NCBI GenBank assembly: GCA_000632805.1
Contig: CP007444.1
Coordinates: 5,258,772-5,322,771 of the forward strand
Direction: 5' to 3'
DNA: 64,000 nt
Source of the DNA: Dyella jiangningensis
GTDB taxonomy: Bacteria > Pseudomonadota > Gammaproteobacteria > Xanthomonadales > Rhodanobacteraceae
In this document: positions 1 to 64,000 of the stretch, piece after piece
Numbering within the stretch: the first letter of the stretch is position 1
Layout of the letters: every line of letters begins with the position of its first letter
The notes under the pieces: generated by a model
Seen by the model: only the letters and a program-made list of their open reading frames with translations
Told to the model about the DNA's origin: nothing
Databases searched by the model: none
Translations under genes and position numbers: made by a program

Positions 1-135
1 CTGCCCGATGAGGCTTAAGGGGACGGCCTCACATGCAACCACCCTACCCAAGGTGTCGATATCTTTGCGATGACCGACCTTGCAAGACACGACGACTCGC
101 CTACGACGGCCTGCCTGTATCAAAGGACCAGCATC

Positions 136-579
136 ATGAAAGTGCTCGTTGCCGCCGCCTTCCTCCTGGGGGCCACCTCGACGTGTTGGGCGCAGCAGAC
201 GAGCTCAACGGATGAGTACCATCGAGGTTATCTCTGGGCTCAGATACATGAGGTCGACAACACTTCGACCTGCGCCGGTATATCCGAGTCTTTCAGCGAG
301 GGGTGTGCAGCCTTCGTCGCAGATAAGCGGATGCCCAAGTTGGGAGATGGAAGGTCGACCATGGCACCTTCCACGAATCCCGCCCCTGGAGGCAGCTTGC
401 ACGACCGCAAGCATGCCTGTGCAGCGTCCATCCAACTGGAGCAAGCGTCCAATCAGTTGGCGCGCTGCGCCATAAGTAACCAACCCAGCGATGGCTGCGC
501 AAGCGAATATCGCGATGTTCGCGATACGTTCAACCGCTACTCTGGCATGTCGCACAGCGCTGGCGAGGCGTGCAAGTAG
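136..579 (+). CDS. Small secreted Cys-rich protein, function unknown
   Basis: This encodes 147 aa. I do not recognise the family. The ATG at 136 is chosen over the upstream ATG at 70 because AAAGGA lies just before it and the protein then begins with a clear signal peptide: MK, a hydrophobic run VLVAAAFLLGA, and a likely cleavage after CWA. The mature part has six cysteines (in TCAG, GCAA, ACAA, RCAI, GCAS and ACK), an even number that fits disulfides in the periplasm. The middle is rich in Pro, Gly and Ser. It stands alone, with the next supported gene convergent at 743-964. Function cannot be inferred. Confidence 0.6.
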   Translation: MKVLVAAAFLLGATSTCWAQQTSSTDEYHRGYLWAQIHEVDNTSTCAGISESFSEGCAAFVADKRMPKLGDGRSTMAPSTNPAPGGSLHDRKHACAASIQLEQASNQLARCAISNQPSDGCASEYRDVRDTFNRYSGMSHSAGEACK

Positions 580-742
580 GCAAGCTGGATTTCCACCATC
601 GTTGGGGCAGGCAAGGCGATGGGACTCATCGCTCAAACCAAGCAAACATCATCATTTGTTCGGCGATCAGCCATCCAGCCGGCCGATCCTCGCCAGTGCT
701 GGAGGAGAGGGATGCACCCTCGCCATGCGGATAGAAGGGCAC

Positions 743-964
743 CTAGCTCGTTTGGACCCACGCAAACTCGATGTCATCCTGAACGGCCTCGTTGATCTCG
801 CCATCCGGAACTCCCAGAAGTTCGTTGATGCGTCCATGTCGCATGCCGAAGAAGATGCCGCTACGCCGGAAGGTGGCGGTCCACGTGACGCGATCAGGGT
901 TGGCGCGCTCGTAGTCACCTTCGTACGTAAAGCCGTTGGTGGTCTTGCCGGAAATACTGGTCAT
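743..964 (-). CDS. Small conserved-looking hypothetical protein (73 aa)
   Basis: The start at 964 is chosen because AAGGGA sits seven bases upstream. The longer frame reaching 1072 lacks such a site. The product is hydrophilic and begins MTSISGKTTNGFTYEGDYE. It has no signal peptide and no membrane segment, and Gly/aromatic spacing suggests a compact beta-rich fold. I do not recognise a family. It lies upstream-adjacent (same strand) to the small ORF at 1059-1337 but does not carry the structured leader seen before that gene. Confidence 0.55.
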   Translation of the reverse strand: MTSISGKTTNGFTYEGDYERANPDRVTWTATFRRSGIFFGMRHGRINELLGVPDGEINEAVQDDIEFAWVQTS

Positions 965-1058
965 GATGGCTTCCCTTGGGGTAGATCGTCTTTGCGCCTT
1001 CCGTCCCTGGATGGCGGCCGGCGTGGAAAGGTCGAGCGTTGTTGGCCAGCGACTACCG

Positions 1059-1337
1059 TCAGCGATTGGCAAGCTCAGCGTTTAGGCAGGGTGCACCGTC
1101 GTCGTCCATACGATCGGCGTCCAGGTCTTGGCGGTTTTTGTTGGACTCCAGCAAATCGATCTTCGGCACGACCTCACTTCGTCGTGCTGTAGCCTTGGCT
1201 CGCGGCGATGCCACCGATGCGTCGTACCCCGGAAACCAGCGATTGCGCTGCTCGTTGTCTGCAGCCTCCGAAAGGGGCTGGAAGTGCAGCTTATGAGGGT
1301 GGAAGTAGAGCGAATTCGTTTGATTGATGATGTACAT
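1059..1337 (-). CDS. YFxP...RW.PGY small protein, copy C
   Basis: This encodes 92 aa and is the most diverged of three small paralogues in the window (others at 1513-1740 and 4074-4262). The shared part is near the N-terminus: YFHPHKL, then RNRWFPGYDASV, matching YFIPPR and RWLPGYYSAV of the other two. The C-terminal half is charged and unrelated to the others. The ATG at 1337 is chosen because it follows GAGG and sits at the same distance from leader C as the starts of the other copies. It has no signal peptide or TM segment. Function is unknown. It may be a small stress-type protein whose control lies in the leader (inference). Confidence 0.55.
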   Translation of the reverse strand: MYIINQTNSLYFHPHKLHFQPLSEAADNEQRNRWFPGYDASVASPRAKATARRSEVVPKIDLLESNKNRQDLDADRMDDDGAPCLNAELANR

Positions 1338-1457
1338 GGAGTTGCCTCGAGTGTCGACCTGCATCCTTCAGGTCGTAAGCAAGCGCTAGCCCGCGGCTCC
1401 GGCCAAGGCGGAGAAAACTCAGAGGCCTTGCAAGAAAACTACAGCTAGTCTGAGGCA
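1338..1457 (-). promoter_or_regulatory. Structured 5' leader, copy C
   Basis: Stem-loop I pairs CTCCG (1397-1401) with CGGAG (1409-1413). Stem-loop II pairs 1379-1384 with 1389-1394 (GCGGGC/GCTTGC read on the minus strand, with two G-U pairs). Stem-loop III pairs 1355-1361 with 1369-1375 (CGACCTG/CAGGTCG). The Shine-Dalgarno-like GAGG follows stem III directly. Order and spacing match copies A, B and D. The block starts at a TGCCTCAG motif equivalent to GCGCCTCA in the others. Confidence 0.65.
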
Positions 1458-1512
1458 TTCCGGAGCGGGTCTAACGAAGCCCCGGTGCACGATCAACATG
1501 CGCTTTGTTCTG

Positions 1513-1740
1513 TTACGCCGCTGTAAGGTGTCGCCAGGATGCTGGCCCGACTTTCTTCGAAGTCGCGCCTACCGGTTGCTCACCTGCTTCCACGTGCGCC
1601 AGCACTCTCAACCATCGAATTGAGCTGAGATCTACGATCTCCTCGCGCACCACGTAGACAGCGCTGTAATAGCCAGGAAGCCACCGATCGGGGCGTTGGC
1701 GGTCATAGAGCCTGGGAGGAATGAAGTACGTGCCGTCCAT
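1513..1740 (-). CDS. YFxPPR...RWLPGYYSA small protein, copy A
   Basis: This encodes 75 aa starting MDGTYFIPPRLYD. It shares YFIPPR, RWLPGYYSA and a following acidic/hydrophobic stretch with copy B at 4074-4262, and more weakly with copy C. The ATG at 1740 is used because AGGTGA lies before it and because the leader upstream aligns with the leaders of the other copies, all ending at the equivalent ATG. The C-terminus (GATSKKVGPASW) is basic. It is probably cytoplasmic. I do not recognise a characterised family. The three dispersed paralogues, in both orientations, suggest old duplications together with their promoters and leaders. Confidence 0.65.
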   Translation of the reverse strand: MDGTYFIPPRLYDRQRPDRWLPGYYSAVYVVREEIVDLSSIRWLRVLAHVEAGEQPVGATSKKVGPASWRHLTAA

Positions 1741-1860
1741 AAATTCACCTGGAGTGTTAGCTCGCAACAAGCGAGCGTAGGCGGACCGCAGTCCGCAACT
1801 CCAGCAAAAACCGGAGATGACTCAAAGGGCGTCAGGGAAGGTGTCGCGCGATTGAGGCGC
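1741..1860 (-). promoter_or_regulatory. Structured 5' leader, copy A
   Basis: Stem-loop I: CTCCAGC 1799-1805 with CCGGAG 1811-1816. Stem-loop II: GCGGAC 1781-1786 with GTCCGC 1791-1796, a perfect 6-bp stem with a 4-nt loop. Stem-loop III: GCTCGC 1760-1765 with GCGAGC 1771-1776, perfect with a 5-nt loop. Similarity to copy B continues about 30 nt further upstream (AGCGCTGA near 1881-1889, at the same spacing), so a shared promoter probably lies there. Confidence 0.75.
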
Positions 1861-2167
1861 GTGGAACGAGTGTCAGAAGATTCAGCGCTCGACGAGCGTG
1901 CACCACTTAGCGTGATGAGGATGTGCGGTCTGCCGACAGACGGCTGTGTCGGTTTTCGCCATTTCATGAGGCGTCGGCTTGGAAGTGTGCGTCACTACAT
2001 CGCCTACAACGGGCGAATGAAGGTCGCATCGTCTCGCATTGCCCATGAAGCGATGGAGCCCATCATGCCGGACTTATCGTCTGGCTCATTCAGGCACATC
2101 ACTCTCAGCTAACAACTACACGCGCATGCTGCTCGGGCGCCAGGAATGAAAGTCTCCTCCTTGGCAG
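1861..2167. other. Divergent intergenic region between leaders A and D
   Basis: About 300 bp separate the divergent leaders A and D. I see no supported gene. The open frame crossing it has no plausible start and overlaps leader A. It should hold the two divergent promoters. On the minus strand near 1866-1890 the stretch TTCTGACACTCG resembles the equivalent place upstream of leader C (TTAGACCCGCTC). Confidence 0.4.
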
Positions 2168-2285
2168 GCGTCTCAGTTACGCGGTCCTCTCCCTAACGCC
2201 ATCTGAGTTCTTCTCCGGTCTGCATCGGAGTCGCGGCTTCGGCCGCTCCAAATCCGCCATGCGGATCACTAATATAGGCAAATTC
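2168..2285 (+). promoter_or_regulatory. Structured 5' leader, copy D, before fasciclin gene
   Basis: Stem-loop I: CTCCG 2213-2217 with CGGAG 2226-2230. Stem-loop II: GCGGC 2233-2237 with GCCGC 2242-2246, closed by a TTCG loop (a C(UUCG)G tetraloop in RNA). Stem-loop III: ATCCGC 2252-2257 with GCGGAT 2261-2266. AGG before the ATG follows stem III. The stems match those of copies A-C in order and spacing but differ in sequence, and the downstream gene is unrelated to theirs. Confidence 0.75.
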
Positions 2286-2738
2286 ATGTCCAATCATGAT
2301 TCCAACACTTCTCGCGTTCCTGGCAAGAACATCGTCGATACAGCAGCCGCCAACGGCTCCTTCCATACGCTTGGCAAGGCTCTCGAAGCGGCCGAGCTCA
2401 CCAACGTCCTGAAGGGCACAGGCCCTTACACGGTGTTTGCGCCGACGGATGCGGCATTCGAAAAGCTTCCCACGGGCACGCTGGAAAACTGGCTGAAGCC
2501 GGAAAACAAGGCGGAATTGATCTCCGTACTGAAGTACCACGTGCTGCCGGGCCGGGCATCGGTCGTTGAGGTCGGGAAACTGACCGCGCCGAAGATGCTG
2601 CAGGGACAGACTGCACCGATCACGAAGGACGGTGACAAGCTCCGCATCGGCGGCGCCACCATCACGGGGCCGGACATTACCTCGAGCAACGGCATCATCC
2701 ATGCGATCGATGCGGTCATCGTGCCCACCAAGCACTAA
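2286..2738 (+). CDS. Fasciclin (FAS1) domain protein
   Basis: This encodes 150 aa, essentially one FAS1 domain. The first conserved FAS1 segment is GPYTVFAPTDAAFEKLP (about residues 46-62), followed by a LKYHVLPGR segment (about 83-91), and the second is NGIIHAIDAVIVP near the end. FAS1 domains mediate adhesion or bind small ligands and are often secreted. This protein has no obvious signal peptide from the ATG at 2286, nor from the alternative upstream frame start at 2259, so its location is uncertain. The start at 2286 fits the end of leader D. Neighbours are small unknown genes. Family assignment is secure, role is not. Confidence 0.85.
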   Translation: MSNHDSNTSRVPGKNIVDTAAANGSFHTLGKALEAAELTNVLKGTGPYTVFAPTDAAFEKLPTGTLENWLKPENKAELISVLKYHVLPGRASVVEVGKLTAPKMLQGQTAPITKDGDKLRIGGATITGPDITSSNGIIHAIDAVIVPTKH

Positions 2739-2823
2739 CTGACAGGATCTTGTGGCGGGGTCCGCCCCGCCACAAGACTCCATAGGGATGGGATGGCGTC
2801 GGATGACACTTGCATGGAAGCGG

Positions 2824-3300
2824 CTAGTGCCGGGAATGCGGCCCTAGGGCGTCACTACCTCTCGTGGCACAAATGGCTCGCTCGACATCAACGGCATAGC
2901 CGGTGCCGTAATCCGGCCACAAGAGCGGATTTTCAATGAGTACCCCAGCATCCTGCATTTCAATGGATGTCGCGCCAACGAGTTCCATGAGATGTCGAAC
3001 ATCCTCAACAGGCATTTCATCGTCCAATTCCACCGTAACCACGGTATGGCCCATCTGCGCCGGTCCGGGAAGATGGCTTGGTGATCGAATTTCCGATGCT
3101 TTCTGGCCTTCTCGGTGGCCCTGATGACTGATATGGGACACAACCGATGTCGGCGCACTTGAACTGGCGGCCGAGTTTCCTACGCTCTCATCCACGCAAG
3201 CCTGCACATGTGCGTGTCGCACGCCCCTTGCCAACAGCTTGTTGATGACAGACGCGGCTGCAAACTGACTATCAAATTTGGCAACAATGAGGTTGGACAT
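2824..3300 (-). CDS. Hypothetical two-part protein, possible stress-protein fold
   Basis: This encodes 158 aa. The N-terminal third starts MSNLIVAKFDSQFAAASVI and has an alpha/beta look (strand, helix, then RHAHVQACV). A flexible Ser/His/Gln-rich linker with HISHQGHREGQ occupies about residues 46-80. A second part (TVVTVELDDEMPVEDV, then a helix and VGATSIEM) looks like another beta-alpha-beta unit. This pattern recalls general stress protein 17M/YflT-like proteins, but that is inference only. It has no signal peptide or TM segment. It is convergent with the fasciclin gene, and its upstream region does not contain the three-hairpin leader. Confidence 0.65.
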   Translation of the reverse strand: MSNLIVAKFDSQFAAASVINKLLARGVRHAHVQACVDESVGNSAASSSAPTSVVSHISHQGHREGQKASEIRSPSHLPGPAQMGHTVVTVELDDEMPVEDVRHLMELVGATSIEMQDAGVLIENPLLWPDYGTGYAVDVERAICATRGSDALGPHSRH

Positions 3301-3480
3301 ACGCTGATATCTCCGTTGGCAACACCTGCAGCCATGCTACGTCTTCGCCTGGAATCGTTCCGTGAGAGCTTCCTTACGCGTACCGGTAGGCGAAAAACCT
3401 GACGACGTGCTGCGCAACGACGGCTGGACATCCTGTTAATGCATGGACGGCAACACGACTTCGGATTACTGAGGTGAGCC

Positions 3481-3711
3481 ATGACCACGGATCCACATCT
3501 AAGCTCCAACCACCTTCTAAGGGACTTTGATGTTCTGCTCGATCAGCATCAACGAGTGCAGAAGGAGAACGATTTGCTGCGCATTGAGCTGATGCGTCAC
3601 CCCTCGGGTGCCATGCAGATCCGTTCGGTAGAGCGATCCCTTGGGCGGGCCTACCGCGATATCCACAGTGAACCGGGTGGCATCGCCAGCGCAGCCTATT
3701 CAGTTGAATGA
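3481..3711 (+). CDS. Small hypothetical helical protein (76 aa)
   Basis: GAGGTGAGCC directly before the ATG at 3481 gives a strong ribosome-binding site. The product is hydrophilic with a probable amphipathic or coiled helix over residues 10-40 (DVLLDQHQRVQKENDLLR) and a Gly/Ala/Ser-rich C-terminus. No family is recognised. It is divergent from the gene ending at 2824 and shares the upstream gap 3301-3480 with it. Confidence 0.6.
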   Translation: MTTDPHLSSNHLLRDFDVLLDQHQRVQKENDLLRIELMRHPSGAMQIRSVERSLGRAYRDIHSEPGGIASAAYSVE

Positions 3712-3955
3712 GTTCATGTCATGGGCATGGGTCGGGCGGGCCATTGAACTCCACGAAACCGCTTAAAGCTCACATTTCTAGCACTCGATTGCTGTTGGGC
3801 GCTTAGCGCTTTGCGAACGCTGTAGCAAAGCCCCATCGCTACGGATGCATCTTGAATGTTGCCCTTAGCCCTCTTGCTTCAGGCGCATCACACACTGGTG
3901 TAACACGATCAGGTGCATGATAGTGAAGCGCTGAGTTCACCCAGACTCGCTGTAC

Positions 3956-4073
3956 GCGCCTCAGCCGCTCGGCCCCAACTCTGACGCCACTGAGCTGTCT
4001 CCGGCTTTGCTGGAGTTGCAGGCTATTGCCTGCCTACGCCCGCGCAATGCGAGCCAATACTCGGGGCAACATC
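3956..4073 (+). promoter_or_regulatory. Structured 5' leader, copy B
   Basis: Stem-loop I: CTCCGGC 3999-4005 with GCTGGAG 4009-4015. Stem-loop II: GCAGGC 4018-4023 with GCCTGC 4028-4033, perfect with a TATT loop. Stem-loop III: GCCCGC 4038-4043 with GCGAGC 4049-4054, one mismatch. It starts GCGCCTCAG like copies A and D, and AGCGCTGA at 3927-3934 lies at the same distance upstream as in copy A. The remaining part of the 3712-3955 gap holds no gene I can support. Confidence 0.75.
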
Positions 4074-4262
4074 ATGAACGCCATGTATTTCATCCCGCCC
4101 AGGCCCTACGAGGGCCAAGAAGCCAATCGTTGGCTATCTGGCTATTACAGCGCCTTCTACATGATGCTCCGCAAAATCGCTGATGTTGACAGGGATAGGA
4201 AGCCGCAAGAGCGACTGCGCGTAACGGTGGCGAGAAGAACAGCGCCTACAAGAAGCTCCTGA
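4074..4262 (+). CDS. YFxPPR...RWLSGYYSA small protein, copy B
   Basis: This encodes 62 aa beginning MNAMYFIPPRPYEG, with RWLSGYYSAFY matching copy A (RWLPGYYSAVY). After about residue 35 the two diverge, and copy B becomes very basic (RKPQERLRVTVARR) and ends early, possibly through an old frame change. The start at 4074 is preferred to the in-frame ATGs upstream because it matches the other copies. No signal peptide is present. Function is unknown. Confidence 0.6.
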   Translation: MNAMYFIPPRPYEGQEANRWLSGYYSAFYMMLRKIADVDRDRKPQERLRVTVARRTAPTRSS

Positions 4263-4710
4263 ATCGATGACTGTGTAAGCCCCTATGGTCGCGTAATGGC
4301 AGCAAGCGCTTGTAGCTGCGCGCGCCCAACGGTGCTCATTGATCTAGCTCCTAGGACGGAACGGGTAGCCAGAAGCGGGATGTGTGCGTCCTAACGGAGA
4401 CCGGTCTCCATCTCTGTGGATCGGCTTTGTTCGACTATAGGAATGCGCCTGCCAAACAAGTCGGAGCCTCTCCCTGGCTCGTTACATGTGACTAACTGCG
4501 GAACGCTCAAAGTGCTGCTACACGGCGCGATGTCAATCCGCCCGCTGCTTCAATCGCTACCCAATAGGCGCCTCTCGCATCAGGCGCCCACTAAACGTCC
4601 GGTTTGGCTTTCACGCATGCCGACGCACGCTACGGATATCAATACCTTCACGGCCCTGTTCCTGTTGTTGACGTAGAGTGAATTAGTCCAATGAATTTCT
4701 GGAGTTCACA
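4263..4710. other. Non-coding stretch with a perfect palindrome
   Basis: No gene is supported over about 450 bp. The only long frame (from 4416) has no ribosome-binding site and an unnatural composition. Positions 4396-4409 form a perfect 14-bp palindrome, GGAGACCGGTCTCC, which could be an operator or restriction-type site. Confidence 0.4.
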
Positions 4711-4965
4711 GTGCTTATCGGTGCCGGATTGCAGCAGGACGACGTCAACTACCTTTTCTCGCTCAGCTACGGCGAGCTACTGAACATGCCATTGGCCAGC
4801 GCCGATCGGCTGATGACAGAGCATTTGGTCGAGGCCGTTGGAACGCTCGATGGCGCCGCGGTAACCGGCCGGATGCTCTACAACGTGGGCATTACCCGAA
4901 GGGGGCGCCTTATGGTGGCTATTCTTCGTGGGGACAACAGCCAGTGCACCGCGCCGCCTTCGTAG
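4711..4965 (+). CDS. Small hypothetical protein (84 aa), GTG start
   Basis: The frame starts at a GTG with TGGAG eight bases upstream. The ATG at 4691 is in another frame. The product is mildly acidic, with DDVNYLFSLSYGELLNMP near the N-terminus and a Gly/Arg-rich end (GITRRGRLMVAILRGDN). It has no signal peptide or TM segment. I do not recognise it. The coding call rests on the ribosome-binding site and a plausible composition. Confidence 0.45.
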   Translation: MLIGAGLQQDDVNYLFSLSYGELLNMPLASADRLMTEHLVEAVGTLDGAAVTGRMLYNVGITRRGRLMVAILRGDNSQCTAPPS

Positions 4966-5071
4966 TTGCCAGTAGCAACATGGTTCGCCCTATATAACCT
5001 TGACCCATAGCCTTTTAGCGAGTCATCCAGCCCATCCCTCGAAGTTCCACGCTGTCTTCAGCAACACCGCC

Positions 5072-5293
5072 ATGTCCAAGCTCCATCGCCGCGACCGTGA
5101 ACGGATCCAGCTCAATCGCCTGCTGGTCCAGCTTCCGAGCCTGCAAGAAGAGTTTCCCGATCCGGCGGACTTCTGGCCGGCCTTCGCTGGGCTGGCTGAC
5201 TTGATCGTCGATGCTTCTGTACCTGACGATTGCGACTGGATTGCCTGCCAGATCGACGCCATGCTCGAGGCTCGTGGGTTGCTGGTCCGCTAA
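5072..5293 (+). CDS. Small hypothetical protein (73 aa)
   Basis: The start at 5072 is preferred to the in-frame ATG at 5000 because the first 24 residues of the longer form look non-coding. Neither start has a strong ribosome-binding site. The protein begins MSKLHRRDRERIQ (basic) and continues with an acidic, Pro/Trp-containing part (FPDPADFWPAFAGLADLIVD) and a C-terminal helix. It is likely cytoplasmic. No family is recognised. Confidence 0.5.
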   Translation: MSKLHRRDRERIQLNRLLVQLPSLQEEFPDPADFWPAFAGLADLIVDASVPDDCDWIACQIDAMLEARGLLVR

Positions 5294-5404
5294 CCGTTCG
5301 ACCGGATCAAGAATTGCGCCCGATGCATTCCACAAGCACTGTTCAATAGGTTCGTGAAAAAAACCGATAGCATCACCCGCGATCTATTCGATGCTTTTAA
5401 CTGC

Positions 5405-6418
5405 CTACCGAACGATAAGTAGTCGCCCGGAGAAGGTCACAGCATCGAAGCTGTAGACGTGTTCGCGCGGATTGTCCGAGCAGCATCCTACCAAGCGGCC
5501 TGGGAAGGCAGCATTCCTTTCGCGGATTTCGACGCTGCCAGCACAAATGGGGCAAGTTGCGAAAAAGCGGACCAGGCTGAAACGGCCCTTTGTTTTGCCA
5601 TCACTATCATGACTAAGGCGAAACTGGCCATACCACTGGTTCAGTCCGAGCATCCAGTCGCGAGCGATGGTCACCCTAAGGGTCGGCAGTTGCCATAGCG
5701 GACGGAATCCCCAGGTGAGCATCGCTGCAAACGTACCAATGAAAGCGGCCGAGCCGACAAAAGCAGGGATGTGCCCCTGTCGACTGAGAACGTAGAAAAT
5801 CGTCAGCCAGCTACATGCCACCGCAACAAGGAAAGGCGCGGCGACCACTAAGATGAAGAGTGCCCCTTTCCACGAGCGCATGGAGAACGGACGGTTGAGA
5901 ATGGGCGCGAGGAACCAGCTGGCCCGTGCGGGCTCATGTTGGTAGACGATACGTTCTGGGACGGTCCCAGACGCTGCCAATTCCAGCTCTAGTGGCGTTT
6001 CGAGGGGTGGCGGATCAGCTGGCGAAAATCTGAGCTGGTAAGTCGTCGGATTGCCTCGGCCGCCACCTTGTTGAATGACGAGGTCGACATCAAGAGTAGC
6101 CCCGGCCTCTTGGAAAAACTGCTGCCTGCTGTTCTCGCGGTTCTTCCACCACGTTTGAACTGAGGACGATGGCATCCATTTGCCAGTGACGTCCTCTTCT
6201 GTTGGCCTGCCACCGAAGTGATCGCGGCGCCAGGCGGCCAGCTGGACGACTTCCGCGACCGGTGGGCTATACCCCCTCTCTAGGGCGTATTTGGTCTGGA
6301 GTGCGAGGACCACCAAGACCTGGCGAATTTTGCTGTTGGCTGTCTCCTCCTCAAGCCAACGGGCGAATAGCTCTAACGCCGAAAGGGTCTGCAAACCGGT
6401 TTGTGCCTTTTTCTCCAT
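5405..6418 (-). CDS. Two-TM protein with C-terminal zinc-ribbon-like motif
   Basis: This encodes 337 aa. The start at 6418 is chosen because GGGAG lies about ten bases upstream. The longer frame to 6709 would run across the divergent gene. Residues 1-130 are soluble and helical, ending in QQGGGRGNPTTYQL, which could be a winged-helix-like unit (inference). Two membrane segments follow at about 180-210 (ALFILVVAAPFLVAVACSW) and 215-240. The C-terminal 70 residues carry CPIC and, after about 20 residues, CC and H, consistent with a zinc ribbon. The start lies 57 bp from the divergent CoiA-like nuclease gene, so the two may share regulation. No family is recognised. Confidence 0.65.
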   Translation of the reverse strand: MEKKAQTGLQTLSALELFARWLEEETANSKIRQVLVVLALQTKYALERGYSPPVAEVVQLAAWRRDHFGGRPTEEDVTGKWMPSSSVQTWWKNRENSRQQFFQEAGATLDVDLVIQQGGGRGNPTTYQLRFSPADPPPLETPLELELAASGTVPERIVYQHEPARASWFLAPILNRPFSMRSWKGALFILVVAAPFLVAVACSWLTIFYVLSRQGHIPAFVGSAAFIGTFAAMLTWGFRPLWQLPTLRVTIARDWMLGLNQWYGQFRLSHDSDGKTKGRFSLVRFFATCPICAGSVEIRERNAAFPGRLVGCCSDNPREHVYSFDAVTFSGRLLIVR

Positions 6419-6475
6419 GTTTACCTGCTCCCATGCCTTCCAGTCTGGCCTCCTTCTTAGCGACGGAGCCAGATC

Positions 6476-7495
6476 ATGGCAAGGCACCCAAGTGGAGACG
6501 CGGGTTGGCAGGCAATAGGCATCCCATTTGGGCTCAGGGACGGCGGGATGTGGGCACCCCTGGACGTTCCTCGTGGGCAAGTGTGTGGCTGCCAGTGTCC
6601 CGGCTGCGGGGCGTTCCTGAATGCCAAACACGGCAACGGTGGCCGGCGTCCTCACTTTGCCCATTTGGGCACGACCCAGGGGGCTTCGTGTGCAGAGACT
6701 GCGCTTCATCGCTATGCCAAGCAGGTTCTAGCCGAGACGTCAGCGCTGCAGCTTCCGGCCTGGACTGGCGCTGGCGACAGGCCCAATCCACCGGAGGCCA
6801 GAGACCACCATGGTGAGCTTCGTTGGGGAGCAGCCGTCGAATGGCCGGGCCGAATTACTCCCATCTGGGACGGGCAATTGGAAGTCGATTGCGGGCCCTT
6901 TAGACCGGATGTCACTGTCGAAGACAGCGACGGTCGATTGTGGGTCGAGGTCCGGGTAACCCACGAGGTTGGCTCACAAAAGACCGAGGAAGTGCGTCAG
7001 GTTGATGGGCGAATGATTGAGATTGATCTCTCAAATACCCCGGGGCACTTCATGGACACGCCTGAGGCCTTTAAGCAGTGGGTGTTGTACGACGCCCCGC
7101 GGCACTGGGTCTGGTTGCCGGAAGCAGCCAAGGCCTGGGAAGCCTCCAATCGCCAGCTCTTAGCGGACCTTCAAGCGGGCAGAGAGTCCAAGCGCAGTGC
7201 TGTCCCACTGCAAGCGGTACCGCCCATGGACTGGGAGGCTCTCCGCGTCCTTTTCGCAGAACGTGAGCTCATCCCCATCAACCAGCCACCCGTCGTGAAC
7301 GACGATTGGGTAGGAGCCTGGGTCTGGCTAGATGATCTAGGACTCGCCGAGATCCAATCTCGATTGGTGCGAGGAGCAGCGGTCTATAGGGTGCGACTGG
7401 AGCATGGCGCAGAGCGCAATGTCTACTTGGGTGGACGAAGCCCGATGCGCCACCCTCACGGACTTTTTAATATTACGAAATCGCCAAAATATTAA
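6476..7495 (+). CDS. CoiA-like predicted nuclease with zinc ribbon
   Basis: This encodes 339 aa. GGAG precedes the ATG at 6476. Near residues 35-60 there is a zinc-ribbon-like CQCPGCGAFLNAKHG and then RRPHFAHLG, with the Cys/His pattern and HFAH typical of competence-protein CoiA-like sequences. A further Cys and a helix (CAETALHRYAKQVL) follow. Around residues 140-160, FRPDVTV and then LWVEVRVTHEVG look like a PD-(D/E)XK-type core (Asp, then Glu-x-Arg). The C-terminal half is unassigned. CoiA-type proteins act on DNA in recombination, and many relatives lie in accessory or defence-like regions. The gene ends in an AT-rich stretch at 7480-7500. Confidence 0.7.
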   Translation: MARHPSGDAGWQAIGIPFGLRDGGMWAPLDVPRGQVCGCQCPGCGAFLNAKHGNGGRRPHFAHLGTTQGASCAETALHRYAKQVLAETSALQLPAWTGAGDRPNPPEARDHHGELRWGAAVEWPGRITPIWDGQLEVDCGPFRPDVTVEDSDGRLWVEVRVTHEVGSQKTEEVRQVDGRMIEIDLSNTPGHFMDTPEAFKQWVLYDAPRHWVWLPEAAKAWEASNRQLLADLQAGRESKRSAVPLQAVPPMDWEALRVLFAERELIPINQPPVVNDDWVGAWVWLDDLGLAEIQSRLVRGAAVYRVRLEHGAERNVYLGGRSPMRHPHGLFNITKSPKY

Positions 7496-7805
7496 TTTAA
7501 TATCGGCCTTCGACGCCCATTGAGTGAAGGGCAGTGACGCTGCCTGTCTGGGTTGTCTGCCTGGCCCGGATGGGCCGTTGGAATCTCTATTAGTTTGCCA
7601 GCCGAGGTTTTCTGGCTAATCCTGGGCTCGTTGGAATCTTTTCGGTGCGATTTTTGCCCAGTTTTGCGTTCAGGGGCCGCGCAACCGCGCGGCCCCTGTT
7701 GGCATTTCTTTTAGGTCACACCACGGCATTTGCGGGCCATCACCGGATGTCGTTGGTAGTACCGGGGAATACAATCCATCGTTTCCCATCTTGGTGGTTT
7801 TAACC
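7496..7805. other. Intergenic region with direct repeats and a long hairpin
   Basis: This gap separates the accessory block from the sugar genes. CGTTGGAATCT occurs at 7576-7586 and again at 7629-7639. GGCCC/GGGCC at 7563-7576 forms a short hairpin. The strong hairpin at 7671-7698 is listed separately. No gene is supported. The manB promoter should lie between 7700 and 7790. Confidence 0.45.
7671..7698 (+). terminator. Perfect 12-bp hairpin, probable terminator
   Basis: CAGGGGCCGCGC (7671-7682) pairs perfectly with GCGCGGCCCCTG (7687-7698) around an AACC loop. It is followed by TTGGCATTTCTTTT, an interrupted T-tract, so it may end transcription from the 6476 gene. A factor-binding or boundary role is possible. 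Confidence 0.55.
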
Positions 7806-9149
7806 ATGAAGTGTTTCAAGGCCTACGATATCCGCGGCCGCGTCCCTGACGAGCTCAACGGGGACGTCGCGTACAGGTTGGGTCGCGCGTTCGCCCGTGC
7901 GATTGGAGAGGGTGCTGTCGTGGTCGGCTTCGATATTCGCCGTGACAGCCCGGCATTTGCTGAGGCGATCATTCGCGGCTTGAACGACGAAGGGCGCGAT
8001 GCCATCGACATTGGGCTGTGCGGAACGGAAGAGGTCTATTTTCAGACGTTCCATCGCCAAGTGGCGGGCGGCATCATGGTGACCGCGAGCCATAATCCGA
8101 TCGACTACAACGGCATGAAGCTGGTCCGCGAGGGCGCGCGTCCGATCAGTGGTGATACGGGCTTGCGCGATATCGAGAGGATGGTCGAGAAGAACGAATT
8201 CGGTCCGCCCAAGACGTTGCGAGGCAGCATTGCGCACGATCACGACAAGTCGGCCTACGTCCGGCATCTCCTGAGCTACATCGAGCCGGAAACCATTCGC
8301 CCGCTGAAGGTCGTGGTCAATGCTGGCAACGGTGGCGCGGGCAGCGTTATCGATTTGCTCGGGGCGCACTTGCCCTTGCAGTTCATTCGAATCCATCACG
8401 AGCCAGACGGAACCTTTCCCAACGGCATCCCGAATCCCCTTCTGCCGGAAAATCGAGCAGCTACGTCTGAAGCCGTCCGCCTGCATGGCGCAGATTTTGG
8501 CATTGCCTGGGACGGCGATTTCGATCGATGCTTTCTGTTTGATGCGCGCGGTGAGTTCATCGAGGGCTATTACATCGTCGGCCTGCTTGCCGCGCAGCTG
8601 CTGCAAAAGCAACCCGGGGCGAAGATCATCCACGACCCGCGACTCACCTGGAACACCATCGACATGGTGCTCCAGGCTGGCGGCATTCCGACCGAGAGCA
8701 AGACGGGCCACGCCTTCATCAAGGAGCGAATGCGCGCCGAAGATGCGATCTATGGCGGCGAAATGAGCGCACATCACTATTTTCGCGAGTTCGCCTATTG
8801 CGATTCGGGCATGATCCCCTGGTTGCTGGTCGCCGAACGCATCTCCAGGACCAACCTCGGGCTCGCGGAGATGCTTGCCGAGCGCATGGCGGCCTATCCC
8901 TGCAGTGGCGAAATCAATTTTGTCGTGAATGATCCGGCGAGGGCCGTGGCGAAGGTGCTTGAACACTTCGCCCCGCTCCAGCCGTCCCTTGAGCGAATCG
9001 ACGGCGTCAGCGCCGATTTCGGAAGCTGGCGCTTCAATCTTCGCTCGTCCAATACGGAGCCACTCTTGCGTCTCAACGTGGAATCCCGTGGCGACGCTGC
9101 ATTGATGAAAGCAATGACGCGCGAGCTGTCCGAATTGATCAATGCATAA
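7806..9149 (+). CDS. manB: Phosphomannomutase/phosphoglucomutase
   Basis: This encodes 447 aa and interconverts mannose-6-P and mannose-1-P (and probably the glucose phosphates) to feed GDP-mannose and related sugars. ATG at 7806 follows GGTGG. The family motifs are in order: KAYDIRG at the N-terminus; the phosphoserine loop TASHNP (about residue 97); the metal loop DGDFDRC (about 237); the sugar-binding [10 protein letters not shown] (about 318); and the phosphate-binding RSSNTEP near the end. Length and sequence match the CpsG/ManB group, called XanA in Xanthomonas. It is convergent with manC, which supplies the next step, so the two together make GDP-mannose. Confidence 0.95.
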
Positions 9150-9151
9150 AA

Positions 9152-9171
9152 AAAGGGCCGTTCGGCCCTTT
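9152..9171. terminator. Bidirectional terminator between manB and manC
   Basis: AAAGGGCC (9152-9159) pairs with GGCCCTTT (9164-9171) around GTTC. On the minus strand it is followed by a run of seven T, so it terminates the manC operon well. On the plus strand the T-tract is weaker. Confidence 0.8.
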
Positions 9172-9197
9172 ATTCGTCTTCCGCTATAGCGTCGGGC

Positions 9198-10610
9198 TCA
9201 GGTACGCCCATAGGCATCATCGAAGCGAACGATGTCGTCTTCTCCCAGGTAACTGCCGGACTGGACCTCGATGAGTTCGACCGGCACCTTGCCCGGATTG
9301 CGCAGCCGATGCTTGCTACCCAGGGGGAGATAGGTGCTCTGGTTCTCCGCCAGCAGGAATACCTTGTCGTCGCAGGTGACTTCGGCGACACCCTTGACCA
9401 CGATCCAGTGCTCGGCGCGGTGGTGGTGCATCTGCAGGCTCAGCGCGGCACCCGGCTTGACGACGATGCGCTTGACCTGGAAACGATCCCCGCTTTCGAG
9501 TGAATCGTAGGTGCCCCAGGGGCGGTGCACCACGCGATGGAGATCGTGCTCGGTACGTCCCGCGGTCTTCAGCTGGTCGACGATTTTCTTCACGTCCTGC
9601 GAGGCGTCGCGTCGTACGACCAGCGTCGCATCCGGCGTCGTGACGACGACGACATCCTTCAGGCCTACCGTGGCGACGAGATGGCGTTCATGCGAGCGCA
9701 CGAGGCTACCGGTCGTATCCAGAGCAATCACATCCCCTTCAAGATGGTTGCCGTTCGCGTCCTTATCGGCCGCCAACCATAGGGCATCCCAGGAGCCGAT
9801 GTCGGACCAGCCACAAGCCACGGGCACTACAGCCGCGTGGGCCGTTTTCTCCATGACGGCATAGTCAATCGAATCGCTAGGTGCGGTGGCAAACGATTCG
9901 GCATCAAGGCGTACGAAGTCGAGGTCGATGTTCGCTTTCTCGAAGGCCTTTCGCGCCGCCTGGAGCATGTCGGGTGCATGTGTGCCGAGCTCATCCAGAT
10001 ATCGAGAAGCGCGGAACATGAACATTCCCGAATTCCAGTCGTATTCGCCGCTGGCGAGATAGCCCTCGGCAACGTCCAGCTTGGGCTTTTCGACGAACTG
10101 TTCGACCTTGAACGTTTCGCCTTCCAGCGGCTGGCCCCGTCGGATGTAGCCAAAGCCGGTTTCGGGACGGTCCGGACGGATGCCGAAGGTCACCAGCCAG
10201 CCCTTCTCTGCCAGAGGCCGCGCCTTGGCGACGGCATCGCGGAAGGCCTGGTCATTGCCGATCAGGTGGTCGGCGGGAAGTACCAGGATGACTGCGTCGG
10301 CGTCCCGTGCCATGGCCCGTAGTGCGCCGACGGCAATGGCTGGCGCGGTGTTACGGGCCATGGGCTCCAGCAGGATGTCCGCGCCCTGGATATCTAGTTG
10401 CTGAAGCTGTTCCGCGGCGAGGAAACGGTGACCGTCGCTCGCCACCACGATCGGAGCAGCCACATCCTCCAGCCGCATCGCGCGCTGAATGGTTTGCTGG
10501 AACAGGGTTTCGCTGCCGGCGAGCGAAAGGAACTGCTTGGGCAGGTTCTTCCGTGAAATGGGCCACAGCCGGGTGCCGCTGCCACCGCTGAGAACGAGAG
10601 GAATGATCAT
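9198..10610 (-). CDS. manC: Bifunctional mannose-1-P guanylyltransferase / mannose-6-P isomerase
   Basis: This encodes 470 aa (XanB/AlgA type). The N-terminal nucleotidyltransferase carries the signature LSGGSGTRLWPISRKNLPKQ from about residue 7. The C-terminal cupin isomerase (from about 340) begins HRPWGTYDSL and has QMHHHRAEHWIVV, with metal-binding His, and ends in RL.NPG.V..ELIEVQ.G.YLGEDDI. It makes GDP-mannose from mannose-1-P and also links fructose-6-P to mannose-6-P. It is the last gene of the minus-strand rfbBACD-manC operon, starting 6 bp after rfbD. Confidence 0.95.
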   Translation of the reverse strand: MIIPLVLSGGSGTRLWPISRKNLPKQFLSLAGSETLFQQTIQRAMRLEDVAAPIVVASDGHRFLAAEQLQQLDIQGADILLEPMARNTAPAIAVGALRAMARDADAVILVLPADHLIGNDQAFRDAVAKARPLAEKGWLVTFGIRPDRPETGFGYIRRGQPLEGETFKVEQFVEKPKLDVAEGYLASGEYDWNSGMFMFRASRYLDELGTHAPDMLQAARKAFEKANIDLDFVRLDAESFATAPSDSIDYAVMEKTAHAAVVPVACGWSDIGSWDALWLAADKDANGNHLEGDVIALDTTGSLVRSHERHLVATVGLKDVVVVTTPDATLVVRRDASQDVKKIVDQLKTAGRTEHDLHRVVHRPWGTYDSLESGDRFQVKRIVVKPGAALSLQMHHHRAEHWIVVKGVAEVTCDDKVFLLAENQSTYLPLGSKHRLRNPGKVPVELIEVQSGSYLGEDDIVRFDDAYGRT

Positions 10611-10616
10611 GCCGGG

Positions 10617-11552
10617 TCAGCCGCTTGCCTGGGCGAGTGCATCCAGTGTCCGGTGCAGGCCAACCTTCCAGTCGGGCAGGGCACAACCGAACGTTTGCGC
10701 GAAACGTGAGTTGTCGAGTACCGAATAAGCTGGACGCTTGGCCGGCGTAGGGAACTCGCTGCTGTCGATGGCATGGACCGTTGGCACCTTCTGGAGCAGT
10801 CCGCGTCGAGCCGCCTGTTCCATGATGGCGGAAGCAAAGCCGTGCCAGCTGGTTTGGCCGCTGGCGGTCAAGTGGTACGTTCCCTCCAGCGACCTGCGTG
10901 CGTCCATGTCGGCCGCCAGCCAGCGATCGACCGCGGATAGCGTACCTTCCACGATCAACTGGGTGTCGGTGGGGCTGCCCACCTGATCGGCCACGACGCG
11001 CAACTCGTCACGCTCGCCGCCAAGGCGCAGCATCGTGCGCAGAAAGTTGTGGCCGACCGGCGCGTACACCCATGCCGTGCGGAAATTGAAATAGGGTGCG
11101 CCGCTGGCAATGAGCGCTTCTTCGCCGACCCGCTTGCTGCGACCATACGCACCGGCCGGTTCCGCAGCCGCATCTTCGCGGTAGGGGCTGTCAGCTTCCC
11201 CTGCAAACACGTAGTCGGTCGAATAGTTCACCAGCAATGCCCCGTGCGCCTTTGCCCAGCGCGCAAGCACGGCCACGGCTTCGCCGTTGACGCGAGTGGC
11301 GACAGCTTCCTCCTGCTCGGCACGGTCCACCGCCGTGTAGGCGGCGGCGTTGATGATGACGTCAGGCTGCTCCGCGTCCAGCAGGGCCACCAGGGTCTCG
11401 GGCGCGGACAGGTCCGCCTTGGCCGCCTGGCCGCTCTCCACGAGCTTGCCATCGCGCGTGGCGGCGGTCACCGCACCACGTGCCGCGAGGCCGCCGTGGC
11501 TGAGGAAGGTGCGACCCAACTGGCCATTGGCGCCCAACAACAAGGCTTTCAC
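10617..11552 (-). CDS. rfbD: dTDP-4-dehydrorhamnose reductase
   Basis: This encodes 311 aa and catalyses the last step of dTDP-L-rhamnose synthesis with NAD(P)H. The N-terminal Rossmann motif is GANGQLGRT. The SDR active-site pair is in YSTDYVFAGE and, further on, YGRSKRVGE (YxxxK). FRTAWVY follows. Its ATG overlaps the rfbC stop codon by four bases, indicating translational coupling. Confidence 0.95.
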   Translation of the reverse strand: MKALLLGANGQLGRTFLSHGGLAARGAVTAATRDGKLVESGQAAKADLSAPETLVALLDAEQPDVIINAAAYTAVDRAEQEEAVATRVNGEAVAVLARWAKAHGALLVNYSTDYVFAGEADSPYREDAAAEPAGAYGRSKRVGEEALIASGAPYFNFRTAWVYAPVGHNFLRTMLRLGGERDELRVVADQVGSPTDTQLIVEGTLSAVDRWLAADMDARRSLEGTYHLTASGQTSWHGFASAIMEQAARRGLLQKVPTVHAIDSSEFPTPAKRPAYSVLDNSRFAQTFGCALPDWKVGLHRTLDALAQASG

Positions 11553-12106
11553 GGGCGGTACTCCGGCAGACGATCAGGCGAAACGTCGGCCAGTAACGGA
11601 GTTTTGCTGTCCTTGTCCGAAAGCAGGGGCTTGCTTACCGGCCAGTCGATACCGATGGCCGGATCGTTCCAGCGCACGCCGCCCTCCACCTTGGCGTCGT
11701 ACAGATCGGTGCATTGGTACGAAAATGTAGCGAACTCCGAGAGTACGCAGAACCCGTGGGCAAAGCCTTCGGGAATCCATAAGTGACGGTGATTCTCTGC
11801 CGTGAGCATCACGCCTGCCCATTGGCCGAAAGTCGGCGATCCCCGGCGGATGTCGACCGCCACGTCGTAGACTTCGCCTTCGAGCACACCGACAAGCTTT
11901 CCTTGTGGATACGGCCACTGGTAGTGCAGGCCGCGAAGCACACCTCTGGCTGAGCGTGACACATTCGCTTGTACGAACCTTCGATCGATGCCTGCTTCGC
12001 GGTACTTGGCTTCGTTGTAGCTCTCGTAGAAGAATCCACGCGCGTCACCGAACACCTGCGGTTCGATCACGAGGCAGCCCGGCAGTGCCGTTTCGATGAA
12101 CTTCAT
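11549..12106 (-). CDS. rfbC: dTDP-4-dehydrorhamnose 3,5-epimerase
   Basis: This encodes 185 aa, the usual length. The cupin fold shows in [11 protein letters not shown], then [10 protein letters not shown] with the catalytic His, [11 protein letters not shown], and [15 protein letters not shown]. The start at 12106 is chosen because it overlaps the rfbA stop (ATGA). The longer frame runs into rfbA. It epimerises C3 and C5 of dTDP-4-keto-6-deoxyglucose. Confidence 0.95.
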
Positions 12107-12990
12107 CCAACGTAGCCTTGTTTGGTCAGGGTTTGCAGGTATTGTCCGTAGCCGGTCTTGGCCATTGGGGCGGCGAGACGCAGCAACTGTTCCGCATCGA
12201 TCCACTTATTGACGTAGGCAATTTCCTCAGGACAGCAGACCTTGAGGCCTTGGCGATTCTCGATAGTCTCGATGTAGTTACCCGCCTCCATCAGTGACTC
12301 GTGAGTGCCTGTGTCCAGCCATGCGTAGCCCCGCCCCAACTGCTCAAGGTGCAGCGAGTCGTCGTCGAGGTAGCAGCGATTGAGGTCGGTTATTTCCAGC
12401 TCTCCGCGTGGCGACGGCTTGAGGCTTGCCGCAAATTCCGGTGCGCGCTGATCGTAAAAGTAGAGGCCCGTCACTGCATAGTTCGACTTGGGTACGGACG
12501 GCTTTTCCTCGAGTCCGATAACTTTCCCGCTACCATCGAACTCGGCTACGCCATAGCGCTCGGGATCTTTCACCCAGTAACCGAACACTGTTGCGCCATG
12601 CTCACGGGTCGCAGCACGTTTCATGCGCTCAGTAAGACCCACCCCATAGAAGATGTTGTCGCCAAGTACCAGGCAGCTGCGGTCGTTTCCAATGAAGTTC
12701 TTGCCAATAACAAAGGCCTGCGCGAGACCGTCCGGCGAAGGCTGCACCGCGTACGTGATATTGATGCCCCATTGGCTGCCATCACCCAGCAGACGCTGGA
12801 ACAACGCCTGCTCGTGCGGAGTGTTGATCATGAGGACATCACGAATGCCAGCTAGCATCAGCGTAGCCAGCGGATAGTAAATCATGGGCTTGTCGTACAC
12901 CGGCAGCAGCTGTTTGCTGACCGCCTGGGTGATCGGATAAAGCCGTGTGCCGGATCCACCTGCCAGGACGATGCCCTTTTGCTTGCTCAT
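12103..12990 (-). CDS. rfbA: Glucose-1-phosphate thymidylyltransferase
   Basis: This encodes 295 aa. The N-terminus has [17 protein letters not shown] followed by [17 protein letters not shown], the nucleotide and sugar-phosphate site. GDNIFYG and EEKP are further family motifs. The start at 12990 overlaps the rfbB stop by four bases. It makes dTDP-glucose, the first step to dTDP-L-rhamnose. Confidence 0.95.
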
Positions 12991-14036
12991 GCGCCCAGCC
13001 GCTCCATTCGATAGCTGCCATCTAGAACGCGGGACACCCAATGGGCATTGTCGAGATACCAGTTGACTGTCTGTGAAATGCCGGTCTCGAATGTTTGAGA
13101 AGGGCGCCAACCAAGTTCGTTCTGCAGCTTTGACGAATCGATTGCGTAGCGTCGATCGTGGCCGGGACGATCTTTGACAAAGGTAATGAGCGACTCGCGG
13201 CTGCGACCGTCGGCGAGCGGATGGCGCTCATCGAGCAGTGCACAAATTACCTTCACTACCGCGAGGTTTTCGCGCTCGGCGTTGCCACCCACGTTATAAG
13301 TTTCGCCGATCCGGCCTGCTTCCAGCACCCGTTGGATGGCGGAGCAGTGATCACCCACAAAAAGCCAGTCGCGAATGTTGCGGCCATCGCCGTAGATTGG
13401 AAGTGCCTCGCCTGCGCGGGCCTTCTGGATTATCAGCGGGATCAACTTTTCGGGAAACTGGTAAGGCCCATAGTTGTTAGAGCAGTTCGTCGTCAGCGTA
13501 GGCAGGCCATAGGTGTGATGGAATGCGCGAACCAGATGGTCCGAAGCAGCCTTGGATGCCGAGTACGGCGAATTGGGCGCGTAGGGCGTCTCTTCTGTGA
13601 AGTATCCCTCGGCCCCGAGGGACCCATAGACTTCGTCGGTGGAGACGTGGAGGAAGCGAAAGCGTTCTTTTGCAGAGGACTCAAGCGTCAACCAATAGTC
13701 CCGGGCGCACTCGAGCAGGGCGAGTGTGCCGACCACATTGGTCTCGACGAACACCGCCGGGCCATCGATGGAGCGATCGACATGCGATTCCGCAGCAAAA
13801 TTGATGATGGCGTCAGGCTTGTGCTCGCTGAGTATCTGCGCCACACAGGTGCGATCACCGATGCTGCCATGCACAAATACGTGGTTGGTGTTGTCCTTAA
13901 CCCCGTCTAGGGTGTCGAGATTGCCTGCATAGGTCAGAAGATCAAGGTTGACAACCTTCAACCCGTCGTCCAACGCCTTCAGTACGAAATTGGCTCCAAT
14001 AAAGCCCGCGCCGCCAGTCACCAGCAAAGTCGTCAT
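12987..14036 (-). CDS. rfbB: dTDP-glucose 4,6-dehydratase
   Basis: This encodes 349 aa, an SDR extended-type enzyme. The NAD motif is [12 protein letters not shown] at the N-terminus. [13 protein letters not shown] and [10 protein letters not shown] are followed by [17 protein letters not shown] (YxxxK), then [14 protein letters not shown] and the C-terminal YNVGG. It converts dTDP-glucose to the 4-keto-6-deoxy sugar. It is first in rfbBACD-manC. The promoter must lie in 14037-14169, shared with metB in the opposite direction. Confidence 0.95.
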
Positions 14037-14169
14037 AGGTATTAGGTGTCAAGAGGTTTTATGGAGCATTGTGCCATGAACTAGGGGGCTAAACCTGGTC
14101 ATCGCTTCTGCGTGGGCGGGAACGTTAAGACAAGGATTCGGGCTCCCGGTATCATGGTTGGACTGCCCA

Positions 14170-15375
14170 ATGGACGCGCTTTTACCCATGAGCCCCAAGA
14201 AAATATCCAGTGCCAGAAAGCGATCTTCGCCGGAACTTGGCTTAGGAACTCGTGCCATTCACGCGGGACAGCAGCCGGACCCGAGCACCGGGGCTATCAT
14301 GACCCCGATCTACGCCACTTCGACCTATGTTCAGGAAAGTCCGGGCAAGCACAAAGGTTACGAATACTCGCGGACCCAGAACCCCACGCGCATGGCGTAT
14401 GAGCGCTGCGTCGCAGATCTGGAAAGCGGCGTGGCTGGTTTCGCGTTCGCGTCAGGGTTGGGTGCGGCGTCGACTGTGCTGGACATGCTTGACTCCGGCA
14501 GCCACGTCATTGCCATGGACGACCTGTATGGCGGCAGCTATCGCCTGTTCGAGCGCGTGCGGAGGCGTTCGGCAGGCCTAGGTTTCAGTTTTGTCGATCT
14601 GAACGACATGGCTGCCCTAAAGGCAGCGCTGAAGCCGAATACACGAATGATCTGGGCTGAAACGCCTACCAACCCGATGCTCAAACTGGTCGATCTAGCG
14701 AAGATCTCGCAGTTCGCCAAGAAGCACGGTTTGATTCTAGTAGTGGACAACACCTTCTGCTCCCCTATGCTGCAGCGCCCGTTGGAATTTGGCGCGGACC
14801 TTGTGCTGCATTCGGCTACCAAGTATTTGAACGGCCACTCGGACATGGTCGGTGGCATTGTCGTCGCCGGCAATGCGGAGCTGGCTGAGCAGATGGCGTT
14901 CCTGCAGAATTCTGTTGGCGCCATTGCCGGACCGTTCGACTCCTTCCTCGCCATGCGTGGTCTGAAAACCCTGCACTTGCGCATGAAGGCGCATTGCGAA
15001 AGTGCGATAGAGTTGGCGAAATGGCTGGAAGGACATCCTGCCATAGATCGCGTCATCTACCCGGGGCTGAAAAGCCATCCCCAGCATGGACTGGCACGCC
15101 GCCAGATGGATGGCTTCGGCGGAATCATCTCGGTCGAACTCAAGGGCGGCCTCAAGAGTGCGCGCCGCATGCTGGAGCGCTGCGAGCTGTTCGCGCTTGC
15201 CGAATCGCTGGGAGGGGTGGAAAGCCTGATCGAGCATCCCGCCATCATGACCCATGCGTCCGTTCCACCAGCCAACCGCAAGCGACTGGGTATCAGTGAT
15301 GGACTTGTGCGCCTCTCCGTTGGCGTCGAGGACGTGCGAGACCTGAAGAGTGAATTGGAGACCGCGCTTGTCTGA
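14170..15375 (+). CDS. metB: Cystathionine gamma-synthase/beta-lyase family PLP enzyme
   Basis: This encodes about 401 aa. PLP-fold type I Cys/Met metabolism enzyme: TRAIHAGQ and TPIYATSTYVQ at the N-terminus, YSRTQNPTR, and the PLP lysine in SATKYLNGHSD (about residue 220). AESLGGVESLIEHP and RLSVGVED mark the C-terminus. The start is uncertain: ATGs at 14170 and 14188 are both possible and neither has a strong ribosome-binding site. In Xanthomonas the gene next to the variable lps locus is called metB, and I keep that name, but a beta-lyase or gamma-lyase role cannot be excluded. It runs directly into wzm. Confidence 0.85.
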   Translation: MDALLPMSPKKISSARKRSSPELGLGTRAIHAGQQPDPSTGAIMTPIYATSTYVQESPGKHKGYEYSRTQNPTRMAYERCVADLESGVAGFAFASGLGAASTVLDMLDSGSHVIAMDDLYGGSYRLFERVRRRSAGLGFSFVDLNDMAALKAALKPNTRMIWAETPTNPMLKLVDLAKISQFAKKHGLILVVDNTFCSPMLQRPLEFGADLVLHSATKYLNGHSDMVGGIVVAGNAELAEQMAFLQNSVGAIAGPFDSFLAMRGLKTLHLRMKAHCESAIELAKWLEGHPAIDRVIYPGLKSHPQHGLARRQMDGFGGIISVELKGGLKSARRMLERCELFALAESLGGVESLIEHPAIMTHASVPPANRKRLGISDGLVRLSVGVEDVRDLKSELETALV

Positions 15376-16219
15376 CAACAGCATTAGCCGTAGGGGCGCT
15401 ACGCGTGCGCGCCTCCATGTCTCGGCGTTCGATGTGCTGAGGCCATTGTTCGAGCAGCGCTACCTACTCCAGCAGCTCGTACAGCGGGAGATCTACGGTA
15501 AGTATCGGCGGTCCAGGTATGGACTCATGTGGATATTCATCCAGCCACTGTTGTTGCTGGCAGGTTATACGCTGGTGTTCGGCGTTTTCCTTAAGTCACG
15601 TTGGGGCGGCGCGGGCACCAGTTCCGAATTTGCACTTGTGCTTTTCTCCGGTCTCATCTTCTACAACTTTTTTGGTGAAGTCATATCGAGGTCCGCTGGT
15701 CTGATACATAGCAACGCGTCCTTCGTGAAGAAGATGGTTTTTCCGTTATACATCCTCAACTGGTCGGTGGCTGTCGCGGCTGCCGTCCATGCGGGCTTCA
15801 GTCTGTGCGTGTGGCTAGTCTTCAGCATGTTCATTCATGGCAGTGTCCCGTTGACCATTTTCTGGTTGCCGGTGATCTTCTTGCCGTTCTTTCTGTTCTC
15901 TCTTGGGTGCAGCTGGCTTCTGTCCGCTTACAGTGTCTTCCATCCGGATACGGAGCACGTCGTGCCCGTATGTCTTCTGTTGTTGATGTTTCTGTCTCCG
16001 TTGTTCTATTCGGTGGAATCACTCCCGGAGAAATACCGGTTCGTAATAGGACTCAACCCTCTGACCTACGTGTTCGAAGAAGCTCGTCGAGTGATGATTT
16101 CGGGCAATGCACCGGACTTCAGGGTGCTCGGCATCGGTCTGGTCGTGGGTGTCGGCATTGCCTGGCTTGGTCTTGCGTCGTTCAAGGGTAATCAAGAGAA
16201 TTTTGCCGATGCCGTCTGA
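15368..16219 (+). CDS. wzm: O-antigen ABC transporter permease (Wzm)
   Basis: This encodes about 283 aa with six predicted membrane segments (for example LMWIFIQPLLLLAGYTLVF and a later VVPVCLLLLMFLSPLFY). The N-terminal amphipathic part REIYGKYRRSRYGLMW and the C-terminal NPLTYVFEEARR are typical of ABC-2 polysaccharide exporters. The start chosen is TTG 15368 because GGAGA lies six bases before it, and it overlaps the end of metB. GTG 15350 is the alternative. With Wzt it flips completed, lipid-linked O-antigen across the inner membrane. Confidence 0.9.
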   Translation: MSDNSISRRGATRARLHVSAFDVLRPLFEQRYLLQQLVQREIYGKYRRSRYGLMWIFIQPLLLLAGYTLVFGVFLKSRWGGAGTSSEFALVLFSGLIFYNFFGEVISRSAGLIHSNASFVKKMVFPLYILNWSVAVAAAVHAGFSLCVWLVFSMFIHGSVPLTIFWLPVIFLPFFLFSLGCSWLLSAYSVFHPDTEHVVPVCLLLLMFLSPLFYSVESLPEKYRFVIGLNPLTYVFEEARRVMISGNAPDFRVLGIGLVVGVGIAWLGLASFKGNQENFADAV

Positions 16220-17531
16220 GCCGATTATCCAGGTCCAGGGCCTGGGGAAACGATACGAGTTCGATCACAACCACCAGTGGTCGTTGTTTGGACGCAAGAG
16301 GCTCGGTGGTGGCGCGGGATACGAAGCGCTGCACGACATCAATTTCGATGTTCAACCCGGCGAAGCCGTCGGCCTCATCGGCCGCAACGGCGCCGGCAAG
16401 AGTACGTTGCTCCAGATCCTGACCGGCACGCTTCGACCGAGTACCGGTGAAGTGGCTGTTCGTGGTCGCGTCTCGGCGTTGCTCGAGCTCGGTGCTGGAT
16501 TCAATCCGGATTTTACAGGCAAGGAAAATATCTACCTGACGGGTGCGGTTCTTGGCATGTCGAGTGCCGAGATTCAGGGCAAATATCAGGCGATCATCGA
16601 CTTTGCCGACATTGGTGATTTCATCGATCAGCCGGTCAAGACGTACTCCAGCGGCATGCTCGTGCGCCTTGCGTTCGCACTTCAGGTGCACGTGGATCCG
16701 GATATCCTGATCGTCGACGAGGCTTTGAGCGTTGGAGATATCTTCTTCCAGCAGAAATGCATCAACAAGATCAGGGAGATCCTCGATCGCGGCGTGACAC
16801 TCTTCTTCGTCTCGCATGGCCTCAACTCGGTCAAGAGCTTGTGTTCGCGGGCGATTTACCTGCAGAAGGGCCGGGTTGTCGCAGACGGGCCGGCTGAAGA
16901 AGTGTGTGATCTCTACCAGAACTCGCTGACCAGCCATTCCCGCCAGGACTGGGAGGAGGCGGTAGAGGCAACGCGACTGCACGGTGGCGATGCGGAGCTG
17001 CCTCTTTTCCAGGTCGGCGAGGAGTACGACCTGCGTGATGAGGGGTTTGAGCATCGATTGTCCCAGCGGTCAGGGAGTGCAGAGCTCGTCTTCACGGGTG
17101 TTCGCGTCTTTGATGAAAGCGGACACGCGGTGCTGGCGCTTGAGCAGAGTGGGCCTGCACGTATTCGGCTGCAGTTGGATGCGAAGTGCGACATCCCAGT
17201 TGGAGCGAGCCTGGGCGTACTGATTAGGGACGCCAATGGCGTCGACCTTATCGCGTTCAATTCCAACTTCTACAAGCAGTGCCTGCCCGCGCTGAAGAAG
17301 GGACAACGGTACATCTGGGAGATCGATGCGCATCTTCCGCTGGCGCGTGGGTATTACTCGATTCATTGCGGTGTCAAACCGAACGCCGAAAGCGGATATT
17401 TTTACGACCGTTGTTTCAATGCGGCTGTACTCGAAATCAAGGGCAATCCCGTCAGTTGGGGTGATTACGGCGGACGCCTGATCCAAGTGCCCCTTTCCAC
17501 CCGGATGCTGCATGTAGAGGGGAGCGCTTGA
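16209..17531 (+). CDS. wzt: O-antigen ABC transporter ATPase (Wzt) with C-terminal glycan-binding domain
   Basis: This encodes 440 aa. The ATPase part (1-250) has Walker A GRNGAGKST, signature YSSGM, Walker B ILIVDEAL and the His switch in VSHG. The last 150 residues form a separate domain of the kind that in Wzt proteins recognises the modified end of the O-polysaccharide. It contains GVRVFDESG, GLLIRD-like GVLIRDANG and a YSIHCGV strand. A Wzt with such a domain implies that chain length is set by a terminal modification before export. It overlaps wzm by 11 bp and the next gene by one base. Confidence 0.92.
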   Translation: MPSEPIIQVQGLGKRYEFDHNHQWSLFGRKRLGGGAGYEALHDINFDVQPGEAVGLIGRNGAGKSTLLQILTGTLRPSTGEVAVRGRVSALLELGAGFNPDFTGKENIYLTGAVLGMSSAEIQGKYQAIIDFADIGDFIDQPVKTYSSGMLVRLAFALQVHVDPDILIVDEALSVGDIFFQQKCINKIREILDRGVTLFFVSHGLNSVKSLCSRAIYLQKGRVVADGPAEEVCDLYQNSLTSHSRQDWEEAVEATRLHGGDAELPLFQVGEEYDLRDEGFEHRLSQRSGSAELVFTGVRVFDESGHAVLALEQSGPARIRLQLDAKCDIPVGASLGVLIRDANGVDLIAFNSNFYKQCLPALKKGQRYIWEIDAHLPLARGYYSIHCGVKPNAESGYFYDRCFNAAVLEIKGNPVSWGDYGGRLIQVPLSTRMLHVEGSA

Positions 17532-19372
17532 TGTTCGTGTCCTTCTTGCTACCAGTTGTCGACAGAGGAGCTGGCCCCCTTTACCACTGGGTTATGCTGG
17601 CACAGATGGCCCGTTTCCCCCCCGGGGACATCGTCTTTTTGGCGGACGAAGCCTATTTCGACGAAAGTGCCGTACCTTTTGGACAGAACCTGAGCGTTGG
17701 AGGGGTGTCCTTTGTGTGCCCGGATAAGGACACATTTGACCGGCACAACAAGATAACGTTGTCGAGCGCTTCGCTTGCTCCAATATACGAGCGCTTTGGG
17801 AATCACCTGGAGGTTTTCCGTGAAGTGCTCACCCATTCGGTTCCTAGTCTCGTGCGAGAGATCCAAGGGGCGCTAAGCGACATCGATATTAAATGTATCG
17901 AGGCATTCCTAACTTGGTGCAACGTCCCGTCCTTGAGCGAAGTCGCCCGGGAGCTTGAAGTTTCTATCATCCACAACGAAATCGGCCCACTACGCGGGGG
18001 ACTGTATGTGGACACCGCTTATTTTGATTTCCTGGGCGTCAACGGACATACAGCGACTGCTCGTTGGGAAAGCACCGAGGAGCTGGCCGCTGAGGTTGCC
18101 GGAGTGGAGTTGTTGTCATCAGAGCAACTTCGCGGATTGCTCGTAGCGAACCGGGCGAGGGTTGAGTCGGTGGCCAGCGTTGAGCCAGCCCAACGGTATA
18201 AGCTGGGTGTCGCTCTTCAGGTGCAGGACGACTCCAATGCCATTGCATTTGGCCATGGCTGGACCGATCTGAAACTCCTTTACGAGGCAATCAGCCATTA
18301 TCCGCCCGAGGATGTACTGGTCCGTTCGCATCCTTTGGCCCGATTGATCTATCGGGGCGGCTTGGGAATCGCCGATGATTCGCCGGATAGTCTCGAATTC
18401 CTCAACCGCGTAGATCGAGTGCTGTCGGTCAACTCCAGTCTGTTGGCGGAAGCGGCATTGTGGGAAGTTCCGTTTCAGGCTAAGGGCGACTGTCCTTTCA
18501 GTTGCCTTGCTGAGGATGCCCCAGGTGGAAGAGCCCTCGGCGAAGATCGTTGTGTTTGGCTGAACGCATTCTTTCTCGGCTATCTCATACCCGCCAAACT
18601 CTTATTCGACCCCGAGTACTACCGGTGGCGCTTGGCCGAAAGTCGTTCGCTTGGCCAAAGAATTCAGAGGCATATCTCGGCGTATCGTGAGACTCAATTA
18701 GCGTTCCCGGCGCTTAAACTCCACGGTGGCGCCCCGGCGGCCACGGAAATTACGAGATTTTCAGCCAGTTGGACCCAGGAATTCAGCCTGGAAAAGCGGC
18801 TGAAAATTGCGACCGATACGATCGAGCACCTCGCAAAAGAGATCAAGGCCCGTGATGAACAGATAAGCCGAGCCCGTAATTGGCAGACGGAGGCCGAACG
18901 AGTTTGGGAAGCTCACGAGTGGTTCCGGATGCGAACCGAAGCTCTCGATAGGGAGCACACGGAGTGGCGTACAACCCTTGACGATCTTTCGAGGGCTGTA
19001 GCCGGTCCCAGTGCCCCGGTCGACGACGGAGGAATAAAAAGTACGGTTGCCTCACGTGTCAAGCATTTGTATGAACTTCGCCATGCTTATGAGCTAGGAT
19101 TGACTTTCCAACAGCAGTTGGAAGGGGAGCTTGCCAAGGAAAAAGAGACTGTTGCCAACCTCCAAGACGAGTTGAGGTTGAATGAGGAGCGGCATCATTG
19201 TGCGTCGGAGGCCTTGAGGCGTGAGAGGGACGAGTTGATCGCTCGGATGGAAATGGAGTCTCAACTCCTGCTTCGACAGTTAGAGGCCACCACTGCGCGG
19301 CTTGAGAGGCTTTATGCCAGTAGACTCTCTCTGAAAGAGCGAATTACTGGCCGTATCCGCAATACGCCCTAG
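17531..19372 (+). CDS. Putative KpsC/WbbB-like glycosyltransferase with C-terminal coiled coil
   Basis: This encodes 613 aa. GAGGGGAG precedes ATG 17531, which overlaps the wzt stop. Residues about 220-400 (VALQVQDDSN, DVLVRSHPL, RVLSVNSSLLAEAALW) resemble the pattern of KpsC/KpsS- and WbbB-type Kdo transferases (LQVpxDSQ, kpHP, vNSt...EAL). Residues about 420-600 are a long Lys/Glu/Arg-rich coiled coil with one break. The N-terminal 200 residues are unassigned. It follows a Wzt that has a glycan-binding domain, so it could add the chain terminator and measure length, as shown for some Wzm/Wzt systems. That role is inference. Base composition is less GC-rich than the flanks. Confidence 0.5.
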   Translation: MFVSFLLPVVDRGAGPLYHWVMLAQMARFPPGDIVFLADEAYFDESAVPFGQNLSVGGVSFVCPDKDTFDRHNKITLSSASLAPIYERFGNHLEVFREVLTHSVPSLVREIQGALSDIDIKCIEAFLTWCNVPSLSEVARELEVSIIHNEIGPLRGGLYVDTAYFDFLGVNGHTATARWESTEELAAEVAGVELLSSEQLRGLLVANRARVESVASVEPAQRYKLGVALQVQDDSNAIAFGHGWTDLKLLYEAISHYPPEDVLVRSHPLARLIYRGGLGIADDSPDSLEFLNRVDRVLSVNSSLLAEAALWEVPFQAKGDCPFSCLAEDAPGGRALGEDRCVWLNAFFLGYLIPAKLLFDPEYYRWRLAESRSLGQRIQRHISAYRETQLAFPALKLHGGAPAATEITRFSASWTQEFSLEKRLKIATDTIEHLAKEIKARDEQISRARNWQTEAERVWEAHEWFRMRTEALDREHTEWRTTLDDLSRAVAGPSAPVDDGGIKSTVASRVKHLYELRHAYELGLTFQQQLEGELAKEKETVANLQDELRLNEERHHCASEALRRERDELIARMEMESQLLLRQLEATTARLERLYASRLSLKERITGRIRNTP

Positions 19373-19401
19373 GGCATCAGTTTTATCGAAGGACTTCTGT
19401 C

Positions 19402-20133
19402 ATGGCAGACAAGCCAGACGTAAGCGCTGTTATCACCTTTCATGGAGAGGGGGTGTTGGCGCACACAACGCTGTATTCCATCGAACGCTGTCGATCAATC
19501 GCTGAGCAGAGCGGTCTGTCGATCGAGTTCGTGATTACGCTCGACAACGCGGATGCCGAAACTCGGCGAATCGTTCTCGAGCATCCCGTGCTTCGCGATC
19601 GCGATCAGGTGCATGAGGTCTCCTACCGGGATCTTTCCACTTGCAGAAATCATGCAGTTGCCCATTCACGCGGCGAGTTCATCGGCACGTTCGATGGCGA
19701 CGACTATTTTTCGGGAAATTGGATCGAGCGCTGTGTTCATCTCATCCGGCGGGAAGGTGAGAAGAACATTTTCCATCCTGAAATGATGGTGGCCTTTGGT
19801 GCATGGAATGCCTTTTGGTGGCAGGTCGACCAGTTGGAAGACTTTTACAAGCCTGGGGCATTGCTCACGACGAATTATTGGAATGCATGTGCATTCGCGG
19901 CTCGCTCGGTTTTTGAAGAATGTCCATATCACGTATCTAGAGTGGGCGAGGCCGGGTTCGGTTTTGAAGACTGGCATTGGAATTGCGAAACCATCGCCCA
20001 TGGTTTCGTGCATCGACTGGCAAGAGGAACCGCGCGCTTTGAACGAAGAAAAGCTGGTGGATCTCTGAATGTCGCTCATCAACAGGCTGGGGCGGTGATC
20101 CGGCCCTCCTCTTTTTTTGAGTCTGCTCTTTAA
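19402..20133 (+). CDS. Family 2 glycosyltransferase
   Basis: This encodes 243 aa with a GT-A fold. VSAVITFHGE is at the N-terminus, a first acidic site in TLDNADAET, CRNHAVAHSRGEFIGTFDGDDYF carries the DxD-type metal site (about residues 90-97), and a C-terminal FGFEDWHWNCE holds the acceptor-side acidic residues. It is cytoplasmic and without TM segments. Its position in the O-antigen export operon suggests that it adds one sugar of the repeat or the terminal structure. The substrate cannot be read from sequence. Confidence 0.85.
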   Translation: MADKPDVSAVITFHGEGVLAHTTLYSIERCRSIAEQSGLSIEFVITLDNADAETRRIVLEHPVLRDRDQVHEVSYRDLSTCRNHAVAHSRGEFIGTFDGDDYFSGNWIERCVHLIRREGEKNIFHPEMMVAFGAWNAFWWQVDQLEDFYKPGALLTTNYWNACAFAARSVFEECPYHVSRVGEAGFGFEDWHWNCETIAHGFVHRLARGTARFERRKAGGSLNVAHQQAGAVIRPSSFFESAL

Positions 20134-21636
20134 ATGTACACGGTGTTTCGTTCTCTCTATCGAGGCCTCGATCGCCTTGTGTTTCATAACCTGCCGCTGC
20201 GGGCCCAAGTGGCACTCAAAAGCGCGGTTTTGCGCATGTCGCGCACGATGTACCCGACGCGGATCCATGCTCGGAACGCCTCGCAGCTTTTGCGTGCGCC
20301 TGCCGGCAGCAATTCCGGCTGGTCCTGGCGACCGCCAGCGCTGCCGGAGTGGGTGAAAGATGAAATGGAGGCGCTTTCCGCCATCGATCCTGACATCCAC
20401 CCTAAAAGCGACCTCATGCAGACGGTCGAGTTCTATTCTGCGCCTTGGACGTTCGACGTCCCCGGCCGGGCCTATGCCAAGCTTTGGCATGCGCTTGGTG
20501 GCCGGAAGTTCGATTGTGTCATTTTCGTGCCCTGGCTCAAGACCGGCGGCGCTGATCTGGGTGCTATCCGCACCGCTAATGCGCTGGCATCCGATTTTGG
20601 CGCTCGTGTACTCGTCGTGGCGACGGAAGACGCTGATTCTCCCTGGGCGGGCCGGCTTTCTTCTGACATTACGTTCTTGGAAGTCGGTGCGACACTTCGC
20701 GACGTGGATCCCATCCATCGGGTCGACGTGATCGTTCGAGTGCTGCTGCAGCTTGCCCCGTCTGTTGTGCATGTCATGAATTCTTTGCTTGCATGGGAGG
20801 CCGTCGCGCGCAATGGGCTGGCGCTGCGTCAGACGATGAGGTTGTACGCCTCGCTGTATTGCGACGATTTCAATGTGCTTGGCTTGCCTGTCGGCTATGC
20901 GCGCGCCTATCTGCCCAGGTGCTATCCCTATCTAGAAGCCGTAGTTACCGACAACACACGCAATCCCCGCCAATGGGTCAAGCAACTCGGCGTTCCGGAG
21001 AATCTTTTCAAGGTTGTTCCATTTCCCGGGCCACACACTGCCGGAGTCGTGCCGACCTCACCAGGGCGTGCTGTCCTATGGGCGGGGCGCCTGGACCGGC
21101 AGAAGCGTCCGGAACTTCTGGCCGCCATCGCGGCAGCCCTTCCGGACGTCCGGTTTGACGTCTATGGCTCCGCGGTCATGGGTGAGGGGAATGAGAGCAG
21201 CCAACTTAGGTCCCTGCCGAATGTGGTGTTGCATGGCACATTCGATAGCTTCCGCGCGATCGTGAAGAGCGATCACTCTGCATTTGTCTACACGACCGCC
21301 TGGGATGGTCTTCCACTGGTCCTTCTCGATGCCGCCAGCGTCGGACTACCCATCGTCGCGCCGGATATCGGTGGTGTCGGTGACTTCATCCGCAAGGAAG
21401 ATCTGCTCGGCGCGACGGCCGGCGTTCCCGAGTATGTAAAGGATATCGAATCCTTGTTGGCCCGCTCGGCCACAAGACAGGAGCGTGTCGCACGTCAGTT
21501 CGAAAGCTTACGCACGTCGCGAGGCGTGGATGTGTTCCTGGATGCTCTCGGCAAGCTGGAGGGCTATGCACGCATGCGCGAACTGCATATCACCGAGGCG
21601 CAGGTCTTAACGAATAACGAAAGAGGTGGTGTGTAA
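20134..21636 (+). CDS. Family 4-type glycosyltransferase
   Basis: This encodes 500 aa with a GT-B fold. The start follows the previous stop directly (TAAATG). The N-terminal domain has FVPWLKTGGADLGAI. The C-terminal nucleotide-sugar domain has LWAGRLDRQKRPELL, VRFDVYGSAV, VVLHGTFDSF and the E-x7-E-like GLPLVLLDAASVGLPIVAPDIGGVGDFI. It is likely involved in O-polysaccharide assembly with its neighbours. The donor is unknown; GDP-mannose or dTDP-rhamnose, both made nearby, are candidates. Confidence 0.9.
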   Translation: MYTVFRSLYRGLDRLVFHNLPLRAQVALKSAVLRMSRTMYPTRIHARNASQLLRAPAGSNSGWSWRPPALPEWVKDEMEALSAIDPDIHPKSDLMQTVEFYSAPWTFDVPGRAYAKLWHALGGRKFDCVIFVPWLKTGGADLGAIRTANALASDFGARVLVVATEDADSPWAGRLSSDITFLEVGATLRDVDPIHRVDVIVRVLLQLAPSVVHVMNSLLAWEAVARNGLALRQTMRLYASLYCDDFNVLGLPVGYARAYLPRCYPYLEAVVTDNTRNPRQWVKQLGVPENLFKVVPFPGPHTAGVVPTSPGRAVLWAGRLDRQKRPELLAAIAAALPDVRFDVYGSAVMGEGNESSQLRSLPNVVLHGTFDSFRAIVKSDHSAFVYTTAWDGLPLVLLDAASVGLPIVAPDIGGVGDFIRKEDLLGATAGVPEYVKDIESLLARSATRQERVARQFESLRTSRGVDVFLDALGKLEGYARMRELHITEAQVLTNNERGGV

Positions 21637-22214
21637 TGAAAGGGCTCAGCAGGATTCTCGTAATCGTCGCTGTGCTCTGCGCACTCGGGTACGCTTTTCA
21701 TCGCTTCCAGTCATGCCAGATCGTGGGTGCGAACCCAGACAAGCAAGCGGCGGCGTCAATTCCTGCGCCCGTACAGCCGACGCAGACTATGGCGACCGTG
21801 TTATCGGCTGACCCGTTGCTGGTCTATCCCAGTCACGCAGCGCTGGTGTCGATGAAGCTTGGCTACGAAGTTGCGCACACCAATTCCGATGGCAGCATCA
21901 TGGCTCTCCCGTTGCCTCCGGGATTGGCATTCCAGACGACCATCATGCTTTCTCCGGCGGGGCACCATCATCTGTCGGTAACTATTCCCAACGAGAAGTG
22001 CGCTTCGGGCATCGAAGTGAATGCGTATCGGTTGGATCAGGAGTCCCCGGTATACAGCGGCAATATCGCGCCGGTATCGAAGAGGGCGCCACTAATGATG
22101 GATCTTGAGACATCTAAGGTGAGCGATCCCTTCATCGTGACCGTCAAGCTGGCGCAGGGAGCGCAGAACAACTGGTTCTGCAATGTGACGTTGTCTTGGG
22201 ATAGCACCGAGTGA
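21636..22214 (+). CDS. Membrane-anchored periplasmic hypothetical protein
   Basis: This encodes 192 aa. AGAGGTG lies before ATG 21636, which overlaps the previous stop by one base. One N-terminal hydrophobic segment (ILVIVAVLCALGYAF) acts as an anchor or uncleaved signal. The rest is periplasmic and beta-rich, with Cys near the N-terminus and in NEKCASG and WFCNVT. No family is recognised. It lies between a glycosyltransferase and an acyltransferase with overlapping codons, so it may help O-antigen modification at the membrane (inference). Confidence 0.6.
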   Translation: MKGLSRILVIVAVLCALGYAFHRFQSCQIVGANPDKQAAASIPAPVQPTQTMATVLSADPLLVYPSHAALVSMKLGYEVAHTNSDGSIMALPLPPGLAFQTTIMLSPAGHHHLSVTIPNEKCASGIEVNAYRLDQESPVYSGNIAPVSKRAPLMMDLETSKVSDPFIVTVKLAQGAQNNWFCNVTLSWDSTE

Positions 22215-23320
22215 GTGGTGCCGAAGGGAAGCGCATCTTCGGCCTAGACATTCTGAGGGCCATCGCTGTTCTTTTGGTGCTGATCGGTCACAGCAGTCAG
22301 CATTTTCAGCCACCGGGCTGGTTTCGCTGGCTCTGGTCCGGGCAGGGTACGCTGGGCGTTGAAATATTCTTCGTGCTCAGTGGGTTCCTGATCGGAACGA
22401 TCATTATCCGGCTGGCACGGTCGGGCAGGTTGCATACCTCAGCGATGGTGTGGGACTTCTGGCAGCGTCGCTGGGCAAGAACGCTGCCGCTCTACTTCTT
22501 CTTCTACCTGCTCTACCTGCGGTTCGACTACCTGGGTGTAGCGGACTTGGGAAGGACGTACCCATTCCTGTTCTTCATGCAAAATTTTGCATGGCCGCAG
22601 CTTCCTTTTTTCCAGCATTCCTGGAGTCTGGCGGTCGAGGAATGGTTCTACTTCCTGTTCCCCCTGGTGTTCCTTGCGTTTGCCGCCGACGAGCGGGCGT
22701 ACAGGCGCCCGCTTTTGGCTACATGTGTAGTATTCATCGCCGGGCCGGTGATCGGCCGTATGCTGGTCTTGGGCAATGTGCACGACTACGAAGGCTTCAA
22801 TGACCAGGTTCGAATGGTTGTGGTCAATCGTCTGGACGCGATTTTCGTTGGCGTGCTCCTCGCCCTGATCCGGATCGAGTGGCCCAACTTCTATGCGCGC
22901 CTGCGGAAGTTCGGATTCGTCGGCATACTGGGCATTATTGGCATTGCGCTGTACCTGGCGCTCGGCGTCCCCGGGTTGATCCAGCATTACTGGCTCATGT
23001 CGCTTTACTTCCCGATCATGAGCCTAGCCATCGCGATGTCGCTGCCGTTCGTGTCGGATGTCCAGTCGCTCGGAATCCGCCTGCTGGATTCATTCGTTTC
23101 CTACACCAGCAAAATTTCCTATTCGCTGTACCTCGGGCACATCTGCATGCTGACGCTCGTCAACAGTCTGCTGGATCGGCTGGGCGTCCACGTGCAGGGA
23201 GCGCTGATGACCATGGGTGTGTATCTGGTCTACGCGGCAGCTTTCTACGGGCTCGCGACGATTACCTACTATTACATCGAGGCTCCGTTTCTTAAGCTGC
23301 GGAACGACTCGACCAAGTAA
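22211..23320 (+). CDS. Acyltransferase family 3 membrane protein (OafA-like)
   Basis: This encodes 369 aa from a GTG overlapping the previous stop (GTGA). The N-terminus has GLDILRAIAVLLVLIGHSSQHF, with the catalytic-type His, and LSGFLIGTIII, typical of the AT3 family. About ten TM segments follow, including a WSLAVEEWFYFLFPLVF motif. Such proteins move acetyl or other acyl groups onto sugars at the periplasmic face and commonly modify O-antigen. It is last in the plus-strand operon. Confidence 0.9.
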   Translation: MSGAEGKRIFGLDILRAIAVLLVLIGHSSQHFQPPGWFRWLWSGQGTLGVEIFFVLSGFLIGTIIIRLARSGRLHTSAMVWDFWQRRWARTLPLYFFFYLLYLRFDYLGVADLGRTYPFLFFMQNFAWPQLPFFQHSWSLAVEEWFYFLFPLVFLAFAADERAYRRPLLATCVVFIAGPVIGRMLVLGNVHDYEGFNDQVRMVVVNRLDAIFVGVLLALIRIEWPNFYARLRKFGFVGILGIIGIALYLALGVPGLIQHYWLMSLYFPIMSLAIAMSLPFVSDVQSLGIRLLDSFVSYTSKISYSLYLGHICMLTLVNSLLDRLGVHVQGALMTMGVYLVYAAAFYGLATITYYYIEAPFLKLRNDSTK

Positions 23321-23495
23321 CTGCGTGCCTTGCACAGGGCGCGCGCTCCAGAAAGGAATGGGAGCAACACCGTCCCGGATCTACGTGTGACGGTGCCGTT
23401 CGGGTCAGGACGCGCGCCACTAGGGCGCAGTCAGCCCAAGGGGGGCATATCGGATACCTTGCCCGTGCTCGGGTAGGGTCTTCCGGGGAGGGCGC

Positions 23496-24188
23496 TTACG
23501 TCGCTACTTGGTAGTACTTGCGCAGTATCCGTTCAAGATAACCTTCGCCCAGGTCAATCTTCATCCGGTGGCTGATGTTCTCGGTAATCGATGTGTCGAT
23601 CGGGAATGGCACCCCCTTGTCCACCATGGCGAAGTTGGCCTTCATGCCAAGGACTTCTTCAAAGGTGCGCACGATCATCGGCATGGGTGTCGACTTCAGT
23701 GCTGCAACGGGAACCACTTTGTGGGTATCCCACTGCCTGTCGATGACAAATGAAGCAATCGAGACGATGTCCTCTACATCGATCAGGTTGCGTTCGGCGC
23801 GAGACCACACCGTAAAGTGCTCGCCCGAAATAATGTGGTGAAAGAGGAAGTTGGTTAGCGTGTGGACGTTGTCGGAGCGCCCGACGACCTGAGGCAGTCT
23901 GAGCACAACACCCTTGCCAGACCTCAAGACAAGCGATTCCATCGCTGCCTTGTGGGCCAAATACGGTGTCAAGGTTTCTTGGGGGTTACCAACGGCGCAG
24001 CTTCCGAAGTACACGAACTTCGGGCAAGAGCCTTCCAGGCGTTCGAGCAGCAGTTTGCGCTCCCTCTCAAACGCAGCGGGCTCGGTTTCCGTCGAATTAG
24101 ACACGCCGGCCGCGAAAATCGTGACATCGGGCCGATCAGCGTATATGTGACTGAATACTTTGGCCAACAGGCCATTGCCAACGATCAT
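23496..24188 (-). CDS. NAD-dependent epimerase/dehydratase-like protein
   Basis: This encodes 230 aa. It starts with a short Rossmann-type strand and Gly motif (MIVGNGLLAKVF), has FVYFGSCAVG where the SDR Ser/Thr strand lies, and PYLAHKAAMESLV as a YxxxK pair. LRLPQVVGRSDN follows. It is shorter than usual extended SDRs (about 300 aa), with a reduced C-terminal domain. It lies downstream of the arabinose-type cluster but is separated from it by about 430 bp, so it may have its own promoter. Confidence 0.75.
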   Translation of the reverse strand: MIVGNGLLAKVFSHIYADRPDVTIFAAGVSNSTETEPAAFERERKLLLERLEGSCPKFVYFGSCAVGNPQETLTPYLAHKAAMESLVLRSGKGVVLRLPQVVGRSDNVHTLTNFLFHHIISGEHFTVWSRAERNLIDVEDIVSIASFVIDRQWDTHKVVPVAALKSTPMPMIVRTFEEVLGMKANFAMVDKGVPFPIDTSITENISHRMKIDLGEGYLERILRKYYQVAT

Positions 24189-24615
24189 GGAAAAAGGCTC
24201 AGCAAAGATGATGTTTGTGTGGCGAGTTCTCTTGCGCCACTTTGGGAGCCACCGATTTCGTTATCAGAGGACGGATGCTCCGTTCCGTCATGTCGTTTCG
24301 CCGAGCCTGGCGTGGCGCGACTACTCCTGTCCTTGACCATAGCTTCGCACCAAGGGCCCGAGGTTGCATTACGCTGGGGCTCCACGGGAATAAAGGGGCG
24401 CCCACTTAAATCCCCAGCGGGCCGTTCCGTACCTGATGGTTCTCAGCGGAAGAACCGGCCCGTGGCAGTTCTTGTTCAGGTTCGGCAGCCGGCCGGTGCG
24501 TCTCCTTACTCCGAATCAGTGGCCAACGTATTCGCAAGGCGCCCCGCCAGGAGACTTGGAGCACAATGCATGGTCCTGGACCCCAGGCCATGCATCGGAC
24601 TCTGAACGTCAGGGC
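24189..24615. other. Gap of about 430 bp without a supported gene
   Basis: Frames crossing this stretch lack ribosome-binding sites and protein-like composition. It probably holds the promoter of the 23496-24188 gene. It could also be the remnant of a lost gene in this variable locus, but I see no recognisable protein fragment. Confidence 0.35.
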
Positions 24616-26109
24616 TCAAAGGCAGACAAATATGTGACCATCAGCATCGAATATCGCATCGTGATCCGGCCAATGGGGACGGCCGACGCACATGCGCTGC
24701 GCATCGTCCGTGGTCTTTTCAATCTCGAAGAGGTCGCCCGAGGCCTCGCTGAACAGCCCTTCAAGGGACCAGGGCTTCACGAAGGCAGATGCGTTCAAGT
24801 CACCATCACTTGTGCTGAGCGCGCGCGGGTATGTGTACGACGCCCCTGCGAGGGCAACAGGCATCGTTGGTGTCACGCCATAACGCAATTGGATGTCGTG
24901 CACGATCAACTGGGCACGATTGAGGTCCCAGCGATTGAGACGCTGCTGTTGTTGCAGCATGGCTGCACTGCTGAAGGCAAGGAGCAAGGAGGCGCAGATC
25001 CAGGGTAAGGCGATGACCGGTTTGCGGACTTCGGCGATGACCAGGAGGGCAGCCGCCATGGGGCCAAACACGAAACCCAGCCCTGAGAGCGCGCGCGGAA
25101 CCGGCCACCAGACGCCCGATACGGCGAGAGGAAGCATGGCGAGCAGGATCAGCCCTACAAATCCGACGGCCCAGTAAAGCAGGCGCCCGGGACTCTTGCG
25201 CATGGCAACGATGAAGGGAGCCAGCGCGCCCACCGCCAGGAATCCCTTTGCAAGTCCGGAAACGGTGGGTTCACCCTGAAGGAAGATTTTCCTGCATAGG
25301 TGCCATAAGTCAGTCAGGCGCTCCGGAACGGCCGACAGCGCCACCAAATTGCCACGCGGGTCAACATTCTGAGGCGCGGCCATCTTGAGGATTTTGTACA
25401 GGATCAGGTAACAAACCAGCGCGGCGACGGGAGAGAGCAGCGCCCTGCTTAGCATCCGTAGACGAGTTGGAAAATCGGACTGCTCGAACGCTTCGGTGCA
25501 CAGAACGATCGCATAGATGATGCTGGCGGACACGCCCAGCGTAATCTGGTTACCGCCCATGGCTAGAAGGAGCCACGCCACGCTGGCGAAGAACGCCCAG
25601 CGATTCTCCCTGTCCAGTGGATTGCGGGAAGCGTCGAGTCGGGCGAACGCCTGAAGGTGTGCAAGCGTGAAGATGAGGTAGAACGCTTCGTTATACGCCG
25701 CCTGGCGGAACGTGAAGTACTCCGTGAAATACGGATACGCGCAAAGGATGCCAATCGGTGCGGCGATGTAGCCAAGCGGCATCTGCTTTCGCGTGGCGTG
25801 CGTGGCGACAAAACTAGCTATGCCCGCGAGCGCGAGCAGGCACAGTGATGTCGACACCCAGGCGATATCGGTCGTGGACAGGTGCGCATGGGTAAGCACC
25901 CATTGCAGTAGGGCCTGCGTAAAGCGGCCCTGCGAAAGATAAAAACTGAGTCCCTGGTCGATGTACGCGCCAGCGTAGTCATCAAAAGCGTAGCCAGGGA
26001 CCAGGGCTAGCCCCTTGGCCAATAGTGTGAAGGCGAGTGCAATGCCGAAAGGCGCAATGCTCCAGCCATATTCCGAGCGAATCCGTTCCATTGTGTTGCT
26101 GGCCTGCAT
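24616..26109 (-). CDS. GtrII/TfpW-like polytopic glycosyltransferase
   Basis: This encodes 497 aa with about ten TM segments. GGAAG precedes ATG 26109. The first periplasmic loop has YAFDDYAGAYID, an Asp-Asp pair as in Glucos_trans_II (GtrII) and other polyprenyl-phosphate-sugar-dependent transferases, then QGRFTQALLQWVL. The C-terminal 90 residues are soluble (periplasmic), with CVGRPHWPDHD near the end. Such enzymes take a sugar from a polyprenyl-P donor in the periplasm and place it on O-antigen or pilin. With the DprE-like genes upstream, the donor may be polyprenyl-P-arabinofuranose (inference). Confidence 0.75.
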   Translation of the reverse strand: MQASNTMERIRSEYGWSIAPFGIALAFTLLAKGLALVPGYAFDDYAGAYIDQGLSFYLSQGRFTQALLQWVLTHAHLSTTDIAWVSTSLCLLALAGIASFVATHATRKQMPLGYIAAPIGILCAYPYFTEYFTFRQAAYNEAFYLIFTLAHLQAFARLDASRNPLDRENRWAFFASVAWLLLAMGGNQITLGVSASIIYAIVLCTEAFEQSDFPTRLRMLSRALLSPVAALVCYLILYKILKMAAPQNVDPRGNLVALSAVPERLTDLWHLCRKIFLQGEPTVSGLAKGFLAVGALAPFIVAMRKSPGRLLYWAVGFVGLILLAMLPLAVSGVWWPVPRALSGLGFVFGPMAAALLVIAEVRKPVIALPWICASLLLAFSSAAMLQQQQRLNRWDLNRAQLIVHDIQLRYGVTPTMPVALAGASYTYPRALSTSDGDLNASAFVKPWSLEGLFSEASGDLFEIEKTTDDAQRMCVGRPHWPDHDAIFDADGHIFVCL

Positions 26110-26124
26110 GTTTCTTCCCCAATA

Positions 26125-26520
26125 CTAATAAGTCCGGAACGACAGTCGGCTGTGCCCCACGTAGCTGGTAACGACGGGGACAGCGACGCCGAACCCGTGC
26201 GCAATCGTCTCCACGTGCTGATGCAGGCCAAGCGCAGGGAGAACATAGCGTGCAAGCACCAGGCTGATCACGATGGTCTGGACGACCGCCGCGAGATTCA
26301 CGGCGATGAACCAGGCCGCCTGATGCTTCATGGAATTTGTAGCATCCCGAAATACGAAAATTCTGTTGAGGAAGAAAGCCGTGATCATGCCGACGATATA
26401 CGCAGCGATGATGGCGATCGTGTAGGGAAGCCACAGACTGAAGAGCATCCGTGAGAAAAAGTTCGCGGCTGCCGCCGTTCCACCGGCTACGAGAAACTTG
26501 ACGATCTGTCCGGATTTCAT
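26125..26520 (-). CDS. gtrA: GtrA-like polyprenyl-phosphate-sugar flippase
   Basis: This encodes 131 aa with four TM segments, the normal GtrA length. FLVAGGTAAAANFFSR at the N-terminus and AFFLNRIFVFRD after TM2 are family signatures, and SRLSFRTY is at the end. It is thought to move polyprenyl-P-linked sugar to the periplasm for the transferase encoded next (15 bp gap). Its start overlaps the preceding stop by four bases. Confidence 0.9.
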   Translation of the reverse strand: MKSGQIVKFLVAGGTAAAANFFSRMLFSLWLPYTIAIIAAYIVGMITAFFLNRIFVFRDATNSMKHQAAWFIAVNLAAVVQTIVISLVLARYVLPALGLHQHVETIAHGFGVAVPVVTSYVGHSRLSFRTY

Positions 26521-27806
26521 GACTGGCCGGACATCGCTTCCTGTGCCAGCTTCTTGGCGACATGGATGCTTTCGTTGATAGAGCGGTCCTCGGGGTAGTA
26601 ATAGGCGGTGTCAGCCATATACAGGCCGCGCACGGGCGTCTTCATCGAGGGCAGCATGTCGTAGAAGCCCGGTGGGCAGATTGTCTGCGCGAACTCGTAG
26701 CGGTGGCAGTGCCGTGCCACGACCCAATCCGGCTTGAACTCGGGGTTGATGCGCGCGAGATATCCGACGACTTCGTCGATCAGTTCGTCGTTGCTTTTCG
26801 CCCACTTCGGATGAGTCTTGGGCATATAGAACGGAGCATAGAGTACCGACGGAGTCATCCGATTTAGGTTCGAATACTCGATCACGCCCGGGATCTCGAT
26901 CCCCGGATCGTTGATGTTCATCCAGAAGTTCTCGCTGATCGGATTCTTGAGCTTCAGGATGACGCATGCCACTGGGATGTTCTTGATGGCATTGATCTGC
27001 TGGATGAACTCCGGCGGCAGCGACGGCACGATGCGTGGAACGTACTGGATGGGGGCTGTGGAGACGACTGCATCGCACAGAACTTCCTCGCCTTTTACGC
27101 TGATGCTGCTCACGCTTCCATCGACGGTATTGACCATGTCGATGCCGGCCTTGAGGTGGATGCGTCCACCCTTGTCAAGGATGAACTGCTCCATCTTATC
27201 GAGCAGGGTCGCGGAACCGCCTTCGAGATATCCCATGGTTTCCTGCAGGAGACTGCGACGTGACAAGGCGACGCGCTTAATGCGAGTGCCGATCCATGCA
27301 GCGGAAATCTCGTCACTGTGTTCGAACAGCTTCAGATCGAACAGGCTCTTCCACAATACGTTATAGGCGCGCTCACCTACCCAGCGACGCAGCCAAGACG
27401 TCGCCTGGATGCGATCGAACGGGCGCCAGTCCTGGATGTTCTTGGCGTACATGGCATGCACGCCGTAGCGAATCTTACTAATGATGCCCAGCCCCCTGAA
27501 GGCAAGCAGGGCGAACGGCGTGCCCCATTTGTACAGGGTGCCGTTGTAGAAAAAGCCCATCTTCGTATCGGTCCACTTCAACGTGTGGGCGATACCCAAT
27601 TCGCTCAGAAGCTCGAACAACGGGAAGTCCGTCTTGCAGACGAAGTGGTAGTAGCGTTCGATAGCAAGCCCGTCGAAATCGAACGCCGCCGACATCCCGC
27701 CGATGCGATCGTCGCGCTCATAGATGTCGACTTCGTGTCCCTGCTTGAGGAGCTCCAAGGCGGCCATCAAACCCATCGGGCCGGCGCCGAGAATGGCATA
27801 CTTCAT
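26517..27806 (-). CDS. FAD/NAD(P)-dependent amine-oxidase-like oxidoreductase
   Basis: This encodes 429 aa. The N-terminal FAD motif is AILGAGPMGLMAALELL, then YERDDRIGGMSAAF, as in protoporphyrinogen-oxidase and UDP-galactopyranose-mutase-like proteins. A C-terminal GLYMADTAYYYPEDRS closes the FAD site. AGGAA precedes ATG 27806. Relatives occur in gene clusters with GtrA and membrane glycosyltransferases. A role in making or isomerising a lipid-linked furanose is plausible but not shown. Confidence 0.75.
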   Translation of the reverse strand: MKYAILGAGPMGLMAALELLKQGHEVDIYERDDRIGGMSAAFDFDGLAIERYYHFVCKTDFPLFELLSELGIAHTLKWTDTKMGFFYNGTLYKWGTPFALLAFRGLGIISKIRYGVHAMYAKNIQDWRPFDRIQATSWLRRWVGERAYNVLWKSLFDLKLFEHSDEISAAWIGTRIKRVALSRRSLLQETMGYLEGGSATLLDKMEQFILDKGGRIHLKAGIDMVNTVDGSVSSISVKGEEVLCDAVVSTAPIQYVPRIVPSLPPEFIQQINAIKNIPVACVILKLKNPISENFWMNINDPGIEIPGVIEYSNLNRMTPSVLYAPFYMPKTHPKWAKSNDELIDEVVGYLARINPEFKPDWVVARHCHRYEFAQTICPPGFYDMLPSMKTPVRGLYMADTAYYYPEDRSINESIHVAKKLAQEAMSGQS

Positions 27807-27841
27807 GTTCAGATTCCTGAGTGGATCGAATGGGTGATGGC

Positions 27842-28798
27842 TCAGCGCTTCAGGACAATGGCGCTATAGCGCGGGTCGCAGTAGCTTTCCTTGATGGCAT
27901 CGGCGAACGGCGTCTGCCGGAAGCCAAACACCTTTTGTGTATCGATGCCGTGGAATTCGTCGCCGGCGGTCAGAGCCTTGAGCTGATCGGCAGTGAAGGG
28001 AGGCTTTCCGCTGAACACTGCATACGCCCGAAGAAGGAAATGGAACAGTCCGTACGGAATGTGCACGATCAGTGTGTGTAGGCCCTTGGCGCGCTTGATC
28101 GTCTTGATGATGTCGACGTAGTCGATGCGGGTGTCGCCTACGACGTCGTAGATATCACCGGCTGGCTGCTCTTCGATGCATTTGACGATGCAGCGGCAGA
28201 AGTCGCGTTCGTAGAGAGGCTGGCGCATATAGCGACCGTCGCCCGGAATGGGAAATACTGGTGTCTTTGCCATGAAACGCGAAAGCCAGCCTAGGTGCTT
28301 GGGATCGAACCAGCCGAACATCAAGGTGGGTCGAAGCGCGCAATGCGGGATGCCGCTCTCGACGACGAGCTTTTCCTGGGCCTTCTTGGTATTCGTGTAG
28401 TCGTCATCGGCCACCGAGATGACCACGGACGAGCTGATGTGCACCAGGTAAGGCACGTTGTGACGGCGCGTCGCCTCGAGTACGAGCTTGGTCGCGTCGA
28501 TGTTGTTGCGCGTGAACAGCTCGGTGTATTTGCCGGTAATCTGTGCATGCAGCTGTACTATGCAAGCCGCGTCTGCGAAGGACTCTGCCCAGTTGCCGTC
28601 CTCGGCCAGGTCGGCATGGATCACCTGGACGTCCGGATGCAATTGGCGAAGGATGCCCAGGTTGTACTCGTGCTTGTCGATGGCGACAAGGTTCGTGTAG
28701 CCCTGTGCCTTCAGCTCGACGATCAGATTCTGTCCGACCAAGCCAGCGGCTCCGGTCAGTACGAGCTTTGAATGTTTGTCGATCTTGTTCATGGACAT
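27842..28798 (-). CDS. NAD-dependent sugar epimerase/dehydratase
   Basis: This encodes 318 aa. The Rossmann motif is VLTGAAGLVGQNLI. ISSSVVIS and DDYTNTKKAQEKLV follow, where the Lys is present but the catalytic Tyr is in DDYTNTK (YxxxK). LRPTLMFGW and YDVVGDTRID are further extended-SDR features. The ATG at 28798 overlaps the stop of the DprE2-like gene (TAATG). The long frame reaching 29251 is rejected because it overlaps that gene. Confidence 0.8.
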   Translation of the reverse strand: MSMNKIDKHSKLVLTGAAGLVGQNLIVELKAQGYTNLVAIDKHEYNLGILRQLHPDVQVIHADLAEDGNWAESFADAACIVQLHAQITGKYTELFTRNNIDATKLVLEATRRHNVPYLVHISSSVVISVADDDYTNTKKAQEKLVVESGIPHCALRPTLMFGWFDPKHLGWLSRFMAKTPVFPIPGDGRYMRQPLYERDFCRCIVKCIEEQPAGDIYDVVGDTRIDYVDIIKTIKRAKGLHTLIVHIPYGLFHFLLRAYAVFSGKPPFTADQLKALTAGDEFHGIDTQKVFGFRQTPFADAIKESYCDPRYSAIVLKR

Positions 28799-29535
28799 TA
28801 GAGCTTGATGCGCTTGAATGCGAATTCGGGAATGTGGCGGATGATCTGCATGATTGGCAGCCAGAACCCCGGCAGGTAAATCACGCTGCGACCGCGATCG
28901 GCGGCTCGGACGATCCCGCGGGCGATGCCGTCGGGCTTGGCCCACAGCGGTCCCTTCTTGAATTCGCGCGTCATTGGCGTGTCGACGAAGCCGGGCTTGA
29001 TCGTGAGTACGTTCACGCCGACCTTCGCCATGCGCTGGCGCAATCCGCTGGCGAAAGCGGTGACTGCCGCCTTTGCTGAGCCATAGAGATAATTGCTCTG
29101 GCGGCCGCGATCGCCCGCCACCGAAGAGATCACCGCCATGACACCCTTGCGCTGGCTCTCGAAGCGCGGTGCCGCCGCCGTGAGCAGGGCGATGGTGGAT
29201 GTGCCGTTGGTAGCGAATTCCTTGAGCGACAGATCGACCGAGGACTCGCATTGCGCCTGGTCAGGCAGCGTGCCATGGGCCAGCAGCAACACGTCGACAT
29301 GGCCCAGCGCGCTCCATGCCTGCTCGATCATTGGAGCGTGGTGCTGCAGATCATTCACGTCGAGTGAAGCCTGGAACACCTCCGGTGCGCCGCGCACGCG
29401 CAGGTCGTCGGCAATGTCCCTTAACCGCTCTACGTTTCGCGCGACGAGGAATAACTGGGCACCCCGAGCGGCATAAAGGCGCGCAGTGGCTTCAGCGATG
29501 GCGGACGTTGCGCCGATGATGACGACCTTTTGCAT
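28798..29535 (-). CDS. DprE2-like short-chain dehydrogenase
   Basis: This encodes 245 aa. It has a classical SDR: VVIIGATSAIAEATARLYAA (TGxxxIG variant), LLAHGTLPD, an ISSVAGDRGR serine and YGSAKAAV (YxxxK), with KPGFVDTPMT after it. It follows the DprE1-like gene by 2 bp. In mycobacteria DprE2 reduces the 2-keto intermediate left by DprE1, giving polyprenyl-P-arabinofuranose. The C-terminal LPIMQIIRHIPEFAFKRIK is hydrophobic/amphipathic and could touch the membrane. Confidence 0.85.
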   Translation of the reverse strand: MQKVVIIGATSAIAEATARLYAARGAQLFLVARNVERLRDIADDLRVRGAPEVFQASLDVNDLQHHAPMIEQAWSALGHVDVLLLAHGTLPDQAQCESSVDLSLKEFATNGTSTIALLTAAAPRFESQRKGVMAVISSVAGDRGRQSNYLYGSAKAAVTAFASGLRQRMAKVGVNVLTIKPGFVDTPMTREFKKGPLWAKPDGIARGIVRAADRGRSVIYLPGFWLPIMQIIRHIPEFAFKRIKL

Positions 29536-29537
29536 GC

Positions 29538-30842
29538 TTACTCCGTGACCCGTCGCCAGAAGCTCGACGAAAACGTCGGGTCGATGAAATGGCTGAAGAT
29601 TTCCCAGGCTGGGAAATACTGTTTGAAATACTTGGCCGGCATGCGCGCATCCTTTGCGGGATAAACCGAGCCTCCTGCGCCAGCGACGATGTCGTCCAGC
29701 CGGTCGAGCAGCGCGAGCGTGCTCGGTCCCCGGTTCGGAAAGTCGAGTGCCAGTGTCGCGCCCGGGCGCGGAAAAGACAGCATGCCCGGCGACGGCATGT
29801 CGCCAAACTGCTTGAGGACCGCAAGGAACGAGCCCTGCCCGGACGCGGCAATGGCGTTCAATAGGGTTTCCATGCACTCGAGCGATGCGGCCGGCGGAAC
29901 GACGCACTGGTACTGCATGAAACCACGTGGGCCATAGATGCGGTTCCAGTCACCGATGCCGTCGAGCGGATAGAAATGCGGCTCGTAGTGCATGGTGACG
30001 TGGCTGACCCTGTCACGCTGGCGGTGGTAATACAGCGTGTTGAAGGCGTTCAGGCTAAGCGGATTGATCAGCGAAATCGGCGGCGTGAACGGCACGCGCA
30101 GTCGGCGCGACGGCGCGCCGGGGCGACTGTCTGGATGGGCCGGCGCGTGGTTGGCGCGGGTAAAGATTCCACGCCCCAGGGCCTTGCCCTGGCTCGCGCA
30201 GTCGATCCACGCCACGGTGTATTCGTAGTCGCGGTCCGATGCCTGGGAGAGTTGGAAAAATTCGGGAAGGTCGCGGAAGCGGTAGACCTCCGCGCTCATC
30301 CATGGCCCCGCCACGCGACGCAACTGGATCGTCGCACGCGTCAGCAGTCCCGTGAGGCCTAGACCGCCGATGGTGGCGGCGAACCACTCCGGGTTTGCTT
30401 GCGGGCTGCACAAGCGGCGACTGCCGTCCGAGCGCAAAAGCTCGAACTCCAGTACATGGCGTCCGAACGTACCTGCCTTGTGGTGGTTCTTGCCATGCAC
30501 GTCGTTGGCGATGGCGCCGCCGACGGTAACGAATTTAGTTCCAGGCGTGACAGGCAGGAACCAGCCTTGTGGTACGACAAGGTCCAGGATCTCGGAAAAC
30601 AGTACGCCAGCTTCGCACTCCAGTACGCCCCTCTGGGTGTCAAAGCGAATAAAACGGTCCATGTGGCGGGCATGCAGTAACGTCCCGCCGTCATTGAGGC
30701 AGCTGTCGCCGTAACTGCGGCCATTGCCGTATGGCAGGACAGTGGCGGCCGCCGTGGGGAGCGCAGCATGCCGGTCGGTCAACGGGACGATGGCCTGGGT
30801 TGCGTTCGGATAGCGACCCCAGGATTGACCGGCCTTGCTCAT
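29538..30842 (-). CDS. DprE1-like polyprenyl-phosphoryl-ribose oxidase
   Basis: This encodes 434 aa, a VAO/PCMH-type FAD oxidase. LPYGNGRSYGDS and GGAIANDVHGKNHHKAGTFG (about residues 107-126) match the FAD-binding HGKNHH region of mycobacterial DprE1. IGGLGLTGLLT, LSFPRPGATLALDFP and VYPAKDAR (the catalytic-type Lys) follow in the expected order. It should oxidise C2 of polyprenyl-P-ribose. Its start overlaps the UbiA-fusion stop (ATGA). Confidence 0.88.
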   Translation of the reverse strand: MSKAGQSWGRYPNATQAIVPLTDRHAALPTAAATVLPYGNGRSYGDSCLNDGGTLLHARHMDRFIRFDTQRGVLECEAGVLFSEILDLVVPQGWFLPVTPGTKFVTVGGAIANDVHGKNHHKAGTFGRHVLEFELLRSDGSRRLCSPQANPEWFAATIGGLGLTGLLTRATIQLRRVAGPWMSAEVYRFRDLPEFFQLSQASDRDYEYTVAWIDCASQGKALGRGIFTRANHAPAHPDSRPGAPSRRLRVPFTPPISLINPLSLNAFNTLYYHRQRDRVSHVTMHYEPHFYPLDGIGDWNRIYGPRGFMQYQCVVPPAASLECMETLLNAIAASGQGSFLAVLKQFGDMPSPGMLSFPRPGATLALDFPNRGPSTLALLDRLDDIVAGAGGSVYPAKDARMPAKYFKQYFPAWEIFSHFIDPTFSSSFWRRVTE

Positions 30843-32299
30843 CGGATGGCGAAGAGAATGACGGCGGCTGCCACGATCAGCAGCACGCGGCTGAGTTTGT
30901 CGGTCACCGCGAACACCACCGGATCATCATGCATGATGCCGCGATGAGCGATGGCCCAGGTCCGGCTGATCCAGTACAGCAGCAATGGGCAAAGCAGCCA
31001 AAGGTAGTGGGGGTGGTGATATAGGGCGCGGCTGTCGGAGCTGTCGATGTACAGCGCAAGCACGAGGACGGAAAGATATCCGCTGGCGGCACCGAGGGAC
31101 TGGATGAGCGGAATATCACCCACGTCGTAACCGCGCCCGCTCGCATTGATCTTGCCGGTCTTCTGTGCGGAAAGCAGCTCGATATAGCGCTTCACCATCG
31201 CCAGGCTGAGGAAGATGAACATCGAAAATGCCAGCAGCCAGAACGACGGCTTGCTGTGGATCGCCGCCGTGCCGGCGACGATGCGGCTGGTATATAGCGT
31301 CGCCAGCACCACCACGTCGAGCATGACAATTCGCTTGAAGCGCAGCGAATAGGCGCTGGTCAGCAGGTAATAACCAGCGAGCACCGCGACGAATACCTCA
31401 CGCAGCAGGGTGGCAAGGCCGAAACTCACGACCAGCAGTACGACTGCGACGACGGGGCCGGCCAGCAACGGCACGTGCCCGGCGGCAAAGGGACGGTTCC
31501 GCTTGCGGTGGTGCTGGCGGTCCGAGGCCAGGTCGAGCAAATCGTTGGTGATGTATACGCTGGAGGCGCAAAGGCTGAAGCAGACGAAAGCCAGCAGCGT
31601 GGCCAGTACAGATTCGAGCTCGAAAAGGCGATGCGCGGCCAGCATCGGAAGGAAGACCAGGGCGTTCTTCACCCATTGGTGAACACGGAGCGCCTTGAGC
31701 CAGTGGCGCACGCTCGCACCTGGTAAGGTGAATTGCCGGTCAACCTTGGTGACGCGGGACGCCGCCTGCGTCAGCGAGGAACCCGCTTCCACCGTGATGG
31801 CCGCGCGAGCATGCTTCCACACCTTGAGATCGACCTTGGCATTGCCTACATAGTCAAAGCCACCCTCGCCATAAAGCGCGACCAGCGCTTGAGCCTTCTG
31901 GCTGCCAGAGAGACTGCGCTGGCCATCGCTGGCCAACACCGCATCGAAGCCGCCCACGTGGTCGGCCACCAGCTTGGCGAGTGCTTCATCGGAGGCGGTG
32001 CAGAGCACGACCGGGCGCAATGCCTGTTGCTCCCGCACCCAGGCGAGTACGTCCGTGTTGTAGGGCAGGTGGACCGCGTCGAGTTCCACACGACGGGCGA
32101 TTTCGCGCTTGAGGTGGGCCTTGCCGCGCAGGAGCCAGCCGAACATGGGGAACAGCAAGAGGGGGTTGCGCGACAGCAGCATCAGCGCGGACTCAACCAG
32201 CAGGTCCGATCGTATGAGTGTGCCATCGAGATCGACGCAAAGCGGTACACACTCTGACGCGGGACGTTCGGCCCCGACTTTGGCCAACAAACTTTCCAT
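30839..32299 (-). CDS. HAD phosphatase-UbiA prenyltransferase fusion (phosphoribosyl-polyprenyl synthase type)
   Basis: This encodes 486 aa in two parts. Residues 1-200 are a HAD-like hydrolase (CVDLDGTLIRSD; later GNAKVDLKVWKHA). Residues 215-486 are a UbiA-type prenyltransferase with about eight TM segments and ITNDLLDLASDRQHHRKRNRP (NDxxDxxxD). In mycobacteria a UbiA enzyme makes decaprenyl-P-ribose-5-P and a separate phosphatase removes the 5-phosphate. This fusion would do both (inference). The start at 32299 is preferred to the frame start at 32359 because of the conserved N-terminal HAD strand. It is first in the minus-strand operon. Confidence 0.85.
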   Translation of the reverse strand: MESLLAKVGAERPASECVPLCVDLDGTLIRSDLLVESALMLLSRNPLLLFPMFGWLLRGKAHLKREIARRVELDAVHLPYNTDVLAWVREQQALRPVVLCTASDEALAKLVADHVGGFDAVLASDGQRSLSGSQKAQALVALYGEGGFDYVGNAKVDLKVWKHARAAITVEAGSSLTQAASRVTKVDRQFTLPGASVRHWLKALRVHQWVKNALVFLPMLAAHRLFELESVLATLLAFVCFSLCASSVYITNDLLDLASDRQHHRKRNRPFAAGHVPLLAGPVVAVVLLVVSFGLATLLREVFVAVLAGYYLLTSAYSLRFKRIVMLDVVVLATLYTSRIVAGTAAIHSKPSFWLLAFSMFIFLSLAMVKRYIELLSAQKTGKINASGRGYDVGDIPLIQSLGAASGYLSVLVLALYIDSSDSRALYHHPHYLWLLCPLLLYWISRTWAIAHRGIMHDDPVVFAVTDKLSRVLLIVAAAVILFAIR

Positions 32300-32454
32300 G
32301 AATGCCCCTAGTTTCTTTCCATGCCGGGTGCGACCTTCATTGCACGGGCACCTGCGCACGAAAACGCGTAAAAGGCATGTTACTACGCTGGCCTCACGGC
32401 ATCACGTATCCACCCGAGTCGCTAAAGTCGTTCAGGGAGTATCTCGTCATGCCC

Positions 32455-32480
32455 CTGGCGGCGGCTAGAGCCGCCGTCAG
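32455..32480 (-). terminator. Hairpin after etfA
   Basis: CTGGCGGCGGC (32455-32465) and GCCGCCGTCAG (32470-32480) form an 11-bp stem with one G-T pair and a TAGA loop, just past the etfA stop. No T-run follows on the minus strand, so it may protect the 3' end instead of terminating alone. Confidence 0.5.
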
Positions 32481-32488
32481 GCGTTGGG

Positions 32489-33433
32489 TCAGCCGATGGC
32501 CTGTTCCAGCTCCGGAATGAGCTTGAATAGGTCGCCCACCAAGCCGATGTCGGCAATCTCGAAAATCGGCGCTTCGCCATCCTTGTTGATAGCAACGATG
32601 GTGCCGGCGTCCTTGATGCCCGTGAGATGCTGGATGGCGCCGGAAATGCCAATGGCCATGTACAGCTCAGGCGCGATGATCTTGCCGGTCTGGCCCACCT
32701 GCAGGTCGCTCGGCACGTAACCAGCGTCGACCGCGGCACGCGAGGCGCCCACGGCGGCGCCGATCTTGTCGGCGAACTTGAAGATGATCTCGAAGTTTTC
32801 CTTCGAGCCCACGCCGCGACCACCGGAGACGACCTTGCTCGCGCTTTGCAGGTCAGGGCGATCGCTCTTGCCCGACTGCAACTCGACGAAGCGGGTATGT
32901 GAGGGCAGTGCGACTTCGACGTTAAGGGCTTCCACTGGCGCGCTGTTGGCACCGCTGGCGGCAGCGGCCCACGACGCAGTGCGAATGGTGGCAACCACCG
33001 CGCTGTTCGTATCAGCTTCGACAGTAATGATGGCGTTGCCTGCATAGATCGGACGCTTGAAGGTGTGGCTGCCTTCTGCGCTCATCACGTCGCTGACCTG
33101 GGCCACGCCGAGCAGGGCGGCCACACGCGGCAGCACGTCCTTGCCAAACGTGGTCGACGGGGCGAACACGTGGCTGTAGCCGGCGGCGGCCTTGGCGATC
33201 TGCGGGGCCAGCACGGCCGCGAGCGGGTGCGCGTTCTCGGCGCGGGCGATGGTGAGCACGCGGCTCACGCCTTCGATCTTGGCGGCCTCGGCGGCGACGG
33301 CATCGACGCTGTCGGCCAGCACCAGCACGTCGATGGTTTCTGGCTTGATCGCCGCGGCGGCGCTCACGGCGCGTGCGGTGGAAGAATTCAGCTTGCCGTC
33401 CAAGTGTTCGGCGATGACGAGGATCTTGGTCAT
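32489..33433 (-). CDS. etfA: Electron transfer flavoprotein alpha subunit
   Basis: This encodes 314 aa. The C-terminal FAD domain has [13 protein letters not shown], then [40 protein letters not shown] and [25 protein letters not shown], all classical ETF-alpha motifs. It receives electrons from acyl-CoA dehydrogenases and passes them to ETF-QO, encoded at 40412-42013. In Xanthomonas etfA marks one edge of the variable lps locus, and here it stands right of the O-antigen genes. Confidence 0.96.
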
Positions 33434-33513
33434 GGATGTTCCCTCAAACGTGGGACAGTAAGGCTTTTATTGAAAGGTCCGGCCATGGATGGTCGGTGTC
33501 TGATCGGGGACGA

Positions 33514-34260
33514 TCACAAAAGCCCCTTCTGCTTCAACGCCGCGACCAGTTCGGCTGCATCCTTCACCATCACGCCCTTGCTGCGCTTGGCCGGCGCGGC
33601 GTAATGCGTGGTCTTGAGGTGGTCGTTGGCCTCCACGCCCAGCGAGCCGAACTCGATGGTGTCGATCGGCTTGGACTTGGCCTTCATGATGTCCGGCAGC
33701 TTGATGAAGCGCGGCTCGTTGAGGCGCAGGTCGGTGGTGATCACGGCCGGCAATTCGGCTTCGATCACTTCGAGACCCGCATCGACTTCACGGGTCACCG
33801 TGGCCTTGCCGTCGGCGATCTCGACCTTGCTGGCGAAGGTGGCCTGCGGGCGGTCCCATAGTGCGGCCAGCATCTGGCCAGTCTGGTTGGCGTCGTCGTC
33901 GATGGCTTGTTTGCCGAGGATGACCAGGCCTGGCTGTTCCTTCTCGATCAACTTCTGGAAGACGCGGGCGGCGGTGAGCGGCTGCACGGCGTCGGTGGTC
34001 ACCACGTGGATGGCGCGGTTGGCGCCCATGGCGAGACCGTTGCGCAGGTGTGCGGTGAGGTCGGCCGGGCCGATGCCCACGACCACTACCTCTTCAGCCA
34101 CGCCCTTTTCACGCAGGCGCAGGGCTTCTTCCAACGCGATGTCGTCGAACGGGTTGGCGGAGAGCTTCACGCCGTCGGTAACGACGCCAGTGCCGTCGGG
34201 TTTGACCTGAATGCGCACGTTGTAGTCCACGACGCGCTTGTAGCCGACCAAGATCTTCAT
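33514..34260 (-). CDS. etfB: Electron transfer flavoprotein beta subunit
   Basis: This encodes 248 aa. It begins MKILVGYKRVVDYNVRI, with the ETF-beta ADP/AMP site in the N-terminal half and the recognition region GKQAIDDDANQTGQMLAALW, then PAVITTDLRLNEPR. GAGGAAA precedes the ATG. It lies 80 bp upstream of etfA in the same operon. Confidence 0.96.
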   Translation of the reverse strand: MKILVGYKRVVDYNVRIQVKPDGTGVVTDGVKLSANPFDDIALEEALRLREKGVAEEVVVVGIGPADLTAHLRNGLAMGANRAIHVVTTDAVQPLTAARVFQKLIEKEQPGLVILGKQAIDDDANQTGQMLAALWDRPQATFASKVEIADGKATVTREVDAGLEVIEAELPAVITTDLRLNEPRFIKLPDIMKAKSKPIDTIEFGSLGVEANDHLKTTHYAAPAKRSKGVMVKDAAELVAALKQKGLL

Positions 34261-34398
34261 CAGTGGTATTTCCTCGAGTGACAGGCATCCCGGGATGCCG
34301 CCCGGACGATGGTTTGATCGGCTATTCTAACCGGATTTGGATCACCATGCGGGCGCGAATGGTTGCCCGCTGCCAGGGTGTAGATAGGGGAGAGTGGC

Positions 34399-35373
34399 TT
34401 GAAGATTCTGGTTTGCGGCGGCGCAGGTTATATCGGCTCGCACATGGTCAGGTATTTACTGGAGCAGGGCCACGAGGCGGTAGTGCTGGACAACTTGTCG
34501 ACGGGCCACGCCGCCTCGGTGCCGGAAGGCCTGCTTGAGACAGCTGATCTGCTCGTCCCCTCGTCGTTGGAAGCCGTGTTTGCGCGACACCGTTTCGATG
34601 GCGTCATCCATTTTTGTGCCCGGTCTCTGGTTGGCGAGTCCGTGGCGCAGCCTTATTCGTACTACGAAAACAATGTGGTGGGCACACTCAACCTCTTGCA
34701 GGCCATGCAGAAGGCCGGCGTGTCCCGGCTGGTGTTTTCCTCGACAGCGGCGGTATTCGGAAACCCCGACACCTCGCTCATCGACGAGGAGCACCCAGCT
34801 CGCCCAATCAATCCCTATGGCGCGAGCAAGTTGATGGTTGAGCGCGTGCTCGCCGATGCCGGCCCGGCTTATGGCCTGCGCTCGGTGGCGCTGCGTTACT
34901 TCAATGCTGCGGGTGCAGATCCGCAAGGCGACATCGGCGAATCTCACCAGCCGGAAACCCATCTGATTCCCAACGTCCTCCGTGCAGCTCTAGGGCAGGG
35001 CGGTGGGCTAAAGGTCTTTGGGTCGGACTATCCGACTCGCGATGGCACCTGCGTGCGTGACTACGTACACGTAAACGACCTGGCGTCGGCCCATCTGCTG
35101 GCGTTGCAATACATGGGCAGCCAAGAGGGTGCGCACACCTTTAATCTTGGCAATGGCCAGGGGTTCACGGTGTTGGAAGTCATTGAGGCGTCGCGTCGCA
35201 TCACCCGCCACGCTATCGATTTTGAACAAGTGGCGCGCCGGCCCGGCGACCCGGCGATACTGGTGGCGTCCAGCGAAAAGGCGCGCCGCTTGCTCGGCTG
35301 GCGCCCCCAGTTCACCGACATTGGCGAGATCATCGAAACAGCTTGGCGCTGGCATCAGTCGCAGGCTTATTAA
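34399..35373 (+). CDS. galE: UDP-glucose 4-epimerase
   Basis: This encodes 324 aa from a TTG start preceded by AGGGGAG. VCGGAGYIGSHMVRYLL is the NAD site. FSSTAAVFG and NPYGASKLMVERVL give the Ser and YxxxK catalytic residues. LRYFNAAGADP and GTCVRDYVHVNDLASAH are GalE signatures. It interconverts UDP-glucose and UDP-galactose, probably to supply surface polysaccharide. It is divergent from etfB. Confidence 0.93.
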   Translation: MKILVCGGAGYIGSHMVRYLLEQGHEAVVLDNLSTGHAASVPEGLLETADLLVPSSLEAVFARHRFDGVIHFCARSLVGESVAQPYSYYENNVVGTLNLLQAMQKAGVSRLVFSSTAAVFGNPDTSLIDEEHPARPINPYGASKLMVERVLADAGPAYGLRSVALRYFNAAGADPQGDIGESHQPETHLIPNVLRAALGQGGGLKVFGSDYPTRDGTCVRDYVHVNDLASAHLLALQYMGSQEGAHTFNLGNGQGFTVLEVIEASRRITRHAIDFEQVARRPGDPAILVASSEKARRLLGWRPQFTDIGEIIETAWRWHQSQAY

Positions 35374-35448
35374 TCCATCCGAAAGAAGCAGAGGCTACGC
35401 TCGGCAACCGAAGACCAAGCTTGGCTTAGCTGAGCGTCGACGCGCCAC

Positions 35449-38289
35449 TTACTCGATGCCTGGCTGTGTGATGATCTGCCCACGCCCGGTGTAGCCGTCG
35501 TCGACGCTCAACGCCTCGCTCCATGAGCCCAGCTGCCAGCGACCGTTACCCACGTTGCGCAGCGGCTCCTGTACGGCTTCGGGATCCGGCTCGAACGCCA
35601 AGGTGTGTTCCCTGCACACATTCACCAGATCGCCGACGAAACGTTCGGCACCTTCATGGATCCTCTCGATGACGGCCCATCGGTGCTTATGCAGCGCGTC
35701 GTCGCGATAACGTGGCACGAGATCGCCGTTCTGCAGTTCGAAATGTGAGAACTGGCCGGCAGGGGCGGTGAGGATCGATTCCAGCATCAGGTGATGCTGC
35801 AGTACGGGCGGTGCCTGATTGTCGTGGCGACCGTCGTGGTAACGCGCCATGGCCCATTGCTCGCCGGACAAGATATTGCCGATGTCCTGCTTTACAGCGA
35901 AGTAGGCGCCGCCCAGTGATTTTTCGACGAGGCGCGAAAGCTGAGCCTGGATGCTGCCCACGTAGCCGATGTCGGCAACGACGGGGCGGTCGTCTTCGGC
36001 CACCTGATCTTGCCAGTACGCCAGATAGGCTGTGCGCTCGCGTACGGCAATATCTTCGAGCACTGACGCCAGTGGTCGCAGGCGCTCGACGAGCTCGCTG
36101 GCCATCTCTGGCAAGTAGACCTCTTGGTCGAGCTTCGGCTTGCCCAGCGCTTGAAGGGCGGCGTCGGCGGCATGGCGGCCCAGGCGGGAATCGAGGAGGC
36201 CGAAGAACGAACCGGTGTATGGCTTGCGGAACACCACGGCCAAGTCGTCCAGCGTGTGCATGGCCGGCATATTGACCCCGCGCCGCGAAACGAGCAGGTA
36301 ACGCCCTTCGATGCCCGCTAGCGCGGGCACTTGTTCCTTGAGGCGTTGGTAGAGGCGATGCAGCAGGTGGCCTTCGCGGCTCAAGAACAGGATCTTGTTC
36401 AAACCCCGTTGAATGCAGATGCGCGCCAGCCAGGTCAGGTAGTCGGCGACGATGGGACCGATGACGGTGTAGCCGAAGCTCTCCGGCTCATCGATCCTCA
36501 GGGCCTGGATGAAGGATTGCGGCTGGGCGTCACCGTGCTGGGCGAAGTGGTTGGCGACCAGTCCTAGCCACAGTTCGTGCGCCCACTGACCGCGATGCGA
36601 AGGTGATGGCCGCAGGCTGCGCAGGGCCGGCACCACATCGAGATACGCCGCTGGACGTAGCACATGTACGGGGAATATCAGCCCTGCACGCAATGGACGC
36701 ATCACATCCGCGTGCTCGTTGTCGCCGATGTGCAGCCATTGCGTGGGATTGGCGCATTCGGCGCCAAGCAGCGCTCGCCAACCTTCGTCGGTATCCTTTC
36801 GCCAGCCGGTATCGCACGACACATAGATCTTTTTCAGGACGGCGTCGATGTGCCTGGGGAGAACGCTGCGCAAGTCGCTGGCGCTCAGATACATGTCCGA
36901 TACAGCCAGGACCTGGCGATCAGGGGCATGGGCGTAGGATTCCAGGGCCTGCACCAACTCCCGTCGAGGCGCGAGGGTGCGCCGCTCGATACCCAGTTCG
37001 AGCGCCTGAATGGCCTGCGCCGCCTCTGCACTCAGTGGCGTTAGTTGAGGGAGCGTGGCGTAGATCGTAGCAAGGTCCACATCCTTTCCGGCTGCGGCTC
37101 GCGCCCGCTCCTCCGCCTGGGTGCGCAACGTGCCGAAATCATCGATGCCGAAGGTTTCCTTGATCTGCAGCGCCAGAAAGTCGCGAGCACCTTGCACGGT
37201 AAGAAACGGCCGCAGCACGAGCGTGTCGAACACGTCGAACGACAACCACTTCGCCTCCGTAGCGAAGTAGTCGATCTTCTGGCGAAGTGGCGCATCGAAA
37301 TAGAGCCGCCGGTTGCGCTCGCCTTCCTCGCCCAACGAAAGGGCGCCGTCGGACGGCAGGATCCCTACGGACATACCCTGGTGGCGAGTAACAAAGCCTA
37401 GCAAGCGCTCAATCGCATGCTGCAAGGTGCCGTCAATCTGACCCTGCTCCGACGGAAAGGACTCCGTGCGCAAATCCAATTCGAACAGCGGACGTAGAGC
37501 CTGGGTGCGCGCCCAGAACATGGAGCCGGCGGGAAAGTCGATATAAGCCGCAGAATCGATAGCAAAACCCAGGCGTCCCGCAAGCTCACGTGCCCACTCG
37601 ACGTTGCTGAGCCAGGTGTGTCCCCACAGAGGAACCTCCGTATAGCTCTCGGGATACACCATGCCGAGCGTCGGATTGGTCTGGAACGTGCCGAAGATCC
37701 AAGACAGGCGCTCGCGGGAACCGAGCAGTGAGCCAAACAGATACTGACGCCAGCCGACCTGTTCGCGACCGTCGTATAGGGATTTCTTGGTGTGCACGTG
37801 GCAAACCAGGTCCAGCGCGAGAATTTCTTCGCGGAAAGTTACCAGCAGCGGGGCAATGTCACGACCGCGATTGGGAACCGTGCGAACATGCAACGCTGTC
37901 AGCTGTGGCAACTGCGAAAGAACCTTCTCGGCGCGCGTGCGCTCAGCCTCATCGACCACGGAAACCATCAATGCGTAAGGCAGCGGCATATGCGCCAGCT
38001 GGCTCGCCAGTTCTTCGAGAAGATCGGGATAGAACACGTGCGCCATCACGCCCGTGCTTAGCTGCACCTGCGCGAGCGGCGCCGCGGGGGCGAGCGTCAT
38101 GGCATTGGGAGGTGGCAGCGCGACCTGGCGTTGCTGTGCGGCGCGAATGCGCCAAAGCAACCCGCGCACACCCAGTGCGCTGGTTACCTTGAAACTACGT
38201 GCCACGATCGACCTGATTCCCTTCATGCCGCCGCCATGCCGCTTTAGGGCATTGCGCAGGAAGACAACGAGCTTGCCAAAGGATGGCAT
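35449..38289 (-). CDS. RgpF-type rhamnan synthesis protein fused to HAD-like domain
   Basis: This encodes about 946 aa. Residues about 60-320 match rhamnan synthesis F (RgpF) style proteins: NRGRDIAPLLVTF, CHVHTKKS, and FPAGSMFWAR. Residues about 345-560 form a HAD-like unit (LSFDVFDTLVLRPF; VSDMYLS; HIGDNEHADV). The C-terminal 350 residues include LFLSREGHLLHRLYQRL, seen in large polysaccharide proteins. No TM segments are present. ATG 38289 is chosen; TTG 38310 is the alternative and would overlap the upstream gene by 7 bp. It likely acts on a rhamnose-containing glycan, matching rfbBACD. Exact reaction unknown. Confidence 0.8.
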   Translation of the reverse strand: MPSFGKLVVFLRNALKRHGGGMKGIRSIVARSFKVTSALGVRGLLWRIRAAQQRQVALPPPNAMTLAPAAPLAQVQLSTGVMAHVFYPDLLEELASQLAHMPLPYALMVSVVDEAERTRAEKVLSQLPQLTALHVRTVPNRGRDIAPLLVTFREEILALDLVCHVHTKKSLYDGREQVGWRQYLFGSLLGSRERLSWIFGTFQTNPTLGMVYPESYTEVPLWGHTWLSNVEWARELAGRLGFAIDSAAYIDFPAGSMFWARTQALRPLFELDLRTESFPSEQGQIDGTLQHAIERLLGFVTRHQGMSVGILPSDGALSLGEEGERNRRLYFDAPLRQKIDYFATEAKWLSFDVFDTLVLRPFLTVQGARDFLALQIKETFGIDDFGTLRTQAEERARAAAGKDVDLATIYATLPQLTPLSAEAAQAIQALELGIERRTLAPRRELVQALESYAHAPDRQVLAVSDMYLSASDLRSVLPRHIDAVLKKIYVSCDTGWRKDTDEGWRALLGAECANPTQWLHIGDNEHADVMRPLRAGLIFPVHVLRPAAYLDVVPALRSLRPSPSHRGQWAHELWLGLVANHFAQHGDAQPQSFIQALRIDEPESFGYTVIGPIVADYLTWLARICIQRGLNKILFLSREGHLLHRLYQRLKEQVPALAGIEGRYLLVSRRGVNMPAMHTLDDLAVVFRKPYTGSFFGLLDSRLGRHAADAALQALGKPKLDQEVYLPEMASELVERLRPLASVLEDIAVRERTAYLAYWQDQVAEDDRPVVADIGYVGSIQAQLSRLVEKSLGGAYFAVKQDIGNILSGEQWAMARYHDGRHDNQAPPVLQHHLMLESILTAPAGQFSHFELQNGDLVPRYRDDALHKHRWAVIERIHEGAERFVGDLVNVCREHTLAFEPDPEAVQEPLRNVGNGRWQLGSWSEALSVDDGYTGRGQIITQPGIE

Positions 38290-38303
38290 CGGCGTGATCT
38301 CGC

Positions 38304-40397
38304 TTAGCAACTTGCAGGATCGAGCGCTTTTTCCAGGGCCTCATAGGCAAGGCGTGCGGAAAAGTGTCGCTTCACGTTGTCGATAGATGCGGCTGAGAGC
38401 CTGGCCCACAACGCGCTGTCCTCATGAAGGTGGCGGGCCGCCTTCGCGAAATCCTGCGCGGTATCGGCCAGCATCACGTCGATGCCATCTTCAAGGTGCA
38501 TGCCTTCCACCGCCAACGGCGTCGCGATGACAGGCACGCCATAGCTCATGGCCATGTTGATCTTGCCCTTGACGCCAGCGCCGAAACGCAGCGGGGCGAG
38601 CGAGGCCAGGGCCCCTTCCAACCAAGGCGCGAGATCGGAAACGCGTCCGTGCAGTTGCAGGCCCGGTGTCTGCAGCTCGACGCGAGTGGCATCGGGGATG
38701 TCGCCGATCACGTGCACATGGGCATCGGGCAGCTGCGCTCGAAGTGCAGGAAGGATTTCGGTTGCGATCCAGCGCACGGCGTCGGCGTTTGGTGGATGTC
38801 CGAAGCCACCGATGAAAACGAAGTCCTTACGCAAGCCACGTGCCTGACCGCAGCCATGGACATCATGGATGTTCGACAGCAGCGCGATGCGGGCATGCGG
38901 CAATTCGGCCGCAAGCAAGGCCTGCTCATGTGGGCTCACCACGAAGGTGATGTCGCATTGTTCGATCAATGCCAGTTCGCTTTTGCGCGAAGCCTGCGCC
39001 TGGCGAGCCATGGAGGCGTTGCCACTGAGTTCGGCGGCACGCTGCTCACGAAGGAAGTGCAGGTCGACAGTGTCGAACAGCAGGCGTGCCTTCGGCGCGA
39101 GCTTGCGTACTAGCGAAGCGTATTGACCGGCAACAGTGTGGCGGCAAAGCATCACTCCGTGGAGTTCGTGGCCATGCGCGCGCAGCCAGTGCGGCAGATC
39201 AGAAATCCAGGGGCGGCACAGTACTTCGACGCCCAGTGCACCAAGCGCTTGGATTTCATCCTCGCTGGCGCGGCCATCGTCCGGCAGGAATGCGACGGAC
39301 CAGCCTTGTTCATCGAGCAGGCGCAGCATGGCGGTCAGTCGAAGCGAGCCGGAGTCGCGGGTTGGGTCCGGCGTCATGCTGTCCACTACCAGTACGCGGC
39401 CACGCCGCCGCCAGCGCAGGGCACGCATCAGTGAAGTGCCTTCCGGTGGTTGGACGCGCAGTGCGTCTTCCCACTTGGCCATGAAGGTTGCCTGATTGAT
39501 CACCTGGTGGCGCTTCATGCCGGAGTGCAGGTCGGTGCCTGCGCTGATGCCTTCGCAGTGGATAACGGTGCTGGACGGCTCGTAATAGACCTTGAGGCCA
39601 AGCTGTCGAGCCGCAAAGGCCAGGTCGGTGTCTTCGTAGTACGCGGGCGCATAACGCTGGTCGAAGCCGCCGACGCTGCTGAATATGGCGCGACGGATCA
39701 TCAAGGATGCGCCGCTTACATAGTCGACTTCGCGGCGGTAGCGCCAGGCAGGGGCATCGCGTTGCTCGAAGCGACCTGACGTCCAACAGCTCCCATCACC
39801 GAACACGAGTCCACCGGCTTCCTGCAGCCGGCCGTCCGGGTAGACGAGGCGACTGCCGGCGATGCCGCAGTCCTCGCGGTCACGGAAGCAGGCGAGCAGG
39901 CCATCGAGCCAGTTTGGCGTGACCTGTGTGTCGTTGTTGAGGAACAGAAGGAAGTCGCCGCGTGCTGCGGTGGCGCCAGCGTTGCTCGTGCCGATAAAGC
40001 CCAGATTGCGATCGTTGCGCAGCAGTCGCAGGCCTTGGATCTGGCCAAGCCGCTCGACCGAGTCGTCGGGAGAGGCATCGTCCACCACGATCACTTCGAA
40101 CGGGGCCGCGGGAGCGTTTCGCGTGATCGAGCGCAGGCATGCCAGCGTATAGGCCAACTTGCCGTGGATCGGGATGATCACCGATACCAGTGGTTGCTCT
40201 GACGTCGGCAGCGCAAATGGCGTAAACGGCACATCCAGCGGTTCGACGTGGAGCGAATCGTCGATGGTGGGACGCCGCTCGAACTCCTGCCGCACGCGTG
40301 CGAGCGTGCCGCGCCAACCGCGCAGCGCCACGCTGCCGCGGAAGCGCTGCAGCGCATAGTTCAGGCGTTTGAAGCGCCAGGTGAGTCGGGCGGACAG
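38304..40397 (-). CDS. Two-domain glycosyltransferase (GT2 + GT4-like)
   Basis: This encodes about 697 aa. The first half is GT-A family 2: VSVIIPIHGKLAYTLACL, VVDDASPDDS, LFLNNDTQVTPNWL and GASLMIRRAIFSSVGGFDQ, then YYEDTDLAF. The second half is GT-B-like: VDSMTPDPTRDSGSLR, LFDTVDLHFLRE, FIGGFGHPPNADAV, and PLRFGAGVKGKI..AMSYGVPVIAT. No ATG, GTG or TTG suits the start. CTG 40397 has GAGAGGA seven bases upstream and sits just after the ETF-QO stop. GTG 40331 would clip the conserved N-terminus slightly. The gene precedes the RgpF-HAD gene in the same operon. Confidence 0.8.
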   Translation of the reverse strand: MSARLTWRFKRLNYALQRFRGSVALRGWRGTLARVRQEFERRPTIDDSLHVEPLDVPFTPFALPTSEQPLVSVIIPIHGKLAYTLACLRSITRNAPAAPFEVIVVDDASPDDSVERLGQIQGLRLLRNDRNLGFIGTSNAGATAARGDFLLFLNNDTQVTPNWLDGLLACFRDREDCGIAGSRLVYPDGRLQEAGGLVFGDGSCWTSGRFEQRDAPAWRYRREVDYVSGASLMIRRAIFSSVGGFDQRYAPAYYEDTDLAFAARQLGLKVYYEPSSTVIHCEGISAGTDLHSGMKRHQVINQATFMAKWEDALRVQPPEGTSLMRALRWRRRGRVLVVDSMTPDPTRDSGSLRLTAMLRLLDEQGWSVAFLPDDGRASEDEIQALGALGVEVLCRPWISDLPHWLRAHGHELHGVMLCRHTVAGQYASLVRKLAPKARLLFDTVDLHFLREQRAAELSGNASMARQAQASRKSELALIEQCDITFVVSPHEQALLAAELPHARIALLSNIHDVHGCGQARGLRKDFVFIGGFGHPPNADAVRWIATEILPALRAQLPDAHVHVIGDIPDATRVELQTPGLQLHGRVSDLAPWLEGALASLAPLRFGAGVKGKINMAMSYGVPVIATPLAVEGMHLEDGIDVMLADTAQDFAKAARHLHEDSALWARLSAASIDNVKRHFSARLAYEALEKALDPASC

Positions 40398-40411
40398 CTC
40401 AGGGTCCTCTC

Positions 40412-42013
40412 TCAGAGATTCTGGTAATTCGGCCCCGACCCACCCTCTGGCGTCACCCAGTTGATGATCTGGTACGGGTCCTTGATGTCGCAGGTCTTGC
40501 AGTGCACGCAGTTGGCGGCGTTGATCTGCAGGCGCTTGCCTGCTTCGTCGTCGACGATCTCGTAAACGCCGGCGGGGCAGAAGCGGGTGCAGGGGTTGCC
40601 GTATTCGACGGTGCACTTGGTGATGCACACGTTGGTGTCGGCGACCTGCAGGTGGATGGGCTGGTCTTCGTCGTGTTCGGTGGCGGCGAAGTAGACGCCG
40701 GCCAGGCGGTCGCGCGGCGGCAGTTCGCGCTGCACGTAGTCGCGCTTGGGTTCTTCCTGCTGGCCGAGCTTGTGCAATGAGGACCAGTCGGCCTTGTTCT
40801 TCAGCGTCCACGGCGAGGCGCCGCCCACGGCGGTTTCCCAAGCGGCGTTGAGCATGCCGAACCACAGGCCCTTCTTGAAGGCGGGCTTGATGTTGCGCAC
40901 CTTCTTCAGCTCGGCCATCACGTCGGAGGTGCGCAGCTTGGCGTCGAAGCCGGCCGGGTTGAGTTCGGTGGCGGCCAGGTGTTCGGCGGCGAGCATGCCG
41001 CTCTTGATGGCCTGGTGCGTCCCCTTGATCTTGGGCACGTTGAGCAGGCCCGCGGTGTCGCCGATCAGCAGTGCGCCCGGCATCTCCAGCTTGGGCAGCG
41101 ACTGGTAGCCGCCGGTGACGATGGCGCGCGCGCCGGCCGAGAGGATGGTGCCGCCTTCCAGCAGGGACTTCACCGTCGGGTGGTTCTTCCATTGCTGGAA
41201 GGCTTCCCACGGCTGGTAGTTGGGATCGGTGTAGTCCAGCCCGCTGACGTAGCCCAGCGCGATGCGGTCCTTGTCCAGGTGGTACAGGAAGCTGCCGCCG
41301 TAGGTGTGGCTGTCGGCCGGCCAGCCGAAGCTGTGCACGATCTTGCCCGGCTGCACGCGGCCTGCGGGCACCTGCCACAATTCCTTGATGCCGATGGAGT
41401 AGCCCTGCGGGTCGCTGTCCTTGTCCAGCGCAAAGCGCTTGATCAGCTGCTTGGTGAGGCTGCCGCGCGCGCCCTCGGCGAGCACGGTGACCTTGGCCTT
41501 GATGTCGATGCCCTGGGTATAACCCGCCTTGTGCGAGCCGTCCTTCGCCACGCCCATGTCGCCGATGCGCACGCCAGCGACGGAGCCGTCGTCGTTATAG
41601 ATGTTGTCGGCGGCGGCAAAACCCGGGAACACATCCACGCCCAGGGCTTCAGCCTGCGGCGCCATCCATGCGCACATGGCGCCGAGGGAGACAATGAAGT
41701 TGCCGTGGTTGTTCATGCCCGGTGGCACGGGCAGCTTGCGTTCGCCGGTCTTGGTGAGCAGCCAGAATTCGTCTTCGGTGGCCGGTACGCAGATCGGCGG
41801 CGGGTTGTCGCGCCATCCCGGAAGCAAGGCATCCAGCGGCTGCGGCTCGATCACGGCGCCGGAAAGGATCTGCGCACCGATGGTCGACGCCTTCTCGATC
41901 ACGCACACGCTCACGTCCGGCTTGAGCTGCTTCAGGCGGATGGCGAAGGAGAGGCCGGCGGGGCCTGCGCCAACGACGACGACGTCGTATTCCATCATTT
42001 CGCGGTCGCTCAT
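40412..42013 (-). CDS. etfD: Electron transfer flavoprotein-ubiquinone oxidoreductase
   Basis: This encodes 533 aa. The N-terminal FAD motif is DVVVVGAGPAGLSFAIRL, then IGAQILSGAVIEP. The middle has GYVSGLDYTDP and LIGDTAGLLNVPKIKGTHQAIKSG. The C-terminal 4Fe-4S domain has CTRFCPAGVYE and CVHCKTCDIKDP, then NWVTPEGGSGPNY. It carries electrons from ETF to the quinone pool at the inner membrane. It is the partner of etfAB about 7 kb away and separated from them by polysaccharide genes, an unusual split. ATG 42013 is chosen because residues before it do not belong to the family. Confidence 0.95.
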   Translation of the reverse strand: MSDREMMEYDVVVVGAGPAGLSFAIRLKQLKPDVSVCVIEKASTIGAQILSGAVIEPQPLDALLPGWRDNPPPICVPATEDEFWLLTKTGERKLPVPPGMNNHGNFIVSLGAMCAWMAPQAEALGVDVFPGFAAADNIYNDDGSVAGVRIGDMGVAKDGSHKAGYTQGIDIKAKVTVLAEGARGSLTKQLIKRFALDKDSDPQGYSIGIKELWQVPAGRVQPGKIVHSFGWPADSHTYGGSFLYHLDKDRIALGYVSGLDYTDPNYQPWEAFQQWKNHPTVKSLLEGGTILSAGARAIVTGGYQSLPKLEMPGALLIGDTAGLLNVPKIKGTHQAIKSGMLAAEHLAATELNPAGFDAKLRTSDVMAELKKVRNIKPAFKKGLWFGMLNAAWETAVGGASPWTLKNKADWSSLHKLGQQEEPKRDYVQRELPPRDRLAGVYFAATEHDEDQPIHLQVADTNVCITKCTVEYGNPCTRFCPAGVYEIVDDEAGKRLQINAANCVHCKTCDIKDPYQIINWVTPEGGSGPNYQNL

Positions 42014-42184
42014 GGCGTACTCCAGCTGATCTTGTGCGGCACGATTCCGTTCCCCCAGGTATGGAAACGGGCAAACCGGCATTGTCCGGGTTCGGCGGGT
42101 GCCCGGCAACGTGGGTGGCCGAATCCTTGCAAACCCTTCATCTCCGGTGGTGATAATCGGCCGTGAGACCCAGGGAAGAAGAAC

Positions 42185-43582
42185 ATGAACCAACAACCCC
42201 CGATCAATGATCTCGACCAGCGCCGGGCGACGATGTGTCAGTTGTTGCACTGGCTGGCGGTCGATCGGGTGCAGCCGCAATCATTGGCGGAGACCTACCT
42301 GGAGGCCATCGAGCGCCTCAATCCCGAGATCAATGCCTATGTCAGCCTGAGTTCGGCGATGCTGCAGGAGCAGGCGCTGGCGGCCCAGCATCGCCGCCGC
42401 GATGGGGTGATCGGACGGCTCGACGGCCTTCCCATTGCGCTCAAGGACAATTTCGACGTCGCGGGCTGGCCGACCCGGGCCGGTCTGGCGGGTCGTCGTC
42501 AACCGGTTGCCGATGACGCCCACGTGGTGTCGCGGCTGCGCGCCTCCGGTGCCGTGATCATCGGCAAGACGAATATGGATGAGGGCGCGCTGGGCGCGAC
42601 CACCGACAACCCGCATTACGGCGCCACCCACAACCCGCATCGCCATGGCTATACCGCCGGTGGTTCCTCGGGCGGTGCGGCCGCGGCGGTGGCCGCCGGG
42701 CTCGCCGTGGCAGCGGTGGGCTCCGATAGCCTGGGCTCGATCCGCATCCCTGCCAGCTACTGTGGCGTGTATGCGCTCAAGCCCACGCATGGGGAAATCT
42801 CGGCGCGCGGCATGGTGCCTGCCGCGCGACGCCTCGACACGGTGGGCCTGCTCGCCCGCAGCGCTGACGATCTGACCGTGCTGCTGCAGGTGCTGGCCGG
42901 TTACGACGCCGACGATCCGCGGTCGCGCCGACGCCGCGTCGCCTTGTCGCCGCCGGACTGGGAGCCGGGCCGTCTGCGTGCCGGCTTCCTGCCTGACCTG
43001 GCCGGTCTGGGTGTACAGCGGGAAGTCATCGCCGTGTTTGAGGCCGCGCTGGCCAACTGGCCGCGCGAACTGGGTGAACGCCGCACGGTGGATTTTTCCG
43101 ACTGGGATTTCGCCCGCACGCGGCGCGCCGGTTTCCTGTTGATGGAGGCGGAGATGCTCGGGACGTTTGCCGCGGATCTGGCCGATACGGAATCCCGCGT
43201 GTCCGAGCACTTTCGCCGTTTGCTCAGCTACGCGGCGGGCAAGAGCGCCGCGGATTATGCCTGCGCCGATCGCGTGCTCGATGCGGCCACGCTCAAGATG
43301 CGCCGCCTGTTCGCACAGATCGATGTGCTCGTCATGCCCACGACGCCGCAGGGTGCGTTTCCGCTCGATGGGCCCGTGCCCGATTCGCAGGCCGACCTCA
43401 CCAGCTTTGCCAGCCTGGCCGGTTGTCCGGCCGTAAGCATCCCGATGGGCTATCTGCCCGATGGCCTGCCGGTGGGCCTGCAACTGGTGGGCGCCCGCGG
43501 TTCGGATCTGCGCCTGCTCGAGCTTGCCTCGGTGCTGGCCGCCACCCTGGACGTCGAGCCGGCGTACCCCGCCATTCGTTGA
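42185..43582 (+). CDS. Amidase signature family hydrolase
   Basis: This encodes 465 aa. AGAAGAAC lies before the ATG. The Ser-cisSer-Lys triad is visible: Lys in LPIALKDNFDV (about residue 86), cis-Ser in TAGGSSGGAAAA (about 160), and the nucleophile in DSLGSIRIPASYCG, where the usual GGS is LGS. Family members cleave amide bonds in small molecules or in charged tRNA (GatA), but no GatB/GatC partner is next to it. The substrate is unknown. It is divergent from ETF-QO. Confidence 0.88.
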   Translation: MNQQPPINDLDQRRATMCQLLHWLAVDRVQPQSLAETYLEAIERLNPEINAYVSLSSAMLQEQALAAQHRRRDGVIGRLDGLPIALKDNFDVAGWPTRAGLAGRRQPVADDAHVVSRLRASGAVIIGKTNMDEGALGATTDNPHYGATHNPHRHGYTAGGSSGGAAAAVAAGLAVAAVGSDSLGSIRIPASYCGVYALKPTHGEISARGMVPAARRLDTVGLLARSADDLTVLLQVLAGYDADDPRSRRRRVALSPPDWEPGRLRAGFLPDLAGLGVQREVIAVFEAALANWPRELGERRTVDFSDWDFARTRRAGFLLMEAEMLGTFAADLADTESRVSEHFRRLLSYAAGKSAADYACADRVLDAATLKMRRLFAQIDVLVMPTTPQGAFPLDGPVPDSQADLTSFASLAGCPAVSIPMGYLPDGLPVGLQLVGARGSDLRLLELASVLAATLDVEPAYPAIR

Positions 43583-43595
43583 TGCCGGTGGTGAT

Positions 43596-44225
43596 GTGAG
43601 CCTGTTCGATCATGTCACGCCCGACGGTTGGCAGAGTCTGCCGTTGCCAGGGGCCGAGCTCGCCTTATGGCCGCATTGGCTCGCTGCGGAAGAAGCCGAT
43701 GCGCTGCTCGCCGAGCTGCAAGTCAGCGTGCCGTGGGAGGTCCATCGCATTCGCATCTACGGCCGCGAGGTGGATTCGCCGCGCCTGAGTTGTTGGATCG
43801 GCGACCCGGAGGCGGCCTACGTGTATTCGCGTACGCGGTTCGAGCCGCGCCCGTGGTCACCCGCGCTCGCGGCGTTGCGCTTCCGCGTTGAAAAAGCCTG
43901 CGGCAGCCGCTTCAACAGCGTGCTTGCGAACCTGTATCGCAGCGGGCAGGACTCGATGGGTTGGCACAGCGATGACGAACCCGAGCTGGGCGAACGTCCG
44001 GTGATCGCATCGCTCAGCCTTGGTGTCGAGCGGCGCTTCCGGCTCAAGCCCAGGCACGGCGGGACGCGCGAAGACACGCGCGCCATCCCGCTGGGTCACG
44101 GCAGTCTGTTAAGGATGGCGGGCGACACGCAGCGGCTCTACGTTCACGACTTGCCGAAGACGACTGCGGCGATCGGGCCACGCATCAACCTTACATTTCG
44201 GTGGATCGATCCGTTGTCGCGCTGA
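43596..44225 (+). CDS. AlkB-like 2-oxoglutarate/Fe(II) dioxygenase
   Basis: This encodes 209 aa from a GTG at 43596 preceded by GGTGGTG. The Fe(II) motif is H-x-D in MGWHSDDEPELG (about residue 125), with the distal His in LYVHDLPK and Arg in PRINLTFRWI for 2-oxoglutarate. NSVLANLYRSGQDSM is the AlkB substrate loop, and the sequence resembles the ABH2/ABH3-like bacterial group. It repairs alkylated bases in DNA or RNA. It lies 13 bp after the amidase and may be cotranscribed. Confidence 0.9.
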   Translation: MSLFDHVTPDGWQSLPLPGAELALWPHWLAAEEADALLAELQVSVPWEVHRIRIYGREVDSPRLSCWIGDPEAAYVYSRTRFEPRPWSPALAALRFRVEKACGSRFNSVLANLYRSGQDSMGWHSDDEPELGERPVIASLSLGVERRFRLKPRHGGTREDTRAIPLGHGSLLRMAGDTQRLYVHDLPKTTAAIGPRINLTFRWIDPLSR

Positions 44226-44247
44226 TGCGGCGTGGCCGGCTGTCCGG

Positions 44248-44874
44248 TCAGTCCGTCGGCGCCGCGGGAGACGCCAGTGATTGCTGCATGGTCCAGGCCA
44301 CGATCTGCGACGCCAACGTATCGCTGGCATGGCCGAACGCAGCGACTACCTGCGGCACGGTCTTTCCGCCCACGGGTTGCGCGATGTCGAAACGATGCGT
44401 GGCCACCACCCGCAGGCCCTTGTTCTGCACGAGGCGCGCGTCGAACCGGATGATCACCACCGGCTCACTACTGCCCTGATATTCCGACTGGAAAGCGCGC
44501 AGGTCGCCTGCCAGCGTGTAAGTGGTCGGCAGCGCGTTGTCGTCGCTGCTAACCGGTGACGCCCGTCCGTCGTCGCGGAAGGCATCGATAAGTCGATTGC
44601 GCAGCAGTGTGGTGGCCGTGTCGCTCCAGCGCGCACCCTGGTACACGCTGATCTGATTGCCTTGCGGCACCACGGCGATGTGCGAGCTGTCGATCATGCG
44701 CTCGGCCTGGGGCGTGTTCACGCGTAACGACCAGCCCGTCGTCGCCGATGACGCATGCGGCAGGGGCGTGGCGGGCAGCCGGTAAACGTCGGGCGTCTCT
44801 GCCTTGGGCAGTACGGAACAGGCCGTCAGCGCGGCGATCGCGATGCAAGTGTAAACACGGGCGTACAACCTCAT
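44248..44874 (-). CDS. ABC-type lipid transport auxiliary lipoprotein (PqiC-like)
   Basis: This encodes 208 aa with a lipoprotein signal: AIAALTACSVLP, where the lipobox Cys is residue 19. The mature part is the beta-rich PqiC/LptE-like fold seen in the last gene of MCE operons (YRLPATPLP; TYTLAGDLRAFQSEYQG). It is probably attached to the outer membrane and completes the four-gene transporter. The start overlaps the MCE gene stop by four bases. Confidence 0.82.
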   Translation of the reverse strand: MRLYARVYTCIAIAALTACSVLPKAETPDVYRLPATPLPHASSATTGWSLRVNTPQAERMIDSSHIAVVPQGNQISVYQGARWSDTATTLLRNRLIDAFRDDGRASPVSSDDNALPTTYTLAGDLRAFQSEYQGSSEPVVIIRFDARLVQNKGLRVVATHRFDIAQPVGGKTVPQVVAAFGHASDTLASQIVAWTMQQSLASPAAPTD

Positions 44875-45809
44875 GGCACGAACTCCTTGCTGCGATCGCG
44901 GCCCAACAGGAAGCCGGTCGGGTTGTCGTCGAGCCGGCGCGCGACACCGCGCAGCGATCCGGCGGCATCGCGCAATTCGCGGATGGCGGGCGCGAGCTCG
45001 CTGAAGCCCTGCATGCCACCGTTGATCGAGGCACGATTGTCGTTGACCAGGCGATCGATGTTGGCGGTGACGCGTTCCACCGAGGCCAGTGCATTCCTCG
45101 CGCTGTCGAGTGTGGCCTTGCCCTGGTTGTCGACCAGTCCATTGGCCGACTGCACCAGTTTCTGGGTTTGCGCGAGGGTGTCGTTCGCCTGCTTGCTGGC
45201 TTCGGCCAGCTGCTTGAGCAGCGTGCGAATGTCATCGCGCTGGTCGGCGATGGCGCCGGTAGCTTTGTCCAGGTGGTCGAGCGTGCGGCCGATGCGGTCC
45301 ATGTTCTCGGGTGACAGCAAGGCGCTGGCGCGAGCCACCACATCGTTGATGTTCATCACCAAGTCTTCGCCATTGGCCAGGATGCGGCTGAGCGGCGAGG
45401 GATCGGCCACGATGACTGGCAGGTTGCCATTCTTGCCCTCCAGCGGCGGACTGCCAGGCGAGCCGCCGCTGAGCTGGATCACTGCCAGACCGGTCACGCC
45501 GGTCAAGGCCAGCTTGGCATGCGTGTCCTGGCGTACCGGCGTGTCGCCGCCAAGACGGATCAGTGCCAGCACCTTGCGTGGGTCCTGCTTGTCGAGCTTG
45601 AGCTGCGTGACGTCGCCCACCTTGATGCCGTTGTAGTTCACCGCGCTTCCTTGCGAGAGGCCCGTGACGGCTTCGTTGAAAACCACCTGGTAATAGGCGA
45701 ACTCGCGATCGGAGCTGGACTTGGCCAGCCACAGTCCGAACAGCATGGCCGCTGCCACCACGATCACGGTGAACAGGCCGATCAATACATGATGGGCGCG
45801 GGTTTCCAT
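44871..45809 (-). CDS. MlaD-family (MCE) substrate-binding protein
   Basis: This encodes 312 aa. One N-terminal TM segment (LIGLFTVIVVAAAMLFGLWL) is followed by the MCE domain (about 40-115; VNYNGIKVGDV, LTGVTGLAVIQLSGG). A long helical region (about 150-290) probably forms the tube of PqiB/Mla-like assemblies. It binds phospholipids in the periplasm for the ABC transporter encoded upstream. Confidence 0.9.
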   Translation of the reverse strand: METRAHHVLIGLFTVIVVAAAMLFGLWLAKSSSDREFAYYQVVFNEAVTGLSQGSAVNYNGIKVGDVTQLKLDKQDPRKVLALIRLGGDTPVRQDTHAKLALTGVTGLAVIQLSGGSPGSPPLEGKNGNLPVIVADPSPLSRILANGEDLVMNINDVVARASALLSPENMDRIGRTLDHLDKATGAIADQRDDIRTLLKQLAEASKQANDTLAQTQKLVQSANGLVDNQGKATLDSARNALASVERVTANIDRLVNDNRASINGGMQGFSELAPAIRELRDAAGSLRGVARRLDDNPTGFLLGRDRSKEFVP

Positions 45810-45815
45810 GTCACT

Positions 45816-46625
45816 TCACCTCGGGCGAGTTGCGTCGGCGTGCGCTTCTTCCGCAGCGCGGCCGCGCGGGCCGTGGAAATACGATTGCACCCAGGCGTCG
45901 TCGGTCTTGGCGACTTCGTCGAGCGGGCCAACCACCAGCACTTTCTTCTGCGCGAGCACGGCCACGCGGTCGCAGATGGTGTAGAGCGTGTCTAGGTCGT
46001 GGGTTACCAGAAACACGGTGAGCCCCAGTGCGTTGCGCAGGGTGAGGATCAACTGGTCGAATGCCGCGGCGCTGATGGGGTCGAGGCCGGCGGTGGGTTC
46101 GTCCAAAAACAGGATCTCCGGATCGAGCGCCAGTGCGCGGGCCAGCGCGGCACGCTTCACCATGCCGCCCGAAAGCTCCGAGGGGTACTTGGTTTCGGTG
46201 CCCGCGGGCAGCCCTGCCAGCGCGAGCTTCACACCGGCAAGCGCCTGTGCATCCGGTCGCGCGAGGCCGGCATGTTCGATCAGTGGCATCGCCACGTTCT
46301 CGACGACATTGAGCGAAGAGAACAGGGCGCCATTCTGGAACAGCACGCCAAAGCGACGTTCCACCAGAGAGCGCTGATCCGGTGAAAGATGAAGCAGATC
46401 CTGGCCGAACACATGCACGCTGCCCGCCGTAGGCCGACGCAGCCCGACGATGCTACGGAGCAACACGGATTTGCCCGTGCCGGAGCCGCCGACCACGCCG
46501 AGTATCTCGCCACGACGCACATCGAGATCCAGATGCTCATGCACGGCCTGGCTGCCGAAGCGGTTGACCAGGTCGCGCACCTGGATCACGTCATCCTGCG
46601 GCTGGGATTTGGCGATCGCGTTCAC
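45816..46625 (-). CDS. ABC transporter ATPase, MlaF-like
   Basis: This encodes 269 aa. Walker A GGSGTGKSVLLRSI, signature LSGGMVKRAALARAL, Walker B EILFLDEPTAGLDP and the His switch VTHDLDTL are all present. It powers the MCE-type lipid transporter. Its start overlaps the permease stop by four bases, and the MCE gene follows after 6 bp. Confidence 0.93.
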   Translation of the reverse strand: MNAIAKSQPQDDVIQVRDLVNRFGSQAVHEHLDLDVRRGEILGVVGGSGTGKSVLLRSIVGLRRPTAGSVHVFGQDLLHLSPDQRSLVERRFGVLFQNGALFSSLNVVENVAMPLIEHAGLARPDAQALAGVKLALAGLPAGTETKYPSELSGGMVKRAALARALALDPEILFLDEPTAGLDPISAAAFDQLILTLRNALGLTVFLVTHDLDTLYTICDRVAVLAQKKVLVVGPLDEVAKTDDAWVQSYFHGPRGRAAEEAHADATRPR

Positions 46626-47767
46626 CAGCCCATCTCCATGTAGAACAAGGCTGCCAGGGCATCGAGCAGGATCACCACGAAGATCGACTGCACCACGGCA
46701 GAGGTGGTGTGTTCGCCCACGGATTCCGCGCTGCCGGTGACCTTGAAGCCTTCGAGGCAGCCGATCACCGCGATCACGAAGGCGAATACCGGTGCCTTCG
46801 CCATGCCGACCAGGAAATGCCGCACGCCGATGTCCGACTTCACCAGGTTGAGGAACATCACCGGCGAAATGTCCAGCACCAGCGCGCAGACCAGGCCGCC
46901 ACCGACGAGGCCGGCGATCATGGCCAGGAAGGTGAGCATGGGCAGCGAGACGAGCATGGCGAGCACGCGCGGCAGCACCAGCAGCTCCATCGGGTCCAGG
47001 CCCAGTGCGCGGATCGCATCGATCTCTTCGTTCGCCTTCATCGAGCCGATCTGCGCGGTGAAAGCGCTGGCGGTGCGGCCGGCCATCAGGATGGCGGTGA
47101 GCAGCACGCCGAATTCGCGCAGGAACGAATAGGCGACCAGGTCCACCGTATAGATGGTGGCGCCGAAATCCTTCAGCACCGTGGAGCCGAGGAAGGCCAC
47201 CACCGCGCCGACCATGAAGGTGAGAAGGGCGACGATGGGCACGGCGTCCAGCCCGGTTTCCTCCACGTGCGCGACCAGCGACGTGGTGCGCCAGCGACGC
47301 GGGCGCAAGACCGTGCGGGCGAAGGTCTCCAGGGTGAGGCCGATGAAACCGAGCAGGCGCACCTGTTGGTGGTAGACGTGCTCCATGGCCGCGCCGATGC
47401 GCGCCAGCAGCTCGAGGACGGTATTGCCGCGGGGGCGTGGTTTTGGCTCGACATATTCGGCCATGGCCTTGCCGACCGTTTGCAACAAGGCACGCTGGGC
47501 CGCTGGCATATGGGGATCGGCCTGGGCCAGGTCGCCCAGCCGTGCAGCGCCAAGCAGGCCGGCGAGCAGCGAGGCACCGGCGGTATCCAGCGAGCCAAGG
47601 CCGCTGAGGTCGATGGGCGTGGCCTTGTCCAGCCGGCTTTTAAGAGCGGCGATGGAGCGTTCCAGTGTCGCGTAATGCAAGAGCGTCCAGTCGCCCGCCA
47701 CGCGCAGGGAAGGCGGCGTGGTGCTGGCATCGAGTTGTGCGCTTCCTGTCGCCATCGATGGGTTCAT
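46622..47767 (-). CDS. MlaE-family permease with N-terminal STAS-like domain
   Basis: This encodes 381 aa. Residues about 20-75 form a STAS-like unit (LRVAGDWTLLHYATL; DLSGLGSLDTAGASLLAGL). The MlaE permease follows from about 110: VAHVEETGLDAVPIVALLTF, GRTASAFTAQIGSMKANEEIDAI, and DISPVMF. In E. coli the STAS partner (MlaB) is separate, while here it is fused. The protein starts the four-gene operon, divergent from cysD. Confidence 0.9.
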   Translation of the reverse strand: MNPSMATGSAQLDASTTPPSLRVAGDWTLLHYATLERSIAALKSRLDKATPIDLSGLGSLDTAGASLLAGLLGAARLGDLAQADPHMPAAQRALLQTVGKAMAEYVEPKPRPRGNTVLELLARIGAAMEHVYHQQVRLLGFIGLTLETFARTVLRPRRWRTTSLVAHVEETGLDAVPIVALLTFMVGAVVAFLGSTVLKDFGATIYTVDLVAYSFLREFGVLLTAILMAGRTASAFTAQIGSMKANEEIDAIRALGLDPMELLVLPRVLAMLVSLPMLTFLAMIAGLVGGGLVCALVLDISPVMFLNLVKSDIGVRHFLVGMAKAPVFAFVIAVIGCLEGFKVTGSAESVGEHTTSAVVQSIFVVILLDALAALFYMEMGW

Positions 47768-47953
47768 GAGGCGGATGGTAGTGGAGTCTTGCGCATGTCA
47801 GGTGACGAAATGATGGGGCTGGTGTCGCCATCGATCCTGAAGCGTTCCCGGTGGACAGCGACGCGGCTTCCTGTTCATTGCGGGTTTTTCGGCTAGATTT
47901 AGGGCAATAAGTACCCGGCCTGGGTGCTTTGCGGTCATCGACAGAAAATACAT

Positions 47954-48856
47954 ATGCCACTCTTGTCCCACCTGGACGCACTCGAAGCCGAGAGCATCCA
48001 CATCTTCCGCGAGACGGCAGCCGCGTTCCGGCGCCCGGTCATGCTGTATTCCATCGGCAAGGATTCCTCGGTCCTGCTGCATCTGTTGCGCAAGGCCTTT
48101 TATCCGGCCCGCCCGCCGATGCCGCTGCTGCACGTGGATACCACCTGGAAGTTCCGCGAGATGATCGCGTTCCGCGACCAGATCGCCGCCGAAGGTGATG
48201 TCGAGGTGCTGGTGCATATCAACGAGGAGGGCCTGCGCCAGGGCATCTCGCCGCTGACCCACGGCTCGGCCGTGCACACCGACGTGATGAAGACGGTGGG
48301 GCTGAAGCAGGCGCTGGACAAGTACGGTTTCGATGCGGCCATCGGCGGTGCCCGCCGCGACGAAGAGAAGTCGCGCGCCAAGGAGCGCGTGTTTTCCTTC
48401 CGCAATGCGCAGCACCGCTGGGATCCCAAGCACCAGCGTCCGGAGCTGTGGCACACGTACAACACGCAGATCCACCAGGGCGAGAGCGTACGCGTATTTC
48501 CGCTTTCCAACTGGACGGAGATGGACGTATGGCACTACATCCGCCGGGAAAACATCCCCGTGGTGCCGCTGTACTTCGCTAAGCCCCGCCCGGTGGTGGA
48601 GCGCGACGGCGCGCTGATCATGGTTGATGACGAGCGTTTCACGCTGCGCGAAGGCGAAGCCGTGCAGATGCGCGAGGTGCGCTTCCGCACGCTGGGTTGC
48701 TACCCGCTCACTGGCGCGGTGGAGTCGTCGGCCGACACCCTGGACAAGATCATCGACGAAATGGCGGCATCGCGCAGCTCCGAGCGCCAGGGCCGAATGA
48801 TCGACCACGACGGCAGCGCCTCCATGGAGCGCAAGAAGCAGGAGGGCTATTTCTGA
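47954..48856 (+). CDS. cysD: Sulfate adenylyltransferase subunit 2
   Basis: This encodes 300 aa. The PP-loop is [18 protein letters not shown] (about residue 33). [31 protein letters not shown] and [15 protein letters not shown] are typical CysD motifs. It forms APS from sulfate and ATP together with CysN. The ATG at 47954 is the family start; the frame's earlier start at 47924 is not. Its stop overlaps the cysNC start by one base. Confidence 0.95.
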
Positions 48857-50742
48857 TGGCGACCGTGGATATCGCGCCGACCTCGACGGCTCCCTCGCAG
48901 TTGCTGCGTTTCATCACCTGCGGCAGCGTCGACGACGGCAAGAGCACCTTGCTGGGGCGCCTTCTGTACGACGCCGGCATGGTGCCGGACGACCAGCTCG
49001 CCGCCTTGGCGCGTGACAGCCGCAAGCTGCACGCGGATGCTCCCGATGCGCTCGACTTCTCCCTGCTTACCGACGGTCTCGACGCCGAGCGCCAGCAGGG
49101 CATCACCATCGACGTGGCCTACCGCTATTTCCATACGCCGCGCCGCAGTTTCATCGTGGCCGACTGTCCGGGGCACGAACAGTACACGCGCAACATGGCC
49201 ACCGGCGCCTCGAACGCCGGGCTGGCGGTGGTGCTCATCGATGCCCGCAAGGGCGTGCTGTCGCAGACGAGGCGGCATACCTACATCTGCGCGCTGATGG
49301 GCATCCGCCAGGTCGTGGTGGCGGTGAACAAGATGGATCTGGTGGATTGGCGCGAAGACATCTACGCCGCCATCGCCCACGAGTACCGCGAACTTGCCAC
49401 GCAACTGGGTATCGCGCAGGTCCACTGCCTTCCGGTGGTGGCGCCTACCGGCGACAACGTGGGAAGTCGCTCCGAACGCATGGCGTGGTACGACGGCCCC
49501 AGTCTGCTCCAATTGCTGGAATCGGCCGACACCGCTCCGGCGCAGGGCGCCGAGTTCCGCATGCCGGTGCAATGGGTGAATCGTCCTGATGCCTCGTTCC
49601 GAGGTTATGCCGGCACCGTCTGCGGTGGACGTGTCGCCGTCGGTGATGAGGTCGTGGTGCAGCCGGCCATGCGTCGTGCGCGCATCGAGCGCATCGTCAC
49701 CGCCGACGGTGATCTTCCGCACGCATCGGACGGCCAGGCCGTGACGCTGACGCTGGACCGTGAAATCGACGTGAGTCGCGGCGATGTCATCGCCGATGCC
49801 GCACGCCCGGCACCGGTCGCCGACCAGTTCGCCGCCCATGTGCTGTGGATGGGCGACGAACCCCTGCTGCCCAATCGCGCCTATTGGCTGAAGATCGGCA
49901 CGCACACGGTCAATGCGCGCATTACCACCATCAAGCACAAGGTAGACGTGAACACGCAGGCCGAGCTGGCTGCGCGGCGTCTGGAGCTAAACGAGGTCGG
50001 CTACTGCAACATCGATCTCGACCATGCCATCGCCTTCGAGTCCTATGCCGACAACCGCACGCTCGGCGGCTTCGTGCTGATCGACCGGCAGACCAATGCC
50101 ACCGTCGGCTGCGGCATGCTGGACTTCGCGCTGCGCCGCGCTGCCAACGTGCACTGGCAGCACACCGACCTGGACAAGCATGCTCGCAGCCTCAGCAAGG
50201 GTCAGCAGTCGCGCTGCCTGTGGTTCACCGGTCTGTCCGGCGCGGGCAAGTCCACCATCGCCAACCTGGTCGAACGCCGCCTGCACGCCCTGGGCTATCA
50301 CACGTACATGCTGGACGGCGACAACCTGCGCCATGGTTTGAACAAGGACCTGGGCTTCACGCCGGAGGCGCGCGTGGAAAACGTGCGCCGCGTGGCCGAG
50401 GTGTCGCACCTGATGGTCGACGCCGGCCTGGTGGTGCTGGTCTGCGTCATCTCGCCCTTCCAGAGCGAGCGCCGCTTCGCCCGCAGTCTCTTCGACGACG
50501 GCGAGTTCCTGGAGGTGTTCGTCGACACCACGCTGGAAGAATGCGAGCGGCGTGATCCGAAGGGCCTGTACCGCAAGGCACGCGCCGGCGAGATCATCAA
50601 CTTCACCGGCATCGACTCGCCGTACGAGGCGCCCGAGCAGCCCGAGCTGCACCTGCGCACGAGCGGGTTGCGGCCTGAGCAACTGGCGGAACAGGTGGTG
50701 GAGCAGCTGCTTGCCGGCATGGGCGAGACCTATGCGCGCTGA
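48856..50742 (+). CDS. cysNC: Sulfate adenylyltransferase subunit 1 / APS kinase fusion
   Basis: This encodes 628 aa. The N-terminal GTPase (CysN, 1-430) has [30 protein letters not shown] and NKMDL. The C-terminal APS kinase (CysC, about 440-628) has [33 protein letters not shown] and [14 protein letters not shown]. The fusion activates sulfate to APS and then PAPS, for cysteine synthesis and sulfation. It is common in Xanthomonadales and Pseudomonas. Confidence 0.95.
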
Positions 50743-51050
50743 CAGGCTCAGCCGTCTCGATGCGTCAGCTTGGCGCAGGTCGGAACGCATCGGATAACGA
50801 GCGCTCGTCGTGATCGAACCGCCATGCGACCGCATGGCGCGGTCGAGCGGCAGGCGGGCCGGACATCGCACGACCGAAAGCCGGGCGGCGCAAGCAAGAC
50901 GCACAGCTGTTCGATGCGTCATTCTCCTTCGAGGCATGTTGCGCTGCACGACCGTGGCGATACGCCCGCGCACGGCGTGCGCGGCGCGCTCGGCTTGGAA
51001 TGTATCCATGTGGCCGGCGATAATGTCGCTTTCCCCAGAGCTCGACTGCG
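50743..51050. other. Intergenic gap cysNC-gcvT
   Basis: About 300 bp without a supported gene. An 8-bp stem CGCCATGC (50820-50827) / GCATGGCG (50832-50839) with GACC loop lies in it but has no T-run. I looked for a glycine riboswitch before gcvT and saw no convincing one. The gcvT promoter should lie near 50950-51030. Confidence 0.35.
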
Positions 51051-52151
51051 ATGACCGAGAAGACCGTACTCAATGACACCCACCGCGCGCTGGGTGCGCG
51101 CATGGTCGATTTCGGCGGCTGGGACATGCCGATCAACTACGGCTCGCAGATCGAGGAGCATCACGTCGTGCGCCGCGACGCCGGCATGTTTGACGTCTCG
51201 CACATGACGGTGGTGGACCTGCATGGCCCGCGCACGCGCGAGTTCCTGCGCCATCTCGTCGCCAACAATGTCGACAAGCTGAAGGTGCAGGGCAAGGCGC
51301 TCTATACGTGCATGCTCAACGAGCAGGGCGGCGTGGTGGACGACCTGATCGTCTACTTCCTGGGCGAGGAGTTTTTCCGCCTGGTCGTGAACGCGGCTAC
51401 CCGCGCCAAGGACCTGGCATGGATCGAACAGCACGCGAAGGCGTTCGACGTGCAGGTCAAGGAGCGCCCCGACTTCGCCATGATCGCCGTACAGGGCCCC
51501 AACGCCCGCGCCAAGGTGATCGGCCTGTTGGCCGAAGTTGACCATGAGCGCATCGGCAAGCTCGGCAAGTTCGCCGCCGCCGCCGCACAAGGCCCGCATG
51601 GCATGCCGTTGTTCGTGGCGCGTACCGGTTATACCGGTGAGGACGGCTTCGAAATCATCGTCCCGCAGGAGCACGCCGTGGCCTTGTGGGAAGCGCTCGC
51701 TGCCGCAGGCGTCGCCCCGGCTGGCCTCGGCGCGCGCGACACGCTGCGCCTGGAAGCGGGCATGAATCTCTACGGCCAGGATATGGACGACGACGTATCG
51801 CCATGGGAGGCCAACCTCGGCTGGACCATCGCGCTGGATGAAGGCCGCGACTTCATCGGTCGCAAGGCGCTGGAGGCGCAGAAGGCGGCTGGCGTGAAGC
51901 GCGTCATGGTTGGCCTCGTGCTCGACGAGAAAGGCGTGTTGCGCCACGGGCAGACCGTGCTCACCGCCAACGGTAACGGCGAAGTCCTCTCCGGCAGCTT
52001 CGCGCCCACCCTCAACAAGGCGGTCGCTTTCGCACGCATTCCGGCGGGCGAGCCGGGCGACGTGCGGGTCGATATCCGCGGCAAGGAGGTGCCGGTGCGC
52101 GTGGTGAAGTATCCGTTCGTGCGCGACGGCAAGCCCTGCGAGGGCATCTGA
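51051..52151 (+). CDS. gcvT: Glycine cleavage system T protein (aminomethyltransferase)
   Basis: This encodes 366 aa. It starts [26 protein letters not shown], with [46 protein letters not shown] and [34 protein letters not shown], all GcvT motifs. It transfers the methylene group from the H protein to tetrahydrofolate. gcvH follows 100 bp downstream. gcvP is not in the window. Confidence 0.96.
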
Positions 52152-52254
52152 TCCCGCATCACTACTCGGCGGCATGCATCCCATGTTGCCAGGCAGGTGA
52201 AGCGGCTAGAATTGCCGCTCCACCATCACCCGACATCAACGACTGGATCCGATC

Positions 52255-52650
52255 ATGAGCGAGATTCCCGGCGATCTGAAATTCCTCAAGTCCCACGAAT
52301 GGGCTCGCGTCGAAGACGACGGCCTGGTGCGCGTGGGTATCTCCGACCATGCCCAGGGCCAGCTGGGTGACCTCGTCTACGTCGAGCTGCCGGAAATCGG
52401 TGCCGCCGTGCAGGCCGGTCATGGCGTGGCGGTGGTCGAGTCGGTCAAGGCCGCCTCTGACATCTATTCCCCGGTATCGGGCGAGATCGTTGCGGTCAAC
52501 GAAGCCCTCAACGACAAGCCGGAAACCATCAATGAAGACGCCTTCGGCGACGGCTGGATCTTCCTGGTTCGCGCCAGCGATCGCGGCGAATTGAACGAAC
52601 TGCTCGATGCCGACGCTTACGCGGAACTGGTCGAAAACGAAGACCACTGA
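52255..52650 (+). CDS. gcvH: Glycine cleavage system H protein
   Basis: This encodes 131 aa, the normal length. The lipoyl-lysine lies in [14 protein letters not shown] (about residue 65). [12 protein letters not shown] at the N-terminus, and GDGWIFLV near the C-terminus are typical. It shuttles the aminomethyl group between P and T proteins. A strong terminator follows. Confidence 0.96.
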
Positions 52651-52673
52651 TCCCCGCATTCGACGCTTTGCCC

Positions 52674-52708
52674 GACGCCGGCCGCCCCAAGCGGCCGGCG
52701 TCTTTTTT
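52674..52708 (+). terminator. Rho-independent terminator of gcvTH
   Basis: GACGCCGGCCGC (52674-52685) pairs perfectly with GCGGCCGGCGTC (52691-52702) and is followed by six T. Confidence 0.92.
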
Positions 52709-53191
52709 GAGTGACGAGTGCTCTGCATCACATTCGCCGAGGTCTTCGTTTCTGGTTCGGATGACTTCGAAAATCGATGCATCGCGTCTCGACGTCCATG
52801 CCGTTAGAAGTCCAATACGAAGGTGGACGATCGGGCGGGGCGGACCTTCGTGGAGGTCGTTCGGCGTCCTCAGGCGTCGGTTGACGGGGTCGGGGCGGCA
52901 TTCTGTCCCTACCCGCCAAAGAAAATTTCAGTCGTGTTTTGTTCATCCAAAATGGGGCACCGGAGAGGCGCGCGCGGCATGAGACAGTCGCGCCAGGATG
53001 AATGAGACAGTCCATTGCCGGCCATTAGTCCTATTTGACTTATATGCCTTGTTTTAAGCGGTTTTATGCATTTTGAGATAATCGATGCATGGTTTCGTTT
53101 AGCGGTATGGACGTCTGATCAAAAATGCATCAAGACCCCCTCAGGCCTTGTCGGGCGGGGGTTTGGACCCTCCTGGGGGTGGGTGAAACGG
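52709..53191. other. Low-GC intergenic region upstream of metJ-like gene
   Basis: No gene is supported. AATCGATGCAT occurs twice, at 52772-52782 and 53080-53090. GGACGTCT at 53109-53116 matches the MetJ met-box consensus AGACGTCT in seven of eight bases, but only a weak neighbour box (AGCGGTAT) adjoins it. Confidence 0.4.
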
Positions 53192-53243
53192 ATTGATTTC
53201 GTGTTTAAAATCAATTGACAGCTGAAATCTTCAGGAATAGCTT
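53192..53243 (+). promoter_or_regulatory. Candidate promoter and inverted-repeat operator of metJ-like gene
   Basis: ATTGATTT (53192-53199) and AAATCAAT (53208-53215) form an 8-bp inverted repeat whose last base is the first of a perfect TTGACA -35 box (53215-53220). A weak -10, TAGCTT, lies at 53238-53243 after a 17-bp spacer. A dimeric regulator could block this promoter (inference). Confidence 0.4.
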
Positions 53244-53271
53244 TCGCATCGGAACACGGAGAACGGGTGCC

Positions 53272-53838
53272 ATGGCAACATCGAAATTCATCAAACCTTA
53301 TATCGAGCATGGAGAGAAAGCCGGCGCAGTACGCAAGATCACGGTGTCGATTCCCTTGCACGTGTTGAGGCCCCTATCTGACGAACGCACCCGGCGTCAG
53401 GTAAACAATCTTCGGCACGCCACCAATAGCGATCTGCTTGTGGAGGCGTTCCTACATGCTTTTACTGGGCAACCACTGCCAACTGATGAGGAGCTGAGAC
53501 GAACTATGGCCACTGCCAAGAAAGCCGCAAAGAAACCCGCCGCCAAGAAGGCGAGCAAGAAGACCGCTGTGAAGAAGGCCGCCGCGAAGAAGCCGGTTGC
53601 CCGCAAGCCGGCCGCCAAGAAGGCTGCCAAGAAGGTCGCCAAGAAGGCTGTTGCTAAGAAGCGCCCGGCTGCCGCCAAGAAGGCTGCCGTGAAGAAGGTT
53701 GCTACCAAGAAGGTGGCGAAGAAGGCCACTGCCAAGAAGCGCACCGTGAAGAAGGCCGCTGCCGCCAAGGTGGTCAAGGCCACCAAGGCTGCCAAGGCCC
53801 CCAAGGCTGCTAAGGCTGCTAAGGCTGCCAAGAAGTAA
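53272..53838 (+). CDS. metJ: MetJ repressor domain fused to histone-H1-like Lys/Ala-rich tail
   Basis: This encodes 188 aa in one unbroken frame. Residues 1-78 are MetJ-like: [13 protein letters not shown], the ribbon [28 protein letters not shown] (helix) and [13 protein letters not shown], very close to E. coli MetJ through its DNA-binding ribbon and SAM-binding region. The normal last 30 residues of MetJ are replaced from residue 79 by about 110 residues of AKKAAKK-type repeats, like bacterial H1-like or AlgP proteins. CGGAG precedes ATG 53272. An in-frame ATG at 53506 (residue 79) could give a free tail. It probably represses methionine genes, with the tail adding nonspecific DNA binding or compaction (inference). 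Confidence 0.85.
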
Positions 53839-54179
53839 GCTTTACCAATAATAGGTAATACCGACTTTTCTCCCCGCGGTGCCCAGCGCGGGGGGAGTCC
53901 TTCGAAAGAGCGATTCGTCCCGGCCCATGCCGGGACGCTTCGTTTCCGGGGTGCGAAAAATTCCTAGCGCGTCGCCGGCGCAATGCCATAGCGATGCCGC
54001 AAGTGCGCGGGGACCTTCCGAAGTGTGCATCTTGGCCGCGAAGCTATGTGCGATTTGCCGTAGTGCTGCATTGCGGTTACCTTTCGCACATCCGCGCCGC
54101 GGCGAGCCTGGGGAGGCTGCCGCTCCTGGATTCACAGGGGGAAAAAGCGCGGGTATCTGATGCCACTCGGTGAGAGATC
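53839..54179. other. Intergenic gap metJ-tonB
   Basis: About 340 bp without a supported gene, with only the hairpins around 53870-53940. The minus-strand frame across it is a GC-rich shadow without a ribosome-binding site. Confidence 0.35.
53916..53937 (+). terminator. Hairpin after metJ-like gene, possible terminator
   Basis: CGTCCCGGC (53916-53924) pairs perfectly with GCCGGGACG (53929-53937) around CCAT. CTTCGTTT follows, a poor T-tract. A larger C/G stem lies just upstream at about 53870-53900. Confidence 0.5.
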
Positions 54180-55220
54180 ATGGATACCCGATACACACGT
54201 CATTCGCGCCGTCGGGCGCGTGGGGCCATTCGGCCCGCTGCCATCGCCATTGTTGCTGTCGTCGCCGTGCTTGCGGCAGCGTCGTGGTTCCTCATTATCA
54301 AGCCGCACCAGGAGCTGATGGACACCGAAGCCGGTGGCCATCCGTCGACCCCGGTGCAGGCCGGCTCGGTGGCGCCGCCGCCGCCGGCCAACGTGGGTGC
54401 GATGAGCATCAACCAGCTGCTCGCCGAGGCACGCAAGGCGGTGAACGAGCAGCGCCTGCTCGCGCCTGCGGGCAACAACGCCTTCGAGTTCTACCTGAAA
54501 GTGCTGGAGAAGCAGCCGGGCAACCAGGTGGCGTCCGATGCGCTGCGCGAGACCTTTCCGGTCGGTGCGAGCGTGGCGGAACAGTCGATCAACCAGCGCG
54601 ACTTCAATGACGCGCAGCGCCAGATCGACCTGCTGGCGAAAGCCGATCCGGCCAACTACACGCTGACCATCCTTCGCTCCAAGCTCGATGCCCAGCGCAA
54701 GCTGCAGGATCGCGAGCAGCAGCAGGCGTCTGACAAGGAGAAGGCGGCGCAGCTCGCTGCGCAGAAAGCGGCGTCGGACAAGGCCGAGGCGGATCGTCAG
54801 GCGGCCGAGGCGCAGCAGCGGTCGCTGGCCGAGCAGCAGCAGCGCGCGGCGCAGGCACGCCTGGCGCAGCAGCAACAGCAGAGCGAGTCGCGTCAGCAGC
54901 AGGCGGCGACCACGACGGCCGCAGCTGGCGACGGTGGTGCGGCGGGCGGCACGCATGGGCCGGTGCTCGTGCGCAACGTCAATCCGCGCTATCCGACGAC
55001 GGCGGTGCGTGCCAACCAGGAAGGTTGGGTGGAGGTGACCTTCACCATCACGCCGGAAGGCAACGTCGACGACGTGAAGGTGGTGGATGCCGAGCCACGC
55101 CATGTATTCGACCGCGCGGCGGTGGAGGCGGTGAGCCGCTGGAAGTACCAGCCGGCTACGCAGAATGGCACGCCGATCGCCGCACAGGACAAGCGTCGCA
55201 TTGTGTTCAAGCTCAACTGA
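54180..55220 (+). CDS. tonB: TonB-like energy-transducing protein
   Basis: This encodes 346 aa. A basic N-terminus precedes one TM segment (about 20-41; AIAIVAVVAVLAAASWFLI). A long Gln/Ala/Glu-rich periplasmic linker runs from about 170 to 250, and the C-terminal TonB domain (about 258-346) has NPRYPTTAVRANQEGWVEVTF, then DRAAVEAVSRWKYQPA. TonB carries proton-motive energy to outer-membrane receptors. There are no exbB/exbD genes beside it, and the Pro-rich linker of classical TonB is replaced by a Gln/Ala helix. Confidence 0.85.
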   Translation: MDTRYTRHSRRRARGAIRPAAIAIVAVVAVLAAASWFLIIKPHQELMDTEAGGHPSTPVQAGSVAPPPPANVGAMSINQLLAEARKAVNEQRLLAPAGNNAFEFYLKVLEKQPGNQVASDALRETFPVGASVAEQSINQRDFNDAQRQIDLLAKADPANYTLTILRSKLDAQRKLQDREQQQASDKEKAAQLAAQKAASDKAEADRQAAEAQQRSLAEQQQRAAQARLAQQQQQSESRQQQAATTTAAAGDGGAAGGTHGPVLVRNVNPRYPTTAVRANQEGWVEVTFTITPEGNVDDVKVVDAEPRHVFDRAAVEAVSRWKYQPATQNGTPIAAQDKRRIVFKLN

Positions 55221-55262
55221 CGGTCGGCCGGTCGCGCGATGGCGTGACCGCCGTGCATGAAG

Positions 55263-55295
55263 AAGGGCGCCGCACGGAGACACGCGGCGCCTTTT
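55263..55295. terminator. Terminator between tonB and the serine hydrolase gene
   Basis: GGCGCCGC (55266-55273) pairs with GCGGCGCC (55284-55291), extended by A-T and G-T pairs. TTTTCTTT follows on the plus strand. It probably serves both convergent genes. Confidence 0.8.
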
Positions 55296-55314
55296 CTTTG
55301 ATCACCCGAAGGTT

Positions 55315-56637
55315 TCAGTTGCCTGAGAAGTCATGTTTGGCGCCGCGACCGCTGGCGGCCGTCCTGCCCTTGCTGCGGGTCTTGACCCTGGCAGCGGCGG
55401 CGGGGGTCGTCTTCGGGGCGCTGCCTTCGATGCCGGCCCAGTCCACATGTGGAAGGCCGAGCAATTCGTCGAACACCATGGGCATCAGGCCGGCCGGTGT
55501 CGGGCCGGAGGAGTTCCACATCGTCACCACGCCGATGCGGTACTTCGGCAGGAAGCCGATCATCGTGCGGTAGCCTTCGACGGCGCCGGCGTGGAACACC
55601 ATGGTCTCGCCTTCGTAATCGAACACACGCCAGCCCAACGCATACGACGCATCCGACAATCGCGCGCGGCGCCAGGGCGAGGAGTGCAGCTCCACCGGCG
55701 TGGCGACCTCGGGCGTGTGCAAGGTGTCCAGCAGCTTGGCCGGCAAGACGTCCGGACGGCCACCCATCTGCGCGATCAGCCATTGCTCCATGTCGCGCAG
55801 GCTGGCGTTGACGCCCGCGGCTGGCGCCACGCGGTAGTAGGCCTGCTTGGGCTCGAACGGCATCCATCCATTGCTGGTCTGCCGATGCGGCCGTGCCCAG
55901 CTCTTGCTCTCCTCCAGGCCCTCGCGACCGTAGCTGGCCGTCTTCATGCCCAGGGGAAAGAAGATGCGCTTGTCGACCTGGCGGCTGAAGAAGTCGCCGG
56001 TCTGCGCGTAGACGATGTCGCCGATCAGGCTGAAGGCGATGTTCTGGTAGCCATAGCACTGGCCCACGTCGCAGGTGAGCGTGACCTCGTCCAGCTTGCG
56101 CGCGAGTTCCTCGTAGGGAATGTTCTCCTCGAGCATGTTGTCGTAGGTGTTCTTCGGCAGGCCGAGGCGCTGGCCGAGGATGTCGCGCACGGTGGCCTGT
56201 TCGGCAGCGCTGTCGTTCTTGAGATGGAAAAACGGCAGCACCGCCGTGAGCTTGGTATCCCAGTTCAGCTTGCCGTCGCCCACCAGCACACCGGTCAGTG
56301 CGGTGGCGAAGGCCTTGGAAAGCGAGGCGAGGCGAAACACGGTTTCCGGCGTGACCGGTTCGCGTGTCGTGGCGTTGGCGTAACCGATGGTGTCTTCGAA
56401 CACGACCTTGTCGTCGACCACCACGGCTGTCGCAAGGCCGGCCACTTCATTGCGCTGGTCCAGGCGTTCCAGCCATTGCTGGTAAGCGCTCAGCGCCTCC
56501 TTGAGGCGATCGGGCGGCAATGTCTGCGGAGTGGCAGCAGCAGAGTCGGCGGGCGGCGTGGCGGCGCGCGCAGGCAGCGGGACGAGAGACAATCCCAGTG
56601 CCGCGACGACGACCAGTGAAATCGTGCGAAACGTCAT
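55315..56637 (-). CDS. Secreted serine beta-lactamase-family hydrolase
   Basis: This encodes 440 aa. The signal peptide is TISLVVVAALGLSLVPLPARA. Class C/PBP-like motifs are in order: SxxK in LASLSKAFA (about residue 103), YxN in CYGYQNIAF, and HxG in VFHAGAVEG. The C-terminus is Lys/Arg/Ala-rich (ARVKTRSKGRTA). Such enzymes act on D-amino-acid peptides, esters or beta-lactams. The substrate is not evident. The ATG at 56637 gives the natural signal-peptide start. Confidence 0.88.
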   Translation of the reverse strand: MTFRTISLVVVAALGLSLVPLPARAATPPADSAAATPQTLPPDRLKEALSAYQQWLERLDQRNEVAGLATAVVVDDKVVFEDTIGYANATTREPVTPETVFRLASLSKAFATALTGVLVGDGKLNWDTKLTAVLPFFHLKNDSAAEQATVRDILGQRLGLPKNTYDNMLEENIPYEELARKLDEVTLTCDVGQCYGYQNIAFSLIGDIVYAQTGDFFSRQVDKRIFFPLGMKTASYGREGLEESKSWARPHRQTSNGWMPFEPKQAYYRVAPAAGVNASLRDMEQWLIAQMGGRPDVLPAKLLDTLHTPEVATPVELHSSPWRRARLSDASYALGWRVFDYEGETMVFHAGAVEGYRTMIGFLPKYRIGVVTMWNSSGPTPAGLMPMVFDELLGLPHVDWAGIEGSAPKTTPAAAARVKTRSKGRTAASGRGAKHDFSGN

Positions 56638-56822
56638 GTTGCCTGAACGTTGGCGGCGCCCGATGGGCACCGATGGAATGGAGTCGGCACCGGACGCTGC
56701 CGGGCCAGTCGGTTTGCGAGCCGGAATCCTTCCATGACGCCGCGCGAGAGTACCGCAGGAAACCCTGAAAAGTCCCTGTCGCGGCGGTTTGGAGGGCGGG
56801 TATTAAGACCGCGTGAGGACGC

Positions 56823-58424
56823 CTAGGTTGCGCCCAGGATCAGCTCGCTCGCCCGCTCGGCCATCATGATCACGGGCGCGTTGGTGTTGCCGCTGGGCAG
56901 ACTCGGCATCGCCGACGCATCCACAACGCGCAGGCCTTCCACGCCGCGCACGCGCAGCTCGCTGTCGAGCGGAGCGCCCGCGTCGCTACCCATGCGGCAC
57001 GTACCTGCCGGGTGATAGATGGTCTCGGCCTTGCGACGGATGAAGTCGATGTACTCCGCGTCGGTCTGCAACGCGCGTTCCGGAAAGATGGGCGCCCCGC
57101 GATAGGGTGCGAATGCCGGCTGCGCGAGAATCTCGCGGGACAGGCGGGCAGCTTCGACCATGCGTTGCAGATCGTGTCCCTCGGCGTCGCCCAGGTAGTT
57201 CGCATGGATGGCGATCGGCTGCGAAGAATCGGGGGAGCGAAGCCTCAGCTGTCCGTGGCTGCGAGGATGCAGATAACAGGCGTGGACGGTATAGCCGTAG
57301 CCTGGCAGGCGATGGCGTCCGTGATCGTCCAGCTGCGCGGGCACGAAATGAAACTGGATGTCGCAGCGTTCGTCCGTGGCCAGCCGGCTGCGCACGAAGC
57401 CGCCAGCCTCCGCCACGTTGGAGGTGCCCGGTCCGTTACGGTAAAGCAGGAAACGCCAGCCTGCGGCGAGCTCGTTGAGATGGTCGTAGGAGATCTTCTG
57501 CGTGCTGCCGTCGAGCGTGCAGATGTCCAGATGGTCCTGCAGGTGAGCGCCGACGTCGGGATGGTCGGCCTGCACGGTGATGCCGTGCTCGCGAAGATGA
57601 TCCGCCGGGCCGACGCCGGAGAGCATCAGCAATTGCGGCGTGTTGATGGCACCGCCGGCAAGAATGATTTCGCCGGCCTCGATCGTCGCCGTGTCACCCT
57701 GAAGCTGCACGCCCACGGCGTGCCCATCGCGGATGATTACCCGGGCGACCGCCGCCTTGGTACGTACGTCGAGATGGCTGCGCTGCCGGGAAGGCTTCAG
57801 GTAGGCCACGGCCGTGGAGCAGCGTCGGCCATCGCGCTGGGTGACCTGATAGAGGCCGAAGCCTTCCTGCGTCGGCCCGTTGAAGTCGTCATTGCGCGGA
57901 AAACCGGCGCTGACGCCGGCATCGACGAAAGCCGCCGACAATTTGTTGTGGTAGCGCAGGTCGCTCACTCCGAGCGGCCCGCCCACGCCATGCAGCGCGC
58001 TGGCGCCACGCGTGTTGTCTTCGCTGCGGATGAACCAGGGCAATACCTGCTCCCATGACCAGCGCGCATCGTCGGTCGCCTGCGCCCAGCGGTCGTAGTC
58101 GCCGGGCACGCCACGCGCGTAGACCATCGCGTTGATCGCGCTGGAGCCGCCCAGGGTCTTGCCGCGCGGCCACCACAATCGGCGGTTGTGCAGCTGCGGC
58201 TCTGGCTCGGTCTGGTAGTTCCAGTTGAAGTGCCGGTTGTTGGCCAGGCGGGCGATGCCCGCAGGCATGTGGATCAGCGGATGCCAGTCGCTTGGTCCCG
58301 CTTCCAGCAGCAACACGCGCTTGCCGGGATGAGCGCTCAAGCGGTTGGCCAACACGCAACCGGCCGAACCGGCCCCCACGATGATGTAGTCGTACGTCAC
58401 TTCGCCCCCGCCCATGACTGTCAC
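56823..58424 (-). CDS. GMC-family FAD oxidoreductase (choline-dehydrogenase-like)
   Basis: This encodes 533 aa. The FAD motif is YIIVGAGSAGCVLANRLS, then LLLEAGPSDW, and GMC signatures GKTLGGSSAINAMVYARG and GAINTPQLLMLSGVGP. The catalytic His is in YHPAGTCRMG, with DASAMPSLPSGNTNAP and MAERASELI at the C-terminus. It oxidises an alcohol. BetA-like length, but no betB/betI is nearby. GTG 58424 and ATG 58415 are both possible starts. Confidence 0.92.
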   Translation of the reverse strand: MTVMGGGEVTYDYIIVGAGSAGCVLANRLSAHPGKRVLLLEAGPSDWHPLIHMPAGIARLANNRHFNWNYQTEPEPQLHNRRLWWPRGKTLGGSSAINAMVYARGVPGDYDRWAQATDDARWSWEQVLPWFIRSEDNTRGASALHGVGGPLGVSDLRYHNKLSAAFVDAGVSAGFPRNDDFNGPTQEGFGLYQVTQRDGRRCSTAVAYLKPSRQRSHLDVRTKAAVARVIIRDGHAVGVQLQGDTATIEAGEIILAGGAINTPQLLMLSGVGPADHLREHGITVQADHPDVGAHLQDHLDICTLDGSTQKISYDHLNELAAGWRFLLYRNGPGTSNVAEAGGFVRSRLATDERCDIQFHFVPAQLDDHGRHRLPGYGYTVHACYLHPRSHGQLRLRSPDSSQPIAIHANYLGDAEGHDLQRMVEAARLSREILAQPAFAPYRGAPIFPERALQTDAEYIDFIRRKAETIYHPAGTCRMGSDAGAPLDSELRVRGVEGLRVVDASAMPSLPSGNTNAPVIMMAERASELILGAT

Positions 58425-58466
58425 GACCGCATGCTAGTCTGATAGGGACCTTTGCTGGAAACGCCG

Positions 58467-59783
58467 GTGACTACCACCCGACCTGCCACAGCGAACGAAG
58501 GCCTCACATCGGTGCTTTCGACCGTGGCTTTCTTCTTCGTGATGATGGCCTACTACATCATCCGGCCCGTGCGCGAACAACTCAGCGGCGCCGTCGGATC
58601 GAGGGAACTGCCCTTGTTCTACGGCATCACGTTCGTCGTGATGCTGCTGCTGACGCCCGTGTTCGGCGCCATGGTGTCGCGTTTCTCGCGCAAGCGGCTG
58701 CTTGGCTGGAGCTACAGCTTCTTCGTGTTGTGCCTCGTCGCATTCGTGCCGGCCTTCGTGCTGCAGGATCGCATCGGGGCGCGCGAACTCGGCTCGGTGT
58801 TCTTCGTCTGGGTGAGCGTGTTCAACCTGTTCGTCGTGTCGCTGTTCTGGAGCCTCATGGCGGACATCTTCCAGAGCGAGCAGGCAAGACGGGTCTTTCC
58901 CGCCATCGCGCTGGGCGGCATGGCCGGCGCCGTCACTGGCCCGGGGTTCGGCAAGCTGCTGGTTGGGGTGATCGGCGTGCCGGCCTTGCTGGTGGTGTCA
59001 GCCATCGCCTTGCTCGTTGCGCTGGGCCTGGTGCTTACCTTGTCCACGCGCTACGACCATTGCTCACTCGGTGCGCACGACGAGGCCGTTGGTGGGTCGC
59101 TGTGGGCTGGCATCAAGGAATCCTGGACGCGGCCGTTCCTGCGTTACATGGCCGTGCTGATGGTGCTGGGCGATGGCATCGGCACGCTGGCTTATGCGCT
59201 GATGGCCGATTACACCTACGCGCACTATCCCGATCGCGTCGCCCGGACCAACTTCTATTACAACCTCGACTGGGCCACCAACATCCTGGGCGCGGTGCTG
59301 CAGCTCACGCTCACGCGCTGGCTGCTGGTGCGCAAGGGAGCGGGCTGGGGCCTGGTCGTGCCGGCGCTGGTCAATCTCGCGCTGCTGCTGCTCGTGATGA
59401 TTTTCGGCATCGGCAACATCAGCGCTTTTGGATGGGCCGTGCCCATGCTCGCGATCATGATGGTCGGCACGCGCGGCTTCGCCTATGGCATGACCAAGCC
59501 CGCGTCCGATGCGCTGTATACGCGTGTACCGCGCGAGACGCGCTACAAGGGCAAGAACTTCGTGGAGACGACCATCTGGCGTTTTGGCGACTTCGTGGTC
59601 ACCACCGGGGTCAATTTGCTTGGATCGCTAGGCGTGGCGGTCGCCGGCATGGCCGGCATCGGCGCCGGCATTTCCGCATTGGCGACCTGGGTCGCCGGGC
59701 GCGCCGGCCGTTCGCCCGACCTGCTACCCGAGCAACCGGCCACAACGGCTTCGCCCCAGGCCGCGCGGGCAGCCCAGGCGTGA
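58467..59783 (+). CDS. TlcC/ATP-ADP-translocase-like MFS transporter
   Basis: This encodes about 438 aa with 12 TM segments. AFFFVMMAYYIIRPVREQL and SLFWSLMADIF at the N-terminal half, and the TRGFAYGMTKPASDALYTRVPRETRYKGKNFVET region in the C-terminal half, are typical of the NTP/NDP-exchange-like family found in free-living Xanthomonadales. GTG 58467 is preferred, with GGAA seven bases before it. TTG 58452 is the alternative. The substrate is unknown. Confidence 0.85.
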   Translation: MTTTRPATANEGLTSVLSTVAFFFVMMAYYIIRPVREQLSGAVGSRELPLFYGITFVVMLLLTPVFGAMVSRFSRKRLLGWSYSFFVLCLVAFVPAFVLQDRIGARELGSVFFVWVSVFNLFVVSLFWSLMADIFQSEQARRVFPAIALGGMAGAVTGPGFGKLLVGVIGVPALLVVSAIALLVALGLVLTLSTRYDHCSLGAHDEAVGGSLWAGIKESWTRPFLRYMAVLMVLGDGIGTLAYALMADYTYAHYPDRVARTNFYYNLDWATNILGAVLQLTLTRWLLVRKGAGWGLVVPALVNLALLLLVMIFGIGNISAFGWAVPMLAIMMVGTRGFAYGMTKPASDALYTRVPRETRYKGKNFVETTIWRFGDFVVTTGVNLLGSLGVAVAGMAGIGAGISALATWVAGRAGRSPDLLPEQPATTASPQAARAAQA

Positions 59784-59790
59784 TATCCGC

Positions 59791-60219
59791 TCAGCTGGTG
59801 ATGTAGCGCTGCAGCTGCTCGATCTGTTCGGCCTGCGCGTCGATGACTTCCTTCACCAGGTCGCCGATCGAAATGACGCCGACCACGGCGTCGCCAGCCA
59901 CCACCGGCAGATGGCGGATGCGGCTGTCGGTACACAGTCGCATGCAATCAAACACGTCGGTGTCCGGGCCCACGGTAAGTGCGGGGCTGCTCATGATTTC
60001 CGAGACCGCGGTCTGCGCGGAAGAGCGGCCCTGCAAAATGACCTTGCGCGCGTAGTCGCGCTCGGAAACGATGCCTACGAGCCGGTCGCCGCGCATTACC
60101 AGCAGCGCGCCGACGCGGCGCTCCGCCATGTGCTTGATCGCTTCGAGTACGGGCGCGTCCGGTGCGATGCTGTAGATGTCGGTGCCCTTGCCTTCCAGCA
60201 AATGCTTGACCTGGCGCAT
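59791..60219 (-). CDS. CBS-domain pair protein
   Basis: This encodes 142 aa, two CBS domains in tandem: SIAPDAPVLEAIKHMAERRVGALLV, then VGIVSERDYARKVI, and the second ALTVGPDTDVFDCM, IRHLPVVAGDAVVGVISIGDLV. A helical tail ends EQIEQLQRYI. GGGAGG precedes ATG 60219. CBS pairs sense adenine nucleotides or SAM. The target is unknown. Convergent with the transporter gene. Confidence 0.9.
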   Translation of the reverse strand: MRQVKHLLEGKGTDIYSIAPDAPVLEAIKHMAERRVGALLVMRGDRLVGIVSERDYARKVILQGRSSAQTAVSEIMSSPALTVGPDTDVFDCMRLCTDSRIRHLPVVAGDAVVGVISIGDLVKEVIDAQAEQIEQLQRYITS

Positions 60220-60319
60220 GCTTGAACCTCCCAGGCGGCCGCGGACAGGCCGCATGAGATGAGTCTAGCGCCGCGACGTCGCCGTGGTGTTGGGGCTATG
60301 TGAAGCGCGCCCTAGACCC

Positions 60320-60740
60320 CGCTGCTAACGTCTGCGCGCGGCCGGCGGCGCTCCTCGCTGAAACGCCGTCTCGCCTTCGCGTGCGGTGCGCGTGGCATAG
60401 ACCACGTATCCCTCGCGCCAGCGCTCCAGTAGCGAGGGAATCCATTCGGGCGGGTCTTGCAGGTTGGCGTCGATCACCACGGCGGCGTCGGCGTCGACGT
60501 GATCGAAGCCTGCCGTCAGAGCGCTTTCTTGCCGAAATTACGCGAGAGCTTGATGGTGGCGGGTGTCACGAGAGGTGAGGCTTTTGATCAGCGGCCAGGT
60601 GCGGTCGCTGCTGCCGTCGACGTACAGGACGCTGCAATCCATGGGCAGTTCGTCGAGCACGCGCGCGTCAATCGCGCATGGAACGCTTCCAGCACGGCCG
60701 CTTTGTTATTGCGAGGCACGACGACGGCCAGGCGTGACAT
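60320..60740 (-). pseudogene. Decayed GtrB-like family 2 glycosyltransferase
   Basis: Read on the minus strand from ATG 60740, the frame gives MSRLAVVVPRNNKAAVLEAF, then after a shift LPMDCSVLYVDGSSDRTWPL, and after another shift [56 protein letters not shown]. These are successive GtrB/dolichol-P-mannose-synthase motifs ([14 protein letters not shown] as DADLQDPP) in at least two frames. The catalytic core is spread over frameshifts and the C-terminal membrane part is missing. It lies between CBS and mtgA genes and is a dead copy of a polyprenyl-phosphate sugar transferase. Confidence 0.75.
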
Positions 60741-60802
60741 GGTCGCTGCGGCGATCCCTCTGGCGGTGGCCGCATGCTGGTGCACGGCTTCCATGGCACG
60801 AG

Positions 60803-61543
60803 TCAACGTCGGCGGGTGTCGCGAACGGCTTGGCGGCCCTCAAGGTAGCCCGGGCCGCCCAGGTGGCCCATCTGCTGCTGGATCCAATTTGCACGGCCCT
60901 GCACGTACGCGCTGGGGCGGTCGGCGTGAAAACGTCTGGGGCTGGGCAGCACCGCGGCGAGCCGGGCCGCCTGTGCAGGCCCCAGTCGCGACGGTGGCAT
61001 GCGGAAGAACGCGTCGCTGGCCGCGCCCACGCCGTAGATGCCATCGCCCAATTCGGCGATGTTCATGTACACCTCGAGGATGCGCTGCTTGGGCCAGGTC
61101 AGCTCGATCAGCACGGTGAAGTAGGCCTCCAGTCCCTTGCGGACAAAACTGCGGCCGTTCCACAGGAACAGGTTCTTGGCCGTCTGCTGGCTGATCGTGC
61201 TGGCGCCGCGCAGGCGTCGCCCTTCGTCGGCGGCATCCATCGCATCCTGGATGGAGTCGAAATCGAAACCGTGGTGGAACGGAAATTTCTGGTCCTCACC
61301 GGCCACCATGGCGAGCGGTACGTAGGGCGAGACCTGGTTCCAGGGCACCCAGCGATGGCGCAGCTGAAAATCCTTCTCGCCGCGCAGCACGGCGCCAAGC
61401 TGGCGCTCCATCATCACTGCCGACGTCCACGGCGGCACGAAACGCAGCACCAGCACCATCAGCAAGCTCAGGGCCAGCCAGGACAGTACCAACAGGACGA
61501 GCGGGCGGAGCAGGCGGGCGAGCAGCGGGCGTCGTGAGGTCAT
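60803..61543 (-). CDS. mtgA: Monofunctional peptidoglycan transglycosylase
   Basis: This encodes 246 aa. An N-terminal TM anchor (LVLLVLSWLALSLLMVLVL) is followed by the GT51 domain: AMVAGEDQKFPFHHGFD (catalytic-type Glu), then RGASTISQQTAKNLFLW, RKGLEAYFTVLIELTWPKQRILEVYMN. It polymerises lipid II glycan. The start at 61543 gives the usual short cytoplasmic leader. Divergent from hslO. Confidence 0.95.
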   Translation of the reverse strand: MTSRRPLLARLLRPLVLLVLSWLALSLLMVLVLRFVPPWTSAVMMERQLGAVLRGEKDFQLRHRWVPWNQVSPYVPLAMVAGEDQKFPFHHGFDFDSIQDAMDAADEGRRLRGASTISQQTAKNLFLWNGRSFVRKGLEAYFTVLIELTWPKQRILEVYMNIAELGDGIYGVGAASDAFFRMPPSRLGPAQAARLAAVLPSPRRFHADRPSAYVQGRANWIQQQMGHLGGPGYLEGRQAVRDTRRR

Positions 61544-61665
61544 GGCGGTGCATGGACGGAGTTGTCGGCAGTATAAAGGGCCATCGCTCCCACGCTGGGC
61601 CGGCAAAGTTGAGCCCGGCGAAACGCACCCCCATATAGGCGAATTGCCCTTGAGAGGTCCAGGCT

Positions 61666-62565
61666 GTGGAAACCGTGCTTGTCGAAGATGTGTTGCACCG
61701 ATTCATGCTTGAGCGCGCTGGCGTGCGCGGCGTGCTGGTCCGCCTCGGCGCGGCCTGGCGCGAAGTCGCCGGCCGCTCGGCGTATCCGGCGGCCCTGCGT
61801 TCCGTGCTGGGCCAGACGCTCGCTGCCAGCGCGCTGCTGACCGGCAACATCAAGCTGGAAGGTGCGCTCTCGGTCGAATTGAAGAGCACCGGTCCGCTAC
61901 GCCTGCTGTTCGCCGAATGCACCGACCAGGGTCGCCTGCGCGGTCTGGCGCGCTGGAGCGATCCGCTGCCGGAAACGCTGGATCTGGCCGCGCTGCCGAG
62001 CGCGATCATGGCCATCACCATCGGCCATGCCGAGCGCGGCCAACGCTACCAGGGTCTGGTGGACCTGCAGCATCCGGATCTCGCCTCCGCGCTGGAAAAC
62101 TATTTCAGCCAATCCGAGCAGTTGCCGGCCCGCATCGTGCTGGCTGCCGACGGCGAACACGCGGTCGGCCTGATGCTGCAGAAGATGCCTGACGAAGGCG
62201 GTATCGATGCCGTGCAGGACGAAGACGCGTGGACGCGCATCCAGCACCTCACGGCAACGCTGGGACAGGAAGAGCTGCTATCCACCGCACCGGAACAGCT
62301 GCTCTATCGCCTCTACCACGAAGAGTCGGTACGCCTGTTCGAGCCGCGCCCGCTGGCGTTCGGCTGCAGCTGCACGCGCGAGCGCGTGGAGACGGTGTTG
62401 CGCTCGCTCGGCCGTGACGAGGTGGAGGCTGCGCTGGAGGCGCGCGAAGGCGAGATCGAGGTGATCTGCGAATTTTGCGCACAGCGCTACACCTTCGACC
62501 GCGTCGACGCCGAACACCTGCTCAGCGCCAGTCCGCAGGCGAGTGCGCCGACGACGCCGCAGTGA
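61666..62565 (+). CDS. hslO: Redox-regulated chaperone Hsp33
   Basis: This encodes 299 aa from a GTG start. The N-terminal chaperone domain has LGQTLAASALLTGNIKLEG and LVDLQHPDLASALENYFSQSEQLP. The C-terminal redox switch has CSCTRERVE and CEFCAQRY, the four zinc Cys. Under oxidative stress these form disulfides and activate holdase activity. A strong terminator follows. Confidence 0.95.
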   Translation: METVLVEDVLHRFMLERAGVRGVLVRLGAAWREVAGRSAYPAALRSVLGQTLAASALLTGNIKLEGALSVELKSTGPLRLLFAECTDQGRLRGLARWSDPLPETLDLAALPSAIMAITIGHAERGQRYQGLVDLQHPDLASALENYFSQSEQLPARIVLAADGEHAVGLMLQKMPDEGGIDAVQDEDAWTRIQHLTATLGQEELLSTAPEQLLYRLYHEESVRLFEPRPLAFGCSCTRERVETVLRSLGRDEVEAALEAREGEIEVICEFCAQRYTFDRVDAEHLLSASPQASAPTTPQ

Positions 62566-62586
62566 TCCCCGGCAATCGCTTGGATG

Positions 62587-62616
62587 AAAAAACGGGCCTG
62601 TCGGCCCGTTTTTTTT
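62587..62616 (+). terminator. Rho-independent terminator of hslO
   Basis: AACGGGCC (62591-62598) pairs with GGCCCGTT (62603-62610) around TGTC and is followed by six more T. The A-run upstream (62587-62590) makes it work in the other direction as well, for the 62662 gene. Confidence 0.92.
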
Positions 62617-62661
62617 GTCGATCCGGCAAGGCCGAGTTGCAAAGCCTGCAACGATCGTTGT

Positions 62662-64000
62662 TTAAGGCAGCGCGAAGTGATGTTCGCGCTGAAGCCACAC
62701 TTCGGCCATCTTCGGCGTGGCAAACAAGAAGCCCTGTCCGAAGCGACAGCCGATGCGAAGCAGCGCCTGTCGCTGTTCCTCGTCCTCGATGCCTTCGGCG
62801 ATCACCTGCATCTGGAGCGAGTTGGCCAGCGCCTGGATGGCGCGCACCACGGCCGTGCCGTGGCCGCCTTCGCGCGGCAGTTCGACGATGAAGGAGCGGT
62901 CGATCTTCAGCGTTTCGATCGGATATTGATGCAGATAGCTCAGCGACGAGTAGCCGGTGCCGAAGTCATCCAGCGCGATGCTCACGCCGTGCGAACGCAG
63001 ATTGTCGAGGATCCGCTTCACCTGCATGGCGTTCTCGAGCAGTGCACGCTCGGTCACTTCGACGCGCAGGCAACGTGGCGGCAGGCGATGCGCGTGAATC
63101 AGGTCCAGCAACTGGCGATCGAGATCGGCCGAGCGGAAATGCCGGCCGGACACGTTGATGCTGACGAAGCCGTCTGGCCCGGCCAGCGCCTCGGCCTGCG
63201 CGCAGACTTGTTCGAAAATCTGCCAGTCGATGCTTTCGGCGCATCCGCTTTCTTCCGCCACGGCCAGGAAGTCCGCTGGCGTCAGCAGGCCCCGGTCCGG
63301 ATGACGCCAGCGTAGCAATGCCTCGTAGCCCACCGTTCGGCCGGTCTGCAGCGCGACGATGGGTTGGTAGAACGGCACGAATTCATTGCGGCTGAGCGCG
63401 CGGCGCAGGTCGCCTTCCATTTCCAGCAGCGACAGCGCTTCGCGGCGCAGGCGGTCGTCGAACACGGCCGCGCGATGGCGACCCTCGTCCTTGGCGCGAT
63501 ACATCGCGGCGTCGGCGTCGCGCAGCAGTTCTTCCGGGCGCTGGTAATGCGGGCTGGGCAGGGCAATGCCGATCGATGCCGAGGTGAAGATCTCCTTGGC
63601 GCCGAGACGGAACGGCGCCTGCAGCTCGTCGATGATGCGCTCGGCGATCAGCAGCGCCATCTTCGGGTCGGTGATGCCTTCGGCAAGCACGGCGAATTCG
63701 TCGCCGCCCAGTCGCGCCACCACGTCGCGTGTCTTCAGGCAGGCGCGAATGCGGCCGCCCACCTGGAACAGCAGGTCGTCCCCGACGAGATGGCCGACCG
63801 AATCATTGATGACCTTGAAGCGATCGAGGTCGATGAAGAGCACGGCGAACAACTCCTGCGTATCGCCGTGATAACGCTGCAGGGCCTGTTCCAAGCGCTG
63901 CAACAGCAGCGTGCGGTTGGGCAGGCCCGTGAGCGAGTCGTGCAGGGTCTCGTACTTGAGGCGGCGCTCGACACGCTCGCGCTCGGCGATCTGTTCGCGC
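62662..64000 (-). CDS. GGDEF-EAL cyclic-di-GMP signalling protein, N-terminus outside window
   Basis: The coding frame is open up to the window edge at 64000; only the C-terminal 440 or so residues are seen. The GGDEF domain has HDSLTGLPNRT, FIDLDRFKVINDS and ARLGGDEFAV, all catalytic residues present. The EAL domain has YEALLRWRHPD, SINVSGRHF, LDDFGTGYSSLSYL, KIDRSF and AEGIE, consistent with an active phosphodiesterase. The N-terminal sensor is off the window. It probably controls biofilm or motility. Confidence 0.93.
   Translation of the reverse strand, partial: REQIAERERVERRLKYETLHDSLTGLPNRTLLLQRLEQALQRYHGDTQELFAVLFIDLDRFKVINDSVGHLVGDDLLFQVGGRIRACLKTRDVVARLGGDEFAVLAEGITDPKMALLIAERIIDELQAPFRLGAKEIFTSASIGIALPSPHYQRPEELLRDADAAMYRAKDEGRHRAAVFDDRLRREALSLLEMEGDLRRALSRNEFVPFYQPIVALQTGRTVGYEALLRWRHPDRGLLTPADFLAVAEESGCAESIDWQIFEQVCAQAEALAGPDGFVSINVSGRHFRSADLDRQLLDLIHAHRLPPRCLRVEVTERALLENAMQVKRILDNLRSHGVSIALDDFGTGYSSLSYLHQYPIETLKIDRSFIVELPREGGHGTAVVRAIQALANSLQMQVIAEGIEDEEQRQALLRIGCRFGQGFLFATPKMAEVWLQREHHFALP

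Follow-up and report, generated by a model that had tools for sequence, protein, structure and literature searches.

A Covarying 5′ Leader with a Promoter-like Block Precedes Fasciclin and Unrelated Small-Protein Genes across Two Families within a Single Bacterial Order

The window, a 64,000-nucleotide stretch of DNA from Dyella jiangningensis, contains four genes that are each preceded by a predicted structured 5′ leader (Table 1). Gene D encodes a fasciclin-domain protein, and genes A, B, and C encode small orphan proteins, of which A and B are related to one another (50% identity across 42 residues). The gene-type letters A–H are our own labels. From 5′ to 3′, the unit is composed of a promoter-like block, hairpins P0, P1, P2, P3, and P4, the Shine-Dalgarno sequence (SD), and the ATG. 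This architecture is common to leaders C and A on the reverse strand and leaders D and B on the forward strand, and the pairing survives the base changes between them. All four leaders, and nearly all of the other rows collected here, are followed directly by an SD and the start of an open reading frame (ORF), with the SD situated outside P1–P4. An ACTC motif before the SD is present in A, B, and C and absent from D. Computation was the means by which the combination of block and leader, the pairing within it, its distribution, and the genes that it precedes were determined.

An initial annotation of this DNA had described four three-hairpin leaders. All of them were found where it had placed them, with the strand of C and A left unmentioned there. 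Each of the stem arms that it quoted is present, including the GCGGC-TTCG-GCCGC of D, and its stems I, II, and III are P2, P3, and P4. The extent of the unit had to be revised, however, because it also includes P1, P0, and the promoter-like block. The GCG(C/T)CTCA start and the CTGAG or TTGAG sequence were likewise present, but these are not separate landmarks; they are the two arms of a single stem, P1 (CTCAA/TTGAG in leader A).

Table 1. Positions of the genes, leaders, hairpins, and promoter-like blocks in the window.
Feature	Position	Strand	Evidence
Gene C, 92-aa orphan (MYIINQTNSLYF...)	1059–1337	-	ORF list; no Pfam match
Leader C, P1 to ATG	1462 to 1338	-	ATG 1337; R1 match 93.3 bits, E 4e-28
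Promoter-like block of C	1486–1533	-	R2 match 39.2 bits; 19/20 template letters
Gene A, 75-aa orphan (MDGTYFIPPRLYD...)	1513–1740	-	ORF list; no Pfam match
Leader A	1864 to 1741	-	ATG 1740; R1 match 110.1 bits
Promoter-like block at A, degenerate remnant	1886–1933	-	12/20 template letters; no R2 match at E ≤ 2
Promoter-like block of D	2092–2139	+	R2 match 37.0 bits; 18/20 template letters
Leader D, 5′ of fasciclin	2164–2285	+	ATG 2286; R1 match 121.3 bits, E 4.7e-37
P1 of D	2172–2207	+	Arms CTCAG 2172–2176, CTGAG 2203–2207; read from sequence, pairs counted
P2 of D	2213–2230	+	CTCCGGT / ATCGGAG; read from sequence, covariation
P3 of D	2233–2246	+	GCGGC-TTCG-GCCGC; read from sequence, covariation
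P4 of D	2252–2266	+	ATCCGC / GCGGAT; read from sequence, covariation
Gene D, 150-aa fasciclin-domain protein	2286–2738	+	Pfam PF02469, E 1.7e-32
Promoter-like block of B, weaker	3883–3930	+	R2 match 18.7 bits; 15/20 template letters
Leader B	3952–4073	+	ATG 4074; R1 match 104.8 bits
Gene B, 62-aa orphan	4074–4262	+	ORF list; no Pfam match above cut-off

An unfiltered search of the 64 kb with the covariance model R1 returned exactly these four leaders, with E-values from 4.7e-37 to 4e-28, and the next match was found at an E-value of 0.12. Since R1 was trained on 16 rows that include the four leaders of the window, their own E-values follow by construction; the result that there is no other match is unaffected. 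Within the window's family, which we take to be the Rhodanobacteraceae, 23 of 147 genomes matched R1; within a second family, presumably the Xanthomonadaceae, 66 of 297 matched a broadened covariance model. A class-wide search yielded, besides the window's own genome, a match in 1 of 273 genomes at an E-value of 9.5e-4, which is approximately the chance expectation. The weak R1 matches L091, L093, L094, and L095 (E 0.003–0.01) were also taken as chance. Alignment A7 contains 55 distinct rows from 36 sources, which exclude L038, L080, L089, L090, L091–L095, L119, L186, and L189. Alignment A9, from the second family, contains 81 distinct rows, of which 78 were used for the phylogeny-aware test (L267, L268, and L269 dropped). 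Three leaders are common to the two alignments (G269, G202, and G183 contig 1).

The ORFs downstream of the leaders are of unrelated kinds, in agreement with the earlier proposal of a portable unit. Fasciclin had been regarded as the odd one out, but it was found to be the commonest host gene (67 of the 81 distinct rows in A9 and 34 of the 55 in A7), and the small orphan genes consequently look like the secondary users. In one relative, a leader-bearing SOUL gene and a fasciclin gene are located near peroxidase and Hsp20 genes. A possible parallel is RSP_1409, a fasciclin gene of Rhodobacter sphaeroides for which a table on photooxidative stress lists log2 changes of 2.8 and 4.5 (PMC7074977); the available part of that paper describes no leader of this kind.

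The suggestion that the RNA structure has been selected is supported by the alignments. RNAalifold, applied to the four leaders of the window alone, gave 27 pairs, eight of which have both sides changed: two in the stem of CTCAG with CTGAG or the part that extends this stem inward, two in P3, and four in or beside P4. Further copies with compensatory changes were found in related genomes by covariance-model search. In A9 and A7, both of which were fitted to the covariance models, 91.9% and 94.4% of the cells pair, respectively. The double-changed pairs number 306 in A9 versus 85.2 (sd 10.0) after shuffling (0/500), and 142 in A7 versus 47.3 (sd 7.2) after shuffling (0/500). A phylogeny-aware null, in which the columns are re-evolved independently on the tree (our own re-implementation and not R-scape itself), was exceeded by 15 of the 28 proposed helix pairs in A9, with no single P3 pair among them, and by 4 of 24 in A7. 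Among all 11026 column pairs of A9, three pass and all three are helical; no pair is significant over all column pairs of A7. A structure-blind alignment (59 of 62 rows; L089_3071, L090, and L092 dropped) gave 0 significant pairs out of 7140, the best two being P4 pairs.

In P0, P2, P4, and less clearly in P3, the shape is kept and the letters change. The covariation of P0 was found in the second family only. Folding of the 36-nt stretch 5′ of P1 in 14 leaders from the window's family gave z-scores from -2.82 to +0.45, and thus a P0 hairpin is supported there for some leaders only. Of the 78 A9 rows, 45 carry C(UUCG)G as the P3 loop. Its reverse complement, CCGAAG, was found in none of these 78 rows and in none of the 55 A7 rows, and the restriction of the loop to one strand fits an RNA of the leader's strand. 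P1 is sometimes absent from the predicted folds of the full UTRs, and the predicted accessibility of the SD is mixed (0.13–0.76 at 37 °C, 14 leaders). No family in Rfam 15 matches the window at gathering scores, and none matches positions 1000–4500 at E ≤ 5, in line with the initial annotation, which knew of no such family. Our literature search, conducted mostly without subscription papers, found no paper on this leader. These comparisons are best explained if the leaders form a previously undescribed group of structured 5′ UTRs, spread over two families of the same bacterial order.

P1 is composed of CUCAG, GCG, a loop that is pyrimidine-rich in many rows, CGC, and CUGAG, and its sequence is conserved in both families. 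The CTCAG and CTGAG arms are near-invariant in A7 and A9, and the conserved letters, unpaired ones included, are found mainly in and around P1. Covariation within P1 is slight, with 67 of 1500 simulations as good in the first set and 31 of 400 in the second family. Because P1 hardly covaries, its conservation could also be at the level of the DNA. It is very improbable, however, that the P1 letters serve the DNA as a second operator or transcription-initiation element and that the hairpins are incidental. The near-invariant arms and a promoter-like block at a fixed distance would fit such a role, but the compensatory changes in P0, P2, P3, and P4 need an RNA, as does the strand-specific UUCG loop. 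Pairing of the SD with the 5′ arm of P1 was not above chance (reshuffle p 0.33; 577/1500; second family 64/400), nor was pairing of the P1 loop with the SD (1179/1500; second family 149/400).

The promoter-like block upstream of P0 is rigid, TNAC-N7-TAAC-N8-GCGCA, and is degenerate at A. At least 11 of 12 block letters were found in 62 of 77 A9 leaders and 47 of 57 A7 leaders, compared with 0.13% and 0% for shuffled sequences. For these 62 A9 leaders, the distance from the block to the start of the model is 9 in 50, 7 in 11, and 10 in 1. When 24 genomes were searched with R2, matches with E < 1e-4 were located at leader places only, among the matches listed. The block also occurs before other small genes with no detectable leader. 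Fifteen weaker R2 matches were inspected among those listed, six within already sampled loci and nine further. Of these, four lie before H-type small proteins, two before a zinc-ribbon protein, and one each before a G-type gene, an E-type gene, and an unplaced 65-aa ORF (L175). The other six (L080, L177, L179, L181, L182, and L183) look like chance, and L179, L181, and L183 form a single conserved stretch resembling coding sequence. We interpret the block as a putative promoter that carries a site for an activator or a sigma factor.

A tentative and rather unlikely alternative is that the leader functions in the window's family as a two-state translational switch. The 3′ arm of P1 (GCC..CUGAGU) would alternatively pair with ACUC(A/G)AGGC immediately 5′ of and over the SD to form helix S, which would close a junction with P2, P3, and P4. 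The SD would be free with P1 and hidden with S, and the choice would be set by a factor, by temperature, or by folding order. The mean computed energy of the S duplexes is -9.1 kcal/mol for matched partners versus -4.6 for shuffled partners, with 0 of 5000 reshufflings as low (56 of 62 leaders, six being skipped), but the value is still -8.6 when the partners are taken from other gene types. In the phylogeny-aware test of S, 18 of 1500 simulations were as good on 55 rows and 13 of 1500 on 50 rows from which the second family and L126 were excluded; two control stretches were not above chance. Averaged by gene type, the difference between the P1 and S ensemble energies of 54 leaders lies between -1.1 and +2.2 kcal/mol, but for individual leaders it ranges from -11.3 to +10.3 kcal/mol. 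In L088 the CTCAG arm is gone, and CTGAGT and ACTCGAGGC are kept. On the other side, the second family lacks S (190 of 400 simulations did as well), leader D of the window itself has lost it (3 pairs, -5.6), and columns 62 and 213 do not covary. We regard the switch as having modest support, for the window's family only. Likewise doubtful is the broader proposal of a promoter and RNA-switch cassette that was copied before unrelated genes within one order and is bistable between P1 and S in one family. If true, this would be a new class of bistable leader, and fasciclin, SOUL-type, and orphan small proteins would belong to one post-transcriptional regulon.

Riboswitch-type leaders are structured and conserved 5′ UTRs located before the SD. 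The leader resembles them in this respect and in that a pairing that involves the ribosome site may be one of two mutually exclusive structures. It differs from riboswitches in that its host genes are unrelated and have no common metabolite, and in that its conserved unpaired letters are in and around P1 rather than in a junction core. Two of the roles proposed in the initial annotation were an attenuator and a thermometer. An attenuator of the intrinsic-terminator type is not supported, since a T-run of at least five is found within the last 60 nt in 0 of 78 A9 rows and 0 of 55 A7 rows. As to a possible leader peptide, an upstream ATG (before the last 10 nt, with ATG starts only counted) is absent in 27 of 55 A7 leaders and 21 of 78 A9 leaders. 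A classical RNA thermometer is not favored: for the 14 leaders folded in silico, the unpaired probability predicted for the SD window shifts by no more than 0.17 when the temperature rises from 25 to 45 °C. Over the same range, the predicted shift at the start codon of L084 is 0.33.

The cspA-type cold-shock and ompA-type 5′ UTRs are long and rich in hairpins. As generally described, they are similar to the leader in these features, in being possible stabilizers, and in occurring with more than one gene; the Rfam search gave no family match for the leader. That the hairpins act only passively, guarding the 5′ end against decay of the RNase E type and insulating the ribosome site, with nothing being sensed, appears unlikely to us. 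The conservation of P0, P2, and P4 in shape and not in sequence, the UUCG loops, and the accompanying promoter-like block are consistent with such a stabilizer, but the conservation of the P1 sequence over two families exceeds the need of a passive stem. Quite improbable is the additional release of the leader as a small RNA that would act in trans via pyrimidine-rich loops. The composition of the P1 loop in many rows is compatible with this, and sX13 of Xanthomonas is a free small RNA that acts via its C-rich CCCC/CCCCC loops (PMC3771888). The leader is like sX13 in being a row of stable hairpins from the same bacterial order, with a loop rich in pyrimidines that may serve for binding. Unlike sX13, the leader lies in front of genes, and no CCCC-type loop motif stands out in its consensus. 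An ORF is nearly always downstream of the leader and the T-runs are absent as noted above, both of which speak against a released small RNA.

We favor, with a probability of roughly 0.5, the reading that the 5′ UTR acts in cis and that a trans factor reading the conserved P1 sets translation or mRNA stability. The mRNA would start at or near hairpin P0, driven by the promoter-like block, and the UTR would fold into P0, P1, P2, P3, and P4, with the SD a few nucleotides 5′ of the ATG. The sequence of P1, beyond its shape, has been kept, and P1 is the likely recognition site. An RNA-binding protein or a small RNA would read P1 and move translation or mRNA lifetime up or down, the effect presumably being exerted at the level of translation or stability. 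The remaining hairpins would hold P1 in position and shield the 5′ end.

Structured leaders usually belong to one gene family or one metabolite. Because this leader is accompanied by a promoter-like block and is found before genes that are unrelated to one another, it would mark a regulon, and orphan small proteins that were previously without a handle would be recognized as its members. The finding adds a covarying RNA family without a match in Rfam 15, and through the common leader and promoter-like block it may be possible to find directly which signal and which regulator govern these small proteins.

R1, a covariance model built from 16 leaders that included the window's own four (C, A, D, and B), recovered all four with scores of 93–121 bits when the 64 kb was searched without filters; each lies before an ATG, as initially annotated. 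No other match below E 0.12 was found in this search. The window corresponds to G000:C1:206768–270767 of the genome. Close relatives of gene A occur in two named records, Dyella sedimenti N-S-14 and Dyella sp. EPa41. At L088, a relative of the small gene behind gene C has its own leader, which scores 50 bits with R1 and has lost the CTCAG arm. The contig end apparently repeats the contig start (G000:C1:1–344987 and 5052005–5396991), with the window inside the first copy; the bases compared, the first 3000 and the last 988, match their partners exactly, and the four leaders are all found again at an unchanged offset. The repeat would reflect a circular assembly left untrimmed or else a genuine duplication of 345 kb, and it may be the source of the 8.39% contamination estimate.

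Table. Coordinates of leaders, associated genes, and promoter-like blocks
Feature	Position	Strand	Context
Leader C	window 1462–1338	-	ends at ATG of small orphan protein gene
Leader A	window 1864–1741	-	ends at ATG of small orphan protein gene
Leader D	window 2164–2285	+	ends at ATG of 150-aa fasciclin protein gene
Leader B	window 3952–4073	+	ends at ATG of small orphan protein gene
Small gene (MTSISGKTTNGFTYE...)	window 743–964	-	behind gene C
L029	G000:C1:2742109–2742677		second leader-bearing fasciclin gene of the window's genome, altered towards its end
Block	L176 2254–2289		before H-type small protein
Block	L180 2136–2165		before H-type small protein
Block	L082 2609–2645		before H-type small protein
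Block	L073 5509–5551		before H-type small protein
Block	L178 2270–2304		close before small CxxC zinc-ribbon-like protein, short leader
Block	L090 5593–5634		close before small CxxC zinc-ribbon-like protein, short leader

From 5' to 3', the unit is composed of a rigid DNA block (TNAC-N7-TAAC-N8-GCGCA), the downstream hairpin P0, hairpin P1 (CUCAG/CUGAG, inner GCG/CGC, pyrimidine-rich loop), hairpins P2, P3 (often with a UUCG loop), and P4, which are stems I, II, and III of the initial annotation, and then the SD and the ATG. At least 11 of the 12 block letters were found at 62 of 77 leaders from a second family (putatively Xanthomonadaceae) and at 47 of 57 leaders of the first set, mainly from the window's family (putatively Rhodanobacteraceae), compared with 0.13% and 0% of shuffled controls, respectively. 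Within the window, leaders C and D have a clear copy of the block, B has a weaker one, and A a degenerate one. The distance from block to model start in the 62 second-family leaders is 9 in 50, 7 in 11, and 10 in 1; P0 lies at a near-constant distance downstream of the block in this family, where it also covaries. The same stretch in the window's family is predicted to fold in some leaders only. In the L083 leader, only 9 nt rather than 40 nt separate the block from P1 (about 30 nt fewer), and thus P1 lies close to the expected transcript start.

Covariation was evaluated on two alignments fitted to the models: A7, mainly of the window's family (55 distinct rows, five from the second family or L126), and A9, of the second family (81 distinct rows). 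Pairing is kept in 94.4% of 1301 cells of A7 and 91.9% of 2128 cells of A9, and both sides have changed in 142 and 306 cells, compared with 47.3 (sd 7.2) and 85.2 (sd 10.0) in shuffled controls; none of 500 shuffles reached the observed number in either case. When partner columns were slid by 1–3, pairing fell to 28–43% on both alignments. An R-scape-like test was also run against a null in which each column evolves independently along a FastTree tree. Of the 28 helix pairs of A9 (78 rows), 15 passed, located in P0, P2, and P4; of the 24 in A7, 4 passed (one in P2, one in P3, two in P4). Over all 11026 column pairs of A9, three passed, all helical, and 12 of the top 20 are helical; over all column pairs of A7, none passed. 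When 59 rows were aligned with MAFFT without regard to structure, none of 7140 pairs passed, and the top two were P4 pairs. No simulation matched the strand energies of P2, P3, and P4 (0/150 each) or, in A9, those of P0, P2, P3, and P4 (0/400 each); P1 was barely better than simulation (5/150, 67/1500, and, for A9, 31/400 as good), and one of its pairs has switched from GC to AU in 5 of the 55 A7 rows. On the basis of these tests and simulations, P0 (in the second family), P2, and P4 are supported RNA helices, P3 is less clearly supported, and P1 is conserved in sequence rather than covarying. Computationally, the leader is a selected RNA structure, as had been proposed, that lies directly 5' of open reading frames and is tied to a promoter-like block.

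The mRNA would start at P0, and P1 may be read by a trans factor. It is unlikely that P1 instead alternates with a helix, S, formed by its 3' arm and the pre-SD region, that would sequester the SD. Helix S was equaled by only 18 of 1500 simulations in the first set (13 of 1500 on 50 rows), and the modeled energies of the two states differ on average by -1.1 to +2.2 kcal/mol per gene type. However, the modeled difference for single leaders ranges from -11.3 to +10.3 kcal/mol, S is lost in leader D, and the second family lacks it, with 190 of 400 simulations as good.

A loose sequence pattern returned true leader copies alongside chance matches in 20 genomes of the genus. The further copies that the initial annotation proposed to seek with a covariance model were found in both families. 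R1 (E ≤ 0.01) matched 23 of 147 genomes of the window's family, in 10 of 26 genera, the weakest few matches being likely chance, and 7 of 250 genomes in an order-wide sample, two of them second-family genomes with the leader upstream of fasciclin genes. A fasciclin protein search matched 102 of 200 genomes of the order. Upstream DNA was inspected at 21 loci; the leader was recognizable by position in seven (L118, L119, L120, L121, L122, L126, and L138), and none was visible on inspection at the others, which have export-signal-like starts. R3, a broadened model of 13 leaders from both families with P0 added, matched 66 of 297 second-family genomes, which represent 22 of 54 genera and carry at most 3 copies. 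In a class-wide sample of 274 genomes, the only match other than that in the window's own genome was at chance level.

Fasciclin, initially taken as the odd host, is the usual one, since it lies downstream in 67 of 81 A9 rows (66 recognized by signature, some of them broken, and L226) and 34 of 55 A7 rows (31 recognized by signature, together with L029, L032, and L086; L032 is broken, and the end of L029 is altered). The other A7 hosts, by our gene-type labels, are 13 C-type, 6 A/B-type, 1 E-type, and 1 G-type. The remaining A9 rows include five SOUL-type genes (two Pfam-checked), two small RGETR protein genes, and, at L234, an unrelated longer reading frame that looks like a dehydrogenase; L261 and L264 are without clear host assignment, and L267–L269 are probably false matches. 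At L254, the leader looks to adjoin the 3' tail of a broken fasciclin gene, and therefore the unit can outlive its gene. Small-gene copies often adjoin a fasciclin gene, several divergently oriented, which suggests that the block-plus-leader unit was duplicated locally.

Leaders with broken fasciclin genes occur at L254, L251, and L032 7762. The L029 fasciclin match contains one in-frame TGA, and close by, at 2744870, are a G-type gene and a weak promoter-like block. SOUL heme-binding-type genes follow second-family leaders at L260, L262, L265, L224 1669–1814, and L214 2265–2402; at L271, a fasciclin gene lies behind the SOUL gene.

Among the weaker block matches, four precede H-type small proteins of one family (RRQELLAAQDKR...), none with a leader that R1 detects; two precede a zinc-ribbon protein, and one each precedes a G-type gene and an E-type gene that also lack an R1-detectable leader. 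Because the block stands before such genes, the regulon may be wider than the leader distribution. One fasciclin gene is at raised levels in a Rhodobacter photooxidative-stress table (PMC7074977), as are two in a Mycobacterium kansasii light-response table (PMC9861118), and one relative has a SOUL gene with a leader, followed by a fasciclin gene, near a peroxidase gene and an Hsp20 gene. These table entries and this neighborhood give a hint, and no more, of oxidative or light stress as the signal.

Structured mRNA leaders are already known as a kind. No Rfam family matches the window and no paper on this leader was found in the literature searched, in agreement with the initial remark that no similar family was known. 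Within what was searched, the leader family itself, its linkage to one promoter-like block, and its use before unrelated genes appear to be new.
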